DNA from: an uncultured SAR86 cluster bacterium
Lineage (GTDB): Bacteria; Pseudomonadota; Gammaproteobacteria; Magnimaribacterales; D2472
Assembly (NCBI GenBank): GCA_902599315.1
Contig: CACKEY010000003.1
Coordinates: 87,286 to 151,285, forward strand
Length of the DNA: 64,000 nt
Direction: 5' to 3'
Shown here one piece after another: positions 1 to 64,000 of the stretch (positions within the stretch are counted from its first letter, which is position 1; the number at the start of each line of letters is the position of its first letter). The notes beneath the pieces were generated by a model. It had not been told where the DNA came from, ran no database searches, and saw only the letters and a list, made by a program, of their open reading frames with translations. The position numbers were made by a program, and so were the translations under genes.

Positions 1-847
1 CAGTGGCTATACCAACTACTGTAGGCTTACCAGTTTTGAGCCATTCTACTAGCATCCAAGTTAGTGCGCCAACTGCTGCGCTTATATGAGTAACTAAAAT
101 AGCCATGGCAGCACTTGAATCTGCTGCTACAGCACTACCACCGTTAAATCCGAACCATCCAACCCACAGCATAGCTGCTCCCATTACTACCATAGGTCTG
201 TTATGGGGAATCAATGAGCCACCTGGAAATCCTTTCCTAGGGCCAAGCACTATCGCGGCAACCAAAGCTCCAACACCACATGTTGCATGCACCACTAAAC
301 CTCCAGCAAAATCAATGACACCAATACTTCCAAGGTATCCTCCGCCCCATACCATATGGCATGCTGGCAAATAAACCAAAGTTACCCAAAGAATAGTAAA
401 AATACACATAGCACTAAACCTCATTCGTTCAGCAAATGCACCAACAACCAAAGCTGGTGTAATAACAGCAAATGTCATTTGAAAAACAACAAATAGGCTT
501 TCAGGAAGAGATCCAGAAACAGAATCTCTCATTAAACTAGATAAGAAAAAAGCTTCAGTTCCTCCAATAATAGAACCATTACCGGTGAATGCTAGGCTGT
601 AGCCATAAACAACCCATATTACAGAAACAATGCAACAAATTGCAAAGCATTGCATTAGGACTGACAACACATTTTGTGATCTAACGAGCCCACCATAAAA
701 AAGTGCTAGCCCAGGAAGAGTCATAAATAAAACTAAAGCAGTAGCAGTTAAAATCCAGGCCGTATCTCCAGCATTAATTTCAGATGAAAGCACTGCTGGT
801 GAGAGAAGAGTAATTAAACCGACAAGAGAGTAATTTAATAATTTCAT
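1..847 (-). CDS. amtB: Ammonium transporter AmtB, partial (C-terminus outside window)
   Basis: Inner-membrane ammonium channel. Translating the minus strand from the ATG at 847 gives a cleavable signal peptide (MKLLNYSLVGLITLLSPAVLSS), then the Amt fold with FYGGLVR, HMVWGGGYLG and the first pore histidine in DFAGGLVVHATCG, and WVGWFGFNGGS. About 282 residues are visible; roughly 130-150 C-terminal residues, including the second pore histidine, lie beyond base 1. A TTAGGA Shine-Dalgarno precedes the start. It follows a PII gene by 12 bp, the usual glnK-amtB order in which PII plugs the channel. It is absent from the ORF track because it is open at the edge. The signal peptide separates it from the second Amt downstream. 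Confidence 0.95.
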   Translation of the reverse strand, partial: MKLLNYSLVGLITLLSPAVLSSEINAGDTAWILTATALVLFMTLPGLALFYGGLVRSQNVLSVLMQCFAICCIVSVIWVVYGYSLAFTGNGSIIGGTEAFFLSSLMRDSVSGSLPESLFVVFQMTFAVITPALVVGAFAERMRFSAMCIFTILWVTLVYLPACHMVWGGGYLGSIGVIDFAGGLVVHATCGVGALVAAIVLGPRKGFPGGSLIPHNRPMVVMGAAMLWVGWFGFNGGSAVAADSSAAMAILVTHISAAVGALTWMLVEWLKTGKPTVVGIAT

Positions 848-859
848 TTTTTTTCCTAA

Positions 860-1207
<348 letters not shown>

Positions 1208-1240
1208 TTATAAAAATTTAGAATAGTTAATACAAGAACC

Positions 1241-1255
1241 TGCACTATTATGCAC
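1241..1255. promoter_or_regulatory. Repeated TGCAC motif upstream of glnK copy 1
   Basis: TGCACTATTATGCAC carries two TGCAC units ten bases apart and is near-palindromic. NtrC-type sites are TGCAC-N7-GTGCA, so this is a degenerate candidate operator for the glnK-amtB pair. No sigma-54 core promoter is visible in this gap. Confidence 0.25.
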
Positions 1256-1308
1256 TTAATTAAATCAATATATAGCTGTTTGTACGATATTTGATCAGAA
1301 TTTACTCA

Positions 1309-1333
1309 TTTTTGCACAATTTAAATGCAAAAA
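1309..1333. promoter_or_regulatory. Inverted repeat, possible NtrC-like site
   Basis: TTTTTGCA and TGCAAAAA form perfect 8-bp arms around a 9-bp spacer. The core TGCAC-N7-ATGCA spans 17 bp, one base off the NtrC consensus TGCAC-N7-GTGCA. It lies about 110 bp upstream of glnK copy 1 and just beyond the amt terminator. Function is inferred from position and pattern only. Confidence 0.3.
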
Positions 1334-1363
1334 AAAACCGCCAACAATAATTGACGGTTTTTT
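1329..1363 (-). terminator. Rho-independent terminator of the torF-glnK-amt operon
   Basis: On the minus strand AAACCGTCAA pairs with TTGGCGGTTT around a 6-base loop and is followed by a run of nine T. One pair is a G-U wobble only in minus-strand RNA (a C-A mismatch on the other strand), which sets the direction. It lies 15 bp after the amt stop codon. Confidence 0.85.
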
Positions 1364-1377
1364 ATGTGATTTAAGTT

Positions 1378-2655
1378 TTACTTAAATTCTGGGTAAGCCT
1401 CAACTCCGATTTCAGAAGCATCTAGACCAGCTTCTTGCTCAGAATCAGTAGCTCTAATTGGCATGAACATGTTTATTACATAAACAGTTCCAAGGCTAGC
1501 TAAAAAACCAAACCCTGCAATGGATACAACACCAATGAACTGATACAAGAATGATGCATCACCATTAGTGAAAGGTACAACCATACAACCAAATATTCCA
1601 GCAGTTCCGTGAGCTGAAATTGCTCCTACTGGATCATCTACCTTAATGCTGTCAAAGAACAAGATTGAACCATATACAATCAAGCCTCCGATAAACCCTA
1701 TAATTACTGCTTCACCACCAGTTGGCGCACTTGGTCCAGCTGTAATTGCTACCAAGCCAGCAATGGCACCATTTATTACCATGGTTACATCACTTTTACC
1801 TGTCATAAATAGACTGAGTACTAGGGCTCCAAGGACTCCACCGGCTGCAGCCATGTTAGTATTTAAAAATACCTGACTTACTGCAATAGCGCTTGCTTCA
1901 TCACTGATAACAAGCTCTGATCCACCATTAAATCCAAACCAACCTAACCACAGGATAAGAGTACCTAAGGCTGCTAGGGGAATATTTGATCCCGGCATTG
2001 GATTAACAGATCCGTCAAAACCATATTTTCCATTTCTTGGTCCTAGAAGAGTAACAACTCCTAAGGCAGCAGCTGCGCCTAAAAGGTGCACCGTGCCAGA
2101 TCCTGCATAGTCAGAATATCCAAGAGTGCTCAAAAATCCACCACCCCAATTCCAGTATCCTTGAGTAGGGTAGATAAAAGCAGTTAAGACAATTGCAAAT
2201 AGGAAAAACGGTATCAATTTCATTCTTCCAGCAACAGCTCCTGACACAATTGACATTGCGGTAGCAACAAACACAACTTGAAAAAAGAAGTCAGCTTGTT
2301 GTGAGTAATCCATACCATATGCCATACCAATTTCATCGAGAGGCATATCAGTACTTAAGCCCCAGGATGTTCCAATCGCTGGCAAAATACCATATACAAT
2401 TGCTTCACCGGCATCATCTAAGCCACCAGATATTGCGAATACTGCGTCTGATGGGTACATAAGCACAAATCCACACACAAGGTACATGACACATGCTATT
2501 GAAAATAACCCAAGGTTTTTGGTTACAATTTCAGAAACATCTTTTTTCTGAACCAACCCTGCTTCTAGCATGGTAAATCCAGCTGCCATCCACATGACAA
2601 GCGCCCCTGACATAATTGCATAGAACGTATCTAGTGCAAATTTTACTTCATCCAT
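1378..2655 (-). CDS. amt: Ammonium transporter, copy 2
   Basis: Complete 425-residue Amt/Mep/Rh-family channel without a signal peptide. The N-terminus starts directly in the first membrane segment (FYAIMSGALVMWMAAGFTML), continues with AGLVQKKDV, and carries both pore histidines: GSGTVHLLGAAAALG near residue 190 and GAISAHGTAGIFGC near residue 345. It clearly differs from the adjacent amtB, which is exported with a signal peptide. It ends an operon of a TorF-like porin, PII and this transporter, is followed by a strong terminator, and is expected to be induced under nitrogen limitation through the sigma-54 promoter upstream of the porin gene. Confidence 0.96.
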   Translation of the reverse strand: MDEVKFALDTFYAIMSGALVMWMAAGFTMLEAGLVQKKDVSEIVTKNLGLFSIACVMYLVCGFVLMYPSDAVFAISGGLDDAGEAIVYGILPAIGTSWGLSTDMPLDEIGMAYGMDYSQQADFFFQVVFVATAMSIVSGAVAGRMKLIPFFLFAIVLTAFIYPTQGYWNWGGGFLSTLGYSDYAGSGTVHLLGAAAALGVVTLLGPRNGKYGFDGSVNPMPGSNIPLAALGTLILWLGWFGFNGGSELVISDEASAIAVSQVFLNTNMAAAGGVLGALVLSLFMTGKSDVTMVINGAIAGLVAITAGPSAPTGGEAVIIGFIGGLIVYGSILFFDSIKVDDPVGAISAHGTAGIFGCMVVPFTNGDASFLYQFIGVVSIAGFGFLASLGTVYVINMFMPIRATDSEQEAGLDASEIGVEAYPEFK

Positions 2656-2677
2656 AATAATCCTCCTTATTTAATTA

Positions 2678-3022
<345 letters not shown>

Positions 3023-3616
3023 TTATAAACTTGCTGCAATTGAGAAGAAAATACCGTCTTCATCTCCAGTTCCATATCCTTCATCAGTCATGTCATACAT
3101 TGTTAATCCACATTCGTATGAACCACATGCAAAACCATAACTTAGAGTTATATTGTCACTAACATCGTCATAAGTACCATATGATAATGAGACTGGCCCA
3201 ATTCCATATGAAACCTCTGTGTAATCTGGAGCACCATCTTGTCCAGAAGCAAAGAATAAGCCAAGATCACCAAATGAAAGACCGAGATAGATTTCTTCAA
3301 AATCTAGACCTGTCTGATTTTCAGGATAATCGAATGCAATGTAGCCAATGTCTACACCAACGTCACCCACAGAAAAACCGTAACCAGCATAGTAATCTAA
3401 TTCACTACCTGCACCATCATTAAAATTAACATTTGATCCCCATATACCTGCATAGAAACCACCTTCAGCTTCAAAGTCAAAACCACCTTGAATTGCAGGG
3501 CCATCGCTTTGTGTCATACCTCTCCAAACATAATCTGAAGTAAAGGCTACATTAGCGCTAACAGCTGCAAAAGAGGGCATAGCAAGCATGCCAACTAGCA
3601 ATAATAATCTTTTCAT
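3023..3616 (-). CDS. TorF-family putative porin
   Basis: 197-residue outer-membrane beta-barrel candidate of the Gcw_chp/TorF family. It has a clear signal peptide (MKRLLLLVGMLAMPSFAAVSA), then NVAFTSDYVWRGMTQSDG, the signature opening of this family, and alternating aromatic strands such as FYAGIWGSN and ELDYYAGYGF. The family is often found next to glnK-amt genes and is proposed to help small nitrogen compounds cross the outer membrane; that role is inference. It is first in the operon, 39 bp downstream of the sigma-54 core, with an AGGAG ribosome site before its ATG. Confidence 0.85.
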   Translation of the reverse strand: MKRLLLLVGMLAMPSFAAVSANVAFTSDYVWRGMTQSDGPAIQGGFDFEAEGGFYAGIWGSNVNFNDGAGSELDYYAGYGFSVGDVGVDIGYIAFDYPENQTGLDFEEIYLGLSFGDLGLFFASGQDGAPDYTEVSYGIGPVSLSYGTYDDVSDNITLSYGFACGSYECGLTMYDMTDEGYGTGDEDGIFFSIAASL

Positions 3617-3654
3617 AATTTCTCCTATATATTTATGAAGTTACATATAAATAA

Positions 3655-3672
3655 ATGCAATAATCGTGCCAA
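3655..3672 (-). promoter_or_regulatory. Sigma-54 (RpoN) promoter for torF-glnK-amt
   Basis: The minus strand reads TTGGCACGATTATTGCAT, matching the sigma-54 consensus YTGGCACGNNNNTTGCW at every fixed position, with GG at -24 and GC at -12. The start of transcription would be near 3645, leaving a leader of about 30 bases. Placement before a PII-ammonium transporter operon is the classic NtrBC setting. No clear NtrC site is visible in the short gap upstream. Confidence 0.85.
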
Positions 3673-3718
3673 TCGAATTTTTAACTTTCTTATGGGATCT
3701 TTTTTTGAAATTGGTAGG

Positions 3719-3724
3719 TATAAT
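3719..3724 (+). promoter_or_regulatory. Possible -10 element for the HSD10-like SDR
   Basis: A perfect TATAAT lies 24 bp before the ATG of the dehydrogenase. No convincing -35 hexamer stands at the right distance, so this is a weak call. Confidence 0.35.
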
Positions 3725-3748
3725 TTCCTTTAAATATGGAGACACCAA

Positions 3749-4519
3749 ATGGAATTAAAAGATAAAGTTATTGCAATTACTGGGGGAGCATCTGGTTTGG
3801 GTGAAGCATCAACTAGACATTTTGTTAATCAAGGTGCAAAAGTTATGATCTTGGATATTAACGATGACAATGCAAAGTCTATTTGTTCTGAACTGGGTGA
3901 TGATAAGGTTAAATATATTAATACTAACATCATGGAAGAAGAGCCTGTGAAAAACGCAATGTCAAAAATAGCAGAAGAGTTTGGAAAATTGCACGTTGCT
4001 ATTAATTGCGCCGGTACTGGATATGGAGCTAGGATTATTGGTAAAGATGCACCCCATCCCCTGGACCACTTTAAATTTATTATTGATCTTAATTTAGTTG
4101 GAACATTTAATGTAATGCGTTTAGCTGCAGAATTGATGGATAAAAACGAGGCTGGTGAGGATGGTGAAAAAGGTGTAATTATCAATACTGCTTCAATTGC
4201 TGGCTATGAAGGACAAATTGGACAATCTGCCTATAGCGCATCAAAAGCCGGTGTAATTGGCTTAACTTTAACTGCAGCAAGAGATCTAGCAAGGCATGGA
4301 ATAAGGGTTAACACTATTGCACCAGGTATCTTTGACACGCCGTTGATGAAATTAGCTCCAGATAAGGTAAGAGATCCACTACTTGAATCAACTCAATTTC
4401 CTCACAGATTTGGCATTCCTTCTGAATTTGGCAATTTGGCTGCACATATTGTTGAAAATACATATTTGAACGGTGAAACAATTAGACTTGATTCAGCTAT
4501 GAGAATGAAGCCAAGATAA
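3749..4519 (+). CDS. SDR, HSD10-like 3-hydroxyacyl-CoA dehydrogenase
   Basis: 256-residue classical short-chain dehydrogenase. It shows the nucleotide motif TGGASGLG (residues 11-18), NCAG near 87, Ser149, and catalytic Tyr162 and Lys166 in AYSASKAG. The stretch TAARDLARHGIRVNTIAPGIFDTPLM matches the type-2 3-hydroxyacyl-CoA dehydrogenase (HSD17B10) group, which uses NAD to oxidise short or branched 3-hydroxyacyl-CoAs in beta-oxidation and isoleucine breakdown. The stop overlaps the start of the AcuI-like gene (TAATG), so the two are translationally coupled. The subfamily is inferred from sequence pattern; exact substrate is unknown. Confidence 0.85.
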   Translation: MELKDKVIAITGGASGLGEASTRHFVNQGAKVMILDINDDNAKSICSELGDDKVKYINTNIMEEEPVKNAMSKIAEEFGKLHVAINCAGTGYGARIIGKDAPHPLDHFKFIIDLNLVGTFNVMRLAAELMDKNEAGEDGEKGVIINTASIAGYEGQIGQSAYSASKAGVIGLTLTAARDLARHGIRVNTIAPGIFDTPLMKLAPDKVRDPLLESTQFPHRFGIPSEFGNLAAHIVENTYLNGETIRLDSAMRMKPR

Positions 4520-5502
4520 TGAAATACTCAGCATATTATGTTGAGGAGATAGACGGAGTTTTTTCTGCCTCAATATCTAAACTTGAGCTGGAAAAGCCGT
4601 CAGATGGATTTGTTCAAATACAGGTTTCTTGTTCTTCATTAAATTATAAGGATGCTTTATCAGCATCTGGAAATAAAGGAGTGACCAGAAACTATCCATT
4701 TGTTCCAGGAATTGATGCTGCAGGAACAATTTCTGATGCCAATTCTTCTAACTTTGTTGAGGGTGATGAAGTTTTAGTTACCGGCTATGACATGGGTATG
4801 AACACACCAGGAGGTTTTGGTGAGTTTATAAATGTTCCAGCTAACTGGGTTGTCAAAAAGCCATCAGCTCTGACAAGCATAGAAGCTATGTCTATAGGTA
4901 CTGCTGGGTTAACAGCTGCAGCTAGCGTATTAAAAATATATGAATCTTCAAAGGAATCAGATCTTCCTGTTTTAGTATCGGGAGCTACCGGTGGAGTAGG
5001 TTCTATTGGTGTTATGTTAATGTCTAAATTAGATAAAGAGGTTACAGCGTTAACTGGTAAGTCATCTTCGGCTGATTTTCTAAAATCAATTGGTGCTAAA
5101 AATGTAATTTTGCGCGATGATTTTTTAGAGGGACCTGTAAAACCTATGGAGAGAGCATTATTTTCTTCAGCAATTGATACCGTTGGAGGAAACATATTAA
5201 GTAAAATGCTCACTCAAATTTCACCTCATGGTGTTGTTGCATGTTGTGGAAATGTTGCAGGTATTGAAGTGAACACTACAGTTTTTCCATTTATTTTAAG
5301 AGGAATAACACTTGCGGGTATTGATTCAGCAGAATCATCATTGGAATTTAAAACTAACGTTTGGAGGAAATTTGCCAACGAGTGGAAATTAGACCTTTCG
5401 CCGATAATAAAAGTTGTAACCAAAGAAAACTTGCAACAAGAAATTGATCTTATTTTACAAGGCGGTCAACAAGGCAGGGTAGTCTTAAAACATGGAGAAT
5501 AA
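4519..5502 (+). CDS. acuI: AcuI/YhdH-family NADPH-dependent acrylyl-CoA reductase-like
   Basis: 327-residue zinc-free medium-chain reductase of the YhdH/AcuI group. Seen: N-terminal GroES-like part with SSLNYKDALSASGNKGVTRNYPFVPGIDAAG, then the Rossmann motif VSGATGGVGSIGVMLMS near residues 153-170, and TALTGKSSSADFLKSIGAKN for cofactor 2'-phosphate recognition. Known members reduce toxic acryloyl-CoA to propionyl-CoA, for example during breakdown of DMSP or 3-hydroxypropionate. It overlaps the preceding SDR by one base. The pair could form a short acyl-CoA detoxification unit; no DMSP lyase or demethylase gene is in the window. Confidence 0.82.
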   Translation: MKYSAYYVEEIDGVFSASISKLELEKPSDGFVQIQVSCSSLNYKDALSASGNKGVTRNYPFVPGIDAAGTISDANSSNFVEGDEVLVTGYDMGMNTPGGFGEFINVPANWVVKKPSALTSIEAMSIGTAGLTAAASVLKIYESSKESDLPVLVSGATGGVGSIGVMLMSKLDKEVTALTGKSSSADFLKSIGAKNVILRDDFLEGPVKPMERALFSSAIDTVGGNILSKMLTQISPHGVVACCGNVAGIEVNTTVFPFILRGITLAGIDSAESSLEFKTNVWRKFANEWKLDLSPIIKVVTKENLQQEIDLILQGGQQGRVVLKHGE

Positions 5503-5504
5503 AT

Positions 5505-5636
5505 ATGCCGGATAAATATGATGAATATTTTGAATCACAAGAAGCTAATGAAGACAGCAAATCAGACTCAAGAGTTGCGATTACTCTCATAGCTGTTTTT
5601 GTAGTAGGTATGGTTTTTTGGGTTTCTGGTCAGTAA
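5505..5636 (+). CDS. Small single-pass membrane protein, 43 aa
   Basis: Not in the ORF track. The frame MPDKYDEYFESQEANEDSK... has an acidic, soluble N-terminal half and ends in one hydrophobic segment, VAITLIAVFVVGMVFWVSGQ. The ATG lies 2 bp after the acuI stop with GGAGAA just upstream, so it is probably the third gene of that operon. It stops one base before the converging trxB stop, filling the gap exactly. Topology suggests a cytoplasmic N-terminus and a C-terminal anchor. I do not recognise a family. Confidence 0.6.
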   Translation: MPDKYDEYFESQEANEDSKSDSRVAITLIAVFVVGMVFWVSGQ

Positions 5637-6593
<957 letters not shown>

Positions 6594-6691
6594 TTAAAGA
6601 AATTGTTATCTTTTGTAACTAAATAAGCCATATCTCAATATAATATTAAAAACAGGAGTAAATCATCGCTAAAAAACAAGAGCAATCAAAT

Positions 6692-8989
6692 TTGCCAATT
6701 GGAACTTTAAAAAATGTATTTGCATTTTTCTGTTTGGGCTCAGTTTTATATATTTTAATATCTCTTGTTTCTTATTCTTCTCTCGATCCAAGTCTATCTT
6801 CTATTAGCTCTTTGTCAGGTAATATCCAAAATCTTGGTGGACCGTTTGGAGCTTACCTTTCTGATGCATTATTCTCTATTGTTGGGTTAGGCGCATATTT
6901 GTTTTTAGTAATCATATCTTTCGCTGCCGTAAAATCACTTTTTTTCTATCAACAAACAGATAGGTTTCATAAAGTCATTAAAATTACTTCAGCAATTTTT
7001 TTAATTTCTTCATTTGCAACTTTATGTGAATTTTATTATTCAGGTGATTACTTTCCACAGTCTTCATCTGGGGGTTTGGTTGGAGATTTAATCTTTTCCA
7101 ATCTATCTAATATTTTTGGCGTTGTTGGCTCTTTAATATTTATAGTAATTTTCTTTCTTGCTTCGCTTTCTATTACTTTTTCATTTTCTTGGCTATCTCT
7201 TATAGATACCATTGGGAAAACCACCAAATATTTTTTCCTAGAATTTACATCTCAATTTATTCGCTTAGTAAAATTTATATTTAACTCACTGAGATTAATT
7301 GATATTTCAAAATTTAAACCTATTAATAAAATAGCTCCAAAGCCTGCCACTTTAGAGGTTAAACCAAGAGAATTAAACCTCCCGCTGGCAGCTAAATCTC
7401 CTCAGGGAGAGGACAAGTCTGCTGAAATTTCTAGTGCACCAACTAAACCTGAAGCTCAAAAAAGTGAATCCGTTAGCTCATCTACTGTCTTTAAATCTAA
7501 AGATAAAAATTTCAACCAAGAGATGCCTTCAACTGATCTTCTTGATAGAGTTCTTGACGATGGGTCATCTCTTACCAAAGAACAACTTGACGAGGTTGCA
7601 GATAGACTTGAACTAAAACTCCAAGAATTTGGAATTGAAGCATCTGTTGTTTCTGTAATCCCAGGACCAGTTGTAACTCGATTTGAAATTCAACCAGCCC
7701 CAGGAACAAAAGCAAGCAAAATTACAAATATAGCTCAAGATATTGCTAGGTCTCTTGCTGTAACAAGCGTTCGAGTTGTTGAGGTAATACCTGGCAAGTC
7801 TGTTGTTGGAATTGAGATACCCAACACAAATAGAAAGATGGTTCGTTTAACCGAAATATTGTCCTCTGATACATTCCATAACTCTCACTCTCCTCTTTCG
7901 ATGGCCCTAGGTCATGACATAGCTGGCAAACCTATAGTTGTTAATTTAGAAAAAATGCCTCATTTATTAGTTGCAGGCACCACTGGTTCGGGTAAGTCTG
8001 TCGGACTTAATGCGATGTTACTGAGTTTATTATTTAAATCTGATCCTGAAAGAGTTCGTCTAATAATGATAGATCCTAAAATACTCGAACTTTCAGTATA
8101 TGAGGGGATACCACATCTACTAACGCCAGTTATCACAGACATGAATGATGCATCGAATGGATTGAGATGGTGTGTAGCTGAGATGGATAGACGTTATAAG
8201 TTAATGTCCGAAATGGGTGTTAGAGGTCTTTCAGCATTTAACCAAAAAGTAGCTGAAGCCAATGCAGCTGGTAAGCCATTAGTTGATCCATTTCGGGAAG
8301 ATGAGGAGATCCTTTTAGAGGAATTGCCTTCTATTGTGGTGGTGGTGGATGAGTTTGCAGACATGATAATGATAGTAGGTAAAAAAGTTGAACATCTCAT
8401 TGCACGAATTGCTCAAAAGGCCAGGGCAGCAGGAATTCATCTCATTCTTGCAACTCAAAGACCTTCCGTCGATGTTATAACTGGACTTATAAAAGCTAAT
8501 ATTCCGTCAAGAATTGCATTTCAAGTATCTTCTAAAATTGATTCAAGAACCATTCTTGATCAAGGAGGTGCTGAGCAACTTCTGGGAGCAGGTGACATGC
8601 TATACCTCCCTGCAGGGCAAGGTGTTCCGGAACGAGTTCATGGTGCATTTGTTGGTGACGACGAGGTTCATAGAGTTGTAAACAGTTGGAGAGAGAAATC
8701 TGAACCCAACTATTTAGATGAGATTACATCTGACATGCAGGAAACAGGGCCCATTCCTGGTTGGTCTGATGCAGATTACTCAGACTCATCTGATGAAAAT
8801 GATGAACTCTATGATGAAGCAGTGAGTTTTGTTATAGAATCCAGAAGAGCATCAATTTCTGCTGTTCAGCGAAAACTAAGAATTGGTTATAACCGAGCAG
8901 CTAGGATAATCGAAGCCATGGAAGTGGCAGGATTAGTTTCAGAAATGAGCAGCAATGGCAGTCGAGAAGTTTTGGTTCCCAAGCAGTAA
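6692..8989 (+). CDS. ftsK: DNA translocase FtsK
   Basis: Septum-anchored motor that pumps chromosome ends to dif and activates XerCD. Seen: about four N-terminal membrane segments (residues 10-175), a short linker, the motor with Walker [13 protein letters not shown] near residue 426 and [13 protein letters not shown] as Walker B, and a C-terminal gamma winged helix ([22 protein letters not shown]) that reads KOPS. At 765 residues it is much shorter than the E. coli protein because the linker is short. The start is uncertain: TTG at 6692 is used here, but an in-frame ATC at 6665, six bases after AGGAG, would add IAKKQEQSN, a typical MAKK-like beginning. Confidence 0.95.
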
Positions 8990-9501
8990 TGATTGCTCGC
9001 TCACTTTTAATAATATTTGCTATCAATTTTTCAGTTTTAGCTAACGAAGATAAAATTTCTTTATCACTGCTTAACGCTGAACTCAAAAAAAATTACGCCT
9101 TTATTGAGAGATCATTAAATCAGTCCGCTATGAAAATAGATAATTCCTCAGGCAAAATATTTTTTGATGAAACTGGAATCACAATTAATATTCTTACTCC
9201 ATTTAAAGAAAACTATAGAATCGAAGGCGGCATAATTGAGATTCATGATTTGTACTTAGATCAAAAGCAATCAATTAATATTGATCAAGCCAATAATTTT
9301 TTTCTTAACCTTTTAATTGAAGGCATTGATGAAAACAATCCAACATACAGAGTAAATATTGTTGATGATGATGCAATAGAAGTTATGTCTTTTGAGCAGA
9401 ATAATTTAGTCAGTTTTTTATTTTTTAAAAATAAACTTGAACTTATTCGATACACAGACTCCCTTGGGGTAGAGCATGGAATAGAGCTGCAACCGTTATG
9501 A
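8989..9501 (+). CDS. lolA: LolA-like outer-membrane lipoprotein carrier
   Basis: 170-residue exported protein with a signal peptide ([18 protein letters not shown]). It has the LolA-like run GKIFFDETGITINILTPFKENYRIEGGIIEIHD, in which a membrane-lipid carrier fold is expected, followed by VNIVDDDAIEVMSFEQ. Sequence similarity is weak. The strongest evidence is position: it starts inside the ftsK stop codon and precedes crcB and serS, where lolA sits in many Gammaproteobacteria. It is somewhat shorter than the usual 200 residues. Role would be moving lipoproteins from LolCDE to the outer membrane. Confidence 0.75.
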   Translation: MIARSLLIIFAINFSVLANEDKISLSLLNAELKKNYAFIERSLNQSAMKIDNSSGKIFFDETGITINILTPFKENYRIEGGIIEIHDLYLDQKQSINIDQANNFFLNLLIEGIDENNPTYRVNIVDDDAIEVMSFEQNNLVSFLFFKNKLELIRYTDSLGVEHGIELQPL

Positions 9502-9866
9502 TTACAAAATTATTTTTTATAGCATTAGGTGGCTCATTAGGCGCTCCGCTAAGATATTTAATTAATGACTCAATGAAAGATTTTTATTTTTTTATGCTGC
9601 CAAGTGGAATAATGCTTGTAAATTTTATTGGATGCTTTTTTATTGGCATTGCAATGGCATATATTTCTGACTTCAAATCAAATGCTTATTATTTATTAAT
9701 TGTTGGATTTCTTGGATCTTTTACAACAATGTCAGCCTTCTCACAGCAAACAATTGAATTGCTATACAATGGAAAAGAACTGAACGCTTTAATGTACGTT
9801 TTAGCCTCAATAATTTCATGCTTAGTAGGAACATTTTTAGCTTTTTATTTGTTTAAAACATCTTAG
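9498..9866 (+). CDS. crcB: Fluoride channel CrcB/FluC
   Basis: 122-residue four-helix membrane protein. It contains the family landmarks GGSLGAPLRYLI near the start, MLVNFIGCFFIGI in helix 2 and GFLGSFTTMSAFSQQ in helix 3 (the Phe box and sodium site region). CrcB dimers export fluoride. It overlaps lolA by four bases (ATGA) and is followed 4 bp later by serS. No fluoride riboswitch is visible because there is no leader; expression depends on the upstream genes. Confidence 0.93.
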   Translation: MITKLFFIALGGSLGAPLRYLINDSMKDFYFFMLPSGIMLVNFIGCFFIGIAMAYISDFKSNAYYLLIVGFLGSFTTMSAFSQQTIELLYNGKELNALMYVLASIISCLVGTFLAFYLFKTS

Positions 9867-9870
9867 AAAA

Positions 9871-11115
9871 ATGATTGATGCAAACTTAATAAAAAACAAT
9901 TCTCAGATTGTTATTGAGAATCTAAAATCTAGAAATTATGACTTAGATTATGATTTATATGAAAGTTTAGAATCTGATCGAAAAAAATATCAAACCGAAA
10001 CTGAGGATTTGCAGGCACTGCGTAAAGTCCTTTCGCAGGATTTTGGGTTATTGAAAAAAGAAGGTAAGGATGATCCAAAGCTAAGCAAAAAAATTAAATC
10101 TGTAAACAATGATCTTGAGGTATGCTCAAGTAAATTGAGTGAAGTTCAGCTAGATTTGGAGAATTTATTGTTGGATATACCCAACCTTGTGGATGCATCG
10201 GCTCCAATAGGCCTAAATGAAGAGAATAATGTAAAAATTAGGGAGCATGGAGAGCCAAAAATTTTTAAAGGAAAAAATCATCTAGATATAACATCTATGA
10301 TTGATACAGAATCAGCTAATCTCTTGGCTGGATCTCGTTTTGCAGTCTTAAAAGGAGAGATAGCTAAATTGCAACGAGCTTTAATAGCTTTTATGTTAGA
10401 TAAAGCTTTAGAGCACGGATATGAAGAGCATTACTTACCCTTGGTTGCTAATACAGCATCTTTGACTTCTACGGGTCAGCTGCCAAAATTCTCAGATGAT
10501 TTATTTCAGCTCAGCGATGATTATTATTTAATACCAACTGCTGAAGTACCTTTAACTAATTTATATAGAAACAAGATTTTAGATATTGATAAATTCCCTA
10601 TAAAGTTAACTGCTCACACAAGTTGTTTTAGGTCTGAGGCTGGAAGTTACGGAAAAGATACAAAGGGGTTGATAAGACAACATCAATTTGAAAAAGTTGA
10701 GTTGGTGCAAATTTGTCATCCAGATCATTCATTCACGGCATTAGAGGAGCTTACTTCTCATGCTGAGGCAGTGCTTATTGAGCTTGATCTTCCATATCAA
10801 GTTGTTGAACTATGTTCTGGAGATTTAGGCTTTTCTGCAGCTAAAACTTATGATCTTGAGGTTTGGATTCCAAGCCAAGAATCCTTTAGAGAGATATCTT
10901 CATGCTCAAATTGTTCTGATTTTCAGGCAAGAAGAGCTAAAATGAGATTTAAAGAAAAAGGTAAATCAAAATTCGTTCACACACTCAACGGTTCTGCATT
11001 GGCTGCAGGCAGAGCTCTAATTGCAATTATTGAAAATAATTTTGATCAAAAAAGTAAAATTTCTATCCCAGAAGCCCTTCAAGACTATACAAATTTCTCG
11101 CATATTGAAGTTTGA
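9871..11115 (+). CDS. serS: Seryl-tRNA synthetase
   Basis: 414-residue class II synthetase. The N-terminal coiled-coil arm (residues about 30-105) binds the long variable arm of tRNA-Ser. Motif 2 is visible as FRSEAGSYGKDTKGLIRQHQFEKVEL and motif 3 as GSALAAGRALIAIIEN. Length is slightly below the usual 425-430. It ends the ftsK-lolA-crcB-serS run. Its cognate tRNA-Ser(UGA) is at 27.9 kb. Confidence 0.97.
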   Translation: MIDANLIKNNSQIVIENLKSRNYDLDYDLYESLESDRKKYQTETEDLQALRKVLSQDFGLLKKEGKDDPKLSKKIKSVNNDLEVCSSKLSEVQLDLENLLLDIPNLVDASAPIGLNEENNVKIREHGEPKIFKGKNHLDITSMIDTESANLLAGSRFAVLKGEIAKLQRALIAFMLDKALEHGYEEHYLPLVANTASLTSTGQLPKFSDDLFQLSDDYYLIPTAEVPLTNLYRNKILDIDKFPIKLTAHTSCFRSEAGSYGKDTKGLIRQHQFEKVELVQICHPDHSFTALEELTSHAEAVLIELDLPYQVVELCSGDLGFSAAKTYDLEVWIPSQESFREISSCSNCSDFQARRAKMRFKEKGKSKFVHTLNGSALAAGRALIAIIENNFDQKSKISIPEALQDYTNFSHIEV

Positions 11116-11213
11116 TAAAAATTTACATAATGTTGCAGAATTGTTCCTTTTCATAATCATAAAACAGGTATAGAATTAATCAGTCGTCTTTATTTTAATT
11201 TTTAGAGGAAATT

Positions 11214-14200
11214 ATGAAATCATTACGTAACTTTTTTATGATTGCATCTTTGATTGCGATCCCAGCCTTAGGACAAGAACTTACTTCAGATATTACTGGT
11301 GTAGTTAGTGACTCTTCTGGAACTCCCTTAAGCGGTGCTAGTGTAACTGTAACTTACACACCTACAAATTCAACCTTTTCAAGAACAACAAGTTCAACTG
11401 GAAGGTTTAATGCTGGTGGTTTAAAGCCTGGTGGTCCATATGAAGTAACTGTAAGATCAGGTCAATATAATTCTGAGACTGTATCAGGAATCACTCTCAT
11501 TGTTGGAGATACAAAAAGAATTAATTTTGTCCTAGAAACAATCGATGAGGTGGTGGTAGTTGCATCAGCTGGAACAACTCTTGATACCGGTTATGGTTTT
11601 GGAACTGCATTAACTTCAAAGGATATTGAACAAACTGCTTCAGTACAAAGAGATTTAAAAGATTTTATTAGATTGAACCCGCTCGTTTCTCTCGATGATG
11701 CCGAAGAGAATTACGAGGCTATTTCTATTGCAGGAGCTCATCCTCGAACAAACGATCTGAGGGTAGATGGAGTATCTTTTAATGACGATTTTGGCTTAAA
11801 TGCCAATGGGTATCCCTCTCAAAGAAGTCCAATTTCGCTTAATGCTATTGAACAGCTTGCGGTAAAAGTAGCACCAGCTTCTGTAGAGTATTCTGGTTTT
11901 AGAGGTGGTGTAATTGAAGTTATTACAAAATCAGGAACCAATGAATTTACCGGAGAGGTGTTTAGCTATGATAGAGGAGATTCATTCATGGGTGACGAAT
12001 CAAATGGCGACGTCTATACGTTTGATTTAGATGATACTTCAGAAGGTTTTGCTTTTGGTGGACCAATTATAAAAGATAAGGCTTTCTTTTATGTTACATA
12101 CGAAGAAGCTGAGATTTCAAAACCAATCACACACGGGCCAATAGGCTCAGGTCTTCCTAATAACATCAGAATTACAACCGATGAAGTTGCCAATATTAGA
12201 CAAATTACCCAGGATGTATATGGTTTTGATCCGTTGGGCTATACCAGTTCAAATGTATCCATGCAAGAATTTACAACTGTAAGATTAGATCTTGATTTAA
12301 ATGATGCACATAGATTGACTGTCAACTACAAAGAAGTTGACAGCAGCAAACTTAATGGAGCTAACAACAGCTCAAGCACTATGACTTTTTCTTCTGCAGA
12401 GTATCAAAAGGGTGAAGTAACTGAAACCACTGGCATGCTTTTGGTGTCGAATTGGTCCGATGATTTCATTACAGAATTTAGTTACTCAACCAAAGAACAA
12501 CTTACATCGCAAATGTCTCCAGTAGGTCAGGGGCTTCCTTTTTTTCAAATTAATGATTGCGGTGCACAAGGTATAAGATGTGAATTAGGACCAGATATAT
12601 TTAGATCAGCTAATCAATTAGCCACTGAAACAACTTTCACTAAACTAAAAGGTACTTATTACATGGGTAATCATAAGTTTACCTTTGGGTATGAAAATAA
12701 ATTATGGGATATTTATAATGTATTCATTGAAGCACAGGATGGCGGATATGAATTTGAAGGTATAGCTAATTATCAGGCGCAAATTGCTTCAAGCTTTGAA
12801 CATCAAAATTCAAGAACTCTATCCGAACAAGGCGGCGCTGCTGTGTTTGAGTACTATTTAGATTCTTTTTATATACAAGATGAAATAGATATTTCTGAAA
12901 AACTAAATGTTTTGGTTGGTGTTCGATATGATGAATTCGACTCCGACGACTCACCAGCTGTTAACCAAGGATTTGTAGATACATATGGATTTGCAAATGG
13001 CGGTATCGCTGGAACTAATCTGATTAATTACAGGTTAAGTTTTGATTATGAAATTGATGAGGTCAGCAGATTAAAGGGTTTATTTGGAACTTTTTCTTCT
13101 AAGTTACCTACGGTTTGGATATCAAATGCCTACACCAATGATGGGGTCAGAATTGCTACATACAATCAAGCAAATGCAGCTGCTGGCTGTAACCCTTTAG
13201 TGGGCGTAACAACAACCATGCCTGCTTGTGTTAATGATGCAATTACAAATGCTCCACTTCTTGCAGCTAAAGTTGACTTTATCGCACCAAGTTTTGAATG
13301 GCCTGAGACTCAGACATTCAACCTAACATATGAGAGAGAAATGGGTGACTGGCTACTTACATCTACTTACTTAAACTCTAAGCAAGATGAGGCAAATTAC
13401 AGAATTCTAGATGCTGGTACTGGCATTATAGGAGATAGGGCTTTACCTGCAGTTCTTACCGCACCGGATGGAAGACCAATACTAAGTCAATCTGAGTCGC
13501 AGTTTAAGACCACAAAGTTTGGTTTGTATACTAATAGCGGTGCTCAGCGTGAAGTTTTCTCAGTTCAAATGTCAAGGTTTTTTAATGATGGTGAGGGAGC
13601 ATTCTCTATTGGATATACTCATCAAAATATCGACATGATATGTAGTATGCAATCTTCTACATCGCATTCAAATTATGGAAAATGTCCTGGATCAGATTTC
13701 CAGTATAGACCTGCTTCAAGATCAATCTATGAAACTGAGCATAGACTTTTCGCAACTCTATCATCAACGCATTACTTCTTTGGTCCCGAAAGTCCAACCA
13801 CTTTTAATCTTTTCTTTGAAAGAAAATCTGGCCTACCTGGAACACTAACCTTTGACACTTTTTCAAGCCCAGGCAGATATCAAACTCAAGCATTCGGTCA
13901 TGAGAGAAGAACTAATGATGACAGTGCGCAACTTTTATATATACCCAGTGGTGTAGATGATCCTTTGGTTTGTTTCGTTTCTTGTACATCTCCTGATCTT
14001 GCAGTAGCTGGTGAGATTTTAGATCTACTCTACAACACTTATGGTCTCGCTAATTATGCAGGTCAAATTGTTCCTCCTGGAGCATTTGAATTCCCATATC
14101 AAACTACATTGGATCTTAAAATCACGCAGGTTCTTCCTGGATTTAGAGATGATGATGAGTTTGTTATCTCACTGGGAATCGAAAATTTACTCAACTTAAT

Positions 14201-14423
14201 TGATGATAATGAGGGTGAGATTTTCTACGGTGATTTCACGGGTAAAATTCCAGTCTTAGATTTTCAACTGACATCAGATCTATCTAGGTACATTTATGGA
14301 AACAGCAGAGGAGCTGATTATGCATTTAGATATAATCCAAATGATCCTTTTGATTTGAGCAAATCTGCAGTGAATAGTATTTGGAGAGCTCAATTAGGAT
14401 TCACTTATAGATTTTCGCTATAA
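11214..14423 (+). CDS. TonB-dependent receptor with N-terminal carboxypeptidase-regulatory-like domain (Oar-like)
   Basis: 1069-residue outer-membrane receptor. Order of parts: signal peptide (to AIPALGQ), a CarboxypepD_reg beta-sandwich (residues about 24-112, DITGVVSDSSGTPLSGASVTVTY), a TonB-box-like IDEVVVVAS, the plug (about 130-240, with IAGAHPRTNDLRVDGVSFND), then a long barrel ending in the aromatic TYRFSL. Such receptors import large or scarce substrates using energy from TonB. Cysteine pairs in extracellular loops suggest disulfides. It is monocistronic: AGAGGAA precedes the ATG and a strong terminator follows. Substrate cannot be read from the sequence. Confidence 0.9.
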   Translation: MKSLRNFFMIASLIAIPALGQELTSDITGVVSDSSGTPLSGASVTVTYTPTNSTFSRTTSSTGRFNAGGLKPGGPYEVTVRSGQYNSETVSGITLIVGDTKRINFVLETIDEVVVVASAGTTLDTGYGFGTALTSKDIEQTASVQRDLKDFIRLNPLVSLDDAEENYEAISIAGAHPRTNDLRVDGVSFNDDFGLNANGYPSQRSPISLNAIEQLAVKVAPASVEYSGFRGGVIEVITKSGTNEFTGEVFSYDRGDSFMGDESNGDVYTFDLDDTSEGFAFGGPIIKDKAFFYVTYEEAEISKPITHGPIGSGLPNNIRITTDEVANIRQITQDVYGFDPLGYTSSNVSMQEFTTVRLDLDLNDAHRLTVNYKEVDSSKLNGANNSSSTMTFSSAEYQKGEVTETTGMLLVSNWSDDFITEFSYSTKEQLTSQMSPVGQGLPFFQINDCGAQGIRCELGPDIFRSANQLATETTFTKLKGTYYMGNHKFTFGYENKLWDIYNVFIEAQDGGYEFEGIANYQAQIASSFEHQNSRTLSEQGGAAVFEYYLDSFYIQDEIDISEKLNVLVGVRYDEFDSDDSPAVNQGFVDTYGFANGGIAGTNLINYRLSFDYEIDEVSRLKGLFGTFSSKLPTVWISNAYTNDGVRIATYNQANAAAGCNPLVGVTTTMPACVNDAITNAPLLAAKVDFIAPSFEWPETQTFNLTYEREMGDWLLTSTYLNSKQDEANYRILDAGTGIIGDRALPAVLTAPDGRPILSQSESQFKTTKFGLYTNSGAQREVFSVQMSRFFNDGEGAFSIGYTHQNIDMICSMQSSTSHSNYGKCPGSDFQYRPASRSIYETEHRLFATLSSTHYFFGPESPTTFNLFFERKSGLPGTLTFDTFSSPGRYQTQAFGHERRTNDDSAQLLYIPSGVDDPLVCFVSCTSPDLAVAGEILDLLYNTYGLANYAGQIVPPGAFEFPYQTTLDLKITQVLPGFRDDDEFVISLGIENLLNLIDDNEGEIFYGDFTGKIPVLDFQLTSDLSRYIYGNSRGADYAFRYNPNDPFDLSKSAVNSIWRAQLGFTYRFSL

Positions 14424-14440
14424 GTTTGTTTATACAATAA

Positions 14441-14471
14441 AAAAAGGGCGGTTATACCGCCTTTTTTTTTG
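14441..14471 (+). terminator. Rho-independent terminator after the TonB receptor
   Basis: GGCGGT and ACCGCC pair around a TAT loop, flanked by A-rich sequence before and ten T after. It is 18 bp past the receptor stop and just before the oxygenase gene. Confidence 0.92.
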
Positions 14472-14485
14472 TTAAAATAATTTTA

Positions 14486-15391
14486 ATGTCATTTAATTCA
14501 ATTCCAGTCTTTTCAATGCCAGACATTGAAAATCGAAATCAAGAGACCATTGATAGTCTTTATGAGGCGCTAACTACCCACGGATTTTTCACAATAACAG
14601 ATCATGGCATTAAGGATGAGGTTTTAGCTTCTAGCTATAAAGTAAGTAAAGAATTTTTTGATCTTTCTGAAGATATAAAAAATAACTATGCTCACCCTGA
14701 AGTAGCAGGCGCAAGGGGATACACGCCATTTGGAAAAGAAACAGCTGTTGGTGAAAAAACTCCTGATTTAAAAGAATTTTGGCATCATGGCCCAGTCATT
14801 GATGAATCGTTTGATGATAGAGTTCCTAAAAACATATTTGTTTCCGAGCTTGCAGATTTTAATGGCCAATTTGATCTGCTATTCAATCAACTTAATATGC
14901 TTGGAATAAAGGTTTTAAGCGCTATAGCAGTTATCCTAGGCAAGGATCCAGATTTTTTTAATAACTGGGCTTTAAAAGGTAACTCAATATTAAGATTAAT
15001 TCATTATCCACCTATTAATGATAATACAAACATCATGCGAGCAAGAGCTCATGCGGATATAAATTTAATCACTTTATTAGTTGGTGCTGAGGAGTCTGGC
15101 CTTGAAGTTCAACACCCCTCTGGTGGATGGATACCAATTCAGGCAAGGAGTAAATCAATAGTTTGCAATATTGGAGATATGATGCAGTTAGTTACACGTT
15201 CTAAACTAAAAAGCACTAGCCATCGTGTTGTTGATCACAATATTGATAAATCTTCGTCCCGTTATAGCATGCCTTTCTTTCTCCATCCTTCACCTGATAT
15301 AGAACTGTGTTCCATCGTTGATGATTCACCTGAGTCTATAAGCGCTCATGACTTCCTAGAGGAGAGACTCAGAGCAATTAAGCTATACTAA
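14486..15391 (+). CDS. 2-oxoglutarate/Fe(II) dioxygenase, isopenicillin-N-synthase family
   Basis: 301-residue non-haem iron oxygenase. The N-terminal DIOX_N part includes FFTITDHGI, and the double-stranded beta-helix carries the iron triad H189-x-D191 (RAHADINLITLL) and H246 (TSHRVV), with Arg259 in SRYSMPFFLHP to bind 2-oxoglutarate. The family hydroxylates or desaturates small molecules; thymine 7-hydroxylase is one member. The start is 15 bp beyond the terminator hairpin. It is followed 3 bp later by a NupC-type transporter, so the two are probably cotranscribed. A nucleoside or base substrate is only a guess from that neighbour. Confidence 0.88.
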   Translation: MSFNSIPVFSMPDIENRNQETIDSLYEALTTHGFFTITDHGIKDEVLASSYKVSKEFFDLSEDIKNNYAHPEVAGARGYTPFGKETAVGEKTPDLKEFWHHGPVIDESFDDRVPKNIFVSELADFNGQFDLLFNQLNMLGIKVLSAIAVILGKDPDFFNNWALKGNSILRLIHYPPINDNTNIMRARAHADINLITLLVGAEESGLEVQHPSGGWIPIQARSKSIVCNIGDMMQLVTRSKLKSTSHRVVDHNIDKSSSRYSMPFFLHPSPDIELCSIVDDSPESISAHDFLEERLRAIKLY

Positions 15392-15394
15392 ATC

Positions 15395-16660
15395 ATGACA
15401 ATAATATCGATAATTCAAATTGTTATTGGTTTTATAGGTCTTGTTTTGATTGCCATACCTTTTTCACAAAACATAAGATCAATTAACTATAAACATATTC
15501 TTGCTGCGATATTTCTTCAAATTGTTTTAGCTTTTGCTCTTCTAAAGATACCTTTCATTGTTCAAATTTTTGCATATCTTTCTGAGGGTGTTACTGCATT
15601 GCAGTTAGCTACTCAGGAGGGAGCTGAATTTGTATTTGGCTATCTTAGCAATGGCTCATTGTCTCCGTTTGAAAAATCTGGACAAGGAAATGCAATGATA
15701 TTTGCATTCCAAATTTTACCTTTGATCATTGTAATATCTAGTCTTTCCGCATTGCTTTGGTTTTGGAATATATTGCCACTAATTATTCGGTCAATATCCA
15801 AAATATTTGAAAAATTGTTTAATATTGGCGGCCCCATTGGATTGGGAGCAACTGCAAATATCATTATGGGTCAAGTTGAAGCACCCCTTCTTGTAAGACC
15901 ATATTTATCTAGGATGAGCGAGAAAGAATTATTAATTTTGATGACTGCAGGTATGTCCACTGTATCTGGATCTATCATGATTGCGTTAGTATCAATGCTA
16001 TATCCTCAATTTCCAGATATAAATCTAATTCAGCATCTAGTTTCAGCCTCAATTTTATCTATACCAGCAGCAATAATGTATGCCAATATTATGATCCCGT
16101 CTTCAAAGATAACTAATTTTGACGGAAGCTCTGTGCCTAAGGTTTATGACAGTTCTATGGATGCAATTACTAGGGGTACAAGGGATGGTCTTGAAATTTG
16201 TTTGAATGTTGCAGCTATATTAATTGCTTTCATTGCCCTTGTTTCGTTACTTAACTCAATTCTTGGGATTGCAGGAAACTGGATCGGACTTAATGATTTA
16301 TCTCTACAATTAATTTTAGGCTATATTTTCTTTCCGATTGTTTGGTTGATGGGGGTGCCTACATCAGAAGCATTGGTAGGAGCTGAATTATTGGGTTTAA
16401 AAACTGCTCTTAATGAATTTGTAGCTTATGGCGCACTTGCAAATATTGAACCAGATTTATTGTCTGATAAATCAAAACTTATTATTCTTTATGGCTTATG
16501 TGGGTTTGCTAATTTTTCTTCGGTTGGAATCCTTGTAACTGGAATTAGTGCAATGGCACCTGAAAGAAAAAATGATTTAATTAAAGTATCTTTGAAAGCT
16601 CTTATTGGAGCAACTCTTGCATCATGTATGACTGGATTAGTCATAGGCTTACTAATTTAG
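15395..16660 (+). CDS. nupC: NupC-family concentrative nucleoside transporter
   Basis: 421-residue inner-membrane CNT symporter. Family hallmarks are GQVEAPLLVRPYL in the core, MTAGMSTVSGSIMIALVSML, and the C-terminal half with GVPTSEALVGAELLGLKTALNEFVAY and LCGFANFSSVGILVTG. Eight or more membrane helices are apparent. It imports nucleosides with H+ or Na+. It starts 3 bp after the 2OG oxygenase and its end overlaps the converging tspO end by nine bases. Confidence 0.92.
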   Translation: MTIISIIQIVIGFIGLVLIAIPFSQNIRSINYKHILAAIFLQIVLAFALLKIPFIVQIFAYLSEGVTALQLATQEGAEFVFGYLSNGSLSPFEKSGQGNAMIFAFQILPLIIVISSLSALLWFWNILPLIIRSISKIFEKLFNIGGPIGLGATANIIMGQVEAPLLVRPYLSRMSEKELLILMTAGMSTVSGSIMIALVSMLYPQFPDINLIQHLVSASILSIPAAIMYANIMIPSSKITNFDGSSVPKVYDSSMDAITRGTRDGLEICLNVAAILIAFIALVSLLNSILGIAGNWIGLNDLSLQLILGYIFFPIVWLMGVPTSEALVGAELLGLKTALNEFVAYGALANIEPDLLSDKSKLIILYGLCGFANFSSVGILVTGISAMAPERKNDLIKVSLKALIGATLASCMTGLVIGLLI

Positions 16661-17083
16661 CCATATAATCGACGCATTTAAAAAAGCTGCGAAAATTAGC
16701 CATAAAAAATAAGGTAGATACAGATAAAATAAAACACTAGATTGATTTTTTATAATATTTAATATTCTATGGTTTAAATAAATCAGAATACCTATATCGA
16801 CAAATGCTATTACAGGAGCTTGAAAAAAAAAGAATATCCAAGACCAAGCTGCATTAAGTATTAATTGAAAAATAAAGATAGAACTAATTTTATCTGCAAC
16901 TCTAAAAGAAACAAAAGCCATCATTATGTATAGAATTGGCCAAACAATTCCAAAAACATAACTTGGTGGATTCAATGGACTTTTAATCAGTTCTGTATAC
17001 CAATCATCAGAACCTATATAAGTATTTGCAAGGGATCCTATAACTGATGTTAGGACAACCATAATTGGCAGAATATATTTCAT
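16652..17083 (-). CDS. tspO: TspO/MBR family tryptophan-rich sensory protein
   Basis: Five-helix membrane protein that binds porphyrins, cholesterol-like ligands or haem-degradation products. The hallmark SPLNPPSYVFGIVWPILYIMMAF is present, with WSWIFFFFQAP later. The track extends the frame to 17134, but those 17 residues lie inside the upstream ketosynthase gene; the Met at 17083 begins MKYILPIMVVLTS, gives the usual length (143 residues) and sits 4 bp past the ketosynthase stop. It is probably cotranscribed with that gene. Role in this organism is unknown. Confidence 0.88.
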   Translation of the reverse strand: MKYILPIMVVLTSVIGSLANTYIGSDDWYTELIKSPLNPPSYVFGIVWPILYIMMAFVSFRVADKISSIFIFQLILNAAWSWIFFFFQAPVIAFVDIGILIYLNHRILNIIKNQSSVLFYLYLPYFLWLIFAAFLNASIIWLN

Positions 17084-17087
17084 TTTC

Positions 17088-18200
17088 TCAGGCTTTTTCA
17101 AGCAATATTGAGCAAATTGAATATCCAGCTCCAAAAGAGCAAATAATCCCTTTTTGACCTTCCTCTAATTGATTGTATTTATGAAAAGCTATTATCGACC
17201 CTGCGGAACTTGTATTTGCATATTCATCAAGAACAATTGGGGCTCGATCAGAAGCAAAATCATCACCCAACAACTTTTTAATTACATAGGCATTCATATT
17301 AATGTTTGCTTGATGGAGCCAATACCTCTCTATATCTTGTGGTGATAGATTTTGCTCATTGAGTTGATCTAAAATTAGCGAGGATACAAATGGCATTACC
17401 TCTTTAAATACACGTCTTCCATTTTGAAAGAAAAGTTGTTCTGATTCAGAATAATCTTTATCTTCAATAGTATTCATATAACCAAAATTATTTCTTATAT
17501 TGTTTGAAAATGAAGTTTTAAGTTTTGTATCAATAATCTTGAATTTATTTTCTGCTTTAGAAGCCTTTTCAATAACAACTGCTGTGCAAACATCTCCAAA
17601 TATAAAATGTCCGTCTCTATTTTTAAAATTGTTATGCCCAGAAGTTATTTCAGGACTAATTACAAGAATTTTTGACGATTTTCCAGCTTTTATCTCAGCA
17701 TAAGCATTGCTAATTCCGAAAGTAGAGGCTGAGCAGCCAACCATCATATCGTAAGCAAAGCCTTCGATGCCTAATTCATTTTGAACTTCAATAGCAACCG
17801 CAGGATATGCTCTTTGAAGGTTCGCAGCAGAAACAATCACGCAATCGATGTCAGCAGCATTTAAATTTGCATCTTTTAATGCTTGCTTAGCAGCTTTTAC
17901 ACATACTTCTGCTGAAAATGATAATTCGTCATCAGTTCTTGCTTTAATTAAAGGCTTCATTCGTTGCGGATTTAACAGAGAATCCTTTTCAATGACATAT
18001 CTACTTTTTATGCCTGATGCCTTAACAATAAACTCACTGGATGAGTGCTCTAAGGGAATAATAGATCCATTTTCAATCTGATCTGCATTTTCTGCATTAA
18101 ATAAGTCAACGTATTTATTGAATGATTCTACTAGTTCATCATTAGATATTTTATGAGGAGGAGTCCAAACTCCAGTTCCTGAAATATATATATCTTCCAT
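17088..18200 (-). CDS. Beta-ketoacyl-ACP synthase III-like condensing enzyme (possibly StlD/DarB group)
   Basis: 370-residue thiolase-fold enzyme. The catalytic triad of KAS III is in place: Cys156 (MMVGCSAST), His296 (WLHQANINMN) and Asn329 (DEYANTSSAGS), plus the C-terminal SFGAGYSICSILLEKA. The elongated N-terminus (residues 20-90) and the WLHQANINMN ... LDEYANTSSAG wording resemble the StlD/DarB ketosynthases of stilbene and dialkylresorcinol synthesis more than housekeeping FabH. No cyclase/aromatase or ACP gene is nearby, so the product is unknown. It is divergent from the alpha/beta hydrolase. Confidence 0.83.
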   Translation of the reverse strand: MEDIYISGTGVWTPPHKISNDELVESFNKYVDLFNAENADQIENGSIIPLEHSSSEFIVKASGIKSRYVIEKDSLLNPQRMKPLIKARTDDELSFSAEVCVKAAKQALKDANLNAADIDCVIVSAANLQRAYPAVAIEVQNELGIEGFAYDMMVGCSASTFGISNAYAEIKAGKSSKILVISPEITSGHNNFKNRDGHFIFGDVCTAVVIEKASKAENKFKIIDTKLKTSFSNNIRNNFGYMNTIEDKDYSESEQLFFQNGRRVFKEVMPFVSSLILDQLNEQNLSPQDIERYWLHQANINMNAYVIKKLLGDDFASDRAPIVLDEYANTSSAGSIIAFHKYNQLEEGQKGIICSFGAGYSICSILLEKA

Positions 18201-18217
18201 ATCTTTCCCCTTGTTAC

Positions 18218-19156
18218 ATGTTATTTTATAGTCTTATGGAGAAAATACCATTAGATACAATATCGGGATCAAATCACTTATTTGATCTTTATCATTCAAC
18301 TGCTGCTGATGTTATCGGCTTAATTCAAATATCTCATGGCATGGCAGAGCATAAGAGGAGATACATAGATTTTATAAATTTTTTTAACGCATATGGCTAT
18401 CACGTAGTTATATATGATCACAGAGGTCATGGTGATAGGATTATTGATAAAAAGATTGGATTTTTTGATAATGCTAATGGGTGGGAATTAGTTGTTATGG
18501 ATTTGATTACAGTTCACGAAGAAACTAATAAACTTTTCCCTAAAATTCCAAAAATTTTATTAGGTCATAGCATGGGCTCTTGGATAGGTTTAGCAGCTAT
18601 GCAAAAAAAGTCTTCTTTTGATGCAGCTTTGATATCTGGATCAAGCTATCCAAACACGATCCAGACCGCATTACAAAAAATATTTTTAAACTTTGAAACA
18701 TTAAGGCTTGGAAAAGATGGCTATAGTAAATTTTTACATAAAATTATATTTGGAGGTTTTAATTCAAAATTTAGAGATGTAGAAACTCCTAATGACTGGC
18801 TTACCGGAGACAGAATGAGCGTGGATAATTATACAAAAGATCCACTTTGTGGCTTTGTTGTCTCAAATCAACTATGGACTGATGTTATCTATGGAATAGA
18901 GGAGGTTTTTAAGAAAAAAAATTTGAAATTATTAGATAAAGAAATTCCTTTACTAGTTTTTTCTGGCACTAAGGATCCTGTTAGTAATATGGGTAAGGGC
19001 GCAGTAAAATTGCATGAATGTTTAAAAAATTTTAAATGCAATTCAGAGCTTTATCTAATTGAAGGAGCTAGACATGAAACTCTTAATGAAACTGATAAGA
19101 TGAAAACTTATAATTACATCCTAGATTTTTTAATGAACAGACTTCATGGAAGATGA
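18218..19156 (+). CDS. Alpha/beta hydrolase, lysophospholipase (Hydrolase_4) type
   Basis: 312-residue cytosolic hydrolase. The nucleophile is in LLGHSMGSWIG, an oxyanion-region ISHGMAEHKRRY and YDHRGHGD lie in the N-terminal third, and the acid and histidine follow in VFSGTKDPVSNMG and EGARHETLNE. This is the monoacylglycerol lipase/lysophospholipase pattern. A second Met at 18236 (MEKIPLD) is an equally likely start because the first six residues look like leader sequence. It overlaps the next SDR gene by four bases. Confidence 0.88.
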   Translation: MLFYSLMEKIPLDTISGSNHLFDLYHSTAADVIGLIQISHGMAEHKRRYIDFINFFNAYGYHVVIYDHRGHGDRIIDKKIGFFDNANGWELVVMDLITVHEETNKLFPKIPKILLGHSMGSWIGLAAMQKKSSFDAALISGSSYPNTIQTALQKIFLNFETLRLGKDGYSKFLHKIIFGGFNSKFRDVETPNDWLTGDRMSVDNYTKDPLCGFVVSNQLWTDVIYGIEEVFKKKNLKLLDKEIPLLVFSGTKDPVSNMGKGAVKLHECLKNFKCNSELYLIEGARHETLNETDKMKTYNYILDFLMNRLHGR

Positions 19157-19917
19157 TGGATTTAGATAATAAAGTTTCTCTAGTTACAGGTGCAGGTCAA
19201 GGCATCGGTGAAGGTATAGCTAAAAACCTTGCTTCAAAAGGATCAAAGGTTATTGTTGTAGATCTTAATCAGCAATCATCAGAAAATGTGGCTGAGGAAA
19301 TTAATGCCAAATTTCCAAATTCTGCATTTAGTTTTCAAGCAGATCTTACTAATTCAGATGAGATTGAATCTATGCTTGAATTTGGTATTGTAAAATTTAA
19401 TAAGATTGATTGTATTTGTAATAATGCTGCTTCTTCAAAAGGCATTGGTCCTGTTGAGAATTACTCTCTTGAAGATGTTCAAGCAACACTTGATTTAACA
19501 TTTACTTCTCTATGGAAGTGCCTTCAAGCGGAAATAAGATTTTTAAAGCAGCAAGCTATTTCAGCCTCAGTTGTAAATATTTCATCTAATTCAGCTATAA
19601 AAGGATATGCATTTAATTCAATATATGCCGCAAGTAAGGCAGCAGTAAATAATTTAACACAATCAATTGCAAAAGAGATTGCAAGAAATAACATAAGAGT
19701 TAATGCTGTATCACCCGGAACAATAAATACACCTGGTGTAAGAGAATATTTTAAAGCTGAACCAAAAGCTAAAGAAATGCTTGAAAAATCCTCCTTGTTA
19801 AGAAGAATCGGTGAACCAGAGGAGGTTGGGGAATTGGTTTCATTTCTTTTGTCTGATAGATCCTCTTTCATCACTGGGCAAATTATTTCAGTTGATGGAG
19901 GCGCTTCAATTAATTAA
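19153..19917 (+). CDS. Short-chain dehydrogenase/reductase
   Basis: 254-residue classical SDR with NAD(P) motif TGAGQGIGEG, CNNAAS, and the active-site pair in YAASKAAVNNLTQSIAKE. It ends with FITGQIISVDGGASIN, the common FabG-like C-terminus. Asp in VVVDLNQQ at the end of strand 2 suggests NAD rather than NADP. The start is one of two adjacent ATGs and overlaps the hydrolase stop, so the two are translationally coupled. Substrate is unknown. Confidence 0.9.
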   Translation: MMDLDNKVSLVTGAGQGIGEGIAKNLASKGSKVIVVDLNQQSSENVAEEINAKFPNSAFSFQADLTNSDEIESMLEFGIVKFNKIDCICNNAASSKGIGPVENYSLEDVQATLDLTFTSLWKCLQAEIRFLKQQAISASVVNISSNSAIKGYAFNSIYAASKAAVNNLTQSIAKEIARNNIRVNAVSPGTINTPGVREYFKAEPKAKEMLEKSSLLRRIGEPEEVGELVSFLLSDRSSFITGQIISVDGGASIN

Positions 19918-19922
19918 ATCTA

Positions 19923-20612
19923 ATGTATAAAAATAAATATATTTACCCCGAATTAGTTAGGGTAGAAAAAAATGATGTTAGATATTATCGAGATTCTAAA
20001 GAAAATCTAGTTCCTTCAGTCACAACTATTCTTTCAGCAACTGGTGATAAAAGCGGTCTTGATGCCTGGAGGCGGCGCGTTGGACCAAAGGCAGCAAGAG
20101 CTGTTGTCGATGAGGCTACAACGATAGGAACCGCGGTTCACCTCGCAATTGAGAACTACCTATATGGTAAAGATTGGAAAAACTTCACGGATGATAAAAT
20201 GGGCTTGATGTCTCAACAAATTGCTCAGAGGTTTATTGATGATTGTCTTAATGATATAGATGAAGTTTGGGGTCTAGAATCTGGTTTAGTTGTTGATGGA
20301 TTATATGCTGGAACTGCAGACTGTATTGGCATGTTTAAAGGCAAGCCAACTATTATTGATTTTAAGACAGCAAAAAAAATTAAACGAAAAGATTGGATTG
20401 AAGATTATTTTTTACAGGGAGCAGCTTATGCAAATGCTCATAATGTTATGCATGGAACTCAGATAAACTCCATTGCTATTTTAATGGTAGATAGAGATCT
20501 ACTGTTTAAAGAATTTTTTGTTAGTGAGAATGAATTTGATAATTTCACTGATAAGTGGAAAAAAAGAATTATAGGTTACTATAAAACTCATGATGTTTTA
20601 GGGAGAGAATAA
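19923..20612 (+). CDS. PD-(D/E)XK nuclease, MGME1/phage exonuclease-like
   Basis: 229-residue RecB-like nuclease. Core residues: VPSVTTILSATG near 30, GTAVHLAIENYL (His73), an acidic Glu119 in LESGL, Asp133 in AGTADCIG, Asp146-Lys148 in TIIDFKTAK, and Gln165 in YFLQGAAYA. This is the H-E-D-DxK-Q/Y set of single-strand exonucleases such as MGME1 and the related nucleases of T4-like cyanophages. It lies alone between two SDR genes on the same strand, 5 bp after one and touching the next, with no other phage gene. It is either a cellular repair nuclease or a captured viral gene. Confidence 0.8.
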   Translation: MYKNKYIYPELVRVEKNDVRYYRDSKENLVPSVTTILSATGDKSGLDAWRRRVGPKAARAVVDEATTIGTAVHLAIENYLYGKDWKNFTDDKMGLMSQQIAQRFIDDCLNDIDEVWGLESGLVVDGLYAGTADCIGMFKGKPTIIDFKTAKKIKRKDWIEDYFLQGAAYANAHNVMHGTQINSIAILMVDRDLLFKEFFVSENEFDNFTDKWKKRIIGYYKTHDVLGRE

Positions 20613-21350
20613 ATGAATGATTTAAAAGATAGAATAATTATGATCACTGGTGCAAGTTCAGGTTTTGGAAAAGAAACTGCAAAGATGTGCGTTGCTTTGG
20701 GAGCCAAGGTAGTACTTGGCGCACGAAGAGAAGATAAACTTAAGGAATTATGCGACGAGTTGGGCACTGATTCATCAATTTATAAAGTAACTGATGTAAC
20801 TTCCAAAGATCAAATGCAAGCTTTGGCCGATTATGGCATTAAAAATTTTGGAAGAATTGATTCATTAGTAAATAATGCAGGAATTATGCCTTTATCGCTT
20901 CTCAAGAAGGGAAGAACTGATGAATGGGACCAAATGATTGATGTAAACATTAAAGGCGTTTTGTACGGAATAGATTCGGTTTACTCACATATGCTTGAGA
21001 GGGAGTCAGGGCAAATCATAAATGTTTCATCAGTTGCTGGAAAAAGAGTGATGCCAGGAAGTGCAGTGTATTCTGGAACTAAATATGCAGTAAGAGCTAT
21101 TTCAGAAGGTTTAAGGATAGAGTCTTCTGGCAAGATACAAGTAACCTGCATATATCCAGGAGCGTTTAAGACAGAGCTTGCATTCTCTATAAAAGACGAA
21201 TCAATGTTAGAGGCTCTGATGAGTAGAGGCATTGGAGAAGTTGCTCAACCTGCGGAAAGAGTCGCAGAGTCTATAATTTATGCTCTTCAATTAGATTCAG
21301 GAGTTTCAGTTAATGAAATAGTTATAAGGCCTACTGCTCAAGACGCATAA
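20613..21350 (+). CDS. Short-chain dehydrogenase (YdfG/clavaldehyde-dehydrogenase-like)
   Basis: 245-residue SDR: TGASSGFGKETAKM, LGARREDKL (Arg-Arg after strand 2 favours NADPH), NNAGIMPLSLL, and catalytic YSGTKYAVRAISEGLRIE. The C-terminal YALQLDSGVSVNEIVIRPTAQ is typical of the NADP-dependent YdfG/serine 3-dehydrogenase group. It begins directly after the nuclease stop. Substrate is unknown; members act on 3-hydroxy acids, alcohols or aldehydes. Confidence 0.9.
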   Translation: MNDLKDRIIMITGASSGFGKETAKMCVALGAKVVLGARREDKLKELCDELGTDSSIYKVTDVTSKDQMQALADYGIKNFGRIDSLVNNAGIMPLSLLKKGRTDEWDQMIDVNIKGVLYGIDSVYSHMLERESGQIINVSSVAGKRVMPGSAVYSGTKYAVRAISEGLRIESSGKIQVTCIYPGAFKTELAFSIKDESMLEALMSRGIGEVAQPAERVAESIIYALQLDSGVSVNEIVIRPTAQDA

Positions 21351-21357
21351 ATTTTAA

Positions 21358-23034
21358 ATGAAAATAACATTCTTCATTGTATTTATAATTTATGCCTCAT
21401 CAATAATTGCAGATTCAAAATGTAATCAAGCTGATTTAATTCTTGAAAATGCATCTATTTATGATGGTTTAAGTGATAAATCATTTATTGGAAGTATTGG
21501 GGTTAAAGACTCTAAGATATCATTTATCAATAAAGGAAAAATTACTGCATATGATGAGTGTGGTGGTACCAGAGTTATTAACCTAAAAGAATATTTTATT
21601 TATCCTGGATTTGTTGATGGACACGGACATTTAAAAGGAATTGGCTATAGAGAATTAACTCTTAATTTACAAGGAATACCCTCTCTAGATTTAACTTTAA
21701 AAGCGGTTAAAAATTACTTATCTTTAAAACAACCTAATGATTGGATTATAGGGCGAGGATGGATTGACAAAACTTGGCCAGAAAAAAGATTTCCAACAAG
21801 ATGGGATCTAGACTCTTTTTCTCCAAATAATCCTGTTGTTTTAGAGAGGGCAGATGGTCATGCCATTGTTGTTAATAGCATTGTTTTAAAACTTGCAAAT
21901 ATAGATTCTAACACTCCTGATCCTCAAGGCGGTTTTATAGAAAAAGATGATAATGGTGAACCGACAGGTTTATTGGTTGATATGGCTATGAATTTGATAG
22001 CAGATTTAATACCAAAATTAACAAGTGACGATGATAAAAAAGCATTTCTAGAGGGACTTCAAAGAAATGTGGCTCTAGGATGGACTCAAATACATGTTCC
22101 TGGAGGAACTTTTAAAGATATATCAATTTTAAATGAAATTAAATCAGAGAATAATCTTCTGCAAAGAGTTTATTTTATGGTCAGTGATGGAGAGCCAGCT
22201 GACTTACTTCTTGAAAAAGGCCCCATTATTGATTCAGAAAATTTATTAACGGTTCGAACAATTAAAATGTATGCAGATGGAGCATTAGGCTCAAGAGGCG
22301 CTGCACTAATTGAAAAATATAGTGATTATGATGGCAAGGGAGTTTTTATTTTTCGCGAAGAAGAGACTAAACCAAGATTATCTAAAGCATTAAAAAAGGG
22401 CATACAAATAGCGACGCATGCTATTGGTGACAACGGAAACAGAGTTGTTTTAGATTGGTATGAAGATGCCTTTGAAAAAGCAAAAAATAATGATCAATTA
22501 ATTTCTGAGCCAAGATGGAGAATAGAGCATGCTCAAAACATTACCCCAATTGATCAAAAACGATTTGTTGAATTAAATGTTATTCCTGCTATGCAACCAT
22601 CTCATGCAATTGGTGATTTACATTTTGCAATTGACAGATTGGGATTAGAGAGAATTAACAATGCATATGCTTGGAGAGATCTCATAGATCAAGGTTTAAT
22701 TATTGCAGGGGGTTCAGATGCCCCTGTTGAAATTGGCGATCCAAGAATTGAATTTTATGCAGCCATTTCTAGGAAGGATGTTGATGGATTTCACGCTGAG
22801 GGATGGAACCTAAATCAAAGATTAACTAGATTGGAAGCATTAAAAATGTTTACCATATGGCCAGCTGTCGCTTCTTTTGAGGATAGCATTAAGGGAACAA
22901 TTGAGGTTGGTAAGTTAGCAGACTTTACTGTTTTTGATAAGGATATTATGACAATCCCAGAGCAAGAAATTTTAAACGTGAAGAATATTTATACCATTGT
23001 TGGTGGACGAATAGTTTTCGAGGAGTTACTTTAA
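21358..23034 (+). CDS. Amidohydrolase family 3 (YtcJ-like), exported
   Basis: 558-residue metal-dependent hydrolase with a signal peptide (MKITFFIVFIIYASSIIA). Metal and active-site motifs appear in order: YPGFVDGHGHLKG, ERADGHAIVVNS, RTIKMYADGALGSRGA (the lysine site), ATHAIGDNGNRVVLD, WRIEHAQNI and GGSDAPVE. YtcJ-type enzymes hydrolyse N-substituted formamides and similar amides. Its stop overlaps the stop of the converging GMC gene by four bases. The signal peptide suggests periplasmic action; substrate is unknown. Confidence 0.9.
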   Translation: MKITFFIVFIIYASSIIADSKCNQADLILENASIYDGLSDKSFIGSIGVKDSKISFINKGKITAYDECGGTRVINLKEYFIYPGFVDGHGHLKGIGYRELTLNLQGIPSLDLTLKAVKNYLSLKQPNDWIIGRGWIDKTWPEKRFPTRWDLDSFSPNNPVVLERADGHAIVVNSIVLKLANIDSNTPDPQGGFIEKDDNGEPTGLLVDMAMNLIADLIPKLTSDDDKKAFLEGLQRNVALGWTQIHVPGGTFKDISILNEIKSENNLLQRVYFMVSDGEPADLLLEKGPIIDSENLLTVRTIKMYADGALGSRGAALIEKYSDYDGKGVFIFREEETKPRLSKALKKGIQIATHAIGDNGNRVVLDWYEDAFEKAKNNDQLISEPRWRIEHAQNITPIDQKRFVELNVIPAMQPSHAIGDLHFAIDRLGLERINNAYAWRDLIDQGLIIAGGSDAPVEIGDPRIEFYAAISRKDVDGFHAEGWNLNQRLTRLEALKMFTIWPAVASFEDSIKGTIEVGKLADFTVFDKDIMTIPEQEILNVKNIYTIVGGRIVFEELL

Positions 23035-24626
23035 TTGCTCTGTAATATTAAATCAGCGCATTTAGCCCCAACCACGTTGCATGTTGCATTTGTATTTCCA
23101 GATATTATGGTTGGAAATATTGATGCATCTGCAACTCTTAAGCCTCTTATACCCTTTACTCTTAAATCCTGATCGACAACACATTCAGTCCCATTCCCCA
23201 TTTTGCAGGTTCCAATTGGATGATAAACAGACAGAGACTCATTTCTAATAAATTCATCAATCTCATTATCTGTTTGATAAATTGACCCCGGTTGAATTTC
23301 AGTTGCTCCTAGATTCTTCATGGTTGTGGTATTGAAAACTTCTCTAATTTTATTTACTCCTTCAATCATATGCTTGATATCTTTTTCTTCAGTTAAATAA
23401 TTAGCATAGATTTTTGGAGCAATATTTGGATCAGAGGATTGTAGTTCAATGTGCCCTCTACTTTCAGGTCTTAAATTGCATATTGATGCTGTTATTCCAG
23501 ATGTAGGTTTCATGGCCCCACTTTTCTTGTATTCACCGGCACCAGGTGCAAAGTGAATTTGTGCATTTGGTGTTTTTTCATTTGAATTGGTTTTAAAAAA
23601 TACACCTATATCTGATGCAGGGTAGGTCATTAATCCTGTATTTTTAATAAAATATTCATAGAGATTTTTAACCATTGCAAATGGCTTCATTAGCTCACTA
23701 AATGTTTTTAATCCATTGACCTTATAACTTAAATTCACAGTAAGATGATCTTGTAAATTTTGACCAACTCCAGGTAAGTCGTGAACTTGAGATATTTGAT
23801 ATTTTTTAAGATGATTTTTCGGGCCAATTCCAGATAGCATAAGTATTTGGGGTGAGTTAATACTTCCCCCACTAAGAATTAATTCAGATGAACATCCTAT
23901 TACTCCTGAAAACTTCTTATTGGAAATCTTTACACCAATTACTTTTTTGTTTGAGGTGATAATTTTTTCAACTAAGGTATTTGTTAATATATCTAAATTT
24001 GGTCGATTTAATATTGGTTTTAAAAATGCATCAGCGGCGCTAAATCTTTTTCCATTTTTAATATTTACTTGATATTGTCCAAATCCTTCCTGATCTGTTC
24101 CATTGAAATCACTATTATTTTTGAAACCAAATTCTGAACACGCCTTTAAAAATTGTTTAGATGCATCAAGAATAGGCTGGAATGTTTCAACCCACAAGGG
24201 CCCAAAATTTCCATGAAACTGATCTTCATGATTTTGATTATTCTCCAAAGCAATAAAATATTTCAGTAAATCACGATAGCCCCAACCATTATTTCCTAAT
24301 TGTTCCCAATTATCATAATCATCAGCTTGACCTCGAACATATAACATTCCATTAATGGAGCTACTTCCTCCCAACGTTTTTCCCCTTGGCCAATTTATTG
24401 TTCGATTATTTAGATTTTTTTCAGGCTCAGTTTCATAGCCCCATCCATATTTTTTACTCTTAAACAATGAACTTGCTGCAAGGGGCATCTTGATAGAATA
24501 TGAAGAATCGAGTGGACCGGCCTCAATCAAAAGAACAGAATTTTTAGGATCTTCTGAAAGTTTATTTGCTAAAACACATCCTGCACTTCCAGCACCAACA
24601 ATGATATATTTATGACTAAATTTCAT
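23031..24626 (-). CDS. GMC family FAD-dependent alcohol/choline dehydrogenase-like
   Basis: 531-residue flavoprotein. N-terminal FAD motif YIIVGAGSAGCVLANKLSED, GMC signature 1 around GKTLGGSSSINGMLYVRG, signature 2 in GSINSPQILMLSGIGP, and the catalytic His in LSVYHPIGTCKMG followed by GNTNATCNVVGAKCADLI. Length matches BetA-type choline dehydrogenase and alcohol dehydrogenases such as AlkJ. It has no betaine-aldehyde dehydrogenase neighbour, so aliphatic alcohol oxidation is as likely as choline. It faces away from peptidase E, 26 bp apart. Confidence 0.92.
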   Translation of the reverse strand: MKFSHKYIIVGAGSAGCVLANKLSEDPKNSVLLIEAGPLDSSYSIKMPLAASSLFKSKKYGWGYETEPEKNLNNRTINWPRGKTLGGSSSINGMLYVRGQADDYDNWEQLGNNGWGYRDLLKYFIALENNQNHEDQFHGNFGPLWVETFQPILDASKQFLKACSEFGFKNNSDFNGTDQEGFGQYQVNIKNGKRFSAADAFLKPILNRPNLDILTNTLVEKIITSNKKVIGVKISNKKFSGVIGCSSELILSGGSINSPQILMLSGIGPKNHLKKYQISQVHDLPGVGQNLQDHLTVNLSYKVNGLKTFSELMKPFAMVKNLYEYFIKNTGLMTYPASDIGVFFKTNSNEKTPNAQIHFAPGAGEYKKSGAMKPTSGITASICNLRPESRGHIELQSSDPNIAPKIYANYLTEEKDIKHMIEGVNKIREVFNTTTMKNLGATEIQPGSIYQTDNEIDEFIRNESLSVYHPIGTCKMGNGTECVVDQDLRVKGIRGLRVADASIFPTIISGNTNATCNVVGAKCADLILQSN

Positions 24627-24652
24627 TAATCTAATATCTCTTAGGTAATCAT

Positions 24653-25348
24653 ATGCGTCAAGTAATAGCTATTGGTGGAGGAGGCTTCGGTAGAACCACT
24701 AAATCTAAACTTATAGAACAATATATTTTGAATCTAACAGGTAAGACAATACCTAATATATGTTTTATTCCTACTGCTACAGGTGACTTAGAACAATATA
24801 TTAAAAATTTTTATTCAGTTTTTTCAAAATTAAAATGTAATGCTTCTCATATAAGTTTTTTTAAACGAACTATTGACCTTCAAGAGCATATTGCAAAACA
24901 GGATGCTGTCTTTGTTGGAGGAGGAAATACAAAAAGTATGTTAGCTGTATGGAGAGACTGGGGCTTAGATATAATTCTTGAAGATGCTTATCATCGTGGT
25001 GTAATAATGAGTGGGGTAAGTGCTGGTGCAATTTGTTGGTTTGAAAATGGTTTAACTGATTCATGGGAAAGCGAGCTTAAACTGATCGAATGCATGAATT
25101 TCATTCCTGGAAACTGTGCTCCTCATTATGATGAAGAGCCTGAAAGAAGGCCTGCAACAAAAAAACTACTTGAAGAAAAATATATTAATTTTATGTATGG
25201 AATTGAGGGAGGGGCTGCGCTTCATTTTGTTAATGAGACACCCAAACAAACCATAAGATTTAAAAAAAATAAGAATGCTTATAAAGTTACACTTGATAAA
25301 GATGTAATTAATGAGAATGCCTTTGAAATCATAGAGTTAAGAAATTAA
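24653..25348 (+). CDS. pepE: Peptidase E (S51 family) dipeptidase
   Basis: 231-residue class I glutamine-amidotransferase-like serine peptidase. It begins IAIGGGGFGRTT and carries AVFVGGGNTKSMLAVWRDWGLD, the nucleophile elbow SGVSAGAICWFENG and the catalytic-region NCAPHYDEEPERR. Family members cleave Asp-X dipeptides or cyanophycin dipeptides in the cytoplasm. A 26-bp gap separates it from the divergent GMC gene. Closest type appears to be the peptidase E of marine bacteria and Firmicutes rather than E. coli PepE. Confidence 0.88.
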   Translation: MRQVIAIGGGGFGRTTKSKLIEQYILNLTGKTIPNICFIPTATGDLEQYIKNFYSVFSKLKCNASHISFFKRTIDLQEHIAKQDAVFVGGGNTKSMLAVWRDWGLDIILEDAYHRGVIMSGVSAGAICWFENGLTDSWESELKLIECMNFIPGNCAPHYDEEPERRPATKKLLEEKYINFMYGIEGGAALHFVNETPKQTIRFKKNKNAYKVTLDKDVINENAFEIIELRN

Positions 25349-25437
25349 ATTATGATGCCAAATTTATGCTCAAATCTAGCCTTTTTCTTCTGAATAAGTT
25401 AATTTATCAGTAATTCTAATCAATTTAATTATCATTT

Positions 25438-25977
25438 ATGTTTACAAGAATGGACCAGAGCACTCAAGAAGAGTGGCAGCATATCAGTGAAGAGCACATG
25501 CCCCACATATTTGATATGCCAAAAAGAATTATTTCAATGTTAAAGCAAGCTAAAGAATTAACGCTTGGTTTTGGTACTGATCAATTACATCATGCCTTAC
25601 AAACGGCAACAATGGCAAGAAGAGCTGGAGCTGACGATGAGATGATACTTATTAGTTTAATTCATGATATTGGAAAGGTAATTAATGTGCCAAACCACGG
25701 CCAAATAGCTGCTGAAATGATAAAGCCGTATGTCAGTGAAGATGCATATCACATAATAAGAACTCATCAAGATTTTCAAGGAGAACACTATTATCACTAT
25801 ATGGGTAAACCACAAGATTTACGTAAACAATATGTGAATGAGTCTTGGTATAAAAAAGCAATTGAGTTCACAGATGAATGGGATCAAGCAGCATTTGATC
25901 CTGAGTATAAAACTGATTCTCTAGAATCATTTGTACCCCTGATCAATAAGTTTTTTGCTGCACCTCATACGGTTTAA
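25438..25977 (+). CDS. HD-domain protein resembling PhnZ/MIOX-type diiron oxygenases
   Basis: 179-residue all-helical HD protein. Likely metal ligands are His52 (LHHALQTATMARR), His76-Asp77 (LIHDIGK), His87 (NHGQIAA), His110 (IIRTHQDFQG) and Asp149 (EWDQAAFDPEY). This H...HD...H...H...D set is the mixed-valent diiron site of myo-inositol oxygenase and PhnZ, whereas hydrolytic HD enzymes usually bind fewer ligands. GEHYYHYMG and WDQAAFDP are typical of the PhnZ-like group. PhnZ cleaves the C-P bond of a hydroxyphosphonate made by a PhnY oxygenase; no phnY is in the window, so the substrate is open. No Shine-Dalgarno is visible. Confidence 0.8.
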   Translation: MFTRMDQSTQEEWQHISEEHMPHIFDMPKRIISMLKQAKELTLGFGTDQLHHALQTATMARRAGADDEMILISLIHDIGKVINVPNHGQIAAEMIKPYVSEDAYHIIRTHQDFQGEHYYHYMGKPQDLRKQYVNESWYKKAIEFTDEWDQAAFDPEYKTDSLESFVPLINKFFAAPHTV

Positions 25978-26009
25978 TTAATCAAGAACACCAATAACTC
26001 TCAAAAATT

Positions 26010-26735
26010 ATGAATAGTAATATTTGGAGTGATATAAAAGAAGAAATTTCTCTAAGAATAGATGCTGAGCCATCATTAAAGGATTATCTTGAGAGCTTAA
26101 TTTTATCTAAGGATAATATAATTGAAGCAACAGCAGCAATCCTCGCATCAAAACTTCATAATGATGCGTTATCATCAATTGATCTTTATCAAATAATTTT
26201 GTCTTCATACAACGAGAAAAAATCAGTTCAAGAAAGTCTTTTTGAAGATATTTTATTTTTTCGTAAAAATGATCCGGCCTGTAAATATTTATCTACGCCA
26301 CTTCTTTTTTATAAAGGTTTCCAGGGGTTAGCTGCATATAGATCAAGCAATATTTTGTGGAACAATGATAGGCATACCATGGCTTTGTATATCCAAAATA
26401 GATCATCTGAAGTATTTGGTGTTGATATTCATCCAGCAGCAACTATTGATAGTTCTGTGATGATTGATCATGCTACAGGCGTAGTAATTGGTGAGACTTC
26501 TAAAATTAATAAGGGCGTTTCAATTTTTCAAGGTGTTACATTAGGTGGTAAAGGTTTTAATAGAGGTGATAGGCATCCTAAAATTGAAGAGGGCGTATCT
26601 ATCTTTGCATCAAGTACGATATTAGGGAATGTAACAATTGGTAAAAACTCTGTGGTTGCTGCCGGAAGTTTAGTGCTTGAGGATGTTGAGGAAGAGACAA
26701 CTGTAGCAGGAATTCCTGCAAAAAAAATTAAATAG
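26010..26735 (+). CDS. cysE: Serine O-acetyltransferase
   Basis: 241-residue left-handed beta-helix enzyme making O-acetylserine for cysteine synthesis. The N-terminal helical domain is followed by hexapeptide repeats from about residue 145: GVDIHPAATIDSSVMIDHATGVVIGETSKI, GVTLGGKGFNRGDRHPKI, and a closing VAGIPAKKIK. The His of MIDHATG and of DRHPKI match the catalytic region. It converges on cysK, the next enzyme of the pathway, with an 8-bp overlap of gene ends. Confidence 0.95.
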   Translation: MNSNIWSDIKEEISLRIDAEPSLKDYLESLILSKDNIIEATAAILASKLHNDALSSIDLYQIILSSYNEKKSVQESLFEDILFFRKNDPACKYLSTPLLFYKGFQGLAAYRSSNILWNNDRHTMALYIQNRSSEVFGVDIHPAATIDSSVMIDHATGVVIGETSKINKGVSIFQGVTLGGKGFNRGDRHPKIEEGVSIFASSTILGNVTIGKNSVVAAGSLVLEDVEEETTVAGIPAKKIK

Positions 26736-27750
26736 AATTTAAAATTTCATTTTCTTCATCATTCATTTCAGAATCAATTTTTTCAAACAATATAGATGTT
26801 AAATACCTTTCCGCAGTATCTGCTAGCATGCATAAGATATTTGACCCGTCAGGGGCTTCCTCCGCTATTTTCATTGCAACTGCAAATGTTGATCCCCCAG
26901 ATATTCCAGTAATTATTCCTTCATTGGAAGCTAATTGATGAGACCAGTAAATTCCATCCTCACCTGTGACAGGTATATTAATATCAAAATAATTTTTATC
27001 AATTGATTCTTGAAGCACTAAAGGGATAAAGTCAGGTGTCCAACCTTGGATTGGATGAGGGTTCCATGAATCATGCGCACTTGCAGGTGATCCGTCCTGA
27101 TTCCTTTTTTGTGTTATTAAACTATTAACCAATTGAGCATTTTCAGGTTCAGTGATAACCAGTTTTGTTTTTGGTGATTGATCTCTTAGAACACGAGAGA
27201 CCCCACTAAAAGTTCCACCCGTTCCATAACCTGATATCCAATAATTTAATCCTAATTCTTTAAAGTCATTCAAAATTTCTATAGCAGTTGTTTTTTCATG
27301 AATATCTGCATTCGCATCATTTTCAAACTGTTTGGCATAAAACCATTTATTTTTTTTGCATAATTTCTTGGCAAGATTATATGCAGCAGTTGTTCCCTCA
27401 GATGCTGGCGTTAATAGAACTTTGGCTCCAAGAAATCGCATTAATTTTCTTCTTTCTATAGATGTACTGTCAGGCATTGTCATCACGCATGGATAGCCTT
27501 TGTTTGCGCATACCATCGCCAATCCAATTCCAGTATTGCCACTTGTCGCTTCAACAACAGTTTGTTTAGGTTTCAATAATCCCTCTTTTTCAGCTTTTTC
27601 AATAATACTTAAAGCCAATCTATCCTTTACTGAACCTCCTGGATTGAAGTACTCAGCTTTGACAAAAAGATTAATATTTTTAGGTGCTATGTTTTTAATT
27701 TTTATAATTGGTGTGTTACCAATAGAACTTAATAAGTCTTTATGAATCAT
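26728..27750 (-). CDS. cysK: Cysteine synthase (O-acetylserine sulfhydrylase)
   Basis: 340-residue fold-type II PLP enzyme. The PLP lysine is in YFNPGGSVKDRLAL (about residue 42), the substrate loop is ATSGNTGIGLAMV, the phosphate loop is SGYGTGGTFSGVSRVL, and EGIITGISGGSTFAV follows. The C-terminus has AERYLTSILFEK instead of the usual ERYLST and a 15-residue acidic tail. It uses O-acetylserine from CysE plus sulfide. Tandem TTTAAGTAA repeats lie 20-45 bp upstream. It could also be a CysM or cystathionine beta-synthase relative, but length fits CysK. Confidence 0.93.
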   Translation of the reverse strand: MIHKDLLSSIGNTPIIKIKNIAPKNINLFVKAEYFNPGGSVKDRLALSIIEKAEKEGLLKPKQTVVEATSGNTGIGLAMVCANKGYPCVMTMPDSTSIERRKLMRFLGAKVLLTPASEGTTAAYNLAKKLCKKNKWFYAKQFENDANADIHEKTTAIEILNDFKELGLNYWISGYGTGGTFSGVSRVLRDQSPKTKLVITEPENAQLVNSLITQKRNQDGSPASAHDSWNPHPIQGWTPDFIPLVLQESIDKNYFDINIPVTGEDGIYWSHQLASNEGIITGISGGSTFAVAMKIAEEAPDGSNILCMLADTAERYLTSILFEKIDSEMNDEENEILNSI

Positions 27751-27770
27751 GTTAAGTGCCTTACTTTGTA

Positions 27771-27793
27771 TTTAAGTAATTTGTTTTAAGTAA
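27771..27793 (-). promoter_or_regulatory. Tandem TTTAAGTAA repeats upstream of cysK
   Basis: Two exact copies of TTTAAGTAA are 14 bp apart (27771 and 27785), starting 21 bp upstream of the cysK start. TTAAGTAA-type repeats are a plausible regulator site or overlap a promoter. No known binding consensus is matched with confidence. Confidence 0.3.
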
Positions 27794-27850
27794 GATATTA
27801 TAATATTAATATAAGAAATTTTTTAGAGATTATAAGGGTCACATGTCACA

Positions 27851-27878
27851 TTTACTTATTTCTAAAAGTCTTTAAAAT
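27851..27878 (+). promoter_or_regulatory. Possible promoter of tRNA-Ser
   Basis: TTTACT and TAAAAT are separated by 16 bp, and the -10 ends 17 bp before the tRNA 5' end. Both hexamers are four or five of six matches to sigma-70 consensus. Confidence 0.35.
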
Positions 27879-27895
27879 GCTTTATCCAAAGGAAC

Positions 27896-27985
27896 GGAGA
27901 GATGGCAGAGCGGTTGAATGCACTGGTCTTGAAAACCAGCAAACCTTCGCGGGTTTCCAGGGTTCGAATCCCTGTCTCTCCGCCA
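27896..27985 (+). tRNA. tRNA-Ser(UGA)
   Basis: A 90-nt class II tRNA. Acceptor arms GGAGAGA and TCTCTCC pair, G is the discriminator and CCA is encoded. The anticodon arm CTGGT-CTTGAAA-ACCAG gives anticodon TGA, which reads UCA and related serine codons. A long variable arm (AACCTTCGCGGGTT region) identifies serine, and the T arm reads CAGGGTTCGAATCCCTG. It ends 3 bp before the stop of a converging hydrolase gene with no terminator between them. Confidence 0.98.
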
Positions 27986-27988
27986 GTT

Positions 27989-29320
27989 TTAGTTGCTTAG
28001 ACTAGAATACAATAATGTTTTAAGTTCCTCTCTTATAGGGTATTTGTCTGATGGCATGAACTGAGTCATCATTGTAGCTGTTACATTATTTTTTCTATCA
28101 ACCCAAAAAATCGTGCTTGCTGCTCCACCCCAAAAAAATTCTCCTTCAGAAGAAAAAGTTCCAGCAACACCAGGATTCATGATAGTTCCAACTGTCAAAC
28201 CAAATCCTACTCCTTCTAATCCAAATGCAGACCCATCTTTTAAGATTTCATCTGAAAGATGATTATTTGCCATTAAATCTACAGATGCTTCACTTATAAT
28301 TCTGACACCATTTAAGATGCCGCCATTTAAAAGCATCTCTGCAAATTTACTATAATCATCAATATTTGAAACTAAGCCGGAACCACCATCATATAGTTTT
28401 GAGGAATTTGTAAGATATGGTGACTTATCAAAAGCATCTATTGGTCGCAGATCTTTAGAAAACATAAGTTCTGCTTGATTTAAACCAGAGGGAGCTACAA
28501 TTTCACCATCTCGAGAAAAGGCTCCTGAGGTATATAGAGTTGTAAAGGAATCTTTATCACGTTCATTGACTGAGAAACCAATGCTTTTAAGTTCTAGAGG
28601 ATCAAATATATTTTTTTGTAAGTATTCAGCAAAGTTCATTCCAGAAATGACTTCAACTACACACCCCAAAATATCCATGTTAATTCCATATGACCATTTT
28701 TCTCCTGGATTATGAAGTAAGGGCGCAGATGCTGCAGCAGCAGAGAACTGACAGGTATTTCCTGGAAATTTGTTTAATTCTGCATCCAATGCACCAAAAT
28801 AATATGGACGAATATTATACTTTCTGTATATTTGGTTGACTGGACCTTCACCAGCCCAACTGTATGTGAGCCCACTTGTATGAGTTAATAGGTCTCTAAT
28901 TGTTATCTCTCTTTTTGGCTTAAGAACGTAGTCTTGAAAATCAAGATTTATAACTTTAGTATCTTTGAAGGCAGGAATATATTTTGAGACTTTGTCATTT
29001 AACCTCAATTTTCCATTCTCAATGAGTTGCATAATTGCAACGCCTGTAACTGGCTTGGTCATTGAATAAATTCTATAAACTGTTTTTCTATTTACACTTA
29101 TTCCTTTTTCAATATCAGCATATCCATGAGTATGACGAAGGATTTCTTTATTATCTTTTTTAATTAAAATCGAGATATTAGGCAGACTCCCATTATCAAC
29201 ATAATTGTTAAAATGATTTGTAATTCTTTTTTTATCCGCCAAGTCTAGGGAGTTAGCACCGAGCTGAGATGATATTAAAAAAAATAATATTAATGATGTA
29301 AAGATTCTCATAAATTTCAC
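27989..29320 (-). CDS. Exported serine hydrolase, beta-lactamase (class C)/esterase-like
   Basis: 443-residue PF00144-type enzyme with a signal peptide (MKFMRIFTSLILFFLISSQLGA). The active-site S-x-x-K is YSMTKPVTGVAIMQL, the second motif is around GEKWSYGINMDILGCVVE, and the third is FFWGGAASTIFWVDRK. The HTSGLTY sequence before motif 2 is common in EstB-type esterases. Such proteins act as esterases or peptidases; true beta-lactamase activity is unlikely to be its main role. Four-base gap to the tRNA gene downstream. Confidence 0.9.
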   Translation of the reverse strand: MKFMRIFTSLILFFLISSQLGANSLDLADKKRITNHFNNYVDNGSLPNISILIKKDNKEILRHTHGYADIEKGISVNRKTVYRIYSMTKPVTGVAIMQLIENGKLRLNDKVSKYIPAFKDTKVINLDFQDYVLKPKREITIRDLLTHTSGLTYSWAGEGPVNQIYRKYNIRPYYFGALDAELNKFPGNTCQFSAAAASAPLLHNPGEKWSYGINMDILGCVVEVISGMNFAEYLQKNIFDPLELKSIGFSVNERDKDSFTTLYTSGAFSRDGEIVAPSGLNQAELMFSKDLRPIDAFDKSPYLTNSSKLYDGGSGLVSNIDDYSKFAEMLLNGGILNGVRIISEASVDLMANNHLSDEILKDGSAFGLEGVGFGLTVGTIMNPGVAGTFSSEGEFFWGGAASTIFWVDRKNNVTATMMTQFMPSDKYPIREELKTLLYSSLSN

Positions 29321-29360
29321 CTATAATTTAGCATTACTATTTTATTACACTAACAAGCCA

Positions 29361-29765
29361 ATGGCATCCTCCCAAATAAATCTAAATAATCCTCCAAAAT
29401 TTTTATCAATTCTCGGATCTAAAGACGTTAAATTTAATAAAAGTAATGAATCTATAACAATGATCTTTGAGATCAGTGATGAGCTTACGCATTCTGATGG
29501 AAAGATAGTGCAGGGTGGGTTTATTACAGCCATGCTTGATACTACTATGGCACATCTACTAATTTTCGTAAAAAAAGGAGAGTATAATCCCCTAACTCTT
29601 GGTATTAATGTTGCATTTCTTGCATCAGGATCACCGGGTATTTTTACTGCAAAAGCAAAGATAGAGAAACTAGGAAAGAGTATTGTTTTTACAACTGGTT
29701 CACTTCATCAAGAAGATAAATTGATTGCTACTGCATCATCAACTAATAAACTTATTAAACTTTAA
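29361..29765 (+). CDS. PaaI-type hotdog thioesterase
   Basis: 134-residue single hotdog domain: SDGKIVQGGFITAMLDTTMAHLL corresponds to the central helix with the catalytic Asp region, and LGINVAFLASGSPGIFTAKAKIEKLGKSIVFTTGSL to the strand-rich half. Members hydrolyse acyl- or phenylacetyl-CoA esters in the cytoplasm. It starts a plus-strand run of hydrolases and transporters, 20 bp before the DUF3089 gene. Confidence 0.85.
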   Translation: MASSQINLNNPPKFLSILGSKDVKFNKSNESITMIFEISDELTHSDGKIVQGGFITAMLDTTMAHLLIFVKKGEYNPLTLGINVAFLASGSPGIFTAKAKIEKLGKSIVFTTGSLHQEDKLIATASSTNKLIKL

Positions 29766-29785
29766 AACTTATTTATCTATTAAAA

Positions 29786-30874
29786 ATGAATATGAAAGAA
29801 AACTTTCTAAATTTTATAGATAGCGTAAAGCCTGAAAAAGACTTTATTGATGAAGAAATTCCAAAAGCGCCAAATTATGAAGATAAATCATATTGGGCAG
29901 CTTTGCCTGAGCAAGATGGATTACATAACTTATCACCTGATAATAAACCTTCCATGGAAATTAAAAATTTTGATGTCTTTTATATTCATCCAACCGGTTA
30001 TTTTTTAAAACATTGGAATGAGCCACTTGAAGAAGATTCTGCCTCATATGAGAGGACTGGGAGTCATCTAGCATCTCAAGCATCTGCATTCTCAGAAACA
30101 TGTAACGTTTATGCTCCTTACTACCGACAAGCAACATATTTTTCATTTTATGATACACAGTCAAACGGAGCTTTAGCTCAAGATGTTGCCTATTCTGATG
30201 TTGTGAATGCATTTAATGTATATATGGAAAAATTCAATTCTGGAAGACCCTTTTTTATAGCTGGCCATAGCCAAGGAGCATTGCACGGACAACGACTTGT
30301 ACACGAATATATTTCCATGAATCCAAATAGGCAGAAATTTATTGCAGCATATTTGATTGGATACATATTACCAATAAAGCATTTCAATAATTTATATCCT
30401 GATCTTTTCATTTCTAAATCTGCAGATGATCAAAAATCAATAATTTCATGGAGCACAGGTTTGCAGGGATTTACTAGAAGCAGAGCCCATTCAATGTTTT
30501 GGTTACCCGATGGATGGACAACTGAAAACATGGAACAGCCAATAGTGTGTCAAAACCCTTTATGCTGGACTTCAAATAATGATTGGCAGCATGACAAAAA
30601 TAATATTGTTATTAGACTAAGATCAAATAATTCTTTTCTAACTGACTATTCTGCTACAAAACATAAACACTCTAAGATATCGATCGATTCAATTGATGAT
30701 TTAGACTTTGAAGCCAGGTATTCTAAAAACTTCATGATTGAAACTCGAGGACCATTAATTGATAAAATCAAACCATTTGCTCCTAATGGAGATCTACACA
30801 ACTTTGATATTTCATTGTTTTGGGGCGCAATCAGAAATAACGTTAAAGTAAGAGCAAATGCATTTCAAACATAA
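29786..30874 (+). CDS. DUF3089 alpha/beta hydrolase-like protein
   Basis: 362-residue protein with the DUF3089 pattern: FDVFYIHPTGYFLKHWNEP, CNVYAPYYRQATYFSFYD, the lipase-like nucleophile motif FFIAGHSQGALHGQRLVHE, and VCQNPLCWTSNN later. No signal peptide is seen. The GHSQG elbow suggests an esterase or lipase activity, which is unproven for the family. A second Met two codons in may be the start. It overlaps the next hydrolase gene by 17 bases, so the two are likely coupled. Confidence 0.85.
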   Translation: MNMKENFLNFIDSVKPEKDFIDEEIPKAPNYEDKSYWAALPEQDGLHNLSPDNKPSMEIKNFDVFYIHPTGYFLKHWNEPLEEDSASYERTGSHLASQASAFSETCNVYAPYYRQATYFSFYDTQSNGALAQDVAYSDVVNAFNVYMEKFNSGRPFFIAGHSQGALHGQRLVHEYISMNPNRQKFIAAYLIGYILPIKHFNNLYPDLFISKSADDQKSIISWSTGLQGFTRSRAHSMFWLPDGWTTENMEQPIVCQNPLCWTSNNDWQHDKNNIVIRLRSNNSFLTDYSATKHKHSKISIDSIDDLDFEARYSKNFMIETRGPLIDKIKPFAPNGDLHNFDISLFWGAIRNNVKVRANAFQT

Positions 30875-31808
30875 ACTCAGCATTTTTTTCCTTTTAATTA
30901 TTTGCATTGATGCATCGTCGTTTAATGAAGGCTATGCTTTAAATGAAAATACAAAGATTGCTTACAGGGACTATGGACCTCCTTCTGGAGAGCCAATATT
31001 GCTAGTCACGGGATTAGGTGCTCAACTCACTCTTTGGCCTGATTTTTTAATAGATGAACTACAGGCAAATAATTTTAGACCCATTGTTTATGACAATAGA
31101 GATGTTGGTCTTTCAACAAGATTCTCCTCACAGCCATCTCAATTCTTAAATTATTTAAAATATTTTTTATTCATTCCAATTAATCCCGAGTATTCAATTG
31201 CTGATATGGCATCCGATGGTATATCTGTTCTTGATGAATTGAAAATTGATCAATCACACATCTTGGGAATGTCCATGGGAGGCATGATTTCTCAAGTGAT
31301 GGTTGCTAATTATCCCTCTCGAGTTAAGTCATTTACTATGATTTCATCTACAGCATCAACCCCCAATCCATTCAATGGACCAGAATTCAAGATCACAAGA
31401 CAACTATTAAAAAGATCTGCTGCTAAAGATGACATTGAGGGCAGGATAGAGCAATCTATTAAACTTTTTGGGCTAATTGGGACACCTGATACTAATTATG
31501 ACACTCCAGAATTTAGAGAAGATATGCGTTCATACATAAAAAGAGGAGGAGACGATGGGGGTTTTATAAGACAAATGGCTGCCATTGTTGGTTCAAAAAA
31601 TAGAAAAAAATTAATCAAATCTATTGAGACTCCAACCTTAATCATTCATGGAGACATTGATCCATTAATTAAAGTTAAAAATGCATATCAGGCGCATAAA
31701 CTTATTGGCTCAAGTGAGCTTATTATCGTAGAAGGAATGGGCCATTTACTTGATAAGAAGGCTTTTAAAAAATTCCAATCTCAGCTAATAAAATTTCTAA
31801 ACAATTAA
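30858..31808 (+). CDS. Alpha/beta hydrolase, probably exported
   Basis: 316-residue alpha/beta hydrolase. A hydrophobic N-terminus (LSIFFLLIICIDASS) looks like a signal peptide. LLVTGLGAQLTLWPD and YDNRDVGLSTRF precede the nucleophile LGMSMGGMISQVM; the acid and His are in IIHGDIDPLIKVKNA and VEGMGHLLDKK. The sequence resembles the aclacinomycin-methylesterase (RdmC)/TAP group. It overlaps the DUF3089 gene and shares its likely operon. Confidence 0.88.
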   Translation: MHFKHKLSIFFLLIICIDASSFNEGYALNENTKIAYRDYGPPSGEPILLVTGLGAQLTLWPDFLIDELQANNFRPIVYDNRDVGLSTRFSSQPSQFLNYLKYFLFIPINPEYSIADMASDGISVLDELKIDQSHILGMSMGGMISQVMVANYPSRVKSFTMISSTASTPNPFNGPEFKITRQLLKRSAAKDDIEGRIEQSIKLFGLIGTPDTNYDTPEFREDMRSYIKRGGDDGGFIRQMAAIVGSKNRKKLIKSIETPTLIIHGDIDPLIKVKNAYQAHKLIGSSELIIVEGMGHLLDKKAFKKFQSQLIKFLNN

Positions 31809-31842
31809 ACAGAAAACATAATTTTTTTCGATACAATATCGC

Positions 31843-33243
31843 ATGGCTATTCAAGCAAAAGAAAAATTTTTTTATGCCTCAGGAGCAATCGCAAATGGAG
31901 TTAAGAATGACGCCTTTACATTCTTCCTTTTATTTTTTTATTCTAATATCATAGGCCTGACCCCAGGATTAGCCAGTTTAGCAATCTTTATAGCGTTGTT
32001 AGTCGACGCTTTTACAGATCCATTAATGGGAGTCATATCCGACAGAACTCAACATAAATTAGGAAGACGACATCCATATTTTTTACTAGGTATGATTCCG
32101 ATGGCATTGTCTTACTTCATGCTTTTTTCTATTCAGACTTCTTGGCAGCTATCTCAACAACATTTATTTCTATGGATGCTAAGTTTTACCTTATTAACAA
32201 GATTAGGCATGACAATTTTTGAAGTACCACATAGATCACTGGGAAGCGAAATGACAAGATCATACACTGAAAGAACATCAATATTTGCAGCCAGGGAGCT
32301 TCTAGGATGGTTTGGTGGTTTATTTAATGCATTTTTAGCCTACACAATATTTTTCAAAGATACTCCTGATTACATGCCTGGAACAAAGAATCCTGATCCA
32401 TGGATCTATTACGGTATGACTGGAGCAACTATAATGTGTATTTCAGTCTTGCTTACATACTTTGGAACATTAAAGTATCGCAATCATTCCGATGCAAAAA
32501 TAGCAACTTTCAATTTAAAGTTAATACTAAATCAAATTTTTATTGCTTTAAAAAATAAATCTTTTTTAATATTCTTCTTTGGATATTTGTTTATTGCAAT
32601 TAGTTGGGGCATGGGAAGTTCTTTGCAGATATATATGAACACATATTTCTGGGAATTTAAATCAATTATGCTAGCTTCATATTTAGGCATATATGTTCTA
32701 TCAACATTAAGCGCGTACTTAATAGTTCCTAGATTAGTTCAAATAATTGAAAAAAAAACTATTTTATTAATTGCGATTTCTTTTGCAGCTTTAATACCCC
32801 CAATACCCATAATTTTGTTTATTAATAACTTACTTCCAGATACAGGCACTTGGAATCTTTTTTACGCAACAATTCCATTTGTATATGTTGCAAATACTTG
32901 TTTATCCTCAAGTGCGATTATAAGAGAATCAATGTTGGGTGATATAAGTGATGAAGTTGAATTAGAAAGTGGTATAGGTCAGCAAGGATTAATGTTTGCT
33001 TCAAGCTCTTTGATTGGTAAATTGAATACGGGTTTAGGAATTTTAATGGCCGGCATTACCTTAGAATTTATAAATTTTCCTCAGGGAACTGATGTCACAC
33101 CTTCTGCAGAAAATATATTCAATCTTGCAATGGTTCAAGGTCCATTAGTTGCAATTTTAATGATTATTCCATTTGGAATATTTTCATTATATAAGATAGA
33201 TAGATATAGACATCAACAAATTCTTGCTAAACTAAATCACTAA
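31843..33243 (+). CDS. GPH-type MFS cation symporter (MelB-like)
   Basis: 466-residue, 12-helix permease. The glycoside-pentoside-hexuronide family signature is present: VDAFTDPLMGVISDRTQHKLGRRHPYFLLG near residue 55-85, and the later ISDEVELESGIGQQGLMFASSSLIGKLNTGLG. GPH members import sugars or other solutes with Na+ or H+. In marine heterotrophs this version often sits with hydrolases, so the cargo could be a product of the neighbouring esterases; that is inference. Confidence 0.9.
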   Translation: MAIQAKEKFFYASGAIANGVKNDAFTFFLLFFYSNIIGLTPGLASLAIFIALLVDAFTDPLMGVISDRTQHKLGRRHPYFLLGMIPMALSYFMLFSIQTSWQLSQQHLFLWMLSFTLLTRLGMTIFEVPHRSLGSEMTRSYTERTSIFAARELLGWFGGLFNAFLAYTIFFKDTPDYMPGTKNPDPWIYYGMTGATIMCISVLLTYFGTLKYRNHSDAKIATFNLKLILNQIFIALKNKSFLIFFFGYLFIAISWGMGSSLQIYMNTYFWEFKSIMLASYLGIYVLSTLSAYLIVPRLVQIIEKKTILLIAISFAALIPPIPIILFINNLLPDTGTWNLFYATIPFVYVANTCLSSSAIIRESMLGDISDEVELESGIGQQGLMFASSSLIGKLNTGLGILMAGITLEFINFPQGTDVTPSAENIFNLAMVQGPLVAILMIIPFGIFSLYKIDRYRHQQILAKLNH

Positions 33244-33262
33244 AACATTAATTTTATTAATT

Positions 33263-33508
33263 ATGAAAGCAGCACATGTAATCACGTTATTTCTTTGGGC
33301 ATTTGGGATAGTGAATCTTTTTGAACCATTCAACGGATGGTTATTTTATTTGGCTTCAGGGATATTCTACTTGCTTCTTATTGCGCATTTGGTTGAATGT
33401 GTTGTCTACAGAAATAAAATTCTTAATTCTAATGATTCTCCATTTGTTGCATTTTCTATGACCCTTTTGTTTGGTGTTATATACCTTAGCTCAATAAAAG
33501 ACTCTTAA
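33263..33508 (+). CDS. DUF1145 small membrane protein (YhhL-like)
   Basis: 81-residue membrane protein with about three hydrophobic segments. FYLLLIAHLVECVVYRNKIL is close to the conserved centre of DUF1145. Function is unknown. It follows the GPH transporter by 19 bp and precedes the MATE exporter by 2 bp. Confidence 0.75.
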   Translation: MKAAHVITLFLWAFGIVNLFEPFNGWLFYLASGIFYLLLIAHLVECVVYRNKILNSNDSPFVAFSMTLLFGVIYLSSIKDS

Positions 33509-33510
33509 TT

Positions 33511-34881
33511 TTGGAAGTTTTAGATGGGGGAGATAAAATCCCTAAAGGGTCAATGGGTGTATGGAAACTCGCGTGGCCTTCAATTCTTACAAATCTTTTC
33601 TATGCTACTAGCTCAATCGTTGCAATTAAAGTAGTTGGAGGTCTTGGACCTGATGCAATTGCTGCAGCAGTAACAGGCCAAAGAGTTACATTTATTCTGC
33701 AAGCTATTTTAACCGGAGTTTTAGCTGGATCAACAGCATTAATTGCGAGACATTGGGGCGCAAAAGATAAGTTAGAGGCAGGAATTTTTTTTACTAGAAC
33801 TGTTCAATTGGTAATTTTTTTATCTATTATTTCTGCATTTTTAATCTGGCAATTTGCTGAACCACTCGTAAGATTTTTCGGCCTAAAAAATCAAGCTCTA
33901 ATTTACTCCTCAGATTATTTAAAAGCTATTGCACCTTTTTATATAGCATTTGGATGTGGAATGGCATTAATTACTGCATTGAGAGCTGTTGGAGATGTAA
34001 AGACACCTTTGTTTATTGGTGTGATTATGAATTTATTTGCTATTTTTTTTATGTTAGTTTTCGTGAATGGATGGCTTGGTTTTCCTGAATATGGTGTGAT
34101 TGGCGCAGCTCTTGGAAATGGTCTTTCATTTGTTATAGGAGCGCTATTATTAATAGTATTTTGGTTATCAAATCAATTATCTGTTAGATATTCAACAATC
34201 TTTGATCTAGATTTAGATCGAGTGAAAGAAATTTTTAAAGTGGGTTTGCCAGCAGCACTTGAACAAGTTATTTTTCAAATTGGTATTACAGCTTTTCTTA
34301 TTTTAGTTGCATTCTATGGAACAGAAGCCTACGCAGCTTACGGAATTGGAGTTCAAATTTTATCTTTTTCATTTGTTATAGGATTTGGTTTTTCTATAGC
34401 TGGAGCTACATTGGTTGGACAGCACCTCGGTGCTAAAAATAAAAATCAAGCAAAAAGAGCTGGATGGGGAGCAATGAGACTCTCTATAGTTTCTATGACA
34501 TTTTTTGGAGTTATTATTGCTACATTTGCTGAGCCGTTGGCAAGATTTATGATTGATAATGATGAAGTAGTAAGATTAACTGTAATATTTATATGGTTGC
34601 TAGGATCAATGCAGCCACTAATGGCAATAGAATTTTCACTTGGTGGAGCACTTAGAGGCGCAGGCGACACTAAAACCCCCCTAGCAATTACATTAACGTG
34701 TTTACTTTTTATAAGAGTATTTCTTGCGGTAATTTTCTTTTTACTAGATGCTAGCATAGAAATAATTTTCTCAACCCTCCTTGCTGACTACATAGTAAAA
34801 GGTTTTTTATATGTTTCTAGATTTAGATCTGATAAGTGGATGAATGTATTAAAGATTAAGGAAGTTGATCAGCAACCTTAA
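33511..34881 (+). CDS. MATE family efflux transporter
   Basis: 456-residue, 12-helix exporter. The two halves repeat the family pattern: VWKLAWPSILTNLFYATSSIV at the start, LRAVGDVKTPLFIGVIMNLF in the first half, VGLPAALEQVIFQIG in the middle, and LGGALRGAGDTKTPLAI in the second half. The track start is TTG with no visible ribosome site; the in-frame ATG at 33553 (MGVWKLAWP) is a plausible alternative. Its 3' end overlaps the converging DUF349 gene by 26 bp. Confidence 0.92.
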   Translation: MEVLDGGDKIPKGSMGVWKLAWPSILTNLFYATSSIVAIKVVGGLGPDAIAAAVTGQRVTFILQAILTGVLAGSTALIARHWGAKDKLEAGIFFTRTVQLVIFLSIISAFLIWQFAEPLVRFFGLKNQALIYSSDYLKAIAPFYIAFGCGMALITALRAVGDVKTPLFIGVIMNLFAIFFMLVFVNGWLGFPEYGVIGAALGNGLSFVIGALLLIVFWLSNQLSVRYSTIFDLDLDRVKEIFKVGLPAALEQVIFQIGITAFLILVAFYGTEAYAAYGIGVQILSFSFVIGFGFSIAGATLVGQHLGAKNKNQAKRAGWGAMRLSIVSMTFFGVIIATFAEPLARFMIDNDEVVRLTVIFIWLLGSMQPLMAIEFSLGGALRGAGDTKTPLAITLTCLLFIRVFLAVIFFLLDASIEIIFSTLLADYIVKGFLYVSRFRSDKWMNVLKIKEVDQQP

Positions 34882-36286
34882 TAAAAACTTCATTCACTCT
34901 TTTCCAAAGCTTATTTTCATTTGCATTAGTTTTGTGTGATTGAAGGTTGTTAATAAACTTAATTAATAGATTTTTAACATCATCTTTTGAGATGCTTGTC
35001 CCTGAAAATTTATTTTGTAACATCTCTAAGGCTATCTTTTGCTTGAGAGCTTGATTAGACTTTGGCGGATCTATTTGTGCAATAAGCTCAAGCTTAACTA
35101 CACTTTCAAGTAAAGCATCTTCATCTCCATTATAAAGAGGGGACTTTAATACCTTTAAAATATCTTTATTAATAATTTCATTTTGCGCATCTCCTTTCTC
35201 AAGATTATTAAGAATATTTTTATATGCTTCTATTTTATCTTCGAGAATTATTGAAATTTGTTTTTTTTCGAATGCTCTAACTTCTTTCTGAAGTTTAATA
35301 AATTCTGGAGACTTTCTAACTTTAGCAATATCTTTAATTTGACTTTTAATTTTATTAACCTTGCTGTTATCTTCCCTGAGCTCATTTGATAAATTTTTAA
35401 TAAGAGCAAGCTCATCATTTGCTGCTGCTTTTTCTTCAACAAAAAACTTATCAGCAGCTTCGTTTAGTTTTTTCCATAAAAGAGGCTCATTTTTTTTCCC
35501 ACTTGGACCTGTTTCTTGATATTCACGTTTAATTTTTTTAAATTTTTGTATGCACACCTGATTATCATCATCACTAATTAATTCCACTTTTTTTATTAGG
35601 GACTCTTTGATCTTATAATTTTTATTTTCTTGATCTTTGATAGCATCATTGATTGGCTCTCTAGAAAGGTGAAATTCGGATTTTAATTTTGAGAAGTCTT
35701 CATCGAGCACTGGAGCAAATTTTTGCCATGACTGAAAAGTTTTACTTAAGTATTTAGTCATATCAATTAATCCAGGCCATTTTCCAGAATACTTGTTAGT
35801 ATATTGATTAATATCTTCTATTATTTTCATTCTCTCCATAGCATTAGAGATTTTAATAGCTTTTAATTCCTCATAATATTGTGCGCATGGCTCCCATGCT
35901 TTATCTGTAAGCTTTTTAAAGCTCATCCATTGATCGCGACTTGCTGGTTTGGAAGTCTGATCTAATAACTGCCATCTTGTTTGTAAACTATGAATTTCGT
36001 TAGCTTGCTTTTTGGGATTTTCTAAAGGTTTAGAGATTAATTTTTCAATCTCTTCAATAATTTCATTTCTTTTTGGATTTGTCGCAAATGAAGAGATTTC
36101 ATTAAAGTATCTAGATTGAGCAGACATAAAATTAAATCTATGTCTCAATTTATTCGAAACTTTTCCCTCCGCTTTTATTAATCTTGAAACTTCGCTAACA
36201 ATTTTTTGTGCTAATTTTATTTGACCAGCTTCAAAATGTTTTTCAGCTTTGTCTAGTGAGTTAAATAAAGTTTTGTGAGTTTCCAC
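34856..36286 (-). CDS. DUF349 domain protein, coiled-coil rich
   Basis: 476-residue, lysine/glutamate-rich, mostly helical cytosolic protein. At least two DUF349 repeats are recognisable: LQTRWQLLDQTSKPASRDQW...KKLTDKAWEPCAQYYEEL and FKKIKREYQETGPSGKKNEPLLWKKLNEAADKFF. Function of the family is unknown. Alone on its strand between the MATE gene and trpS, and shorter than the 800-900 residue versions seen in other Gammaproteobacteria. Confidence 0.82.
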   Translation of the reverse strand: METHKTLFNSLDKAEKHFEAGQIKLAQKIVSEVSRLIKAEGKVSNKLRHRFNFMSAQSRYFNEISSFATNPKRNEIIEEIEKLISKPLENPKKQANEIHSLQTRWQLLDQTSKPASRDQWMSFKKLTDKAWEPCAQYYEELKAIKISNAMERMKIIEDINQYTNKYSGKWPGLIDMTKYLSKTFQSWQKFAPVLDEDFSKLKSEFHLSREPINDAIKDQENKNYKIKESLIKKVELISDDDNQVCIQKFKKIKREYQETGPSGKKNEPLLWKKLNEAADKFFVEEKAAANDELALIKNLSNELREDNSKVNKIKSQIKDIAKVRKSPEFIKLQKEVRAFEKKQISIILEDKIEAYKNILNNLEKGDAQNEIINKDILKVLKSPLYNGDEDALLESVVKLELIAQIDPPKSNQALKQKIALEMLQNKFSGTSISKDDVKNLLIKFINNLQSHKTNANENKLWKRVNEVFIKVADQLP

Positions 36287-36319
36287 AATAGTTAATTTTG
36301 ATGTTTATAATTATCTTAA

Positions 36320-37318
36320 ATGAAGAAAAGAATTTTAACAGGTATTACAACAACTGGTACTCCTCATATCGGAAATTATTTAGGCGCTATTAAGCCTGCG
36401 CTTGATTTAGTAGAGCCAGATAATGATTCATATTTTTTTCTTGCAGATTATCATGCTTTGATAAAACAAAATAATCCTGACGAAATTGAGAAAAGCGTTA
36501 AAAATGTTGCTCTAGCTTGGCTTTCATCAGGCTTAGATCCTGAGATTTCTAATTTTTATAGGCAGTCTGATATTCCAGAAGTTCATGAATTAACATGGAT
36601 TTTAAATTGTAGTGCATCCAAAGGACTGCTAAATAGGGCTCATGCCTATAAATCAATGACGGCTGAAAATACTCAAGCTGGAAATGATGAGGATAAAGCT
36701 ATTAATATGGGGTTATTTTCATATCCAGTATTGATGGCATCAGATATTTTGATATTTAATGCAACACATGTACCTGTTGGACCTGATCAAGCTCAGCATA
36801 TGGAAATGACTCGAGATATAGCTGGTACTTTTAATCATTCATATTCAAATTTATTAGTGTTACCAGAGGCCATTATTCAGAATGAAGTATCAGTTCCAGG
36901 AATTGATGGAAGAAAAATGAGTAAATCTTATAACAATATTGTTCCATTTCTATCATCAGAAAAAGATTTAGAGAAATCTATCTCAAAAATTATTACAAAT
37001 TCATTAGAGCCTGGTCAGGCAAAAGATACAAAAGACTGCACTCTTTTTCAGCTATATTCATTTTTTGCTACCACTGATGAAATTAACGAAATGAATCAAG
37101 CATACAAGGATGGAATTGGATGGGGTGATGCTAAGAAAAAACTATTTTCAATTATTAATTCTGAAATATCTCCTATTAGAGAAAAATATTTTGAATTAAA
37201 TAATAAACCAAATTTATTAAATGACTTATTCTCTGAAGGGGCACGAAAAGTTCGTCCTCAAGCGCAAGAACTTATTGGAAGATTACGTGAGGCCTTGGGC
37301 ATAAATAAAATTGTATAA
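36320..37318 (+). CDS. trpS: Tryptophanyl-tRNA synthetase
   Basis: 332-residue class Ic synthetase. The HIGH-like motif is TGTPHIGNYLGAIKP (residues 11-25), the tryptophan pocket region is MASDILIFNATHVPVGPDQAQHMEMTRDIA, and the KMSKS motif is DGRKMSKSYNNIV. Length is normal. Its last eight bases overlap the TTG start of an MFS transporter. Confidence 0.97.
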   Translation: MKKRILTGITTTGTPHIGNYLGAIKPALDLVEPDNDSYFFLADYHALIKQNNPDEIEKSVKNVALAWLSSGLDPEISNFYRQSDIPEVHELTWILNCSASKGLLNRAHAYKSMTAENTQAGNDEDKAINMGLFSYPVLMASDILIFNATHVPVGPDQAQHMEMTRDIAGTFNHSYSNLLVLPEAIIQNEVSVPGIDGRKMSKSYNNIVPFLSSEKDLEKSISKIITNSLEPGQAKDTKDCTLFQLYSFFATTDEINEMNQAYKDGIGWGDAKKKLFSIINSEISPIREKYFELNNKPNLLNDLFSEGARKVRPQAQELIGRLREALGINKIV

Positions 37319-38516
37319 ACCTTCATTTTGGCTCAAATTTGGTTTATTTTCAGTTGGCCTTGGTCAATCCTTTGCATTTGTCTTAGTGCCACCATTAGCT
37401 AGAGATTTAGGTTTATCAGTTGTTGAAACATCATTAATTTTTTCTATCTCAGCAGTAGCATGGGCTGTAACTAGTTCTTCGTGGGGGAGAATATCTGATA
37501 AATATGGCAGAAGAAATATTGCTGTCATAGGTTTAATTGGCTATTCAGTTTCAATCATTGCTTTAATTACTCCGCTTTTTCTTGTTGAAAGAAATTTATT
37601 AGATTTTGTTTTCCTTTTACCTTTATTAATATTTGGTAGGTTAATAAATGGACTTATTGGCTCAGCTACAAGGCCTGCTGCTTTTGCATATATTGCAGAT
37701 ATTTCAGAGAGAACTAAACGAACAAAGAAATTTGCAAGGCTTGAATCGAGCTTTTTAGTTGGGACGATAATTGGTCCTATGATAGGCGGATTTCTTTTTT
37801 TATATTCAAAACCTTTACCATTCTATATTTTTGCAACATGTGGGTTTATTTCCGCTTTAGGAATTTTCTATACATTTCCTAAAACAACTTTATTAAAAGA
37901 GAAAGCCGAGGATATGCTTTCTAAGCTATCATTTAAAGATAAAAGTGTTTGGCCGTTTCTATTTATCGCTGCGCTTTCATCACTTTGTCAAGCATCACTA
38001 TTGCAGTCAATTGGATTTTTTATAACAGATGTTTTTTCTAACGAAAAAGATCTACCATTAGTAATTAGCTTAACATTTGTTGTGCTTTCATTATCAACAG
38101 TTGTAAGCCAATATATATTTACTGATATAAAACCAATTAGTAATGATAAATTACTGACTTACGGGACTTTTCTTACATTGGTATCATACACTATGGCCGC
38201 ATTCTCTACTTCAATAGCATTATTTTACTTAGCTATGATGATTAATGGTTTAGGCGCAGGCATGTTTAGACCTGCAAACGCATCTTCTTTATCGCTCGCT
38301 CAAAGTCCCAATAATCAGGGTAAGGCTGCTGGTTATTTGGGTTCAGTTATGCCAATTGGCCATGTGCTTACGCCAATTATTGCTATGCCAATATACCAAC
38401 TTAGTCCTGAGTATTTATATTTTTTTAGTGCTTTCCTATGTTTTGTATCTTTATTATTTATAATATTGCATCCGAGACTAAAAAATCATGAACAAGCCAG
38501 CACTATTATTAATTAA
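37311..38516 (+). CDS. MFS transporter (multidrug efflux type)
   Basis: 401-residue, 12-helix DHA1-like permease. The A-motif between helices 2 and 3 is SWGRISDKYGRRNIAVIG, and motif C-like glycines appear in ESSFLVGTIIGPMIGGFLF, typical of antiporters. The start is TTG inside the trpS end; the first Met-like residue gives MYKPSFWLKFGLFSVGLGQSF. It overlaps hemH by 29 bp at its 3' end. Substrate is unknown. Confidence 0.88.
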   Translation: MYKPSFWLKFGLFSVGLGQSFAFVLVPPLARDLGLSVVETSLIFSISAVAWAVTSSSWGRISDKYGRRNIAVIGLIGYSVSIIALITPLFLVERNLLDFVFLLPLLIFGRLINGLIGSATRPAAFAYIADISERTKRTKKFARLESSFLVGTIIGPMIGGFLFLYSKPLPFYIFATCGFISALGIFYTFPKTTLLKEKAEDMLSKLSFKDKSVWPFLFIAALSSLCQASLLQSIGFFITDVFSNEKDLPLVISLTFVVLSLSTVVSQYIFTDIKPISNDKLLTYGTFLTLVSYTMAAFSTSIALFYLAMMINGLGAGMFRPANASSLSLAQSPNNQGKAAGYLGSVMPIGHVLTPIIAMPIYQLSPEYLYFFSAFLCFVSLLFIILHPRLKNHEQASTIIN

Positions 38517-39498
38517 CTTAGGGACTCCTGACTCTCCATCATATTTTGATGTATTTAAATACCTCAGAGAATTTCTTATGGATGGAAGAGTTATCGATAT
38601 TCCTTCCTTTTTTAGATTTATTTTAGTGACTCTTATTATTTGTCCAATAAGATCATTTGCATCAAGTAAAATATATAAAGAATTATGGGATCTTTCAGGT
38701 GGCGTTTCTCCCTTGCTTAAAAATACTGAGGAGTTAACTAAAAAATTAAATTCAAACCAAAATAAATACAATGTTCATTTTGCAATGCGCTATCAAAAAC
38801 CAAGTATTAAAAAAACTTTGGAAGCAATTAAAAAAACAAACCCTTCTGAACTCATAGTCCTTCCGTTATTTCCCCACTATGCTTCAGCTACCACTGGCAG
38901 TGTTTTTCAAGAGCTTACTAAAAAGATCTCAAAAGAATGGGTTATTCCTTCTGTTAGATTCATATCACAATACTATGATCATCCTTCATTTATAAATGCA
39001 TGGGTTGTAGCTGCAAATAATTTTAACCACCAAGACTATGATAAAGTTGTTTTTAGCTATCACGGCCTACCAAACTCTCAGGTAAATAAAGTTTATGCTG
39101 ATAATCAATGTGATGGAAAAAATTGTGAGCATGAAGTTAATGAGGAGAACTATTATTGTTATAAATCTGCAGTTTATGAAACTTCAAAGCTGATCGCAGA
39201 AAAGATATCTCTTCCCAGAGACAAATATGAGGTTACTTTTCAATCTAGATTAACAAATAATTGGTTAGAGCCTTTTTCTGATGATGTTTTAAAAAGTTAT
39301 CCTGAGAAAGGTATAAAGAAAGTTCTTGTATTTTCTCCAGCTTTTACAGCTGATTGCTTAGAAACTGTTATTGAAATTGGTGATGAATACAAAGAACTTT
39401 TTATAAATGCAGGTGGCCAAATTCTTGATTATGTACCTTCATTAAATTTTTCAGATGCTTGGGTTCAAGCTATCATAGACATTGTTGATAAAAAATAA
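38488..39498 (+). CDS. hemH: Ferrochelatase
   Basis: 336-residue enzyme that inserts Fe2+ into protoporphyrin IX, the last step of haem synthesis. N-terminal LLINLGTPDSPSYFDVFKYLREFL, the metal-site His in VFSYHGLPNSQV, FQSRLTNNWLEPFSDD, and the conserved FSPAFTADCLETVIEIGDEY with its Glu are all present. Two cysteine clusters at QCDGKNCEHEV are as in other gammaproteobacterial HemH. Overlap with the MFS gene suggests cotranscription. Confidence 0.97.
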   Translation: MNKPALLLINLGTPDSPSYFDVFKYLREFLMDGRVIDIPSFFRFILVTLIICPIRSFASSKIYKELWDLSGGVSPLLKNTEELTKKLNSNQNKYNVHFAMRYQKPSIKKTLEAIKKTNPSELIVLPLFPHYASATTGSVFQELTKKISKEWVIPSVRFISQYYDHPSFINAWVVAANNFNHQDYDKVVFSYHGLPNSQVNKVYADNQCDGKNCEHEVNEENYYCYKSAVYETSKLIAEKISLPRDKYEVTFQSRLTNNWLEPFSDDVLKSYPEKGIKKVLVFSPAFTADCLETVIEIGDEYKELFINAGGQILDYVPSLNFSDAWVQAIIDIVDKK

Positions 39499-39506
39499 GG
39501 ATTGTT

Positions 39507-40385
39507 ATGTTTAAAGATGATTTATTAAAAGGAAAGAAAATTTTAGTAACCGGTGGCGGAACAGGTCTGGGAAAAGAGATGTCTGAGCATTATATTCAAC
39601 ATGGAGCTGAGGTTGTAATTTGTGGAAGACGAGAGAGTGTTCTTGCAGATACGGCTGCAGAATTTAAAGATAAATATGATGCTAGTGTAAGGTTTCAACC
39701 CTTGGATATCCGTTCACCCCAGGATGTTGAAGATTTTGTTGAGACTATCTTCCAAGAAGGTCCACTTCATGGTTTAGTTAATAATGCAGCTGGTAATTTT
39801 ATATCACCAACCAAGGATTTATCGGCAAGAGGTTTTGATGCAATTGCAAATATTGTTTTTCATGGCACATTTTATGTAACTAATGCTGTTGGTAAAAAAT
39901 GGCTTGAACAAAATATCAAAGGTTCAATTATTTCTATTCTTGCAACCTGGGTTTGGACAGGCTCTCCCTATGTTGTACCCTCTGCAATGTCAAAATCAGC
40001 TTTACATACAATGACTAAATCTCTTGCTGTTGAATGGGGTCCTTATGGAATTAGGATAAATGCTATCGCTCCTGGTCCATTCCCAACAGAAGGTGCTTGG
40101 GCACGATTAAGTCCCGAAGGTGCTCTTGAGGATTCAGGTTCAATGAGCACAATTCCAATGGGTAGAGTTGGAGAAATGAGCGAATTACAAAATTTGGCCA
40201 CTTTTTTAATGGCAGATGGCTGTGAATATCTTACAGGACAAACTATTGCATTAGATGGTGCTCAGTATCTCTCAGGCGGAGGCACTTTTTCGCAGCTTTC
40301 AAAAATGTCTGAGGATGACTGGTCTCAAATTAGAAGCATGATTAAAAAAACAAATGATTCAGATAAAGCAAAAAGATCGACATAA
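39507..40385 (+). CDS. SDR, 2,4-dienoyl-CoA reductase-like
   Basis: 292-residue SDR. The nucleotide motif is VTGGGTGLGKEMS, Arg-Arg in ICGRRESVL favours NADPH, and NNAAGNFISPTKDLS follows. The usual catalytic tyrosine is missing: the active-site stretch reads PSAMSKSALHTMTKSLAVEWGPYGIRINAIAPGPF, with Ser where Tyr is normally found, as in the mammalian-type 2,4-dienoyl-CoA reductase and peroxisomal enoyl reductase groups. It likely reduces dienoyl-CoA during breakdown of unsaturated fatty acids. AGGATTG precedes its ATG, 8 bp after hemH. Confidence 0.87.
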   Translation: MFKDDLLKGKKILVTGGGTGLGKEMSEHYIQHGAEVVICGRRESVLADTAAEFKDKYDASVRFQPLDIRSPQDVEDFVETIFQEGPLHGLVNNAAGNFISPTKDLSARGFDAIANIVFHGTFYVTNAVGKKWLEQNIKGSIISILATWVWTGSPYVVPSAMSKSALHTMTKSLAVEWGPYGIRINAIAPGPFPTEGAWARLSPEGALEDSGSMSTIPMGRVGEMSELQNLATFLMADGCEYLTGQTIALDGAQYLSGGGTFSQLSKMSEDDWSQIRSMIKKTNDSDKAKRST

Positions 40386-40433
40386 CAAATCATATTTTGA
40401 ATTGTTAGGCTAAAATAACTTAAAGAGGTAAAT

Positions 40434-41855
40434 ATGGAACATCAACAAATGAAAGAAATTTTAAGCAAACAAAAAGCTTTTTTTATTAAAAATGGACCCC
40501 CATCCTATGAATTGAGAATTGATAGGTTGGATAGAATGAAGTCATTGATAATGGAAAATCGCTATAAAATTGTAGATGCGTTGAATGAAGACTTTGGTGT
40601 TAGATCTAAGAATCAGTCTATGGCTACAGATGTTTATACAATTGTTCCAAGCATTGAATATGCTAAGAAGAATCTAAAAAAGTGGATGGCTGGCTCAAAA
40701 AGAAAAGCCAATTTTCCACTTGGATTTCTAGGAGCTAAAGCTTCTGTAGACTATGAACCTCTTGGCACAGTTGGGATGATTTCTCCATGGAATTTTCCGG
40801 TCTTTTTAACTTTCTCACCTGCTGCATCAATTTTTGCTGCTGGAAATCAGATTATGCATAAGCCAAGTGAGTATACAGAGCAGACATCGGCTTTGTTAAA
40901 AGAATTATGTGACACTGCTTTTGATGAAGAAGAGTTTGCAACAATTCTTGGAGGTCCTGATGTAGGTGCATCCTTTACACAACAAAAGTTTGACCACCTT
41001 TTATATACAGGCAGTGGCGCGGTAGCAAAACATATTATGAAAGCTGCTTCTGAAAATTTAGTTCCAGTTACACTTGAACTTGGGGGCAAATCTCCTGTCA
41101 TAGTCAGTAATTCTGCTGATAGTGCAATTGCTGCAAAAAGAATTATGCTCGGTAAAACAATGAATGCTGGTCAAATTTGTCTAGCTCCAGACTATGTTAT
41201 GGTTCATTCAGATAAAAAAGACGAACTGGTTTCTGGCATGAAAGAAGCTGTTGCAGAGTTTTATCCTGATCTAAAACATAATGATGATTACACCTCAATT
41301 ATTAATGAAAAACATTATGATCGATTGCAGGGTCTTCTTAGTGACGCAAAGGAGAAGGGCGCTGATATTGATGAGATTAATCCTGCTAATGAGGATTTTT
41401 CTCAGCAAGAGGCATTCAAAATTCCACCAACGCTGGTTATGAATCCTACTGATGATATGGAAATCATGAAGGAAGAAATTTTTGGTCCATTACTGCCTGT
41501 CAAAGAGTTTTCTGAGGTGGATGAGACTATTTCTTATGTTAACGCTAATGATAAACCCTTAGGATTATATTATTTTGGGTCTAATAAAAATGAAGAGGAC
41601 CGAGTTTTATCCAGGACTTCTTCAGGAGGCGTAACTATTAATGATGTTTTAGGTCATATTCAGCAAGAAGATCTTCCGTTTGGTGGTGTAGGGCCTTCAG
41701 GAATTGGGAGCTATCATGGGGAAGAGGGTTTCAAGACTTTTAGCAATGCAAAAGCAGTCTATAAACAAATTGGCTCTCGGTTTGACAAGCTTTTATCTGC
41801 AATTCGTCCTCCATATAAAGGCAATATCGAAAAGGTGTTAAAACAAATCACCTAG
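40434..41855 (+). CDS. Aldehyde dehydrogenase, coniferyl-aldehyde type
   Basis: 473-residue NAD(P)-dependent aldehyde dehydrogenase. GTVGMISPWNFPVFLTFSPAASIFAAGN, the Glu motif VTLELGGKSPVIVS, and the catalytic Cys in NAGQICLAPDYVMV are clear. The N-terminal KKWMAGSKRKANFPLGFLGAKA and the C-terminal GSRFDKLLSAIRPPYKG are those of the CalB/class 3 fatty-aldehyde group. It probably oxidises long-chain or aromatic aldehydes to acids. AGAGG lies 8 bp before the ATG. Confidence 0.92.
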   Translation: MEHQQMKEILSKQKAFFIKNGPPSYELRIDRLDRMKSLIMENRYKIVDALNEDFGVRSKNQSMATDVYTIVPSIEYAKKNLKKWMAGSKRKANFPLGFLGAKASVDYEPLGTVGMISPWNFPVFLTFSPAASIFAAGNQIMHKPSEYTEQTSALLKELCDTAFDEEEFATILGGPDVGASFTQQKFDHLLYTGSGAVAKHIMKAASENLVPVTLELGGKSPVIVSNSADSAIAAKRIMLGKTMNAGQICLAPDYVMVHSDKKDELVSGMKEAVAEFYPDLKHNDDYTSIINEKHYDRLQGLLSDAKEKGADIDEINPANEDFSQQEAFKIPPTLVMNPTDDMEIMKEEIFGPLLPVKEFSEVDETISYVNANDKPLGLYYFGSNKNEEDRVLSRTSSGGVTINDVLGHIQQEDLPFGGVGPSGIGSYHGEEGFKTFSNAKAVYKQIGSRFDKLLSAIRPPYKGNIEKVLKQIT

Positions 41856-41860
41856 TATCT

Positions 41861-43099
41861 ATGAACACATTGCCTATTTACTTGGGCTACAAGTACTTTA
41901 GATCTAAAAAAGGTGCTTTCGCGTCTTTTACTTCATTAATGGCAATTGCAGGATTATCTTTGGGGGTTGCAGCTCTAGTTATAGTTTTGTCAGTTATGAA
42001 TGGATTCGAAAAGGAATTACAAACAAGAGTGCTCGGAGTAGTCCCTCAATTAGTTATTCGTTCCGATAATAATATTGATAACTATGATCAATTAATCAGT
42101 GATATAAGTAATTCAGCCGATGTCATAGGGGTTAGTCCTTATATTGAAACCCAAGGTTTAATGAGTGCAAAAAATAGATCGAGAGGGATTTTTTTAACCG
42201 GCATAAAACCAGAAATTGAATCAAATATGTCAATTCTTCCAGAGTTTTTAATTGATGGATCTATGAAGAGTCTTACTTCTAAAAATGGAATCATTATAGG
42301 CGCTTGGTTGTCGAGATATTTAGGAGTAGGCGTTGGTGAGACTGTAAGTATCACAACAACAAACCTTCGTTCATCTATTTTAGGAACATTTCCAAGAACT
42401 ATTACTTTAGAGGTAACGGGTATATTTGAGCTCAAAGCGGAGCTAGATCAGTCTCTTGTTTTAATTCACCATGATTTAGCAGCAAATATTATTAACCTTG
42501 AACCAAAATCAACGCAAGGAATCAGAGTAAAAACTAATGATTTGTTCGCAGCAAATTCAATTGGCTTTCAATTATTAACTCAATCTATCTTTGACAATAA
42601 CGATTATTACTTTACATCATGGCAGCAGACTCATGGAACATTATTTCAAGCTATTAAATTAGAAAAAAGATTAATTAGTTTGATGCTTTTTTTAATTATT
42701 ACAGTTGCTGCCTTCAATATCTTGTCTACTATTGTTATGACAGTTAAGACAAAAGAAAAAGAAATTGCAATTTTAAAAACTATGGGTTGTTCAAAATATC
42801 AATTAACTTTAATTTTTATTAATTTAGGTTTCATAATTGCTTTTACGGGAATATTACTCGGTTTAATAATTGGTCTAATAGTTACACCGAACATTGATGA
42901 GCTTATTAATTTTATTGAAAATTTTAGCAATAGAAGCTTGATGGATAGTTATTTTATTAATTATTTTCCTTATGAATTTAGACTGACCCAGCTTGTATAT
43001 ATATGTTTATCTGTTTTGGCAATGAGTTTGATTTTCTCTTATTTTCCAGCTGCAAGAGCAGCTAAATTAAAACCTGTAACAATTCTGCGCCATGAATAA
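41861..43099 (+). CDS. lolC: Lipoprotein-releasing ABC permease LolC/LolE (LolF-like)
   Basis: 412-residue inner-membrane protein with four membrane segments (residues about 25-48, 268-290, 315-340, 375-400) and a large periplasmic domain between the first two. YLGYKYFRSKKGAFASFTSLMAIAGLSLGVAALV is the LolC/E start, and AIAILKTMGCSKYQLTLIF is the coupling-helix region. With LolD it extracts lipoproteins from the inner membrane for LolA. Only one permease gene is present, so it may form a homodimer as LolF does. It overlaps lolD by eight bases. Confidence 0.92.
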   Translation: MNTLPIYLGYKYFRSKKGAFASFTSLMAIAGLSLGVAALVIVLSVMNGFEKELQTRVLGVVPQLVIRSDNNIDNYDQLISDISNSADVIGVSPYIETQGLMSAKNRSRGIFLTGIKPEIESNMSILPEFLIDGSMKSLTSKNGIIIGAWLSRYLGVGVGETVSITTTNLRSSILGTFPRTITLEVTGIFELKAELDQSLVLIHHDLAANIINLEPKSTQGIRVKTNDLFAANSIGFQLLTQSIFDNNDYYFTSWQQTHGTLFQAIKLEKRLISLMLFLIITVAAFNILSTIVMTVKTKEKEIAILKTMGCSKYQLTLIFINLGFIIAFTGILLGLIIGLIVTPNIDELINFIENFSNRSLMDSYFINYFPYEFRLTQLVYICLSVLAMSLIFSYFPAARAAKLKPVTILRHE

Positions 43100-43769
43100 G
43101 CTTGTAGCAACAGATATTTTCAAGGCTTTTAAGACTGGAGCTTACCATGCTCAAGTTTTGTCTGATATATCAATTGATATCATTCAAGGGGAGACAATTG
43201 GAATTATTGGATCGTCAGGAAGTGGCAAAACAACTCTTCTTCAAATACTTGCTGGGTTAGAATTTCCAGATAGTGGCGAAATTTTTTTTAATGACATTAA
43301 TTTGTCAATAAATAATGCTAAGCAATTTAGTATTATGAGAAATAAATTATTTGGTTATACCTATCAATTTCACTACTTGCTAGATGATCTTACTGTTTTT
43401 GAAAACTGTAATCTTGTTTTTCAGATATCAAATAGTAAAGATATCAATAAAAACTCAAAAAAAATATTTGAAACTCTGCATGAACTTGGTATAGATAAAT
43501 TACAAAATAATTATCCCTACATGCTATCAGGTGGAGAAAGACAGCGTGTTGCTATTGCAAGAGCTATTGTTCATGAGCCTATGTTTATATTAATGGATGA
43601 ACCAACAGGTAATTTGGATCATGAAAATGCAGATGTAATTCAAGATTTAACAATAAAATTAGCGAAAGATCATAATATAGGTATTATGGTTGCAACTCAT
43701 GATTTAAATTATGCTCAAAAACTGGATAAAGTATTTCGTATAGAGAATGGGGGCTTAGTGTCAAAATAA
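43092..43769 (+). CDS. lolD: Lipoprotein-releasing ABC ATPase LolD
   Basis: 225-residue ABC ATPase: Walker [13 protein letters not shown] (about residues 40-51), Q-loop region [15 protein letters not shown] (FHYLLDD being typical of LolD), signature [14 protein letters not shown], and Walker [13 protein letters not shown]. It energises the LolC/E-type permease encoded immediately upstream. The exbB-like gene begins one base after its stop. Confidence 0.95.
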
Positions 43770-43770
43770 G

Positions 43771-44373
43771 ATGAATAATGTATTAATATCTGGGGGATGG
43801 TTTGTATGGCCTTTGCTTGTGTGTTCAATTCTGCTTATTTCCATTGTTTTAGAAAGACTTTGGTTTTTGCAAAGAAGGTTAGTTGCCCCAAAGGGTTTGC
43901 TTAGACAGGTTAAAAATCTTATCGAGAAGGACTCATTTCATCTTCAAAATCAGCAAGATATTTCTATTACATCTCATCTTGGAGACTTACTTCAGCATTG
44001 TCATCAATACAAATCATATCCAAGGGAATTTGTTGAAGTAAAGGCTGAAGAAAAAGCTTCTGAAATTAAAATACTACTTGAACGAAATCTATCAATGTTG
44101 AGCACTATTGCAAGCATCAGTCCTTTATTAGGGCTTTTAGGTACTGTGGTAGGTATGATTAAAGTATTTAGTAATATTGATATTAACGGTTCTGCAAACA
44201 CAGATTTACTAGCAGTTGGTATATCAGAGGCATTAATTACTACTGCGTTTGGACTTATCATTGCTGTTCCAGCAATAATATTTTATAGATATTTCGATCA
44301 AAAGACTTTGATTTTAATGTCAATATTGCAATCAAATACATCTATTTTTCTAGACTTTTTGTATAAAAAATGA
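43771..44373 (+). CDS. exbB: ExbB/TolQ/MotA-family proton channel
   Basis: 200-residue membrane protein with three helices. [21 protein letters not shown] forms the first, [18 protein letters not shown] the second with the glycine-rich hinge, and [25 protein letters not shown] the third. This pattern is shared by ExbB and TolQ stators. The exbB-exbD pair ahead of lpxK is conserved in Pseudomonas and Xanthomonas relatives; its partner outside TonB is uncertain. Coupled to exbD by an ATGA overlap. Confidence 0.92.
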
Positions 44374-44774
44374 AGTTTTACAATAACAAAGACAGAGCAT
44401 TATCCATTGAAATTACCCCATTGATTGATATTGTTTTTTTACTTGTAATTTTTTTTGTTGTTACATCAAAAATTGAAACCAACCAATATCTCACCCTAGA
44501 TTTACCTAAAACTGAATCTTTTGCATCTACAGTATTAAACAATACACAAAACATCATATTGCTAGATTCAGGTAAACTCATTGTAAATGACCAAGAATTT
44601 TCTATGACGGAGATTGATCTATTAATAGCTGGTGTTAATGCAAGTTTTTCTAAATCCGAGGTTGTAATTCTTTCAATCGAGAGTAAAGCCTATCACGAAT
44701 GGGTGATCGCGTTGATGGATGCCCTGCAGCAACTCGGATTTCAAAACCTGCAGATTAAAACTTATAATGATTAG
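44370..44774 (+). CDS. exbD: ExbD/TolR-family stator protein
   Basis: 134-residue single-pass protein. The N-terminal membrane helix [22 protein letters not shown] holds the proton-carrying Asp ([13 protein letters not shown]), followed by a periplasmic domain ([22 protein letters not shown]). It forms a 5:2 complex with the ExbB partner to transmit proton-motive force, classically to TonB. It may energise the TonB-dependent receptor at 11-14 kb, though no tonB gene is in the window. Confidence 0.92.
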
Positions 44775-44776
44775 CT

Positions 44777-47533
44777 ATGAGCCCCTTAAAAAGATTATTC
44801 TCATATACTTTAAGATTTAAATTTTCATTTTTTTTAAGTATTTTAGGTTTTATTCTTTTTGCATCTGCTGATATTGCAGCTGTTGAATGGATAAGAAGAA
44901 TTATTGAATTTATTAATTCCGATCAACAAGATTTTAGCATTTATCTTGTTTTAGCATTAATTTTTATCGCTGCTGGAAGGGGCTTAGGTTTCTTTGTTGG
45001 TAATTATTTCATGTCAAGAGTAGGTTTTGGAATTGTGCATGATTTAAGATCTGAGCTTTTTTCAAAATTAATTAATCTTCCAAAAACTTATTTTGACCAA
45101 AATCAGTCTGGTCAACTTATTAATAGAATTACTTTTACGACTACTCAAGTTTCTGGAGCTGCATCAAATGCAATTAAGACTCTTGTAAGGGAAGGATTTC
45201 TTCTTGTTGGATTGTTAGTATATATGCTCACATTAAATTGGAAGCTTACCTTGCTTTTGTTAATTACAACCCCTTTTATAGCATTGATTGTTTATGTAGC
45301 AGGACGAAGGCTGAGAAAATTAGCTAAGACTATTCAAACTGCTATGGGTGATGTAACTCATGTTGCATCTGAGGCTGTCGATGGGAATCTTGAGATCAAA
45401 TCATTTAATGCAGAAAAATATGAAAAAGATAGATTTTTTGATGCCAATGCCTCTAATAAAAATCAAAATTTAAAATTAGAAGCTACAAGTAATCTTGCTA
45501 CTCCGATTATTCAACTTTTAGTCTCAATCTCCTTATCAATAGTGGCTTATTTTGCTTTAGGCTCTCAATTAGGTATAGAGTTGAAAGCAGAAGATTTTGT
45601 TGCATTTATAACTGCTGCTGGATTAATGGCTAAACCAATTAGGCAGCTCTCAAATATTAATGCAGTTATACAAAAAGGTTTAGCAGCAGCATTAGAGATA
45701 TTTGATCAATTAGATGAAAAAGATGAAGAAGATTCAGGCAAAGTTGATTCAAGTATCCTTGGAAATATTAAATTCTCAGATGTCAGTTTTTCATATAACT
45801 CTAAGGAATTTGTTCTGAGCAATTTAAATTTTGAAATTTCTCAGAATGAAACTGTTGCCATTGTAGGAAAGTCAGGATCTGGAAAATCAACTATCGCAAG
45901 TCTAATATCTAGGTTTTACTCTAATTACTCAGGCGATATCTCTATAGATGGCATTAGTATTCATGATTATAAGCTATCACATCTTCGTCGATGTATTTCA
46001 ATCGTTAACCAATCTCCAACATTATTTAATGATACCATCGAAAAAAATATTGCTTACGGAGAAAGTGATATTGATCAAGATAAATTAATTGAAGCTGCTG
46101 AAATTTCAGGTTGCAATGAATTCATTTCTAAACTTCCTGAGGGTTATAAATCTGAAATTGGCGATGATGGTGTTCTTCTCTCTGGTGGTCAACGTCAACG
46201 AATAGCCATAGCAAGAGCATTCTACAAAGATTCGCCTATTATCATTTTGGATGAGGCAACATCTGCTTTAGATAATGAATCTGAATTAATAGTTCAAGAA
46301 GCAATTGAAAAGTTAATAAATAACAGGACTACCATTGTAATAGCTCACAGACTTTCTACCATTGAAAATGCTGACAAAATTTTAGTGCTTGATCAAGGTT
46401 CAGTGGCTGAATCAGGCACTCACTCAATATTGTTAGATCAAGATGGAATCTACAAAAGTTTGTACCAAAATAAATTTAATGATTCGGGTGACATAGATAA
46501 ATCTTCAAGAGGAATTGTAAGGCAGGAGCACCTTCCAACCTTTACAGAAGAACCTGTAGAGCAGGGATATTTAATTGATGCATGGTATAGAAAAAGTTTT
46601 TGGCTTTATCTCTTAACACCTTTAACTTTTTTATTTACTTCTTTTGTAAAATTCCGAAAAAAATCATACATAAAAAACTCAAAAAAGGTTTGGAATTCTC
46701 CTGTTCCAATAATTGTTGTTGGAAATATTTCAATGGGCGGCACTGGAAAAACTCCATTGGTAAAGTTTATTGCTTCTGAATTATCTAATCGTGGTTATAA
46801 ACCAGGATTGGTAAGTAGAGGCTATGGCGGAAAATTTTCAACAACACTTGAGGTTACCAATGATAGTACACATAAAGAAACTGGAGATGAGGCTCAGATT
46901 TTAGCCAAATTAAACCTACCATTTTTTCTTGATAAGAATAGATCAAGGGCTGCAAAAAAACTTCAAGAAAATTATGATATTGATGTCATAATCTCAGACG
47001 ATGGACTTCAGCATTATGCCATGGGGAGAGATATTGAGATTGCTGTTATTGACGGAGTCAGAAGACTTGGTAATGGTTTTGCATTCCCAGCAGGCCCATT
47101 AAGAGAACCAAAATCAAGATTGAATGAAGTTGATTTTATTGTTAATAATGGTGGTCCCACAGAAGGGGATGAGATTCTAATGACACTAAGTCCCACTAAA
47201 TTTGTTCATTTAAATTCTGGTAAAGAATATTCTGTTGATAAGTGGCCGATGCATAATCAGGTTCATGCTATTGCTGGAATTGGAAATCCTAATAGATTTT
47301 TTGATTTACTATTAAGGCTAGGATTTGAATTTGATAAAAATCCATTTCCAGATCATCATAAATTCAGCAAAAGAGATTTATATTACCTCGATCATCTGCC
47401 AATCCTTATGACTGAAAAAGATGCAGCTAAATGCAAGCATTTTAAAAACTCTAAGATTTGGTATTTAAGCATTGAGTCTAAAATAGAGCCTCAGTTTATT
47501 GATACGTTAGTGGAAAAATTGAATGATAGATAA
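44777..47533 (+). CDS. msbA-lpxK: MsbA-LpxK fusion: lipid A flippase joined to tetraacyldisaccharide 4'-kinase
   Basis: One uninterrupted 918-residue frame. Residues 1-565 are MsbA: six membrane helices, Walker A VGKSGSGKST at 363-372, signature LSGGQ at 468-472, Walker B IIILDEAT at 488-495 and the switch His524. A linker of about 30 residues follows with no Met or other plausible start. Residues 597-918 are LpxK: a membrane anchor (LIDAWYRKSFWLYLLTPLTFLF), P-loop ISMGGTGKTP, DDGLQHYAMGRDIEI and DGVRRLGNGFAFPAGPLRE. LpxK phosphorylates the 4' position of the disaccharide and MsbA flips the finished core lipid. E. coli has them as adjacent separate genes. Confidence 0.95.
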   Translation: MSPLKRLFSYTLRFKFSFFLSILGFILFASADIAAVEWIRRIIEFINSDQQDFSIYLVLALIFIAAGRGLGFFVGNYFMSRVGFGIVHDLRSELFSKLINLPKTYFDQNQSGQLINRITFTTTQVSGAASNAIKTLVREGFLLVGLLVYMLTLNWKLTLLLLITTPFIALIVYVAGRRLRKLAKTIQTAMGDVTHVASEAVDGNLEIKSFNAEKYEKDRFFDANASNKNQNLKLEATSNLATPIIQLLVSISLSIVAYFALGSQLGIELKAEDFVAFITAAGLMAKPIRQLSNINAVIQKGLAAALEIFDQLDEKDEEDSGKVDSSILGNIKFSDVSFSYNSKEFVLSNLNFEISQNETVAIVGKSGSGKSTIASLISRFYSNYSGDISIDGISIHDYKLSHLRRCISIVNQSPTLFNDTIEKNIAYGESDIDQDKLIEAAEISGCNEFISKLPEGYKSEIGDDGVLLSGGQRQRIAIARAFYKDSPIIILDEATSALDNESELIVQEAIEKLINNRTTIVIAHRLSTIENADKILVLDQGSVAESGTHSILLDQDGIYKSLYQNKFNDSGDIDKSSRGIVRQEHLPTFTEEPVEQGYLIDAWYRKSFWLYLLTPLTFLFTSFVKFRKKSYIKNSKKVWNSPVPIIVVGNISMGGTGKTPLVKFIASELSNRGYKPGLVSRGYGGKFSTTLEVTNDSTHKETGDEAQILAKLNLPFFLDKNRSRAAKKLQENYDIDVIISDDGLQHYAMGRDIEIAVIDGVRRLGNGFAFPAGPLREPKSRLNEVDFIVNNGGPTEGDEILMTLSPTKFVHLNSGKEYSVDKWPMHNQVHAIAGIGNPNRFFDLLLRLGFEFDKNPFPDHHKFSKRDLYYLDHLPILMTEKDAAKCKHFKNSKIWYLSIESKIEPQFIDTLVEKLNDR

Positions 47534-47687
47534 AGATGTTCTCGAACTAATGGGATGTATTAGATGTAAATCTAAATTAATTGATAAGGAAAAGTATCTT
47601 GAATGTTCTAAATGCAAGATTGGTTACCCAATTGAAGAAGACATACCAAGAATGCTTGAAGAAAGAATATTTACTTTGAATGACTAA
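47523..47687 (+). CDS. Trm112 family zinc-ribbon protein (YcaR-like)
   Basis: Not in the ORF track. A 54-residue frame starts at the ATG in TTGAATGATAG, 11 bp inside the msbA-lpxK end. It reads MIDKDVLELMGCIRCKSKLI...LECSKCKIGYPIEEDIPRML, with two Cys pairs (C12/C15 and C28/C31) and the closing GYPIEEDIPRML of the Trm112/YcaR family. In eukaryotes and archaea Trm112 activates methyltransferases; the bacterial role is unclear. It stands between lpxK and kdsB as in E. coli ycaR, and its last 8 bases overlap kdsB. Confidence 0.9.
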   Translation: MIDKDVLELMGCIRCKSKLIDKEKYLECSKCKIGYPIEEDIPRMLEERIFTLND

Positions 47688-48420
47688 TCGTTTTGTAATT
47701 ATTGTTCCAGCTAGAGCTGCTTCAACTCGTCTACCAAATAAACCTATGATCTCAATAAATGGTCGATCACTTATTTCGCGAATCATTGATTTAGCTCATT
47801 CATCAAATGCAATAAATACATATATAGCAACAGATAATATTGAGATAAAAAGTCATGTAGAATCTCTTGGTGCTAATGTTGTAATGACTTCAGAGGATCA
47901 TGCATCTGGTACGGATAGGATTGCTGAAGCAGCAAAAAAAATAGATCTCCCTATGAATACTCCAATCTTAAATTTACAAGGTGATGAACCCTTTATGCCT
48001 TTACAAATTATCAATAAATTACCAATGCTTGTAAGTAAAGATGCCCCCATATCAACAGCATGCATTGGCTTTAATGAAAAAATGGATATTAAAAATCCAA
48101 ATGAAGTTAAAGTTGTAAGATCAAAATCAAAAAAAGCTATTTATTTTTCTCGTTCAGTTATACCTAACTCTTTCTCTTTTGATTATAAAAATTATTTTAA
48201 GCATTTAGGAATATATGCTTATACCAATCAAACACTTCAAGAGCTAAGTAAATTAGATCAAACTGCAAATGAAAAAACAGAAAGATTGGAACAATTAAGA
48301 TTCTTAGATAACGGGTTTAATATATTTGTCGAAGATTTTGATTACGATACTCCTATTGGAATTGATACTCCAGAAGATTTAGAAGCAGCGATAACTTTTG
48401 CCAAAAAGAATGACAAATGA
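47680..48420 (+). CDS. kdsB: CMP-KDO synthetase (3-deoxy-manno-octulosonate cytidylyltransferase)
   Basis: 246-residue cytidylyltransferase that activates KDO for attachment to lipid A. The nucleotide loop is VIIVPARAASTRLPNKPMISINGRSLI, followed by ATDNIEIKSHVESLGANVVMTSEDHASGTDRIAEA and LNLQGDEPFMP. It makes the sugar donor used between the LpxK and MsbA steps, which fits its place right after the fusion gene and trm112. Confidence 0.96.
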   Translation: MTNRFVIIVPARAASTRLPNKPMISINGRSLISRIIDLAHSSNAINTYIATDNIEIKSHVESLGANVVMTSEDHASGTDRIAEAAKKIDLPMNTPILNLQGDEPFMPLQIINKLPMLVSKDAPISTACIGFNEKMDIKNPNEVKVVRSKSKKAIYFSRSVIPNSFSFDYKNYFKHLGIYAYTNQTLQELSKLDQTANEKTERLEQLRFLDNGFNIFVEDFDYDTPIGIDTPEDLEAAITFAKKNDK

Positions 48421-49379
48421 TGTTATCTAATTCTTTTGGCTTGCAGGCTAATGCAAAAAATTTTATCAGTATAAATTCCTTAGATGATTTATCAAAAATA
48501 GAAAATTTACATGATAAAAAACTTTTGATCCTTGGAGCTGGCACAAATGTAATTCTTGATGATTATTTTGATGGAACTGTTATTAAGGTTCAATTAACAG
48601 AAATAGAAATTCATGAAGATTGTATTTCAGTTGGTGGAGGTGTTGATTGGGCTGAATTAATAGAATATTGTTTAACAAATCAACTATATGGAATAGAAAA
48701 CCTGACTCATATCCCCGGATCTGTAGGTGCTGCACCTGTGCAAAATATCGGTGCTTATGGAGTTGAAATAAGCTCATTCATTGAAAGCGTTGAATGTTTT
48801 AATTTAAGCACAAGAAAAGTTGAAAAGTTGAATAATGATCAGTGTAAATTTTCATATCGTCATTCAATTTTTAAATTAAAAAATTACATTATTTTAAAAG
48901 TAAATTTTATATTTAATAAATCTTTTGATCCTAACTTAAGCTACCCAGCATTAAGTGATTTTCTAAAAGATAACTCAATTGATGCATCCTCTATAACACC
49001 TCGAATGCTTTCTGAGTCGGTAAAAGATATCAGAAATTCTAAATTACCCGATCCGAAGTTGCAGCCTAATGTAGGAAGTATCTTTAAAAATCCCATAGTA
49101 AGAACTAATCATTTTGATCATACTTTTTTGGATGGTCATAGGTGGGATCAAGACGGTGAATATACCAAGTTTAGCTCAGCCAGACTTATAGAGCTTATTG
49201 AATCTGACTTAATAATTCCTGATACTTTACGTTTTTACGAAAATCATTCTCTTGTGCTTATTAATAACGGCGGCGCATCTTTTAATGAAGTCATTAATTT
49301 ACTTAATCAAATCAAATCTAAAATACTCAAAGAATTTAACATTGAACTAGAAATAGAACCTGAGATTATTTCTGTATGA
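48417..49379 (+). CDS. murB: UDP-N-acetylenolpyruvoylglucosamine reductase
   Basis: 320-residue FAD enzyme of peptidoglycan synthesis, type I. FAD-binding LGAGTNVILDDYFDG, the loop GIENLTHIPGSVGAAPVQNIGAYGVEI, and the catalytic Ser region KLQPNVGSIFKNPIV are present, with the closing Glu motif ELEIEPEIISV. It starts with two adjacent ATGs and overlaps kdsB by four bases. The kdsB-murB order is also seen in Pseudomonas. Confidence 0.95.
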   Translation: MMLSNSFGLQANAKNFISINSLDDLSKIENLHDKKLLILGAGTNVILDDYFDGTVIKVQLTEIEIHEDCISVGGGVDWAELIEYCLTNQLYGIENLTHIPGSVGAAPVQNIGAYGVEISSFIESVECFNLSTRKVEKLNNDQCKFSYRHSIFKLKNYIILKVNFIFNKSFDPNLSYPALSDFLKDNSIDASSITPRMLSESVKDIRNSKLPDPKLQPNVGSIFKNPIVRTNHFDHTFLDGHRWDQDGEYTKFSSARLIELIESDLIIPDTLRFYENHSLVLINNGGASFNEVINLLNQIKSKILKEFNIELEIEPEIISV

Positions 49380-49984
49380 TGTTCTTTTCTGCAGCCTTGG
49401 CACATTTGTTAGCTGTTATGTCACCAGGTCCTGACACTGCTATTATTTTCCATCAATCATTCACTAAGGGTCGAAGAGCAAGTATTTTTACGGCTCTTGG
49501 CATTGGTTTTGGAATATTTGTTCATTGTTTTTTTGCTATCTCTGGAATTTCATTGTTAATTTATAGCAGTGATGAAGCAAAATTATTCATTAAAATTTTT
49601 GGTGGCTTGTATTTACTATATATAGGCCTAGGTTTTTTTATTTTTAAAAGCTCTTCAGATAGCAACGAACCAAAATCTTTATTACAGAACCCATTTCTTA
49701 TTGGGTTAATTACTAACTTATTAAATGTTAAAGCGTTTTTATTTACTGTTTCCCTGTTCTCTTTAATAAATCTTGGCCCTAATTTTTTTGAAGCATTAAT
49801 ATATTTACTCTATTTTCCTATCGTGACGGCTGGATGGTTTTCATTTGTAAGTTTTGCACTTACTCACGATTCTTTTGGGAATGTCTTTAGTAAGCATTCT
49901 AATAACATACAGATTATTTCTTCTTTGTTTATTTTGGGTTTAGGAATATTATTATTGATTCAAACGTTTTATGGACTTCGCTAA
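49376..49984 (+). CDS. LysE/RhtB family exporter
   Basis: 202-residue membrane protein with about six helices. The family opening LLAVMSPGPDTAIIFHQSFTKGRRASIFTALGIGFGI is clear, then GGLYLLYIGLGFF. Members export amino acids such as lysine or homoserine. It overlaps murB by four bases and the DUF1285 gene by 14 bp, so it belongs to the same run; the cargo is unknown. Confidence 0.9.
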   Translation: MMFFSAALAHLLAVMSPGPDTAIIFHQSFTKGRRASIFTALGIGFGIFVHCFFAISGISLLIYSSDEAKLFIKIFGGLYLLYIGLGFFIFKSSSDSNEPKSLLQNPFLIGLITNLLNVKAFLFTVSLFSLINLGPNFFEALIYLLYFPIVTAGWFSFVSFALTHDSFGNVFSKHSNNIQIISSLFILGLGILLLIQTFYGLR

Positions 49985-50510
49985 ACTTTTAAATTCAGTC
50001 AATTCAATTGAAGAGGAATTTCCTCCAGTGCATCTTTGGAACCCAGAATTATGCCAAGGTGTTGAGATGAAGATTGATAGGGAAGGGAATTGGTTTTACC
50101 AAGGATCCATCATAGATAGAAAAAAATTAAAAGTTTTGTTTTCTAGGATTTTAAAATTAGAGAATAGTAAATACTTCTTGGTCACACCTGTTGAAAAAGT
50201 AGCTGTTAAAGTTGATCTTGCTCCTTATATGATTGTTGATTATGAAGTTGATGATAGTAAAACAAAAATTATTTTAAAAACAAACTTAGATTTATCTATA
50301 CCTTTAGATAAAGAACATCAATTGGAACTTAAGAAGATTGGAAATGAAAATATTCCATTTGTTTATGTCAGAGATGGGATAGAGGGCTTTATCTCTCGCT
50401 CTGTTTACTACTCTTTGATAGATATTGCTCTTAGCCAGGAAAATGATTCTTCAGATGAGCTAATATTAAAAAGTTTTAACTGTTTATTTAGCCTAGGCGA
50501 GGTTGCTTAA
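49971..50510 (+). CDS. DUF1285 domain protein
   Basis: 179-residue soluble protein matching DUF1285: FPPVHLWNPELCQGVEMKIDREGNWFYQGSIIDRKKL at the start and YFLVTPVEKVAVKVDLAPYMIVDYEV after. The function is unknown. It ends the envelope operon, 7 bp from the converging DUF885 gene. Confidence 0.85.
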   Translation: MDFAKLLNSVNSIEEEFPPVHLWNPELCQGVEMKIDREGNWFYQGSIIDRKKLKVLFSRILKLENSKYFLVTPVEKVAVKVDLAPYMIVDYEVDDSKTKIILKTNLDLSIPLDKEHQLELKKIGNENIPFVYVRDGIEGFISRSVYYSLIDIALSQENDSSDELILKSFNCLFSLGEVA

Positions 50511-50517
50511 AACAAAT

Positions 50518-52251
50518 TTAATTAGTGCTATTATCAATCCACTCATTGATATATTTTTCAAGAGTATCAAGGGGCAAGGCTCCTCTTTTTAAAATCTCGT
50601 GATGAAAGTCTTTAATATCAAAGTTATCTCCAAATGCTAATTCTGCATTTGCTTTTAGTTCCAATATTTTTAGTTGACCGATTTTGTATGCAAGTGCTTG
50701 ACCAGGCCAATTAATGTATCTGTCAACTTCATTCAAAACATCTTGTTTTGTTTTAGCTGAATTATTAAGAAAATAATTTATAGCGTCCTGTCTGCTCCAA
50801 TCAAAATAGTGCATTCCCGTATCAACGACAAGCCTTATTGCTCTCCACATGTCATAGGTAAGTTGACCAAATTTTGAGTATGGATCTTGATAAAGACCTA
50901 AATCATAACCAAGTCTCTCACTGTAAAGTCCCCAACCCTCAACATAAGCAGTTATGCCTCCATATTTTCTAAAATTTGGTAAATCTAATTCCATTGCCAA
51001 CGCAATTTGCAAATGATGTCCAGGCATCGCTTCATGTACACTAAGAACTTCAATTTCATATTTAGGCCTCACTTCAGGTCGATAAAGATTTACAAAGTAA
51101 TATCCTGCACGAGAACCATCTGCAGCTGGACGTTGATAATAAGCAGTTGTCGTATCGGGAGCACTTTCCATAGGAATAGGTTTTAGTCCATAAGGCATTG
51201 ATGGAAGAACTTTAAATAGTTTTACTAATTCAGGATCAATTCTTTTTGATGTTGCTAGGTATGCTTCAAATAAATCCTCTGAAGTATCATAGTAAAACTT
51301 AGGATTAGAACGTAAATCATCTAAAAAAGCTTTAAACGAACCATCCCATTTAACTTCCTCTATTACCGCCTCCATTTCTTTTCTAATCCTATCAACTTCT
51401 GCTAATCCAATTTCATGAATCTTTAATGGAGTAAGATTAGTGGTGGTAAATTTCCTTGCCAAGAATTCATAATATTCTTTGCCATTTTTAATTTCTTTTA
51501 TACCGATGGATGTTCTGCAAGCAGGTAAATAATCTTCTTTAAAAAATGTGTGAAGACGAGCATAAGCAGGAATCACTTTAGTTTTTATGACATCAAGGGC
51601 TTTTAATTGTATTTCCCTAGACGAATCTATCTCGTTATCTATGTTTTGAAAGACTCTATAGAAAGGGCTATCTTTTGGTTCAATAAAAACTTGCAATGCA
51701 ATTTGTTTATAAACTTTTTCCATAAGAAATCTTGGCGGAACAATCCCTTGATCAATACCAATTCTTGCTTTTTCAATTGCATCATCAATTAACGTATTTA
51801 TTTTTGAAAGTCTTTCAATCCAATCTAAAAAATTCTGTTTATTTCTAAGGGGAATTATGCTCGTTGTTTCGTGTTCTAATTGAATACCGCCCCTGTGACT
51901 AAATGGCATTAAAAATTTTTTAAATGTATGAGCTTCTATTGAATTTTCATATTGTTTTTTAAAAAGAAGATAATTAACTTGATTTTCTTCACTAAAATTT
52001 TTTGTCTCAAATTCTTCCAATTGACTTAACACTTGTAATTCAATCTGATGATTTGAATTAATTTTTTCAATTGAAGTATCCGACCAATTTGTATTGTTGG
52101 TAAGGTCTCCCATGCTAGAAGCATAGACTGGGTTATCAGCTATCATTCTTTCCCATTCTGAATTTAGCAGAGAATTAAATTGAGCCTGATGATTTTCTGT
52201 TGAACACCCTATTAGTAATATTAATAAAGTATAGGGTGTAATACATCTCAT
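50518..52251 (-). CDS. DUF885 family lipoprotein, putative metallopeptidase
   Basis: 577-residue protein with a lipoprotein signal (TPYTLLILLIGCSTENH, lipobox LIGC). The zinc motif HEAMPGHHLQIALAMEL (HExxxHH form) near residue 400 and AYVEGWGLYSERLGYDLG are the DUF885 signature, related to thermolysin-like gluzincins. Homologues are exported or membrane-bound peptidase-like proteins of unknown substrate. It starts where the ETF-QO gene stops, sharing one base, so they are probably cotranscribed. Confidence 0.87.
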   Translation of the reverse strand: MRCITPYTLLILLIGCSTENHQAQFNSLLNSEWERMIADNPVYASSMGDLTNNTNWSDTSIEKINSNHQIELQVLSQLEEFETKNFSEENQVNYLLFKKQYENSIEAHTFKKFLMPFSHRGGIQLEHETTSIIPLRNKQNFLDWIERLSKINTLIDDAIEKARIGIDQGIVPPRFLMEKVYKQIALQVFIEPKDSPFYRVFQNIDNEIDSSREIQLKALDVIKTKVIPAYARLHTFFKEDYLPACRTSIGIKEIKNGKEYYEFLARKFTTTNLTPLKIHEIGLAEVDRIRKEMEAVIEEVKWDGSFKAFLDDLRSNPKFYYDTSEDLFEAYLATSKRIDPELVKLFKVLPSMPYGLKPIPMESAPDTTTAYYQRPAADGSRAGYYFVNLYRPEVRPKYEIEVLSVHEAMPGHHLQIALAMELDLPNFRKYGGITAYVEGWGLYSERLGYDLGLYQDPYSKFGQLTYDMWRAIRLVVDTGMHYFDWSRQDAINYFLNNSAKTKQDVLNEVDRYINWPGQALAYKIGQLKILELKANAELAFGDNFDIKDFHHEILKRGALPLDTLEKYINEWIDNSTN

Positions 52252-53876
52252 TACATATTTGGGTAATTAGGACCACCGGTACCTTCGGGGGTTACCCAAG
52301 TAATATTTTGAGATGGATCTTTAATATCGCATGTTTTGCAATGAACGCAATTTTGTCCGTTGATAACAAATTTTGGTTCATTATCTTTTTCTACAACTTC
52401 GTAAACACCAGCTGGACAATATCTTTGTGCAGGTTCGTCATATATAGGCAGATTCTGAAGTATTGGTATGGTTGAATCTTTAAGTGTTAGGTGACAAGGC
52501 TGATCTTCTTCGTGGTAAGTGTTGGAAAGAAATACAGAACTAAGCTTATCAAAACTGATTTTACCATCAGGCTTTGGATATTCTATTTTTGGCATATCAG
52601 CGGCAGGTTTCATGCAGGCATAGTCTGGAGTTGTATGTCTTAGAGTGAAAGGGAGTTTGCCTCTGAATATCAATTGATCTATTGCGTTGAAGGCAGCTCC
52701 AATTAGAGCACCAAACTTATGGAACATGGGTCCAAAGTTTCTTGATTTGTAGAGCTCTTCATAAATCCAACTTGATTTAACTAAATCATTGAATTGAAGA
52801 TTGCTATCATTATCAATATTTTTAAAAATGGCTTCTGCAGCAAGCATTCCAGATTTCATAGCTGTATGAGAACCTTTAATTTTTGAGAAAATCAGTGTTC
52901 CAGCATTGTCGCCTACTAAAACACCACCCGGAAATTCCATGCTTGGTAGTGATTGAAGACCACCTTTAATAAGTGCTCTTGCTCCGTAAGTAACTCTTTC
53001 TCCTCCTTCTAGATAACGTCTGATTGATGGGTGAGTTTTCCAAGTTTGAAATTCATCATAAGGACTAAGATGAGGATTTTCATAATCCAGTGGAACGACG
53101 TATCCTAAATATACTTCGTTATTATCTGCATGATAGAGGTAAGATCCAGCGGGAGTATTTTTAGCACTAGGCCAGCCATTCGTGTGGATAACAAGACCTT
53201 CTTCGTGCACTTCATCCTTAATTTTCCAAATTTCTTTAAATCCAATTCCATAATGCTGCGGATCTTTATCTTTATCTAATTTAAATTTTGATATTAATTG
53301 TTTACCTAGATGACCTCTGCAGCCTTCACCAAATATTGTATATTTAGCTTTAATATCTATCCCTGCTTCGTATCCTGGTTTCTGTTCTCCGTTTAAACCA
53401 ACACCCATATCTCCAGTTCTAACGCCAACAACTTTATCTCCTTCGTAGAGGATCTCACTTGCAGGAAAACCGGGAAATATTTCAACTCCCAAATCTTCTG
53501 CCTGGGTTGCAAGCCATCGACAAAGATTTGCAAGACTGGCTACATAATTTCCATGATTATTCATGGGTGGCATTACAAATGAAGGAATAGGGAAGCTGAA
53601 TTTTTCAAACATAAACATTAACTTATCTTTTTTAACTGGAACGTTGAGAGGACAGTCTTTTTCTTTCCAATCTGGAATAAGTTCATTTAAAGCTGTCGGT
53701 TGAAATACATTTCCTGAAAGTATATGAGCGCCTATTTCAGAGCCTTTTTCAAGAAGACATATTTCTAGGGATTTATCATTTTCTTTCGCTAGCTGAGCAA
53801 GTTTAATGGCAGCGCTTAGGCCAGATGGACCTCCGCCAACGATGACGACATCGTATTCCATAACTTCTCTTTCCAT
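52251..53876 (-). CDS. Electron transfer flavoprotein-ubiquinone oxidoreductase
   Basis: 541-residue membrane-bound enzyme passing electrons from ETF to ubiquinone. FAD motif DVVIVGGGPSGLSAAIKLAQ is at residues 9-28. The [4Fe-4S] cluster cysteines lie near the C-terminus in RYCPAGVYEV and NCVHCKTCDIKDPSQNITWVTPEG. Central GSHTAMKSGMLAAEAIF matches the quinone/FAD region. It is divergent from etfBA across 139 bp, so the complete acyl-CoA dehydrogenase electron route is encoded here. Confidence 0.96.
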   Translation of the reverse strand: MEREVMEYDVVIVGGGPSGLSAAIKLAQLAKENDKSLEICLLEKGSEIGAHILSGNVFQPTALNELIPDWKEKDCPLNVPVKKDKLMFMFEKFSFPIPSFVMPPMNNHGNYVASLANLCRWLATQAEDLGVEIFPGFPASEILYEGDKVVGVRTGDMGVGLNGEQKPGYEAGIDIKAKYTIFGEGCRGHLGKQLISKFKLDKDKDPQHYGIGFKEIWKIKDEVHEEGLVIHTNGWPSAKNTPAGSYLYHADNNEVYLGYVVPLDYENPHLSPYDEFQTWKTHPSIRRYLEGGERVTYGARALIKGGLQSLPSMEFPGGVLVGDNAGTLIFSKIKGSHTAMKSGMLAAEAIFKNIDNDSNLQFNDLVKSSWIYEELYKSRNFGPMFHKFGALIGAAFNAIDQLIFRGKLPFTLRHTTPDYACMKPAADMPKIEYPKPDGKISFDKLSSVFLSNTYHEEDQPCHLTLKDSTIPILQNLPIYDEPAQRYCPAGVYEVVEKDNEPKFVINGQNCVHCKTCDIKDPSQNITWVTPEGTGGPNYPNM

Positions 53877-53925
53877 AGATTACTCCCTCTTTTTTTAGTG
53901 GTAAAAAAACATTACAATTATATCC

Positions 53926-53955
53926 ATATAAATCATGTAATTAATGATATTATAT
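53926..53955. promoter_or_regulatory. Imperfect palindrome in the ETF-QO/etfBA divergent promoter
   Basis: ATATAAATCAT and ATGATATTATAT flank GTAATTA. The inner five bases of each arm (ATCAT/ATGAT) pair exactly and the outer arms pair with one extra base. It stands 50-90 bp from both starts, where a shared regulator could act. The region is very AT-rich, so chance is possible. Confidence 0.3.
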
Positions 53956-54015
53956 CAAAAATTAATAATAAATTATAACTATTCAAAATAATATCAGATT
54001 AAAAGAGCCCCATCT

Positions 54016-54768
54016 ATGAAAATTTTAGTTCCAATCAAGCGTGTAGTAGATTATAACGTGAAAGTAAGACCCTTAGGTGATCAATCTGATGTAGATCTTA
54101 ATAATGTCAAAATGGCGATGAATCCATTTTGTGAAATTGCTGTTGAAGAAGCTGTTAGACTCAAAGAGGCAGGAACTGCAACTGAAGTTGTGGCTGTGAC
54201 TGTTGGTAAATCAGACTCTCAGGAACAGCTTAGAACTGCATTAGCTCTGGGAGCTGATAGAGCTATATTAGCAGAAACAGACTCACTTTTAGAACCTTTA
54301 GCTATTGCGAAAGTTCTTTCAAAGGTTATAGAAGAAGAATCTCCGAAATTAGTCATTTTAGGTAAACAGGCGATTGATGGAGATAACAATCAAACTGGTC
54401 AAATGCTTGCTGCTATGTTGAATTATTCCCAAGCAACATTCGCATCCGAAGTCATAATTGATGAAGATTCTGCATCCGTAACTCGAGAAATAGATGGCGG
54501 TCTTCAAACAATCAAGGTCTCTCTTCCAGCTATCATTACAACCGACTTAAGACTTAATGAGCCGAGATATGCATCTCTGCCAAATATTATGAAAGCTAAG
54601 AAGAAAGAATTGGATGTCAAACCAATTGAAGAAATGGGAGTAGATATAAACAATAGAATGGAATTGTTGTCCGTTGAACTCCCTGCATCTAGGCAAGAGG
54701 GTATTAAAGTTGAATCAGTTGAAGACTTAGTTAGTAAATTAAAAGAAGAAGCAAAGGTGATTTCATGA
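54016..54768 (+). CDS. etfB: Electron transfer flavoprotein beta subunit
   Basis: 250-residue ETF small subunit. [18 protein letters not shown] begins it, with [42 protein letters not shown] (the AMP site) and the recognition loop [28 protein letters not shown] that docks onto dehydrogenases. It overlaps etfA by four bases. Confidence 0.97.
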
Positions 54769-55694
54769 GTATATTAGTTATAGCAGAACACGATAACGCA
54801 AATTTAAAGCCTGCAACCTTAAATACCGTTGCTGCGGCTAAAGAATTGAATGGTGAAGTACACCTTCTTATTTCTGGCAATTCCTGTCAAAGTGTTGCTG
54901 ATGAAGCAAGCGGAGTTGAAGGTATTTCCAAGATTCTTATCTCTGACAATGCTGCTTATGAAAATCATTTAGCTGAAAGTACAGCTAATCTAATTAAATC
55001 AGTTGCTAGCAATTATTCTCACATACTTGCAGCAGCAACAACATTTGGAAAAAATGTTTTACCGAGACTCAGCGCATTGCTAGATGTTCAACAAATATCA
55101 GAAATTACAGAAATTGTTTCTGAAGATACTTTTAAAAGACCTATATATGCAGGAAGTTGTATTGCAACAGTCAAATCAAATGATTCGATCAAAGTAATTA
55201 CAGTCAGAGCTACAGCCTTTGATCCTGTGAATTCATCTGGCGGTTCTGCATCCATTGAAAATATTGATGCTGATAACATTTCTGATTTAACATCCTTTGT
55301 CGGAGAAGAGATTGCTCAGAGTGATAGACCAGAGCTAACAGCAGCTAGTATTGTAATTTCAGGTGGAAGAGGCATGCAATCAGGTGATAATTTCCATCTC
55401 CTGGAGGCAATTGCAGATAAGCTTGGTGCAGCTGTTGGTGCTTCCAGGGCTGCTGTAGATGCAGGTTTTGTTCCCAATGATTACCAAGTTGGCCAAACGG
55501 GTAAAATTGTTGCTCCAGATTTATACATAGCTGTTGGTATTAGCGGTGCCATACAGCATTTAGCTGGAATGAAAGATTCAAAGGTAATTGTGGCTATAAA
55601 TAAAGATGAAGATGCGCCTATTTTTCAGGTTGCTGATTATGGATTGGTGGCAGACCTATTTAATGCTTTGCCAGAGCTTTCAGAACAACTCTAA
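54765..55694 (+). CDS. etfA: Electron transfer flavoprotein alpha subunit
   Basis: 309-residue ETF large subunit. The C-terminal FAD domain is complete: [66 protein letters not shown] and [20 protein letters not shown]. The dimer with EtfB carries electrons from the acyl-CoA dehydrogenases encoded next to it to ETF-QO. Its stop is one base from the stop of the converging dehydrogenase. Confidence 0.97.
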
Positions 55695-55695
55695 C

Positions 55696-56802
55696 CTACT
55701 GATTTGAAGTAATATTTAATCCTAGCCTTTCAATATTTTGACTGGCTGATCCATTGATTAGCTCACATTCTTTTGCAAGCAGGCAATATCTCCATAAAAC
55801 GTAATCTTTATCCACTCCCGCACCTCCGTGCAGGTGCTGAGCAGAATAACTTATTTTATGACAAGCATTTCCAGCCCAAATTTTTGATACTAATGCGTCA
55901 TTTTCGCAATCAAGATTTGTATTCAGATTTGTTGATGCTTGTTGATTAACTAATCTCAAGCATTCAAGTTCAATAAAACAGTCTGCTGCCCTGTGTGAAA
56001 CTGCTTGAAAAGTTCCTATAACTCTGCCAAATTGCTCTCGTTCAGATGTGTAAGATGCAATTAAAGATGTCATTTTGTTAGTTACCCCAAGAGCTATATA
56101 ACTTCTCATCACCATATTTATTTGTAACAAGTATCTTAAAGTTTCCAGTCCACGTCCTTCTTGATGAACTATATTAGATTGTTCGATTGAAACATTATTT
56201 AGCTCTACTTTAAATAAAGGTGAGTTAGCAGTAGAAGTTAGTTGAGTTAATTTAACTTCATCAGTTTTCACAAGGACGAGGATCACACCTTTATTTGAAG
56301 ATGCGGAAATCAAAATACCCTTAGCTAAAGACGATATTTCAGAAAGATATTTTGAACCATTAATAATTACTTTATCACCATCAAAAACTGCTGTAGTAGT
56401 TGGATTTTCTGGATCATGGTTTAGCGGTTCTAAAATAGCTGACGTATATATTTCACCTTTAGTTATAGACGAAACAATTGATTGATGATTATCATTTTTA
56501 CTAAATTTTTGAAGTGTTTGAGCAACATCAACTAAACATCCAGTTAAACTCAATGGAACAGCATAAAAACCTAGACACTCAAAAAGAATTCCTAGATCAT
56601 ATAAATCTTCGCCACTACCATTTAATTTTTCATTGATACCAAGTCCTAAATATCCATTAGTTGCAAGAAAATCATAAAGGCTTTCGTCATGCTTAAACTC
56701 ATTATCAAATTCCTTTAGTTTTTCTGAAGAGCATTTTTCTGAGAATATTTTGTTCAGAGATTCTCTTATCTCTCGTTGATGACTTAATTCTGAAAAGTCC
56801 AC
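55696..56802 (-). CDS. Acyl-CoA dehydrogenase, shorter partner
   Basis: 368-residue acyl-CoA dehydrogenase fold. Seen: GINEKLNGSGEDLYDLGILFECLGFYAVP, the FAD region GVTNKMTSLIASYTSEREQFGRVIGTFQAVSHRAADCFIE and LHGGAGVDKDYVLWRYCLLAKECELINGSAS. The start is GTG, overlapping the stop of the larger partner by one base (TAGTG). The pair resembles the alpha-beta heteromeric dehydrogenases of sterol and branched side-chain breakdown, in which one subunit lacks the catalytic Glu. Substrate is not known. Confidence 0.88.
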   Translation of the reverse strand: MDFSELSHQREIRESLNKIFSEKCSSEKLKEFDNEFKHDESLYDFLATNGYLGLGINEKLNGSGEDLYDLGILFECLGFYAVPLSLTGCLVDVAQTLQKFSKNDNHQSIVSSITKGEIYTSAILEPLNHDPENPTTTAVFDGDKVIINGSKYLSEISSLAKGILISASSNKGVILVLVKTDEVKLTQLTSTANSPLFKVELNNVSIEQSNIVHQEGRGLETLRYLLQINMVMRSYIALGVTNKMTSLIASYTSEREQFGRVIGTFQAVSHRAADCFIELECLRLVNQQASTNLNTNLDCENDALVSKIWAGNACHKISYSAQHLHGGAGVDKDYVLWRYCLLAKECELINGSASQNIERLGLNITSNQ

Positions 56803-57983
56803 TAGCGACTCCTTGGCATGAATAAACCTGCCATCGCTATAATATCTCTTTGAACTTCATTGGTGCCACCTCCAAAAGTTAATATAGATGCTGTTCGGTA
56901 CATTCTTTCAAGGCGCGCATTTAGAATTTTTAATTCTGAATCATTTTTTAAGATACTTAGCTCACCCATAATTTCCATCAAAAGTCTATAAGCCTCAATA
57001 AAAAATTCAGATCCGTAAACTTTAGCGACTGAAGCCTCTGCCATATTGAGCTGATCAGACTCCATAATCCATGTTTGTTTCCAGCAAATTAGTTTTAATG
57101 CTTCAATTCCGGAGTGAATTTGAGCAAAATTTTGTTTTACCCATGACAAATCAGTTAAAGATTGATCATTACCAATTTCAGTATTTTGAGCTAATTCTAA
57201 AACGTTCCTATAAAGTTCTTCAACAGGACCATGATTAACTAAAGCAAGTCGCTCTAAGTTTAATTGACTAGTTATTAGTGACCATCCTTGATTCACTTCA
57301 CCAACTAAATGTGAATATGGGACTTTGATATTTTCATAGAAAGTAGCATTAGTTCTTACATCGCCTAAAGTGTTAATTGCAGTCAAAGAAAAACCTGGGT
57401 CATTTGTTGGAACTATAAACATTGAAATTCCCTTGTGATTCTTGGCTTCAAAATCGGTTCTTGCTGCAAGCCATATATAGTCTGAAAAGTTTGCTAGACT
57501 AGTCCACATTTTTTGACCATTTATAAGATATCCATCTTTTTCTTTAATAGCTTTTGTTTGTAGGGAGGCCAAATCAGTCCCAGAATTTGGTTCAGAGTAA
57601 CCAATACCAAATATTAATTTTCCTTGTAAAATTTTTGTTGCTATTTCTTCTTTGGCCCAATCAGATCCATACTCTGCAATCATCGGTCCCACTGATTCTG
57701 TTGTTAGAAATGGGAACGGAAAGCCAGTTCGCATTACAGTCTCAACGAAGATGTATTGCTCAATTGGACTTAGCTCCTTACCACCAAACTCTTTTTTCCA
57801 ACTAAGGCCTATCCATCCATCCTCGCCCATGGTGAGCATAGCTTTTTTAAATTCTGGGCCGCCACCTTCAAAATATTCTGGATTATTTAGCTCTGTTTTT
57901 AACTCAGGTGTAATTAATCCTTTGAAGTATTCTTGCAGCTCATCTTTTAATTTAGCTTGTTGTGGATTTAATTGTATTAGCAT
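56802..57983 (-). CDS. Acyl-CoA dehydrogenase, longer partner
   Basis: 393-residue acyl-CoA dehydrogenase. The middle domain has GIGYSEPNSGTDLASLQTKA and NGQKMWTSLANFSDYIWLAARTD, the FAD/ETF motif region follows, and the C-terminal signature is ILTFGGGTNEVQRDIIAMAGLFMPRSR. It lies directly upstream of the shorter partner and the ETF genes. Translation coupling through TAGTG suggests a fixed ratio and a heteromeric enzyme. Confidence 0.9.
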   Translation of the reverse strand: MLIQLNPQQAKLKDELQEYFKGLITPELKTELNNPEYFEGGGPEFKKAMLTMGEDGWIGLSWKKEFGGKELSPIEQYIFVETVMRTGFPFPFLTTESVGPMIAEYGSDWAKEEIATKILQGKLIFGIGYSEPNSGTDLASLQTKAIKEKDGYLINGQKMWTSLANFSDYIWLAARTDFEAKNHKGISMFIVPTNDPGFSLTAINTLGDVRTNATFYENIKVPYSHLVGEVNQGWSLITSQLNLERLALVNHGPVEELYRNVLELAQNTEIGNDQSLTDLSWVKQNFAQIHSGIEALKLICWKQTWIMESDQLNMAEASVAKVYGSEFFIEAYRLLMEIMGELSILKNDSELKILNARLERMYRTASILTFGGGTNEVQRDIIAMAGLFMPRSR

Positions 57984-58042
57984 TTGACTACTAGTATCTC
58001 ATCTTCATTTCTCAAGGCAATATCTTCGTGTATTATTATTTT

Positions 58043-58213
58043 ATGGAAAGTTACACAAAAACGATGGAAATACTCCATAAAAAACTACTCCAAGCAAGAA
58101 CAAAAGATCAAGAGGACAGGATTGTTAATTTAATGCTAGCTGAGGCAAGGCGATATAGAAAAACAGAGGATTTGAAGCTACTTGATCTTAAAGATTCAAA
58201 TTCGACTGCATAG
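58043..58213 (+). CDS. Small charged helical protein, hypothetical
   Basis: Frame MESYTKTMEILHKKLLQARTKDQEDRIVNLMLAEARRYRK..., 56 residues from the ATG at 58043 (61 with the upstream GTG at 58028). It is rich in Lys, Arg, Glu and Asp, predicted helical, with no membrane segment. It is the only plus-strand gene between two minus-strand genes and nearly fills the gap, ending 1 bp before trmA. I do not recognise a family. Absence of a clear Shine-Dalgarno is usual in this window. Confidence 0.45.
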   Translation: MESYTKTMEILHKKLLQARTKDQEDRIVNLMLAEARRYRKTEDLKLLDLKDSNSTA

Positions 58214-58214
58214 C

Positions 58215-59222
58215 TTATTTTAATATTGCAATAACTTCCAAATGATCAGTATTTGAAAACTGATCAAACAATCCAATTGATTTAACCTCTCTTTTCATAA
58301 TTTTTAAGTCACGAAAAAAAGTTTCTGGATTGCATGATATGTAAATCATATTTTTAAATTGATTAGACAAATTTATAGTTTCGATACTTAAGCCAGCTCT
58401 TGGAGGATCGACCAATATATGGCTAAAGTTATATGAAGTTAAATCAATATTCTTTAATCTTCTAAATATGCGCTTATTACTGAGTGCTAATGCTGTCTCA
58501 TTGTCAGAAAGCCTTGCGGTTTCAATATTTGCAACACCATTTAATTTTATCGACTCTATCAATAGCCTAACCGCATGACGATTATTTTCTGTCGCAAAAA
58601 CTTTATTGAATTTTGAAGCTAGGGGTAGGGTGAAGCCTCCACAGCCACAATAAACTTCAAGTAGATCCTTTGAGTCTTTTAAATAATCTGTAATAAAAGA
58701 AATCATCATTGAATAAAGATAGAAATTAGGCTGAAAAAAAACTACATCGTTTTGTAATATTTCAAAGCTAGAATTTTTATATTTACATATTATTTTTAGA
58801 TTATCTTTATCATTGATAATTTTTTGATTTTTACTTCTTCCAATGATATAAAGATTTTTGAATTTTGCTTGAATAACTTTAGCTTCAATACTCCATTCAT
58901 CCTTAAGTTTTTTGTGATAAATCATTGTAGCTAAAATATCTGATCCTGAAGATCTAAAATTAATTTGAAATAATTTTGATTTTAAAATGCTCGATTTATT
59001 AATATATTTTAAAAATTTTGGCATTATTTTTTGGATGCTATGATGAGGAATTTTAGATTTATCCATATATATTTTTTTCCCATCTTCAATCATTGTGTAT
59101 GAGCTTTTACTAATACCGAACTCACATCTAGCCCTGTAACCAGAAGCAGGTGATAAAAATATTGAAGGTTTAATATCTGATAAGGTTGATAGTTCAAGAC
59201 AAAATTTAGAGAACTTATTCAT
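58215..59222 (-). CDS. trmA: tRNA (uracil-54-C5)-methyltransferase TrmA
   Basis: 335-residue SAM-dependent methyltransferase that makes ribothymidine at position 54 of tRNA. The SAM motif is LLEVYCGCGGFTLPLA, motif DPPRAGL holds the proton-handling region, the nucleophilic Cys is in IYISCNPETFFRDL and the catalytic Glu in FDQFSNTDHLE, the TrmA form of the motif. It has no TRAM domain, separating it from RlmCD. Its ATG overlaps the DUF2970 stop (ATGA). Confidence 0.93.
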   Translation of the reverse strand: MNKFSKFCLELSTLSDIKPSIFLSPASGYRARCEFGISKSSYTMIEDGKKIYMDKSKIPHHSIQKIMPKFLKYINKSSILKSKLFQINFRSSGSDILATMIYHKKLKDEWSIEAKVIQAKFKNLYIIGRSKNQKIINDKDNLKIICKYKNSSFEILQNDVVFFQPNFYLYSMMISFITDYLKDSKDLLEVYCGCGGFTLPLASKFNKVFATENNRHAVRLLIESIKLNGVANIETARLSDNETALALSNKRIFRRLKNIDLTSYNFSHILVDPPRAGLSIETINLSNQFKNMIYISCNPETFFRDLKIMKREVKSIGLFDQFSNTDHLEVIAILK

Positions 59223-59380
59223 ATCAAATTTATTACGAGTATAATAAACCCAATAAATACAATGTTTAGGGTTAAAAATAGTATTATAAATTTAGAAACC
59301 GTTAAATTATTAAGATCACTTTGAAGATCTTTTGAGGTGCGAACACCCATTAACGATGCTAGGATCCTTTTAAACCACAT
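59219..59380 (-). CDS. DUF2970 small membrane protein
   Basis: Not in the ORF track. A 53-residue frame on the minus strand reads MWFKRILASLMGVRTSKDLQSDL..., then a long hydrophobic stretch (KFIILFLTLNIVFIGFIILVINLI). The layout WFKRIL-S-x-GV-x-S followed by one or two membrane helices is that of DUF2970. It overlaps trmA by four bases. Its start is 3 bp from the start of the divergent nfuA gene. Function is unknown. Confidence 0.78.
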   Translation of the reverse strand: MWFKRILASLMGVRTSKDLQSDLNNLTVSKFIILFLTLNIVFIGFIILVINLI

Positions 59381-59383
59381 ATT

Positions 59384-59983
59384 ATGACAAGCAAGATTAT
59401 CACAATTACTAAGACTGCCGAAGACTATTTATCTAAGCTGATAGCAGAGAAAAATGAACCTGGAACTGCTGTAAGGGTTTTTATCTCTGATCCAGGGACC
59501 GCGAATGCTGAAACATGTTTGGCTTATTGTAAACCAGATGAGCTTGTTGCTTCTGATACTCTTATATCGCTTCCAACGCTTTCAGTTTATGTTGAAGAGC
59601 GAAGCATCCCATTTCTCTTAGACGCAGAGGTGAATTATGATGTTGATAATTTTGGAGGCCAATTAACTATCAAAGCTCCGAATGCTCGATTACCCAACAT
59701 TTCTCCTGATAGTCCTCTTGAGGATAGAGTTAATTATGTTATTTATAATGAAATTAATCCCATGTTAGAGTCCCATGGAGGTTTAGTTAGTTTATTAGAA
59801 ATTACCGATGATAACTTTGCAATTCTTCAATTCGGAGGAGGGTGTCAAGGTTGTGGCATGGTTGATGTAACTCTAAAAGATGGAATTGAAAAAACTCTTT
59901 TAGAGCAGTTACCAGAGTTAGCTGGCGTTAGAGATATGACAGATCACTCTATGGATGAAAACGCATTTTACAGAGAAGAATAG
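59384..59983 (+). CDS. nfuA: Fe-S biogenesis protein NfuA
   Basis: 199-residue carrier that delivers [4Fe-4S] clusters to client proteins under stress. The N-terminal half is a degenerate A-type domain (AETCLAYCKPDELVASDTL), and the C-terminal Nfu domain has the cluster-binding pair in FGGGCQGCGMVDVTLKDGIEKTLLEQ. Length and start match E. coli NfuA with four extra residues. No ribosome site is visible, and the promoter must lie within the opposing DUF2970 and trmA genes. Its 3' end overlaps csiV by 16 bp. Confidence 0.95.
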   Translation: MTSKIITITKTAEDYLSKLIAEKNEPGTAVRVFISDPGTANAETCLAYCKPDELVASDTLISLPTLSVYVEERSIPFLLDAEVNYDVDNFGGQLTIKAPNARLPNISPDSPLEDRVNYVIYNEINPMLESHGGLVSLLEITDDNFAILQFGGGCQGCGMVDVTLKDGIEKTLLEQLPELAGVRDMTDHSMDENAFYREE

Positions 59984-60843
59984 ACTGAGACTATTATTCC
60001 AATCTTTGGATGATCAAAATAGTGCACTTCATTTTTAAAAATTCTTCTCTCCTCTTTTAACAGATATTTCACTTCATCTAATCTTATTAGTGGCTCACTG
60101 AAGGCTTCCTTTGTATTGATTTTAGGTTTTACAATTTCACCTTTTTCAAATATTTTTGTATCTATTTTAATATCATAGTCTTTTATCTCGTCAGGAATTG
60201 AGTCTTTCAAAGCATCAAGTTTAATTTTATTTATAATTTTTTTATCTTTATTAGAGCTTAAATTGCCATCTAAATAAGCAATTACATCAAGATGAAGATA
60301 TCTACTTTTATACAGTTTGATTAGAAGTCCATTATTGTCAAAAATTTCATGTATGTATGGCGCATTTTCCTTTGATAAAGCTGGTTGAATCCACGACTCT
60401 TTGTGCAGAATCTTGTACTCTTTTCTGCGATCAAGTCTTCTATAAATATTATTAAGTTGATCAAGCTTAGATTTTTTTTCAAACCACTTACTTTCGTATA
60501 TTTGAGAATTGGTTTTTATATTGGTTAATCCGGATGATTCTTTGTTATCAGTATTTGTTTCATTAATAGGCATCATATCAACTGAAAACTCATTTTCTTC
60601 AAAGTCAAACGAGTTGATTATTGATTTTTCATTGAGAGAGATTTCTAATTTATCTTGTAATGTAATGGTATTTATACCTTCAATACTTAGTTTTTGTGAT
60701 TCAAGCTGCTCATTTGCAATTATCTCCAGTTGCTCAAATACAACAATCTCGACATTATATGTTTCATTATTATTTTTTTTAGCAACAGAGTAAAAGCTCG
60801 CAAAAAAAATTAGAGAGAGTGTAAAAAATTTATAAAAGTTCAT
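59968..60843 (-). CDS. csiV: CsiV-like periplasmic protein
   Basis: 291-residue exported protein (MNFYKFFTLSLIFFASFYSVA signal). The family start YNVEIVVFEQ, the central ILHKESWIQPALS and the end HYFDHPKIGIIVSVYS resemble CsiV (PF10972), a peptidoglycan-binding factor that supports LpoA and PBP1A in Vibrio. The middle 60 residues are low-complexity and acidic. It lies next to mfd, as in other Gammaproteobacteria, and overlaps it by 14 bp, supporting the call. The overall match is modest. Confidence 0.8.
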   Translation of the reverse strand: MNFYKFFTLSLIFFASFYSVAKKNNNETYNVEIVVFEQLEIIANEQLESQKLSIEGINTITLQDKLEISLNEKSIINSFDFEENEFSVDMMPINETNTDNKESSGLTNIKTNSQIYESKWFEKKSKLDQLNNIYRRLDRRKEYKILHKESWIQPALSKENAPYIHEIFDNNGLLIKLYKSRYLHLDVIAYLDGNLSSNKDKKIINKIKLDALKDSIPDEIKDYDIKIDTKIFEKGEIVKPKINTKEAFSEPLIRLDEVKYLLKEERRIFKNEVHYFDHPKIGIIVSVYSSL

Positions 60844-63800
60844 TTAATAACTTGGCTACAGCAGATCGCTTATCAATATTCTCAGCAATATCTAGGGTAA
60901 TCTTACTTTCATTTTTAAGCTTTATCTTAGCTGATCCTGATTGAATCAATCCAATTAATTTTTTATATACTTGATCAGTTAAATTATTATTAAAAGTAAG
61001 CATTGCATTCTGATGATTAGAGTAGATTTTTTTAATGCCTACATTTGCTGCAATTATCCTTAGCTTTGAATTTTCAATTAGATTCAATACTTCATTATCC
61101 GGTTTTCCACATCGATCTTTAAGATCAATTAATATTTGATCAATTTGTTCAGATGTTTCAGCATCATTCAATGATCTGTAAACTTTCAACCTTTCATTGG
61201 CAACTGGAAGATATGTATCAGGAATTAAAGCACGATCATTAAAATTAATTTCTGTATCAAGGATTGGATCTTGCTGATGTCCTTTGATGTTATTAACAGC
61301 ATCTTTTAACATTGATAAATACATGCTTAGTCCTATAGCTTCTATGTGTCCACTTTGTTTAACTCCTAAAAAATCACCAGCTCCTCTTATTTCAAGATCT
61401 TCTTGAGCAATAAAATATCCCGACCCTAAATCAGAATACTTTACCAATGAATCTAATTTTGCTTTAGGTCCTCTCTTTAAGTCCATGTTTGGAATTAGTA
61501 AATAACAATAAGCTTGACGCAATGATCTTCCAACACGACCTCTTAATTGATGTAATTGCGACAGACCAAATTTGTGAGCATCAATGACAATCATAGTATT
61601 TGCATTTGGAATATCTAAACCCATTTCAACAATTGTTGTACAAATAAGAATATCTATTAAATTTGCGTTAAAGCCATTCATGGTTTTGGTAATTAATTTT
61701 TTTGATAATTTTCCATGAGCAATGCCTACATTTGCCTCCGGTGTAAGATCTGTAATTTGCTTTTTCAATTGCTCCATTTTTGAAATATCATTTTGAACTA
61801 TGAAAACCTGCCCACCCCTAGATATTTCTCTATCGATAGCATTTTTGATAATTTGTTGATTTTGTATATTTAAAAAAGTTTTTACGCTTATTCTTTCTAG
61901 AGGAGGAGTATATAGGTAAGAAAAATCTTTTAATCCAGAATAAACAAGATTCAATGTTCTGGGAATAGGAGTTGCAGACATGTAAAGGATATGAGTTGTT
62001 GATTGTCTTGATTTAATAATCTCTTTTTGTTTTGTCCCAAATCGATGCTCTTCATCAATTACTAGTAGACCAAGATTATCAAGAGCAATTTCACTATTAA
62101 GCAATGTATGTGTTCCAATTAAAATATCAATTTTTTTATGTTTAAAATCCTCATAAATCTTTAGTTTATTTTTTTGGGATGTATGTCTTGTAAGAAGTTC
62201 TATGTTAACTGGAAAGTTAAAAAATCTTTTTACAAAACTTTCTAAGTGTTGTTTGGCTAAAATAGTACTAGGAGCCAAAAGCATTACCTGTTTTTTAGCA
62301 TGGACAGCTACAAAGGCTCCGCGCATTGCAATTTCAGTTTTTCCGAAACCAACATCACCGCATATCACTCTATTCATTGGCTTAATCAATGAAATATCTT
62401 TTATAACATCATTAATGCAATTGATTTGATCCTTTGTCAGAACGTATGGGAAATCATTATCAAACTCGTTATAAGAATTTTTATCACAGATCAGTTGACT
62501 GGAAGATGCAATAGAACGTCTTGACTCGATGTCTAGAAGTTCTGCAGCATGATCAAGAGCTTTTAATTTCGCCTTTTCCTTTTTTATCTTCCATTTATTT
62601 GACGACAATGAATCAAGGGGTATCCCTTGAGCTTGGGTTGTTTGAAATTTTGAAACTAAGTAAGATTGCCTAATTGGAACATATAAAATTTCATTTTCAT
62701 GATATGTAATTTTTATGTATTCCTCCTCACTGCTGTTTGTTTTTAAAACTTCTAGACCCTCATAAATTCCAACACCATAATCAACATGAATAACTAATTC
62801 ATTATCAAGAAATGGATTTTCGAAATTTTTGATAAGTGAATCATTAATTTGTGAACTATTTTTTTTACTTAAAATTTCTGAGCTTACAAATTCATCAAGA
62901 TTTAGATGAATAAAACTTCCATTTTCGTTAATAAATGATCGAGCTGATGAGTGAAAACAACTAAATATTCCATCTCTTATGTTGAAAGGAATCGTTGTGG
63001 TATTTATTTTATATTTCTTATTAATTTCATCTAATTTTGTCTGTTCCGACGAAGTAATTAAAAGAGAAGCTAATTCTCCATTATTTTGTTTATCAACTAA
63101 CTCTTTTAACTGTATTTCTTTATCTTTTTTGTTATCAATTAATGCATTATAACTTGCAAAAGCAATTTCTTTTGATGAATCTAAATAAGATTGAATCTCT
63201 TGCATTTGAAATATGTAGTCATTTGGTTTCATTAACGGTCTCGATACATCAATTGACTCTTCCTGATATCTTTCTTCAACAAAACTCATATGAGAAACTA
63301 ACAGTTGATCAATTTTGTTTGATTTCATTAGATTAAACTCAGGAAAAAAATCTATCAGATTCGAATTATCTGTCTGAATCAGCGGATTATATATTTCATA
63401 CCCTTCGGGATATTGACCATTAACTAAAGTTTTAAATATTTCACAATGTCTTTCATCATGTGTTTGAAAATAGTTTCTCCAGTTTGATTTAAATTTTTTT
63501 ATCGATTCATCGTCTAATCTAATCTCTGAACCACTGAATAGTTTAAATTTAGATAATTTATCAATCATATGTTGTGATGAGGGATCAAATTGTCTTATTT
63601 CATCAATTTGATCTCCAAAAAAATCAACTCTTAAGGGTTCTTTATGAAATCCAGAGTAAAAATCAACAACACCACCTCTTACTGTGTATTCATTGATTGA
63701 TGTTACTTTATCAACTCTTTGATAATTCAATTCTTCTAAAATATCTGTTAAGTCTTTAATAGAGAGTGAATCTCCAATCCTAAATTGCTTTCTTGCAAAA

Positions 63801-64000
63801 AAATGATTTTTCGAAGGCAATTTTTCAAATAAGTTTATGCAGCTTGTAACTACAATTTTTAGATTCTTTTTATCTGAATTTAATAGCTTTAGTCTGTCTT
63901 GAATAATCGAATCTGTGGTTGAGAATCTGTCGTATGGCAGAATTTCTCTTTCTGGATAATATCCAACTCTTGAATTATCCAGCAATAACAGCAATTCATT
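60830..64000 (-). CDS. mfd: Transcription-repair coupling factor Mfd, partial (N-terminus outside window)
   Basis: More than 1054 residues are visible and the frame stays open to base 64000; about 60 N-terminal residues are outside. Mfd removes stalled RNA polymerase and recruits UvrA. In order: UvrB-like domain (LPYDRFSTTDSIIQDRL, YTVRGGVVDFY), the polymerase-binding domain (ELVIHVDYGVGIYEGLEVL), helicase motifs ICGDVGFGKTEIAMRGAF, LVIDEEHRFG and MSATPIPRTLN, CTTIVEMGLDIPNANT, HQLRGRVGRS, and a C-terminal TRCF domain. The track start at 63994 (TTG) is not the true start, because the codons before it (Asn-Glu) continue the domain. Confidence 0.97.
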   Translation of the reverse strand, partial: NELLLLLDNSRVGYYPEREILPYDRFSTTDSIIQDRLKLLNSDKKNLKIVVTSCINLFEKLPSKNHFFARKQFRIGDSLSIKDLTDILEELNYQRVDKVTSINEYTVRGGVVDFYSGFHKEPLRVDFFGDQIDEIRQFDPSSQHMIDKLSKFKLFSGSEIRLDDESIKKFKSNWRNYFQTHDERHCEIFKTLVNGQYPEGYEIYNPLIQTDNSNLIDFFPEFNLMKSNKIDQLLVSHMSFVEERYQEESIDVSRPLMKPNDYIFQMQEIQSYLDSSKEIAFASYNALIDNKKDKEIQLKELVDKQNNGELASLLITSSEQTKLDEINKKYKINTTTIPFNIRDGIFSCFHSSARSFINENGSFIHLNLDEFVSSEILSKKNSSQINDSLIKNFENPFLDNELVIHVDYGVGIYEGLEVLKTNSSEEEYIKITYHENEILYVPIRQSYLVSKFQTTQAQGIPLDSLSSNKWKIKKEKAKLKALDHAAELLDIESRRSIASSSQLICDKNSYNEFDNDFPYVLTKDQINCINDVIKDISLIKPMNRVICGDVGFGKTEIAMRGAFVAVHAKKQVMLLAPSTILAKQHLESFVKRFFNFPVNIELLTRHTSQKNKLKIYEDFKHKKIDILIGTHTLLNSEIALDNLGLLVIDEEHRFGTKQKEIIKSRQSTTHILYMSATPIPRTLNLVYSGLKDFSYLYTPPLERISVKTFLNIQNQQIIKNAIDREISRGGQVFIVQNDISKMEQLKKQITDLTPEANVGIAHGKLSKKLITKTMNGFNANLIDILICTTIVEMGLDIPNANTMIVIDAHKFGLSQLHQLRGRVGRSLRQAYCYLLIPNMDLKRGPKAKLDSLVKYSDLGSGYFIAQEDLEIRGAGDFLGVKQSGHIEAIGLSMYLSMLKDAVNNIKGHQQDPILDTEINFNDRALIPDTYLPVANERLKVYRSLNDAETSEQIDQILIDLKDRCGKPDNEVLNLIENSKLRIIAANVGIKKIYSNHQNAMLTFNNNLTDQVYKKLIGLIQSGSAKIKLKNESKITLDIAENIDKRSAVAKLLNELL

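Follow-up and report, generated by a model that had tools for sequence, protein, structure and literature searches.

In the window, the whole 64,000-nucleotide stretch of SAR86 DNA that we analysed, the gene at 25438..25977 (+) encodes an HD-domain protein of 179 aa that is probably an oxygenase of the mixed-valent diiron type. It would cleave a non-phosphonate C-X bond and, within clade A of the unnamed HD diiron-oxygenase-like family to which it belongs, would act as a stand-alone enzyme. The open reading frame is real and its translation is as given in the earlier note on this DNA. We infer its metal content, redox state, O2 dependence, oxygenase activity, type of bond and substrate; the bond cut is most likely C-C. 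To our knowledge, the HD diiron oxygenases characterised so far are of just three kinds (MIOX, PhnZ, TmpB and close variants), to which the A/B family would add a fourth that acts on a different substrate.

Distribution of the HD family

The host genome of the window, from an abundant group of marine bacteria, is 1.44 Mb in size and 90% complete. Homologues of the protein at 40–99% identity occur at 59 loci in named genomes, mostly of SAR86, while matches to the family at any similarity were obtained in 73 of 100 SAR86-order relatives and in 62 of 399 Pseudomonadota genomes. The HD protein is the most highly conserved among the proteins of its neighbourhood; for example, it retains 80% identity in loci L026/L028, where its neighbours show 25–71%. 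No NCBIfam model gave the A/B family a score above its cut-off, PHROGs holds no model for the HD protein and our literature search returned nothing on the family.

Metal ligands and a predicted fold nearest to the HD oxygenases

The six ligands that the earlier note had read from the sequence are present at the positions it gave, all on the + strand: H52 (25591..25593), the HD dyad H76-D77 (25663..25668), H87 (25696..25698), H110 (25765..25767) and D149 (25882..25884), the last lying within WDQAAFDP. They align with PhnZ H34, H58-D59 (of which the Asp is bridging), H80, H104 and D161, respectively, and profile-profile alignment (hhalign) against PhnZ-type proteins (99.2%, E 7.7e-20) put all six on the PhnZ diiron ligands. 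None of the six residues varies among 99 dereplicated homologues (23 with K80, 76 with D/E/G80), so the set does not reflect chance. The H-HD-H-H-D arrangement is the ligand set of MIOX, PhnZ and TmpB (PMC8177086), and the earlier note had taken it to exclude hydrolytic HD enzymes. This part of the claim is not supported, as the dinuclear phosphatase YqeK, with two extra His between the HD and the last Asp, also has the set and HD-GYP uses a very similar one (PMC8177086). Since dinuclear hydrolases such as YqeK carry the same ligands, the set is necessary for the assignment but neither sufficient nor diagnostic.

We therefore turn to the fold. The AlphaFold2 model, generated from a 31-sequence alignment for the protein chain alone, has a pLDDT of 94.4. 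In a Foldseek search of the PDB the best match was PhnZ (TM 0.74, E 8e-7), followed by TmpB (TM 0.66–0.70) and MIOX (TM 0.52–0.55); PhnZ and TmpB chains occupied ranks 1–10 and MIOX ranks 11 and 14. These three kinds had Foldseek probabilities of 0.99–1.00, with no other kind of HD protein at high probability, and only PhnZ and TmpB chains reached E <0.001. HD hydrolases gave no significant match in the same search (TM ≤0.47, E >0.2). The sequence profile ranked the PDB in the same order, with PhnZ at 1.5e-11, TmpB at 2.4e-6 and MIOX at 0.04, the first HD protein beyond these appearing at 0.33. The Pfam MIOX model PF05153 scored 26.6 bits against a cut-off of 25; the match covered just 39 of 249 positions and thus did not extend over the full-length MIOX family. 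In phosphohydrolases an Arg precedes the HD His by three residues (PMC8177086), and this Arg is found in 0/58 family members. The fold search on the predicted model, the profile ranking and the missing phosphohydrolase Arg favour the oxygenase branch and support the oxygenase-type assignment made in the earlier note.

It is nevertheless conceivable, at rather long odds, that the protein is a dinuclear HD phosphohydrolase, YqeK-like or another nucleotide or alarmone hydrolase, that shares the ligand set by coincidence. The H-HD-H-H-D set of YqeK (PMC8177086) would allow this, and the stand-alone, highly conserved clade A genes with their varied neighbours would suit a housekeeping hydrolase. 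However, YqeK and HD-GYP resemble the protein in ligand set and not significantly in fold, where PhnZ, TmpB and MIOX lead, and the hydrolase Arg is absent from all family members tested.

The A/B family is separate from PhnZ and TmpB

Judged by its sequence, the 179-aa protein is neither PhnZ nor TmpB and belongs to a separate, unnamed family of two clades. Its scores fall well short of the cut-offs of the three NCBIfam models for phosphonate HD enzymes, TIGR03276 (40.8 bits, cut-off 214.6), NF049941 (29, cut-off 300) and NF052439 (27.4, cut-off 300). The HVxAK, LSxAS and QGG signatures occur in 16/16 PhnZ-type proteins (the PhnZ reference sequence being set to agree with 4mlm) and in 0/58 family members. 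All 16 also have HDxGH, Glu27 and, ahead of the last Asp, a motif that includes an Arg; these features are absent or nearly so in the 58. The site of the PhnZ/TmpB YxxE substrate loop (PMC8177086) is occupied, according to the alignments, by T42-F45 (25561..25572, +), which contains neither Tyr nor Glu; F45 stands at the position of PhnZ E27, which is mostly Tyr/Phe in the family. The absence of the PhnZ-type Tyr and Glu contacts, proposed earlier, is thus borne out. In addition, D146 (25873..25875, +), invariant in 23/23 clade A members, occupies the site at which PhnZ and TmpB have the conserved Arg158.

Other motifs show the reverse distribution. HxxFQ is present in 58/58 family members and 0/16 PhnZ-type proteins, and the DxxxFD-type motif ([WYH]DxxxF[DM]) in 56/58 A/B-family and 0/16 PhnZ-type proteins. 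WDQAAFDP is therefore not typical of the PhnZ-like set, as had been suggested; at the sequence level, WDQxxFDP is a mark of the query's own family and not of PhnZ. The phylogeny agrees: the split between PhnZ-type proteins and the A/B family has a support of 100/100 and a very long branch (its length is taken from a quick tree), with the query on the A/B side. In a careful tree, clade A, which contains the query, has a support of 97/87 and clade B of 80/73. No MIOX relatives to serve as a reference for the tree were found in Pseudomonadota. K80 (25675..25677, +), within HDIGK, defines clade A among the aligned homologues; this position is Lys in clade A, Asp in clade B, His in PhnZ/TmpB and Lys in MIOX. 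Position 49 is Gln in clade A and Arg in clade B.

Compared with the three characterised enzymes, the query shares with PhnZ ((R)-2-amino-1-hydroxyethylphosphonate oxygenase; 4N71/4MLN) the HD fold, the six diiron ligands, the length and the lack of the hydrolase Arg, but PhnZ has YxxE, HVxAK, LSxAS, QGG and Arg158, carries HDxGH in place of the query's HDxGK and is about 22% identical to it. TmpB (6NPA) is alike in fold and ligands, and TmpA-like 2OG genes are neighbours of HD genes in the sister clade B; the query, however, lacks the same phosphonate signatures and scores 29 bits where the curated model requires 300. MIOX (2HUO/2IBN), known to cleave a C-C bond without a 2OG partner, shares the ligands, the HDxGK Lys and the lack of YxxE. 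It differs in its lower structural similarity (TM 0.52–0.55) and its greater length (250–289 residues in the solved chains), and its sequence similarity to the query is confined to the first His and the HD region. With the phosphonate signatures of PhnZ absent from the family, a substrate other than that of PhnZ is probable, as the earlier note had surmised.

Proposed mechanism

By analogy with MIOX, PhnZ and TmpB, D77 would bridge two irons coordinated by the six ligands. In the Fe(II)/Fe(III) form, one iron would bind a small substrate bearing an alpha-hydroxyl group and the other would bind O2, giving a superoxo species. Abstraction of the carbinol hydrogen by this species would lead to cleavage of the C-X bond as a four-electron oxidation. 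K80 may help to position the substrate oxygen, a role played by Lys in MIOX. A dedicated, linked 2OG hydroxylase would apparently not be needed by clade A; many clade B relatives, in contrast, would function in 2OG-oxygenase/HD pairs.

Improbable, too, is the reading that the protein is a lyase, or a redox diiron HD enzyme that oxidises, hydroxylates or opens a ring without cutting a C-X bond. The pocket residues K80, Q114 and D146 are unlike those of all characterised HD oxygenases and HD lyases do exist (PMC8177086), but every known HD oxygenase cuts a C-C or a C-P bond (PMC8177086), as the C-X-cleaving oxygenase that we prefer would do.

Clade A context and the search for a partner

No 2OG oxygenase gene adjoins the query. 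The host genome contains one unlinked PhyH gene (G000 C1:277507-278391), whose product is about 31% identical to the PhyH adjoining a clade A member, and has no TauD/GBBH partner, no TIGR03276 gene at E 1e-12 and no phosphonate-binding protein of the TIGR01098 type. Six relatives, 70–93% complete, have clade A and zero PhyH matches, and this PhyH gene is also present in genomes with clade B only, so we rejected the host PhyH as an obligatory partner. Clade A therefore probably requires no PhyH partner, like MIOX. A true phosphonate enzyme, cleaving the C-P bond of an alpha-hydroxyphosphonate with that PhyH as its unlinked 2OG partner, is highly unlikely: PhnZ is the nearest solved relative and the genome's PhyH does resemble the one beside a clade A member, but the family is without HVxAK, LSxAS and QGG, clade A has Asp in place of the Arg that precedes the last Asp, TIGR01098 is missing from the genome and the six relatives lack any PhyH match.

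Also in the window, at 14486-15391, is a gene for what appears by eye to be a 2OG oxygenase of the isopenicillin-N-synthase type, without an NCBIfam match; it occurs in 71/100 SAR86-order relatives, many of which lack clade A, and was discarded as a partner. The peptidase-like, cysE and cysK neighbours were likewise discarded, their synteny being gone in close relatives. The gene contexts of clade A are varied, being beside cysE in close relatives and next to aminotransferase and alanine-dehydrogenase-like genes in others. At one locus (L042:2725-5796) a class III aminotransferase gene, an alanine-dehydrogenase-like gene and a clade A HD gene follow one another on the same strand. A comparable set, with an additional N-carbamoylputrescine amidase gene, is found in L151 after a clade B HD gene.

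Clade B and 2OG oxygenase gene pairs

Among dereplicated members with enough flank, a 2OG oxygenase gene is the immediate same-strand neighbour in 18/73 of clade B and 2/23 of clade A, both of the latter PhyH. The total of 20/96 compares with 10/1493 non-adjacent ORFs (Fisher p 5.8e-13), a p-value that is optimistic because the neighbouring genes themselves served as seeds for the HMMs and because relatedness makes the members non-independent. Pairing with a 2OG oxygenase speaks for the oxygenase reading of the family, but since clade A occurs in genomes with no PhyH match, this argument does not transfer directly to the query. Six adjacent genes scanned with Pfam encode either TauD with a GBBH-like N-terminus or PhyH, and two of the GBBH-like neighbours gave sub-threshold scores with the models for gamma-butyrobetaine dioxygenase and for TmpA. 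The layout of the clade B 2OG/HD gene pairs resembles that of PhnY/PhnZ and TmpA/TmpB.

At nine clade B loci (L119, L120, L121, L128, L137, L141, L155, L194 and L211) a TmpA/GBBH-like 2OG gene lies directly upstream of the HD gene and often overlaps it; such pairs are candidates for new TmpAB-like systems that lack the phosphonate signatures. In L152 and L156, also of clade B, a PhyH gene upstream and a TauD-like gene downstream lie within about 20 bases of the HD gene. Some clade B members are near proteins resembling choline/betaine-binding proteins, and the clade B HD gene of L226 adjoins a gene whose product scores above the NCBIfam cut-off for carnitine 3-dehydrogenase. The clade B neighbourhoods suggest quaternary-amine chemistry for part of clade B only.

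As a tentative proposal, the A/B family may carry out C-C cleavage of hydroxylated nitrogenous osmolytes or related compounds, with clade B acting after a TmpA/GBBH-like or PhyH hydroxylase and clade A of SAR86 acting on its own, in the manner of MIOX. If this proposal were true, the family would provide a new, widespread route of organic-matter breakdown that tailed phages carry as well. Published estimates of how abundant phnZ is in the sea conflict, ranging from <1% to about 20% of cells (PMC10574752). A testable idea is that PhnZ-like proteins of the A/B family have perhaps been counted in some of these estimates.

Phage copies

Five IMG/VR contigs encode HD-family members with all six ligands. 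One of these, L260, also codes for baseplate-hub and tape-measure proteins and is thus assigned to a tailed phage. The HD gene overlaps the preceding gene in L260, L262 and L263 and is close behind it in L261. The product of this preceding gene has an HxD...H...R pattern and is 2OG-oxygenase-like by eye; Pfam returned no significant match for the L260 and L262 copies, in which the two overlapping genes span 2424-3528 and 2420-3522, respectively. The IMG/VR contig L259 carries, at 1251-1790, a clade A member that is 59% identical to the query, together with genes for a 2OG-Fe(II) oxygenase (PF13640) and MazG.
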